Part shown: positions 1 to 11,707 of the stretch, one piece after another
Layout: every line of letters begins with the position of its first letter
Numbering within the stretch: position 1 is the stretch's first letter
NCBI GenBank assembly: GCA_001803565.1
Contig: MHDQ01000095.1
Location: 1 to 11,707 of the forward strand
Source of the DNA: Nitrospinae bacterium RIFCSPLOWO2_12_FULL_45_22
GTDB lineage: Bacteria; 2-12-FULL-45-22
DNA length: 11,707 nt
Direction: 5' to 3'
Position numbers and translations under genes: made by a program
The notes under the pieces: model-generated
Database searches by the model: none
Told to the model about the DNA's origin: nothing
The model's input: only the letters and a program-made list of their open reading frames with translations

Positions 1-2
1 AG

Positions 3-1631
3 CCGATAAACTATGCCTGTGCCTCTAATTATTCAGAGATGATTAACGAGGCTATAGCCCGAGAAAAGTTAAACCGGGTGGTATTGGCTGCCTGCTCCTG
101 TTGTTCCTCAGAACAAATCTGTTATAGCTGCACCCAGCCGAGGATCAGGTGCAAAGAAAACCTGTTCCAAAAAGGCCTATTGGATCAACGCCTCTTTGAA
201 TTTGTTAATATCAGGGAACAATGTGCCTGGATTCATCAGGCTGATAAAAGCCAGGCTACAGCTAAGGCTAAAGACTTGATAAAGATGGCAGTCTCGCGGG
301 CCCGCTGGTTAGAAGCGCCTCCCAAAGAGGAAATAAAGATAGAAAAGAAGGCAATAGTTATTGGTGGCGGGCCAGCCGGTATTCAATGCGCTATTGACTT
401 AGCAGAACAGGGTTTCCCGGTTACTTTAGTAGAAAAGGAACCTCAACTGGGTGGGAGGTTAAATCAATTAAATACCCCCTCCTTTTCCCATGAAGGGCAA
501 GGCCCTGCGGCTACATCAGGCAATCGTATAGAGCCTAAAGAATTGCTGAACCAGCTTATTGACCGGCTACAAAAACTCCCGGTGCAGATCATGACCAACA
601 CCGAGGTTAAAGGAGTAGAAGGGGGTTTAGGGAATTTTCTGATCTCTTTAAAACGGGAGAATAAGACCCCTAAGCTGACTGCCGGTGCTATTGTCCTGGC
701 CACCGGCGCAGATTTCTACCGGCCTAATGGCGAATATGGCTATGGTACCGCGTCCAATGTCATTACCAATAATGAGTTGACAGTGAAGTGGCCAGAGATA
801 TCCCCGGATAAGATAAAAAAGGTCACCTTTATCCAATGTGTAGGGTCTAACGGGCATATTGATAAGCGGGGCTGTTCGAAATACTGCTGTGAGACGGCCC
901 TCCAGCAGGCCCTTGGCCTGAAAGAAAAAGGTGTCGAGCCCACTATCCTCTATCAAGAATTGTATCTTAATAATGCTAAAGCCCAGGGCTTATTAAGGCA
1001 GGCCCAGGCAGCCGAGATCACCTTCATTCCTTATAATGGTACGAAACCACCCCAGATTAATTCTTCTAAAGGTGGTAATTCCCTTAGCATTAAATTGCCA
1101 GGCCGAAAAGGAAGGGCTATCTCAACTGATATGATTATTTTATCGGTGGGGATGGTAGCAAGAGAAGATTCAAAGGAGTTAGCCAAACTCCTACGGGTAC
1201 CTCAAGGCCAGGATGGCTTTTTTAAAGAAAAGGATCCTCTATTAGGACTGGTCGAGACTCAAGTCCCAGGAATATTCCTGGCCGGTAGCTGTCAGGGGCC
1301 TAAAGGCACCATTGATTCCATGATCCATGCCTCGGCCGCTGCTTCTAAAGCCGCTATATTGCTGGCAAGAGAAAAGATTTATCTGGACAGCTTGGTGAAC
1401 CGGCTTGATGAGGTAAAATGCCGGGCTTGCGGGACATGCGTTACCGTATGTGAGTTTGGTGCCCCCAGGATAATCTTATCTGCCCAGGGGAAGCCCGTGG
1501 CCAGAATAGACCCGGTACTCTGCCAGAGCTGCGGTACCTGTGCGGCATATTGTCCGTCGGGCGCTATAACTGCCCCTTGCTTCACCGATAAGCAGATAAA
1601 CAGTATGCTGGAATCCCTCTTGGCTTCCTGA
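3..1631 (+). CDS. HdrA-like FAD/iron-sulfur protein, 5' end outside window
   Basis: The frame is open from base 3 with no stop, and the residues before the first ATG (base 39) already align with the N-terminal domain of HdrA, so the gene starts upstream. A Cys-rich stretch (ACSCCSSEQIC, then CYSC and RC) replaces the [13 protein letters not shown] segment of ordinary HdrA. Next come FEFVNIREQCAWIH, a dinucleotide-binding motif (VIGGGPAGIQ, near bases 357-387) with VEKEPQLGGR, and a thioredoxin-reductase-like FAD fold. The C-terminus has two [4Fe-4S] motifs, CRACGTCVTVC and CQSCGTCAAYCP (about bases 1420-1555). The Cys/Sec loop (DCSxC) that follows the FAD motif in HdrA is absent, and unrelated residues encoded partly by a repeat stand there. 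It lacks the inserted ferredoxin domain of the larger HdrA downstream. Likely role: electron transfer between flavin and Fe-S partners in an Hdr/Qmo-like complex; partners are inferred from the neighbours. Confidence 0.85.
   Translation, partial: PINYACASNYSEMINEAIAREKLNRVVLAACSCCSSEQICYSCTQPRIRCKENLFQKGLLDQRLFEFVNIREQCAWIHQADKSQATAKAKDLIKMAVSRARWLEAPPKEEIKIEKKAIVIGGGPAGIQCAIDLAEQGFPVTLVEKEPQLGGRLNQLNTPSFSHEGQGPAATSGNRIEPKELLNQLIDRLQKLPVQIMTNTEVKGVEGGLGNFLISLKRENKTPKLTAGAIVLATGADFYRPNGEYGYGTASNVITNNELTVKWPEISPDKIKKVTFIQCVGSNGHIDKRGCSKYCCETALQQALGLKEKGVEPTILYQELYLNNAKAQGLLRQAQAAEITFIPYNGTKPPQINSSKGGNSLSIKLPGRKGRAISTDMIILSVGMVAREDSKELAKLLRVPQGQDGFFKEKDPLLGLVETQVPGIFLAGSCQGPKGTIDSMIHASAAASKAAILLAREKIYLDSLVNRLDEVKCRACGTCVTVCEFGAPRIILSAQGKPVARIDPVLCQSCGTCAAYCPSGAITAPCFTDKQINSMLESLLAS
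494..514 (-). repeat. REP-like palindrome inside the HdrA-like gene
   Basis: On the minus strand this reads GTAGCCGC followed by AGGGC-CTT-GCCCT, a GTAG tetranucleotide next to a short hairpin. The same layout occurs at 1689-1711, 2188-2210 and 6176-6241 between genes. Here it lies in frame in the coding sequence and encodes GQGPAA. The shared GTAG plus palindrome resembles REP elements mobilised by RAYT transposases, but no such transposase is in the window. Confidence 0.5.
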
Positions 1632-1688
1632 TGCAAGGAATTTTCCGGGGAATTGTGCAGCCATAACGTTATAGGGTGCGATATTTTA

Positions 1689-1711
1689 CGCAGGCTGAAG
1701 CCTGCGGCTAC
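1689..1711 (-). repeat. REP-like palindrome
   Basis: An 8-bp perfect stem, CGCAGGCT and AGCCTGCG with a two-base loop, is followed by GCTAC, so the minus strand reads GTAGC then the palindrome. It sits in the 128-base gap between the HdrA-like gene and the MvhD-like gene. It could act as a mild transcription barrier or mRNA stabiliser, as REP hairpins can. There is no U-run, so it is not a standard terminator. Confidence 0.55.
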
Positions 1712-1759
1712 CTGCAGAAATGACGGAAGAACCAAATAATGTTTTGAAAAGGATAACAA

Positions 1760-2158
1760 ATGGAGCGAGAAGGAAATTCTGAACCGAAGATAATAGTCTT
1801 TACCTGTAATTGGTCACCCTTTGCCCAGGCAAATATGGCTGGCGTGAAGAAGGTGGATCTGCCGCCCTTTTTCCGGATGGTGCGTCTGATGTGTCTAGGG
1901 AGAATACAGCCAGCCATGATCCTTAAGGCCTTCGAATTAGGTGCTGAGGGCGTTCTTGTCCTGGGTTGTGGCAAGGAGAATTGCCATTATGATTTTGGCA
2001 GCAAGAGAGGTGAAGAGCATTTTCAAACAGCGTCCAGGCTCTTGCATCTATTAGGTATTGACGAGAAGCGATTGAAATTGTGTCAAGATTTTAATGACAG
2101 CGCCAACATTTCCTTTGTTAAGGTAGTCGAAGACTTTGTCCAAGAATTAACTGCTTAG
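1760..2158 (+). CDS. mvhD: Free-standing MvhD-like [2Fe-2S] protein with one Cys lost
   Basis: This 132-residue protein matches the MvhD/HdrA-associated delta domain, which passes electrons between a dehydrogenase or hydrogenase and HdrA. Visible motifs are FTCNWSPF (C16), VRLMCLGR (C45) and LGCGKENCHY (C70, C75). The usual first motif is CNWCxY, and the fused copy downstream keeps it (CNWCSYA). Here serine 19 replaces the second cysteine, so cluster ligation may differ or the cluster may be weakened. An AAAAGGA ribosome-binding site precedes the ATG. The position after an HdrA-like gene and before an HdrD-type gene suggests one operon, although repeats separate the genes. Family assignment is firm; whether it still binds a cluster is open. 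Confidence 0.85.
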   Translation: MEREGNSEPKIIVFTCNWSPFAQANMAGVKKVDLPPFFRMVRLMCLGRIQPAMILKAFELGAEGVLVLGCGKENCHYDFGSKRGEEHFQTASRLLHLLGIDEKRLKLCQDFNDSANISFVKVVEDFVQELTA

Positions 2159-2263
2159 CCACTAAGGCACTAAGGCACCAAGAATTGGTAGCAGCAGCGT
2201 CTTACGCTGCCATTTTTGCAGGGCAAGGCCCTGCAGCTTGGTGTCTCTTTGAGTCTTAGTGGC
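2158..2263 (+). repeat. Composite nested inverted-repeat element
   Basis: An imperfect outer inverted repeat (2158-2182 against 2237-2263, built on ACTAAGGCACTAAGGCACCAAG and its counterpart) encloses two hairpins. The first is a REP-like unit with GTAG at 2188-2191 and stem GCAGCGT/ACGCTGC (2194-2210). The second is an 8-bp stem, TGCAGGGC/GCCCTGCA (2217-2235), in the opposite sense. The left arm begins in the stop codon of the MvhD-like gene. It fills most of the gap before the HdrD-type gene and looks like a small non-autonomous repeat. Confidence 0.6.
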
Positions 2264-2322
2264 AAATACAAATAAAAGATTAGCCCGGTGAACAGTTACT
2301 ATAGAGATTGAAAGGTTAGATT

Positions 2323-3465
2323 ATGGAAGATGTGAAGCGAGCCATTAAAACAAATAAAGTCTATTATTGTCTGGATTGCGGCAAATGTACTGCCGTCTGT
2401 CCGGTATCAAAAGTTAATCCCAGATTTTCTCCCCGGCTGACCGTACAGAATACTGTACTGGATCATGAAGAGAGGGTATTTAAGGATGAAAACCTGCTCT
2501 GGTCTTGCTTGAGCTGTCGGATGTGTAGTGAGCGGTGTCCGTCGGATGTGCATTTTGATTATTTTACAAGAGATTTAAGGATTATTGCGCAGAGGGATGG
2601 GGCTGAGAGCCCTTGTTCCCATAGCGGTGCCCTCCAATCTCTGATGCGGATAATGACTGCTCCACAATTAAGCCAGAACCGTTTAGAGTGGATTACACCA
2701 GATTTGCGAGTAGCAGAAAGCGGGGAGTATCTCTATTTTGTGGGTTGTCTGCCCCATTATCAGGAATTTTTTGGCTATCTGGGGCTGGATCTGCTGGCTA
2801 TTGCCCGGGGAACAATAAAAGCCCTTAATAGCCTGGGTATAAATCCTGTAGTGATGGCTGAGGAGAGGTGTTGTGGTCATGACCTGCTCTGGACCGGCGA
2901 GGTAGAATCTTTCAGGCGCCTGGCTGAGTATAATATTCAGCAGATAGCCAATACCGGTGCCAAGCAGATAATTACTGCCTGTGCAGAATGTTACCGGACG
3001 CTTAACGATGATTTTCCCCGCTATTTAGGCAAGAAAGATTATCAGGTCTGGCATCTGTCACAATTTTTGGCCGAAAAGTTCTCCCAGGACGGTTGGAAGC
3101 CCAAAAAGAGGGTTCAAGCTATCACTTACCATGACCCCTGTCGTCTGGGGAGGTTTTCGGGGGTCTTTGAAGAGCCGAGGCAGCTCCTCAACGCTATTCC
3201 TGGTATAGAGTTGAAAGAGATGCCCAGGAATCGCCACCGCTCATTGTGTTGCGGTACGGTAGCCTGGAATAATTGTAATTCTTTTTCTAAGATGATCCAG
3301 GCAGAGCGGCTCAAGGAAGCCAGGACCACCGGGGCAGAGCTATTAATAACTGCTTGCCCCAAATGCCAGATCCATTTCAAATGTGCCATGTTAAATCAGG
3401 GAATAGATGACGAACTGAAGATAGAGATGGAGGATTTAGCTGTCCTAGTAGCAGGCGCCCTCTAA
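2323..3465 (+). CDS. HdrD-type (HdrC-HdrB fused) iron-sulfur protein
   Basis: This 380-residue protein joins a HdrC-like ferredoxin domain to a HdrB-like domain. The N-terminus carries two [4Fe-4S] motifs, C16xxC19xxC22xxxC26P and C62xxC65xxC68xxxC72P. The C-terminal part has two CCG domains: C142, CC183-184 and C220xxC223, then C273, CC309-310 and C345xxC348. In HdrB the CCG cysteines hold non-cubane [4Fe-4S] clusters that reduce a disulfide. Here the true substrate is unknown, since bacteria with HdrABC-like enzymes generally lack the CoM/CoB heterodisulfide. No membrane segment is apparent, so a soluble partner of the flanking HdrA proteins is more likely than a membrane HdrDE enzyme. The ATG has a weak GAAAGG upstream. 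A GlpC- or lactate-oxidase-type Fe-S subunit is a less likely alternative, given the neighbours. Confidence 0.85.
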   Translation: MEDVKRAIKTNKVYYCLDCGKCTAVCPVSKVNPRFSPRLTVQNTVLDHEERVFKDENLLWSCLSCRMCSERCPSDVHFDYFTRDLRIIAQRDGAESPCSHSGALQSLMRIMTAPQLSQNRLEWITPDLRVAESGEYLYFVGCLPHYQEFFGYLGLDLLAIARGTIKALNSLGINPVVMAEERCCGHDLLWTGEVESFRRLAEYNIQQIANTGAKQIITACAECYRTLNDDFPRYLGKKDYQVWHLSQFLAEKFSQDGWKPKKRVQAITYHDPCRLGRFSGVFEEPRQLLNAIPGIELKEMPRNRHRSLCCGTVAWNNCNSFSKMIQAERLKEARTTGAELLITACPKCQIHFKCAMLNQGIDDELKIEMEDLAVLVAGAL

Positions 3466-3510
3466 TTTAAATTAGTTAGTTCACAGATATACCCAGATAA
3501 CTATCATTGC

Positions 3511-3578
3511 AAAATTAACAATATAAAATTAGCAATTAACAAGAAGGAGTTAATTTTGAAATGCTAATTGCTAATTTT
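3511..3578. repeat. AT-rich inverted repeats upstream of the selenoprotein HdrA
   Basis: A perfect 14-bp inverted repeat (3525-3538 against 3565-3578, AAAATTAGCAATTA and its complement) and a 9-bp pair (3511-3519 against 3549-3557) overlap in this gap. The loop holds a ribosome-binding-like AAGAAGGAG and an ATG at 3561, but the residues that ATG would add do not belong to the HdrA family. It is either a low-complexity repeat or a leader hairpin for the hdrA message. Confidence 0.5.
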
Positions 3579-3620
3579 GCATTTTGCATTGAAACAGAAA
3601 CTTTAAGGAGGTATAAAGCG

Positions 3621-6062
3621 GTGTCAAAGAATGATTTGAGGATGGGGGTTTTTGTCTGCGAATGCGGGCTGAATATTGCTGGTACCGTAGATTGCAAGGC
3701 AGTCTCAGAGTATGCCAGGACCTTACCCGATGTAGTAGCTGTTATCCAGAATAAGTATACCTGTGCTGATCCCGGGCAGAATGAGATAAAGAAGGCTATC
3801 GCTGAACATAACCTGAACCGGGTGGTAGTAGCCTCCTGCACGCCCAAGATCCATGAACCTACTTTTAGGCAATGTGTGGCTGAAGCCGGGTTAAACCCTT
3901 ATCTCTTTGAGATGGTCAATATCAGAGAGCATTGTAGTTGGGTTCACCAGAACCAAAAGGATAGAGCTACTGAAAAGGCCAAAGATTTAGTAAGAAGCGG
4001 CGTCGCCCGGGCCCGGTACCTGGAGACCCAGGACGAAGCTGAAGTCAAGGTTACTAAATCTGCCCTGGTTATCGGTGGTGGGATAGCAGGAATCCAAGCA
4101 GCCTTAGACCTGGCCGATGGTGGCCATAAGGTATATCTGGTCGAGAAAGAACCGAGCATTGGCGGTATTATGGCTCAAATAGATAAAACCTATCCTACTA
4201 TGGACTGCTCCATATGAATTCTCGGCCCCAAGATGATGGATGTCGGTCGACATCCCAACATTGAGTTGCTGGTCTATAGCGAGGTAGAAGATGTCAGCGG
4301 ATATATAGGTAACTTCAAGGTAAAGGTAAGAAAGAAGGCCCGCTATGTAGGTGAGAAGGAATGCACCGCTTGTGGCGAGTGTGCCAAAATATGTCCGGTA
4401 GTAAAACCGGATGAGTATCAGATGGGTCTCTCTTCCCGCAAGGCCATATATATGCCCTTCCCGCAAGCTGTCCCATCGGCTTATATCCTCAATATGGCAG
4501 ATTGTTTGGGTAATAATCCGATTGCCTGCGGAAAATGCCTGGAGAAGTGCGAAAAGAAATGTATTGATTACGATATACAGGACCAGATCCTGGAGCTAGA
4601 AATAGGAACCATCATTGCTGCTACCGGCATGGATGTCTATGATCCTACTGAACTGGATGAATACGGATATACCAGATATGAAAATGTTATCACCAGTATG
4701 GAATTTGAGCGCCTGATCTGTGCTGGTGGCCCAACCGAGGGGCATTTTGTAAGACCTACGGACTGGAAGACCCCTAAGAGTGTTGCCTTTATCCAGTGTG
4801 TCGGTTCTCGCTCAGAAAAGCGCGGTGCACCCTATTGCAGCAATATCTGTTGTATGAACACCATCAAGGATACTCTCCTTCTGGCAGATCACTACCCGGG
4901 TATGCAGTGCAAGGTGTTCTATATGGATATCAGGGCCTTTGGCAAGGGTTTTGAAGACCTATACAAACGGAGTAAGGAGGAAGGGGTCCAGTATATAAGG
5001 GGTCTGCCGGGTGAGATTGAAGAAGACCCGGTGACCAAGAACCTTATTTTAAGGGCAGAGAATACTACTACTCGTGAGATAGAAACCCATGAAGTAGAGA
5101 TGGTAGTCCTGTCGGTTGGGGTATTGCCCAGGAGGGATGGCGATGTGGTGCAAAAATTACTTACCCTCTCCCGTACCTCTGATGGCTTCTTCCTGGAGGC
5201 GCATCCGAAACTGAAACCGGTAGATGCCCCCACCCGTGGCGTATTTTTCGCCGGATGTACAGAATATCCCAAAGATGTGAAGGATAGTGTCACGCAAGCA
5301 GGTGCTGCAGCGGCCCGGGCCAGCATCATCCTTAACGCGGGCAAAGTGAAGATCGAGGCCATAACCTCCAGGCTCATTAAAGAGAAGTGTACCTTCTGTG
5401 GCCTCTGTGCCAAAGTATGCCCCTACCATGCCATTACCGCGGCAGATAGGAAGAATAAGGTCTATCCCATGGTGATAGAGGCTGCCTGTGCGGGCTGTGG
5501 TGCCTGTGCAGCCGAATGCCCGGTAGATGCTATTAAGATGCGACACTTTACTGATGAGCAGATCATGTCCCAGGTTGAGGCCTTATTAGAGAAAGACAGC
5601 CAGGAGGCTATTGTCTGCTTTGCCTGCAACTGGTGCTCTTATGCCGGGGGAGATATGGCTGGGACCTCTCGGCTCCAATATCCACCCAATGTCCGCTTAA
5701 TTCGGACAATGTGCAGTGGCCGGGTAGATAAGAAGTTTGTCTTGCAGGCCTTCAAACTAGGTGCCCCGCTGGTATTGGTCTCTGGCTGCCATTTTGCTGA
5801 CTGTCATTATATCAGTGCCGTGCACTGGACCCAGAGACGGGTAGAGAGGCTATGGGATACCCTGGAGCAAAAGGGTATCCGGCCAGAAAGGCTGCAACTG
5901 GAGTGGATAAGTGCCGCTGAGGGACAGAAGTTTGCCAAGGTGATGCGAGGACTGGAGGAGATGCTCAAGGCCGTTACCCGAGAAGAGATTGAGTATACCA
6001 TGAAGGTCCTGGGTGACGCCAAGGAAGTCACGCCAGAGCCAAGCCTTGTAGCCGTATCATAA
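3621..6062 (+). CDS. hdrA: Selenocysteine-containing HdrA-MvhD fusion
   Basis: Reading UGA at 4215-4217 as selenocysteine gives one 813-residue protein. GTG at 3621 is chosen because AAGGAGG lies nine bases upstream and family similarity starts there ([17 protein letters not shown]). Order of domains: N-terminal domain ending [17 protein letters not shown] site GGGIAG (about 151-156); the loop DC196-S-I-U199; an inserted ferredoxin with Cys 248, 251, 254, 258 and 295, 303, 306, 310; the second half of the FAD fold; a C-terminal ferredoxin with Cys 590, 593, 596, 600 and 623, 626, 629, 633; and a fused MvhD domain from about 660 (FAC-NWC at 669/672, [16 protein letters not shown]). HdrA is the flavin that splits electron pairs in bifurcating Hdr complexes; MvhD takes electrons from the dehydrogenase partner. 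UGA serves as a stop in neighbouring genes, so general recoding is unlikely. Confidence 0.9.
4215..4255 (+). promoter_or_regulatory. In-frame UGA (Sec) codon and candidate bacterial SECIS hairpin
   Basis: UGA (4215-4217) is followed after 20 bases by a perfect 7-bp stem, GGATGTC (4238-4244) with GACATCC (4249-4255), and a four-base loop GGTC (4245-4248). Bacterial SECIS elements lie just downstream of the UGA, inside the coding sequence, and have a short stem with a G-U in the apical loop; E. coli fdhF also shows GGUC there. The 27 bases from UGA to loop are somewhat longer than in fdhF but, as I recall, within the reported bacterial range. The UGA aligns with the conserved second Cys/Sec of the DCSxC loop in HdrA. 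Confidence 0.88.
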
Positions 6063-6088
6063 TGAACTACTCAGCAAAAAATTCTCTG

Positions 6089-6117
6089 CCCCCTTAGAGA
6101 TACTATTGCTAAGGGGG
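6089..6117. other. Stem-loop after hdrA
   Basis: CCCCCTTAG (6089-6097) pairs perfectly with CTAAGGGGG (6109-6117) across an 11-base loop, 26 bases after the hdrA stop codon. It could terminate or attenuate transcription or stabilise the 3' end, but no U-run follows, so a plain intrinsic terminator is not well supported. Confidence 0.4.
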
Positions 6118-6175
6118 GTTGTGGCTTGGCGGTGCATAATTTGCTATGATAACCAATGACTAGAGGAGTATGTGG

Positions 6176-6241
6176 GTAGTGGCAGAGCTTCTCTCTGCTA
6201 GATAAAACTATTTTTTGAGCAAAGGCAAGCTTTGCGACTAC
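6176..6241. repeat. Inverted pair of REP-like palindromes (BIME-like)
   Basis: The left unit reads GTAG, TG, then stem GCAGAG/CTCTGC (6182-6198). The right unit, on the minus strand, reads GTAGTC, then stem GCAAAG/CTTTGC (6219-6235). The GTAG motifs face outward, the arrangement of bacterial interspersed mosaic elements made of paired REPs. The right end abuts the AGGAGG that serves the zinc-ribbon gene. Confidence 0.55.
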
Positions 6242-6261
6242 AGGAGGTGGTGAGAGAGCAA

Positions 6262-6402
6262 ATGGCTGAAGAGGCAAAATTTAAATGTCTTCGTTGCAAT
6301 TATGAGTATAAAGCCCCCTATTCTCCTGAGGCCGGTCCGCAAGAGAGGACCTGCCCAAAATGCCGCAGTAATAGTGTCCGTAGGATTGTAGAAAAGAAAT
6401 AA
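6262..6402 (+). CDS. Small zinc-ribbon protein, FmdB-like
   Basis: This 46-residue protein has two CxxC knuckles, CLRC (residues 9-12) and CPKC (35-38), the spacing of a single zinc ribbon, and a basic tail ending RRIVEKK. ATG is preceded by AGGAGG at 6242-6247, rather far away (14 bases). In-frame GTG codons at 6247-6252 overlap that site, so ATG is the best start. It resembles the short zinc-ribbon (FmdB/rubredoxin-like) proteins often found beside anaerobic redox operons. Its function is not known; a structural or maturation role for the Hdr complex is a guess from position. Confidence 0.65.
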   Translation: MAEEAKFKCLRCNYEYKAPYSPEAGPQERTCPKCRSNSVRRIVEKK

Positions 6403-6472
6403 TCAAAGTTAAAACCCTGACCAGCGGACAAGGCTATCCCGGGCCTCCCGAGAAGAACGGAGCTGATTTATT

Positions 6473-6749
6473 CTATTCATCCGCCGGGCTTTTTACCGCT
6501 AGCCCCGGCTTGTTCAGCACATGGGTATAAATCATGGTCGTGGAGACATCCGCATGTCCGGGTAATTCCTGTACCGTACGGATATCGTAACCACTCACAT
6601 GTTCCGCTGTACATAAGCGCAACGGCAAGCCTTGTACAAAACGGCTCGAACCGCTGTGCCCACTTCACAAACCATTCCGCTTTGGCTTCCGGCACTCCCT
6701 GCCCTAAAGCAACAGCACGGTGCCCCTGCCAGAAAGCTTCCTTCCCCAC
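6473..6749 (-). pseudogene. intI: Integron-type tyrosine recombinase remnant
   Basis: The N-terminal part (GTG at 6749) reads [16 protein letters not shown], typical of the DNA-binding N-domain of integron integrases. After a frameshift near 6645 the next frame reads [16 protein letters not shown]. At about 6598 this jumps straight to [17 protein letters not shown] and [19 protein letters not shown], the integrase C-terminus, ending with TAG at 6473-6475. About 200 residues are therefore missing, including the first catalytic Arg and the HxxR box. The late GH and the tyrosine of MIYTHV remain. The gene should be inactive. An AAGGAGGG ribosome-binding site lies just before the GTG. Its opposite orientation to the cassettes is standard for integrons. 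Confidence 0.85.
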
Positions 6750-6759
6750 TGATCCCTCC

Positions 6760-6788
6760 TTGACTTTCTATACTGTCTTTTAGATAAT
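6760..6788 (+). promoter_or_regulatory. Candidate cassette promoter (Pc)
   Basis: TTGACT (6760-6765) and GATAAT (6783-6788) are separated by 17 bases, each one mismatch from the sigma70 consensus. It points at the cassettes and lies between the integrase remnant and the attI-like core, where integron Pc promoters are found. The following 6790-6900 is AT-rich and may hold further promoter or attI sequences. A TATAAT on the minus strand there could belong to the old integrase promoter but has no good -35. Confidence 0.6.
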
Positions 6789-6902
6789 AAATCCCCGAAA
6801 AAAATTATACACATTTATAAAATATGATACTATACAGAATTGTAGAATATTCAATAATATCTCGTTATGCAATATTAATATTCCCCATTCTATATAATAT
6901 CT

Positions 6903-6909
6903 GTTGGGT
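6903..6909 (+). other. attI-like core site, 5' edge of cassette 1
   Basis: GTTGGGT fits the integron core consensus GTTRRRY and lies 18 bases before the endonuclease start. It is the exact reverse complement of the R'' box ACCCAAC of the attC that closes this cassette (8772-8778), which supports it as the attI/cassette junction. Confidence 0.75.
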
Positions 6910-6927
6910 GAGAGAGAAGGAGACACT

Positions 6928-7857
6928 ATGCCGAAGTTGACGAAGACAGCACAACGGGAAGCGAAGACGGCTTTCTCACAAGGCCTCCACGCCTTCGTTC
7001 AGAAGATGCGGGAGTACGTGAGCGCCGAGGATGGTGAATGGACGGTCAAAGGGTTCATCGACATCTATCGGAACATATACACCATCAGTTCCGACACGAA
7101 GATCGTCTCAAAGATCCTCGAAATCCATCTCTTCCCACAAATCCTTCAGTTTGCCCAAGAACAGGGCTACTCCATCGTCCTTGCTGAACACCAGAACTGG
7201 TATCCAGATCTGAGCTTTGTGTGTCTGGCCGATCAGCGCATCAAGTTTGCCGTGGACCTGAAGACCACTTACCGTGACCCTGACTGCCCCGGTCACGTGA
7301 ACGGATTCACTCTTGGCAGTCACGGGGCATATTTCAAGGACCGAACGTCGACAAAGAATATCCAGTTTCCTTACGACGAATACTCTGGCCACTTCTGTCT
7401 CGGGATCATCTACACCCGAGCTGATGCCAGGGACGTTGACGGGACAGAGATCATCAACGTCAAGGAACTCGACGAGGAAACGGAGCATCCTCTCCGCATC
7501 GGGCACAGAGAAGTCACCACCGTAGACAGTTTGCGCTCCATCGCCTCGGTAATCAAAGATTTCCAATTCTTCGTCTGCGAGAAGTGGCAACTCGCGAGCG
7601 ATCGCCAGGGCTCAGGTAATACTGCCAACATCGGCTCAATCACGGCCATTGACGACATCTTGAGGGGAAACAGCATCTTCGCCAAACTCGGAGAAGACTG
7701 GTTTGACGAGTACTGGATGAACTACGGCGTAACCACGATGAAGAAAGGCCGGAAGACAATCCCAATAAAAAGACTGGAGGACTTCATCGCCTTCAAACGC
7801 GGTGACAAGGACCTCATCGTTCCTGTCGCGACGAAACGGAAAAGGAAGGAAGACTGA
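6928..7857 (+). CDS. EcoRV-like type II restriction endonuclease
   Basis: This 309-residue protein aligns along its length with EcoRV (245 residues), which cuts GATATC to blunt ends. Shared blocks include SSDTK, a catalytic core NWYPD (D94) with AVDLKTTY (D110, K112) corresponding to EcoRV D74/D90/K92, E65 like E45, GFTLG, TKNIQFPYDEY and YTRA. The recognition-loop block GSGNTANIGSI closely matches EcoRV GSGNTTNIGSI, so GATATC specificity is likely. The ATG at 6928 is chosen over an in-frame TTG at 6904 because AGAAGGAGA precedes it and the TTG lies within the attI-like core. Extra length is mainly an N-terminal extension and a basic C-terminal tail. TGATG joins it to the methyltransferase by one base. 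No controller (C) gene is seen. It is the first gene of integron cassette 1, under the candidate Pc. Confidence 0.93.
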   Translation: MPKLTKTAQREAKTAFSQGLHAFVQKMREYVSAEDGEWTVKGFIDIYRNIYTISSDTKIVSKILEIHLFPQILQFAQEQGYSIVLAEHQNWYPDLSFVCLADQRIKFAVDLKTTYRDPDCPGHVNGFTLGSHGAYFKDRTSTKNIQFPYDEYSGHFCLGIIYTRADARDVDGTEIINVKELDEETEHPLRIGHREVTTVDSLRSIASVIKDFQFFVCEKWQLASDRQGSGNTANIGSITAIDDILRGNSIFAKLGEDWFDEYWMNYGVTTMKKGRKTIPIKRLEDFIAFKRGDKDLIVPVATKRKRKED

Positions 7858-8801
7858 TGCGGGTTGTTGTGCCCCCAATCAAGAGCCAGGGGATCAAGAC
7901 AAAACTCGTGCCATGGATACAAGCACTCGTTCCCGATGTTTCTGGGCACTGGATCGAGCCTTTCTTGGGTACGGGTGTAGTTGCGTTCAATTCAGGGTTT
8001 CAGCGCGCTCTCCTGAGTGACACGAATCCGCATGTGATCCGGTTCTATCAGCAAGTCCAACAGGGAGTCATCCGAGCTTCTCGCGTAAGGGCGTATCTTC
8101 AGGAAGAGGGGAAACGCCTTCAGTGCGCTCGGAATAGTGGATACGATCATTTCAATCTCATCAGGGATCGCTTCAACAGAGATCATGATCCTCTTGATTT
8201 TCTCTTCCTTTCCAGGGCAGGTTTCAATGGGATGATGCGTTTCAATAGGAGGGGCGAATGGAACATCCCCTTCTGCAAGAAGCCGCAGCGTTTCAGTCGA
8301 TCCTACATTACGAAAATCGTCAATCAAGTACACGATGCCGCGTGTCTGATACAGCCCGAGTGGGAGTTTCGGGTCGCTCCGTTTCAAGAGATCATCCCCC
8401 AGGCGACCTCTAGTGACATCATCTACTGTGATCCACCATATGCAGGTCGGTATGTTGATTACTATAATGGCTGGACAGACGAGGACGAGCAGAGGTTATT
8501 TGAGTTGCTCTCATCAACACCGGCAAAGTTCATACTTTCGACATGGCACCATAACGATTATAGACATAACGATATGGTGGAACGTTACTGGAGAAGATTC
8601 AACATCGTTACCCGGGATCACTTCTATCATTCTGGAGCAAAGATCGAGAACAGAAATACCATTGTGGAGGCGCTTGTTTTCAACTTTGATGCCAATATCG
8701 AGGAGCATAACCACGGCGTGAGGCCCAAGCCCGAACAGCTGATGCTTTTCGAAGAGAGAGCAGAATACATGACCCAACAATTGGGTCGAGCGGACGTGTG
8801 A
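7857..8801 (+). CDS. EcoRV-like adenine-N6 DNA methyltransferase (Dam/D12 class)
   Basis: This 314-residue protein closely resembles M.EcoRV (298 residues), which methylates adenine in GATATC and protects host DNA from the cognate nuclease. The start VVPPIKSQGIKTKLVPWI holds motif X. EPFLGTGVVAFNS (about 34-46) is the AdoMet motif I, DTNP follows, and DPPY (192-195) is the catalytic motif IV. LDFLFLSRAGFNGMMRFN and STWHHNDYR are family blocks. The start ATG overlaps the stop of the endonuclease gene, so translation is probably coupled. The last nine codons before the stop (about residues 306-314) lie inside the attC site, so the C-terminal tail is partly recombination-site sequence. Confidence 0.93.
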   Translation: MRVVVPPIKSQGIKTKLVPWIQALVPDVSGHWIEPFLGTGVVAFNSGFQRALLSDTNPHVIRFYQQVQQGVIRASRVRAYLQEEGKRLQCARNSGYDHFNLIRDRFNRDHDPLDFLFLSRAGFNGMMRFNRRGEWNIPFCKKPQRFSRSYITKIVNQVHDAACLIQPEWEFRVAPFQEIIPQATSSDIIYCDPPYAGRYVDYYNGWTDEDEQRLFELLSSTPAKFILSTWHHNDYRHNDMVERYWRRFNIVTRDHFYHSGAKIENRNTIVEALVFNFDANIEEHNHGVRPKPEQLMLFEERAEYMTQQLGRADV

Positions 8802-8843
8802 TCCGCTGGCGCGTCTCACACGCCGCTCACCCACACGTTAGAC
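8772..8843 (+). other. attC site of cassette 1 (restriction-modification)
   Basis: R'' is ACCCAAC (8772-8778) and R' is GTTAGAC (8837-8843), both fitting the integron consensus. Between them TGGGT pairs with ACCCA, GAGCGG with CCGCTC and CGTGTGA with TCACACG. A single C and a single A on the left arm stay unpaired, as attC strand choice requires. The loop is 8803-8814 or close to it. Confidence 0.85.
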
Positions 8844-8869
8844 TATAACCCAAATAAAGGAGGAAACCC

Positions 8870-9100
8870 ATGTCTTTACAACTGCAAGAAGTAGTGAACA
8901 AAGCCCTTAATCTGTCTCCCGAGGAACGCGCAGAATTAGCACATGAACTGATTCTAAGCCTGGATGATACCAGAGACAAGGAAGTTGAAACGGCTTGGGA
9001 TGCAGAGATTGAAAGTCGTGTAAGGGAAATTAAAAGCGGCAAGGCGAAAGGCAGACCGGCAGAGGATATACTTGCAGAGATACGAGCCAAATATTCATGA
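8870..9100 (+). CDS. RelB-like antitoxin (addiction-module component)
   Basis: This 76-residue acidic protein begins SLQLQEVVNKALNLSPEERAELAHELILSLD. That helical start is typical of the putative addiction-module component family (TIGR02574 type), which pairs with ParE/RelE toxins. The C-terminal half, with WDAEIESRVREIKSGKAKGRPAED and then LAEIRAK, is the expected toxin-wrapping segment. AAAGGAGG (8856-8863) lies six bases before the ATG and only a few bases past the attC core, so the cassette brings its own translation start. Its TGA overlaps the toxin ATG by four bases (ATGA). Confidence 0.85.
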   Translation: MSLQLQEVVNKALNLSPEERAELAHELILSLDDTRDKEVETAWDAEIESRVREIKSGKAKGRPAEDILAEIRAKYS

Positions 9101-9402
9101 AACACATCATTGTTCACAGTGAAGCAGAATTGGAATTGTGGCAAGCGGTAGAGTACTACGAAGCCAAACGCGTTGGATTAGGGCTGAATCTTGAGCAAGA
9201 GGTAAGCCACGCCCTTGCCGATATTCAGGAAGCACCCGACAGGTGGCCTAAAAGAAGCTATGGAACGATATGTCGTTTGCTCCGTCGATTTCCATATGCT
9301 ATCTACTATTTGGAAGTTCAAGATGTTACCTGGGTAGTAGCTGTAGCACACACCAGCCGTAGGCCTTACTATTGGCGTAACCGCATGAAAAGCAACATAT
9401 AA
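9097..9402 (+). CDS. ParE/RelE-family toxin
   Basis: This 101-residue protein has the ParE/RelE plasmid-stabilisation pattern: an N-terminal helix pair (AEAELELWQAVEYYEAKR-like, GLGLNLEQEV), then RLLRRFPYAIYYLEV, then the closing block VVAVAHTSRRPYYWRNR. ParE members poison DNA gyrase and RelE members cleave mRNA on ribosomes; sequence alone does not say which applies here. It is translated from the ATGA overlap with the antitoxin gene. The TAA stop falls just before the attC R'' box. The pair forms integron cassette 2 and is likely to stabilise the array. Confidence 0.85.
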   Translation: MKHIIVHSEAELELWQAVEYYEAKRVGLGLNLEQEVSHALADIQEAPDRWPKRSYGTICRLLRRFPYAIYYLEVQDVTWVVAVAHTSRRPYYWRNRMKSNI

Positions 9403-9404
9403 GA

Positions 9405-9479
9405 GTCTAACAAAAGGATGAACCCGACTGGTATTCCGCTGCACCCCATACCAACGGGTTATCCCGCTGGCCGTTAGGG
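9405..9479 (+). other. attC site of cassette 2 (toxin-antitoxin)
   Basis: R'' GTCTAAC (9405-9411) is the exact reverse complement of the leading core GTTAGAC of this cassette (8837-8843). R' is GTTAGGG (9473-9479), off the consensus only at the last base. Arms GGAT, AACCCG and TGGTAT pair with ATCC, CGGGTT and ATACCA, leaving a lone G and an asymmetric AC/A unpaired. Confidence 0.83.
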
Positions 9480-9535
9480 GCATCTTGATGCCAAGTCCAG
9501 CACGTTATTAAGACTCAAAAGAAAGGAGATAAACA

Positions 9536-9547
9536 ATGCGCGTGTGA
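9536..9547 (+). other. Three-codon reading frame behind a strong ribosome-binding site
   Basis: AAGGAG (9523-9528) and seven bases of spacing lead to ATG CGC GTG TGA. Either this is the cut-off beginning of an older cassette gene interrupted by the adjacent repeat, or a minimal leader. The position, right behind the core site, is where the first gene of a cassette would start. Confidence 0.35.
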
Positions 9548-9552
9548 AATCT

Positions 9553-9606
9553 GGGGAGGGACACTTCCCCTATTTCATAAATATTGATTTAAGATAGCAG
9601 TGTCCC
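9553..9606. repeat. MITE-like inverted repeat in cassette 3
   Basis: GGGACACT (9558-9565) is repeated inverted as AGTGTCCC (9599-9606) around an AT-rich middle, and a nested GGGGA/TCCCC pair lies at the left end. It separates a stranded start codon from the BrnT gene. A small non-autonomous insertion is plausible. No target duplication is evident to me. Confidence 0.4.
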
Positions 9607-9627
9607 TGACTTTTATAGGACGATATA

Positions 9628-9897
9628 ATGAAATTTGAATGGGACAGGAACAAAGAGAAGCTGAACATTAAAAAGCATACAATTTCTTTTGACGAAGCCG
9701 TCACCGTGTTCTATGATCCTTTATCGGCAACATTCGCTGATCCGGACCACTCCATTGAAGAGGATAGGTTAGTCACTATAGGCTATTCATCTCAGGGACG
9801 TCTGTTTGTTGTATCGCACACGGAAAGAGGGGATGCGATACGGATTATCAGTGCACGCCCTGCAACCGTATCGGAGAGGAAAAGACATGAAAACTAA
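9628..9897 (+). CDS. brnT: BrnT-family toxin
   Basis: This 89-residue protein starts MKFEWDRNKEKLNIKKHTISFDEA and continues with PLSATFADPDHS. It then has RLVTIGYSSQGRLFVVSHTERG and closes with IRIISARPATVSERKRHE. These are the hallmarks of BrnT, a RelE-fold ribonuclease toxin that slows translation. AGGA lies just upstream of the ATG. The end overlaps the antitoxin gene by 11 bases, and toxin before antitoxin is the usual BrnTA order. It is the main gene of integron cassette 3. Confidence 0.92.
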   Translation: MKFEWDRNKEKLNIKKHTISFDEAVTVFYDPLSATFADPDHSIEEDRLVTIGYSSQGRLFVVSHTERGDAIRIISARPATVSERKRHEN

Positions 9898-10144
9898 AAC
9901 TATATCTGAGGAATTACGTCCCGAATATGAGTTCGATTATTCTAAAGCCGTTCGTGGTAAGTACTTCAAAAAGCTATTGGAGGAGGGAGCTAACGTGGTT
10001 GTCCTGGAACCTGAAATAGCCAAGGTGTTTACCAATTCGGCCGCTGTGAATGATGCCTTGAGATCTCTGCTTGAAATTACACGATCCACACAGCGCCTAA
10101 CAAAGCACTCAACCGGACGTGCAAAAAAGCTGCGCACCGGTTAG
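9887..10144 (+). CDS. brnA: BrnA-like antitoxin, C-terminus encoded by attC
   Basis: The 85-residue protein starting at ATG 9887 (after GAGAGGA within brnT) has FDYSKAVRGKYFKKLLEEG, then VVVLEPEIAKVFTNSAAVNDALRSLLEI. This is the ribbon-helix-helix C-terminal part typical of BrnT partners, which bind the toxin and repress the operon. An in-frame ATG at 9806 would sit deep inside brnT and is not a credible start. The last 16 or so residues (LTKHSTGRAKKLRTG) are encoded by the attC site and its TAG stop lies within it, so this basic tail probably carries no family function. Confidence 0.82.
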   Translation: MKTKTISEELRPEYEFDYSKAVRGKYFKKLLEEGANVVVLEPEIAKVFTNSAAVNDALRSLLEITRSTQRLTKHSTGRAKKLRTG

Positions 10145-10157
10145 TTTTTCGTTCGGT
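10095..10157 (+). other. attC site of cassette 3 (brnTA)
   Basis: R'' is GCCTAAC (10095-10101), one base from the complement of the leading core GTTAGGG (9473-9479). AACCGG (10111-10116) pairs with CCGGTT (10137-10142), an A follows unpaired, and a short inner stem surrounds an A-rich loop. R' is GTTCGGT (10151-10157), with C in place of the first purine, a degenerate but recognisable core. Confidence 0.75.
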
Positions 10158-10236
10158 CAAGTCGGAGTGATGAAGAACATCTTGTGCATAGATGGGCACA
10201 AAGCTCACTAGTCTAAAACCACAGGAGGGTAAAAAA

Positions 10237-10749
10237 ATGCCTACAGCTCAAGAACTGCTTCCTGATCCCAATAAGCCACTGAGCGAGCATTCGGAGCTTC
10301 AATTGTTAGCCATGGTGCTATTCGGAGAAGCCCGAGGAGAACCGCCACAGACGCGGGAAGGTATTGGCCATGCGATTATCAACCGTGCCTTGCATCCCAG
10401 TTGGTGGGGTAGAAACCTGAAGGAAGTGATCCTCAAACCATGGCAATTCTCCAGCTTCAACGGGCCCGAGGTAATTCTGGTCATTAAGCCGCATCAGGTT
10501 GATCCGAACTATAGGAAACTGCGGGAGCCACTGAGGTATGAATCCCCGCAAGTCTGGGGGGATTGTTGCAATGCCGCTATCGAAGCGTATAAGCGCTTAA
10601 CTCAGGCGACTTTACCCGATCTGGTCAAGGGGGCGAATCACTACTACGATACGTCCATCCCAGCGCCACGTTGGGCCGATCCGGAAAAATTTGTGCTCGC
10701 ACTTCCGGCAAGTCGCAGAGGCCATGAAGTCCGATTTTACAAACTCTAA
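10237..10749 (+). CDS. SleB/CwlJ-type cell-wall hydrolase
   Basis: This 170-residue protein has LLAMVLFGEARGEP (E31 being the expected catalytic glutamate), GIGHAIINRALHP, QFSSFNG and ANHYYDTSIPAPRWA, the conserved blocks of the SleB/Hydrolase_2 family. These enzymes act on peptidoglycan, as in spore-cortex lysis, and related domains occur in phage and general wall enzymes. No signal peptide or membrane segment is seen, so export would need another route or lysis. ATG 10237 is chosen over 10192 because AGGAGGG (10223-10229) is well spaced from it. It forms integron cassette 4, and its TAA stop lies in the attC R'' box. Function within the cassette is not known. Confidence 0.85.
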   Translation: MPTAQELLPDPNKPLSEHSELQLLAMVLFGEARGEPPQTREGIGHAIINRALHPSWWGRNLKEVILKPWQFSSFNGPEVILVIKPHQVDPNYRKLREPLRYESPQVWGDCCNAAIEAYKRLTQATLPDLVKGANHYYDTSIPAPRWADPEKFVLALPASRRGHEVRFYKL

Positions 10750-10775
10750 CAAAGCCCATTTGCGCAATGGGTGCT
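10744..10775 (+). other. Partial attC site of cassette 4
   Basis: CTCTAAC (10744-10750) resembles an R'' box, followed by a hairpin AGCCCATT/AATGGGT-CT (10753-10760 with 10766-10775) that leaves one G unpaired. No R' core (GTTRRRY) follows. The R'' box also matches poorly to the cassette's leading core GTTCGGT. This looks like an attC cut off at the edge of the integron. Confidence 0.5.
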
Positions 10776-10850
10776 CACAAAACAATTAACAAAGAGCAAA
10801 GAAGAAAACATTAAACCCGCTAGTTTTGTGGTTCTTAGCTCTTTGCTCTT
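10776..10850. repeat. Inverted repeats at the integron's right edge
   Basis: CACAAAAC (10776-10783) pairs with GTTTTGTG (10823-10830), and AAGAGCAAAGA (10792-10802) with TCTTTGCTCTT (10840-10850). Words such as CTCTTAGC and CTCTTAAC recur up to the nrdG-like start. The two arm pairs are interleaved, so they cannot form one simple hairpin. This is a low-complexity AT-rich repeat like the one before hdrA. Confidence 0.5.
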
Positions 10851-10862
10851 AACTCTTAGCTT

Positions 10863-11576
10863 ATGGTAGCTATACAATTTGATGTTAAAGGATTCCTGGA
10901 GACATCGTTTCTCGAATGGCCGGGGCGGATAAGTTCGGTAATATTTTTGGCGGGGTGCAATTTTCGCTGCCCTTATTGTCATAACCACCCCTTAGTCTTA
11001 GCACCGGCACGGCTCCCTACTATCCCATTAGAATCCATTCTTTCTTTTCTGGGGGGGCATAAAGACTGGATTGATGGGGTGGTGATAACCGGTGGTGAAC
11101 CTACCCTCTATGCAGCCCTACCATCTTTGGTTCAACAATTTAAGGAGCGAGGTTTCAGGGTAAAATTGGATACGAATGGTAGTAATCCTATCTTGCTAAA
11201 AGAACTCCTGGATAATCACCTGCTAGATTATGTGGCGATGGATATCAAAGCCCCTCTGGAAGAGAACAAATATACTCTGGTGGCCGGGGTAGAAGTTGAC
11301 CTTAGCAGAATCAATCAGAGTATCCAACTCCTACTGGATGCTGATATCCCCTACGAATTTCGTACTACAGTGCTCCCCTTATTCGTTACCCGAGAGGATG
11401 TCCTGGCTATCGCCCGGGTCATAAAAGGGGGGAAGAGGTATGTCTTACAGAATTTTAACCCCCAAAACCCCCTAGACCCTCGCTTAAAAGAAGAAGCCCC
11501 TTACCAGCCTGCCGAGTTGGAAGAAATAGCCCAACAACTAATGGATTATATCTCTCATATCCAGACTATCTATTGA
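10863..11576 (+). CDS. nrdG: NrdG-type radical-SAM activating enzyme
   Basis: This 237-residue protein has WPGRISSVIFLAGCNFRCPYCHN, with the radical-SAM CxxxCxxC at C32, C36 and C39, followed by VVITGGEPTL (the SAM-contacting GGE motif) and LDTNGSNP. It matches the NrdG2 branch of anaerobic ribonucleotide-reductase activating proteins, which uses SAM and a [4Fe-4S] cluster to make a glycyl radical on NrdD. No clear ribosome-binding site precedes the ATG, and the bases before it are repeat sequence, so the original promoter and leader may have been altered when the integron or repeat arrived. The partner reductase is not in the window. Some members of this branch act on other substrates. Confidence 0.85.
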   Translation: MVAIQFDVKGFLETSFLEWPGRISSVIFLAGCNFRCPYCHNHPLVLAPARLPTIPLESILSFLGGHKDWIDGVVITGGEPTLYAALPSLVQQFKERGFRVKLDTNGSNPILLKELLDNHLLDYVAMDIKAPLEENKYTLVAGVEVDLSRINQSIQLLLDADIPYEFRTTVLPLFVTREDVLAIARVIKGGKRYVLQNFNPQNPLDPRLKEEAPYQPAELEEIAQQLMDYISHIQTIY

Positions 11577-11670
11577 ACTATATCGAATTATCAAGGTATC
11601 TCCCTTTTGGCCGCAGATGAAGTATAATTACCCCTTGAGGCTAGCTATGGATAATTTGGGAGGATAAACA

Positions 11671-11707
11671 TTGAAGGATCAATTGTATAAATCATTTGTA
11701 TCTTATG
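11671..11707 (+). CDS. Start of an unidentified gene, cut by window end
   Basis: TTG at 11671 follows a strong GGGAGG (11658-11663) by seven bases and opens a frame reading (M)KDQLYKSFVSY to the last base. A TATAAT at 11623-11628 could be a -10 box, though no convincing -35 lies 17 bases upstream. Too little is present to name the product. Confidence 0.45.
   Translation, partial: MKDQLYKSFVSY

Follow-up and report, generated by a model that had tools for sequence, protein, structure and literature searches.

Genes at the locus

To examine how a UGA that interrupts a heterodisulfide reductase gene is read, we analyzed a window of 11,707 nucleotides on contig C95 (MHDQ01000095.1) from the metagenome-assembled genome of the anaerobe Nitrospinae bacterium RIFCSPLOWO2_12_FULL_45_22. 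The gene and the features around it are listed in Table 1. Translation showed that the UGA is the sole internal stop of its frame and lies in phase with both the GTG start (3621) and the TAA stop (6060-6062). When the UGA is read through, the protein scores 1202.2 bits against the HdrA2 family NF040770 (cut-off 1100; residues 7-790). It matches the HdrA chain of a solved complex (PDB chain 5odc_A) at 824 bits over residues 6-656, and the MvhD chain of the same complex (5odc_D) matches the C-terminal residues 662-785. The FlpD/MvhD domain shares its frame with HdrA, and the gene product joins an HdrA2-type heterodisulfide reductase subunit to MvhD.

The UGA stands in place of the second cysteine of a CxxC motif, in the context DCSI-U-ILGPK, and residue 199, which it specifies, aligns to C197 of 5odc_A without a gap. 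A preliminary description of this DNA had correctly placed the UGA within the DCSxC motif but assigned it to the second position, whereas it occupies that of the second cysteine, the fifth residue of the motif. The same description held that coding similarity continues unshifted on both flanks of the UGA, and this agrees with our comparisons: homologues align through the site without a frameshift, no stop interrupts the 614 codons after it, and identity with the best relatives across the site amounts to 66-79%.

Table 1. Features of the hdrA-mvhD locus, in window coordinates.
Feature	Position	Strand	Evidence
HdrA module with neither Cys nor Sec at position 197; truncated by the contig start; ends with UGA	3-1631	+	ORF list, profile search, alignment
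Stand-alone MvhD; CNWS against CNWC in the fusion, one motif Cys missing	1760-2158	+	ORF list, domain search
HdrCB/HdrD-like protein, GlpC-like (Fer4 and two CCG domains)	2323-3465	+	Profile/domain search; same place in L023
Shine-Dalgarno-like AAGGAGG, 9 nt 5' of the GTG	3605-3611	+	Read from sequence
hdrA-mvhD fusion of HdrA2 type; 813 residues, one of them a predicted Sec; GTG start, TAA stop	3621-6062	+	Translation with TGA=U; NF040770 score; FlpD/MvhD domain
CxxU motif, first Cys (C196)	4206-4208	+	Sequence
In-frame UGA, very probably read as Sec199	4215-4217	+	Translation; 35 UGA and 33 Cys homologues; aligned to 5odc_A position 197
Predicted bacterial SECIS hairpin GGATGTC-GGTC-GACATCC: 7-bp stem 4238-4244/4249-4255, loop GGUC 4245-4248	4238-4255	+	Folding; conserved in relatives
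MvhD (FlpD) domain, PF02662, residues 664-784, own CNWC motif with Cys	5610-5972	+	Domain search

Upstream of the fusion lie further genes of heterodisulfide reductase type, among them an HdrB/HdrC partner in the form of the HdrCB/HdrD-like gene. The order hdrA-hdrA, mvhD, hdrCB-like, hdrA-mvhD is identical in the relative L023. In relatives, the truncated HdrA module at the contig start corresponds to the second half of an HdrA-HdrA fusion protein, the first half of which has another Sec; in L023 this first half carries its own UGA followed by the same hairpin. Since contig C95 starts inside such an HdrA-HdrA gene, we predict another Sec upstream of the sequenced part.

In addition, we observed a near-palindromic repeat, TGAAGGGCAAGGCCCTGCGGCT, at 491-512 and 2217-2238 (copies 91% alike). 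The first copy lies within the upstream HdrA frame, near the place of the missing Cys197, and the second is intergenic; the element resembles a dispersed repeat inserted in frame into coding sequence. Downstream of the fusion, a gene for an EcoRV-type restriction endonuclease (PF09233, E 2.7e-110) adjoins one for a Dam-family adenine methyltransferase (together 6904-8801), and toxin-antitoxin-like genes follow the methyltransferase at 8870-9402 and 9628-9897.

Sites homologous to the UGA and the hairpin behind it

We collected homologous sites from relatives in a contig collection (genome_contigs) and in 40 genomes nearest to this one, and found 68 distinct sites that can be aligned with residue 199; this count left out motif-less HdrA modules, that is, the second halves of fused HdrA-HdrA proteins. 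TGA occupies 35 of these sites and TGT or TGC the other 33, and none of the 68 carries TAA or TAG. The alignment thus bears out the claim that HdrA carries either cysteine or, in some lineages, a UGA-encoded residue at this place. The UGA forms are spread over many phyla, including Planctomycetota, Zixiibacteriota, Chloroflexota, Acidobacteriota, WOR-3, Gemmatimonadota, deltaproteobacterial groups, KSB1, and Marinimicrobia. In a tree built from 65 of the sites, the Sec/Cys label changes at least five times, and one Cys form (L035), which lies inside the Sec clade, is without the hairpin described below.

A 7-bp hairpin with a GGUC loop had been noticed 20 bases after the UGA, and we located it at exactly this distance, its loop beginning 27 nt past the UGA. 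Published rules for bacterial SECIS elements ask for a loop of 3-9 nt with a G within its first two positions, a stem of 4-16 bp, a distance of 16-37 nt from the UGA, and a folding energy of -7.5 kcal/mol or lower (PMC13188914). With its GGUC loop, 7 bp, 27 nt, and -10.2 kcal/mol, the hairpin falls within these bounds. In this sequence alone, however, it is weak evidence and not clearly above chance. A 60-nt fold of the region gave z = +0.50, which is not significant, and we therefore did not accept the hairpin on single-sequence folding; a 32-nt fold gave z = -1.74. Moreover, the peptide DVGRHP itself favours such a stem: when the codons were randomised synonymously, 21% of the recoded sequences had a stem of at least 7 bp at the same place, and a comparative test was thus needed. 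An Rfam scan of the window returned no matches, which says nothing for or against a SECIS element.

The comparison with relatives gave a different picture. Of the 35 UGA genes, 34 retain the GGUC hairpin, whereas all 33 Cys genes lack it at this place; the remaining UGA gene (L026) has a variant 7-bp stem with a six-base loop that starts with G. From each gene's own codon use, the stem would be expected to be retained in 2.6 of the 34. The codons of the 34 genes read either GAT-GTC-GGT-CGA-CAT (17) or GAT-GCC-GGT-CGG-CAT (17). Whenever the 5' arm switches between valine and alanine, the third base of the arginine codon in the 3' arm switches with it and keeps the pairing. All 17 genes with GTC have CGA and all 17 with GCC have CGG, with zero exceptions (Fisher p = 9e-10, uncorrected for relatedness). 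The Val/Ala position changed at least five times on the tree; four independent changes fall on well-supported branches and all are concordant, four pairs being too few for significance in a sign test. It is this conservation and covariation among relatives that makes the hairpin significant, and we consider the comparative evidence decisive for its assignment as a predicted SECIS element. The comparison thereby provides a covariation-supported candidate SECIS for the Sec-HdrA family.

Decoding of the UGA

Decoding as selenocysteine further depends on the genome. In bacteria, SelB bound to a hairpin downstream of the UGA brings the selenocysteine tRNA to this codon. Searched family by family, the assembly (3.67 Mb, 321 contigs, 85% complete) contains each of selA, selB, selC, and selD, the genes whose presence the preliminary description had proposed to check. 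SelA (524 bits) is encoded on contig C264, where selA is adjoined by a full-length selB (372 bits, above cut-off), and the tRNA-Sec has the anticodon TCA (75.3 bits, above cut-off). SelD (401 bits; contig C19, L018:1372-2457, minus strand) has an in-frame UGA of its own at GGG-U-ACKL, the usual Sec site of this protein, so that the genome holds at least one other selenoprotein gene. The four genes lie on other contigs than hdrA-mvhD, and binning errors are possible in a metagenome-assembled genome. Among 12 relatives, selA as a marker did not discriminate genomes with Sec-HdrA from those with Cys-HdrA, because most Cys-HdrA genomes have selA too.

We also observed a second, truncated gene for a SelB-like GTPase on contig C215 (L003:63-803, minus strand). 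Its reading frame runs on into a stretch rich in proline and glycine, PPPPFSPSVRGTGGG, which resembles another inserted repeat, and the gene may be a broken second selB.

From the selenocysteine machinery, the hairpin, and the comparative evidence, we infer that the UGA at 4215-4217 is decoded as selenocysteine and that hdrA-mvhD is an intact bacterial selenoprotein gene, with a probability of roughly 0.96; this is the reading that had been proposed from the DNA alone. SelB, carrying Sec-tRNA(UCA), would bind the GGUC-loop hairpin just 3' of the UGA and thereby insert selenocysteine. We weighed this against three other explanations. One is that the UGA marks a pseudogene or a sequencing error in which a cysteine codon became TGA. 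A single base change suffices to turn TGT or TGC into TGA, and the fragmentation of the assembly also speaks for this explanation. Nevertheless, we rejected it as very improbable, since 34 further distinct genes, drawn from many phyla, have the identical codon at the corresponding position. The open frame downstream, the high identity of relatives across the site, and the retention of the hairpin with compensating changes likewise speak against decay or error.

It is even less credible that the locus encodes two proteins, a 198-residue N-terminal piece ending at the UGA and a 609-residue piece starting from the ATG at 4233. Open reading frames ending at 4217 and spanning 4233-6062 do exist mechanically, and partial read-through could possibly leave some truncated product, but the ATG lies within a conserved motif that is continuous in the solved HdrA, and homologues with cysteine are unbroken here. 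The frame would also be open if UGA encoded a standard amino acid throughout the genome, an explanation to which we give almost no credence. We rejected such a reassignment because four of the window's genes end with UGA, namely the HdrA module upstream of the fusion (at 1631), the endonuclease (7855-7857), the methyltransferase (8799-8801), and the antitoxin (9098-9100). The last three had already been cited as signs that UGA is not generally recoded, and they stand. A variant code is also at odds with a full selenocysteine system that includes tRNA-Sec(TCA), and with the cysteine found as the aligned residue in homologues. Annotation that ignores recoding would lose this central enzyme of energy metabolism, and in a published survey Sec-HdrA was found to be misannotated as partial genes in Methanocaldococcus (PMC12054007).

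Relation to known HdrA proteins and possible role of Sec199

Both Sec-HdrA with a CxxU motif and HdrA-MvhD fusions are already known, the selenoprotein family for two decades: bacterial and archaeal Sec-HdrA had been described by 2006 (PMC1794560), and a 2026 review lists HdrA as a CxxU selenoprotein under NF040770 (PMC13188914). The Sec-HdrA proteins of Syntrophobacter, Syntrophus, Carboxydothermus, Moorella, and Methanocaldococcus belong to this same family and have the same CxxU site. As here, known Sec-HdrA genes are clustered with GlpC-like and FrhD/MvhD genes and occur in operons with hdrA-hdrA (PMC1794560, PMC13188914), including the hdrA-hdrA arrangements with GlpC- and FrhD-type genes of Deltaproteobacteria (PMC1794560). 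In contrast to these, MvhD is fused C-terminally in our gene, and the part of the cluster within the window holds no hydrogenase subunit genes. Desulfobacterium autotrophicum HRM2, with the selenoproteins HdrA1, HdrA2, and HdrL, resembles the present genome in having a Sec-HdrA that adjoins MvhD and a full set of selA-D; its Sec-HdrL adjoins MvhD as well, but MvhD is a separate protein there (PMC2702500). Fused HdrA-MvhD has been reported for Methanosarcina and Archaeoglobus (PMC2702500). The MvhADG-HdrABC complex (PDB 5ODC) differs in both respects, as its chain sequence has cysteine instead of selenocysteine and its MvhD is a separate chain. Our analysis adds a well-documented case of Sec-HdrA for a lineage with few sequenced relatives.

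According to a secondary account of the structure, Cys197 of the solved HdrA lies in the thioredoxin-reductase domain and ligates the N-terminal [4Fe-4S] cluster of the partner HdrA (PMC9012536). Because Sec199 aligns with this cysteine, it would probably bind, as a selenolate, the [4Fe-4S] cluster of the partner across the HdrA dimer. Such a cluster would serve a flavin-based electron-bifurcating Hdr complex together with the neighbouring HdrA, MvhD, and HdrCB-like proteins, and the dimer partner would be either a second fusion protein or the HdrA module encoded next to it. More tentatively, the two dissimilar HdrA copies might form a heterodimer in which Sec199 reaches across the interface to complete the [4Fe-4S] cluster of the neighbouring module that lacks Cys197, and selenium would then tune the path of electrons between them. 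It is rather unlikely that residue 199 is selenocysteine but forms part of a redox-active CxxU pair instead of binding a cluster. The motif does resemble that of thioredoxin-like selenoproteins, and HdrA is listed as CxxU in the review (PMC13188914), yet the ligation reported for the aligned Cys197 argues against such a pair (PMC9012536). The assignment of Sec199 as a cluster ligand raises a testable question, namely whether a natural selenocysteine can ligate an iron-sulfur cluster across a subunit interface.

A similar division between HdrA copies has been described in ANME archaea, where tandem or fused HdrA are complementary in the presence of Cys197 (PMC9012536), much like the upstream module and the fusion in the window, from which the residue is absent and in which it is present, respectively. 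The present case differs from the archaeal one in being bacterial, in having selenocysteine as the predicted residue, and in the C-terminal ferredoxin domains found in both copies. Elsewhere in the genome, contig C301 (L098:1501-3444) encodes an HdrA-like protein without the Cys197 motif, in which an NAD(P)-binding oxidoreductase module is inserted after the ferredoxin domain, a layout similar to the NfnB-like insertion of ANME-1 HdrA (PMC9012536).

Follow-up and report, generated by a model that had tools for sequence, protein, structure and literature searches.

The locus described here raises the question of whether a run of restriction-modification (RM) and toxin-antitoxin (TA) genes beside a heterodisulfide reductase (Hdr)-like cluster forms a chromosomal integron, and what became of the integrase that would have built it. 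A sequence-only reading of the DNA had claimed that an integrase remnant, an outward promoter, an attI-like core and four cassettes with foldable attC sites are all visible there. The evidence presented below argues very strongly for a small chromosomal integron that captured at least three cassettes at attI, and whose own integrase was destroyed by an internal deletion of about 1 kb.

Genomic setting of the locus

The window, meaning the whole stretch of DNA that was analysed (11,707 bp), is identical to contig C95 of a metagenome-assembled genome (MAG) of 3.67 Mb, which is 85% complete and consists of 321 contigs. On its left, the window contains a heterodisulfide-reductase-like cluster whose last genes encode HdrA and a small zinc-ribbon protein. 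These two genes (4233–6402, + strand, counting HdrA from after an in-frame TGA) mark the chromosomal side of the integron, and the pair is conserved, being found also at 18 loci of other lineages. The right flank is an NrdG2-type radical SAM activase (10863–11576, + strand; TIGR02495, E = 1.5e-60).

The phylum is represented by two species in our comparison set, and the second one belongs to the same order (hereafter the sister genome). The sister genome does not have this gene neighbourhood. The NrdG2 gene follows the zinc-ribbon gene in neither the sister genome nor any of 45 HdrA loci from other lineages, and no empty site was found among them.

attC sites and cassette boundaries

An Rfam search yielded no attC, and we therefore trained a covariance model of our own on ten attC sites located elsewhere in the host genome, leaving out the window sequence. 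The ten sites had been picked by a structural scan; the model thus depends on the attC features that were chosen, although not on the window. Because of a short calibration, the E-values of the model are rough. Three sites on the + strand ranked first in the window: attC1 (8772–8843; 29.8 bits, E = 3.4e-6), attC2 (9405–9479; 28.1 bits, E = 9.6e-6) and attC3 (10095–10157; 35.0 bits, E = 1.4e-7). The next match, at E = 0.1, was the opposite strand of attC1. A gene pair ends at each of the three sites, which are spaced by about 560 and 615 bp, well inside the limit of a published definition of integrons (at least two attC sites separated by less than 4 kb; PMC9668308). With a threshold of E ≤ 0.01, the model gave no match in 20 of 25 other genomes. 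The sister genome contained four weaker matches, and the HdrA loci of other lineages (648 kb in all) contained only two, both in one locus.

The structural scan also placed attC1–3 among the best + strand matches of the window, with heuristic scores of 50.0, 38.2 and 36.4. Two of these are individually modest, given that 100 Markov shuffles reached a maximum of 44.5 and yielded 0.26 matches of at least 36 per shuffle. The folded bottom strand of attC1 has an unpaired base in its stem (DNA fold z = −6.0), whereas attC2 and attC3 fold barely better than shuffled DNA (z of about −1.3). The attC stem showed covariation: 36 cells were altered on both sides compared with a shuffled mean of 19.7, and none of 500 shuffles scored as high.

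In an integron cassette, R′ opens the sequence, R″ lies close to its end, and the two are expected to pair. The junction between attI and cassette 1, GTTGGGT (6903–6909, + strand), is perfectly reverse-complementary to the cassette 1 R″, ACCCAAC (8772), and pairs with it at all seven positions; the cassette itself starts after the first G of this motif. Cassette 2 pairs equally well (R′ GTTAGAC at 8837 and R″ GTCTAAC at 9405; 7/7), and cassette 3 pairs at six of seven positions (R′ GTTAGGG at 9473 and R″ GCCTAAC at 10095). Across 22 cassettes in other arrays of the genome, the pairing was exact in 9 and at least 6/7 in 13, compared with 2.6% exact matches under random pairing. Several of the failures elsewhere occur at sites whose ends lack GTT, and their ends were therefore probably misplaced by the model. 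The held-out attC model and the R′/R″ pairing, together with the integrase stub described below, uphold the proposed integron identity, with GTTGGGT as the candidate attI core.

The SleB-like unit at the right end

The fourth of the claimed cassettes fared less well than the first three, and the number of foldable attC sites is three instead of the four claimed. This unit (10152–10775, + strand) consists of a SleB-like cell-wall hydrolase gene, which starts at 10192 or 10228 and ends at 10749 (+ strand; PF07486, E = 1.6e-7), and an attC-like remnant. The segment after the gene (10744–10775) begins with CTAACAAA (CTCTAAC at 10744) and contains a hairpin (10755–10771). The R′ of such a cassette would be GTTCGGT, which does not pair with the attC-like start CTCTAAC, and no GTT-type R′ follows. 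The covariance model had no match after the gene.

Either of two interpretations is possible, namely a further cassette whose attC has decayed, or a native flank. In the latter, the locus would be a true integron of three cassettes, and the hydrolase would be a native chromosomal gene beside the original attI, with the last confirmed R′, GTTCGGT (10151), as the leftover right half of attI. We regard this as a serious possibility, although somewhat short of an even chance. The missing attC model match agrees with it, whereas the position of CTAACAAA speaks against it: on the + strand of the window, this motif occurs only at attC2, at attC3 and at the stop codon of the SleB-like gene, where the hairpin follows. 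Because of this restricted distribution, the segment may be a ruined attC.

An A/T-rich inverted repeat (agagcaaagaa / ttcttagctctttgctctt) occupies positions 10776–10862, between this unit and the NrdG2 gene.

The integrase remnant and possible activity in trans

The intI gene lies beside the array and diverges from it, and only a remnant without the catalytic core is left. The C-terminal stub (6479–6622, − strand) matches TIGR02249, the integron-integrase model, over its final 48 positions (E = 1.4e-16), which bears out the integrase remnant of the sequence-only reading. The N-terminal stub (6636–6749, − strand) has the position and orientation expected for intI and appears to represent an N-terminal extension. 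Between the two stubs (6479–6749, − strand), about 1 kb would have been lost, and with it most of the catalytic domain. Lacking the catalytic core, the locus does not qualify as a complete integron.

Two intact integron integrases are present in the host genome, on contigs C243 and C304, and the sister genome also has one. The C304 enzyme is the closest to the C-terminal stub of the window (76% identity; tblastn E = 4e-17). It has an intact 461-aa frame that includes up to about 146 aa of N-terminal extension, to which the N-terminal stub (6636–6740, − strand) shows a weak similarity (34% over 35 aa; E = 0.017 in a small database). The remnant in the window therefore seems, from these alignments, to derive from a long, N-terminally extended enzyme.

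The claimed outward promoter did not stand. A candidate cassette promoter, TTGACT-17-GATAAT (6760–6788, + strand), scored 10/12 in a sigma-70-like consensus scan, but the region contains five such sites compared with 5.8 expected by chance. Because the count equals chance expectation, an outward promoter is unproven.

From the anatomy of the locus, the array would have been assembled by IntI recombination at G^TT between attI and bottom-strand-folded attC sites, giving the order EcoRV-like RM pair, addiction-module TA pair and BrnT-type TA pair. It would no longer be rearrangeable by its own integrase. Cassettes may still be exchanged in trans through the two intact integrases, and an array kept active in this way by the C243 or C304 enzyme is a possible, if rather doubtful, state of the locus. 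The presence of two complete enzymes and the closeness of the C-terminal stub to that of C304 agree with such activity, as does the lax recognition of attC sites across integrases, for which a class 1 integrase that acts on archaeal attCs is an example (PMC9668308). On the other hand, no region similar to the attI of the window was found elsewhere in the host genome.

Integrases and attC sites across the host genome

Further integrase remnants or contig-edge fragments are located on C115, C136, C317, C287, C7, C17 and C248. The crippled integrases of C136 (20130–20725) and C317 (8560–9155) have one deletion junction in common, with 83% identity over 596 bp, and this copy was therefore probably duplicated after the deletion. 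C287 shares only the C-terminal part with them. We also considered that all the remnants are copies of one dispersed element, and this was rejected by DNA comparison, in which only C136, C317 and partly C287 were copies. The same comparison showed that the remnant in the window is a separate deletion, closer to C304.

At E ≤ 0.003, the host genome contains about 48 attCs, including the ten training sites of the model, on 24 contigs. The assignment of the integron contigs, including those with the intact integrases, to the same genome rests on MAG binning, and misplacement is possible. Pfam matches among the other cassettes were few (a PIN-domain protein, DUF2442 twice and a weak NucS/DUF5655 match). 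It is conceivable that the scattered cassette clusters without integrases form one dispersed, genome-wide repertoire that is served in trans by the two intact enzymes, with the crippled copies on C136 and C317 duplicated after their deletion, instead of one array belonging to each integrase. We consider this arrangement unlikely.

Cassette contents

The proposed defence and stability cargo was borne out by profile matches for all three cassettes. Cassette 1 (6904–8837, + strand) is bounded by the attI junction and attC1, and is predicted to carry an EcoRV-type type II RM system, that is, an EcoRV-family endonuclease with the catalytic motif and an adjacent adenine methyltransferase. The endonuclease (6931–7857, + strand; 308 aa) belongs to the same family as EcoRV, PF09233 (E = 2.4e-110). 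It matches EcoRV structures with E = 2.4e-34, and the YPD and VDLK catalytic-motif positions are conserved in the alignment. Next to it, as in the EcoRV system, is a D12-class adenine DNA methyltransferase with a DPPY motif (7857–8801, + strand; 314 aa; PF02086, E = 5.5e-41; PADLOC MTase_II, E = 5.9e-113). The endonuclease is about 34% identical to EcoRV and may recognise GATATC or a different sequence. Homologues of EcoRV were found in 12 plasmid records (30–52% identity; the closest, at 52%, from Antarctobacter), and none were found in phages and viral contigs.

Cassette 2 (8838–9473, + strand) ends in attC2 and encodes an addiction-module TA pair. The antitoxin (8870–9100, + strand) matches PF09720 (E = 2e-15), and the RelE/ParE-type toxin (9097–9402, + strand) matches PF05016 with E = 2.4e-4 and 22 bits, just below the 23-bit cut-off. 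Cassette 3 (9474–10151, + strand) ends in attC3 and holds a putative BrnT-type pair. The BrnT toxin (9628–9897, + strand) was identified by PF04365 (E = 6.4e-28). Its small partner (9887–10144, + strand) had no family match in the profile searches and is a putative antitoxin by its position in the BrnA slot. The penalty that RM and TA genes impose on their loss is the probable reason why the array has been kept.

RM and TA genes generally cluster in defence islands. This tendency and the individually modest folds of attC2 and attC3 would suit an island assembled in some other way, in which the attC-like hairpins are chance products or transcription terminators, but we consider that account highly improbable, since model matches at the exact gene ends, R′/R″ complementarity and an integron-subfamily stub on the attI side are jointly unexpected by chance.

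Relation to published integrons

Nearly one third of intI genes were found to be pseudogenes by Nemergut et al. (2008; PMC2426708), and more than one intI was present in over a fifth of integron-bearing lineages (PMC2426708). The integron in the window resembles such chromosomal integrons in that intI decayed by deletion while the array was kept, and differs from them in its host lineage and in the many separate attC loci of one genome. Xanthomonas arrays with pseudogenised integrases are also cited in PMC8618304. 'Clade 15' integrases exceed other IntI in length by about 120 aa (PMC2426708), and the C304 integrase resembles them in being extended. In archaeal MAGs, up to 107 attCs were distributed over more than 18 contigs of one MAG (PMC9668308). 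Like those CALIN arrays and archaeal integrons, the present host has many attCs on many contigs, although it is not one of the 75 archaeal MAGs studied there and possesses intact integrases.

TA and restriction/methylation genes are among the commonest named cassette cargo (PMC8618304, PMC7370490). The cassettes in the window belong to the same classes, with the difference that an EcoRV-type RM pair forms a two-gene cassette, of which we found no earlier description in a literature search that was not exhaustive. What is new is therefore the host lineage and the EcoRV-type cassette, whereas TA/RM cassettes and integrases that are decayed, extended or multiple have already been published. An integron-rich, Hdr-bearing lineage, from a phylum represented here by two species, thus joins the known hosts, and the carriage of an EcoRV-like RM pair as a cassette suggests that integrons could be one travel route of such systems. 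With its dozens of attCs and its two intact and several broken integrases, the whole genome is better suited than this array to the question of cassette exchange in trans.

Other features of the window and of Hdr loci

The in-frame TGA upstream of the zinc-ribbon gene is located at 4215–4217, within the HdrA motif MDCSI-U-ILGPKM. At this position, 16 of the 18 motif matches counted, including that of the window, have TGA and the other two have Cys. The host genome also contains SelB. On the basis of these two features, the gene is interpreted as a selenocysteine HdrA and not as a frameshift. A SECIS-like fold after the TGA was no better than chance.

The two covariance model matches in HdrA loci of other lineages (29.6 and 24 bits) are both located in a Gemmatimonadota sequence (L057, CP070666.1; 11960–14355). 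They lie a few kb downstream of an HdrA/zinc-ribbon pair and may represent a further cassette cluster in the vicinity of an Hdr locus. Within the left part of the window, an A/T-rich imperfect palindrome (3504–3594) has parts that are 97% identical to contig C65 (L023, 5376–5495), indicating an interspersed repeat.
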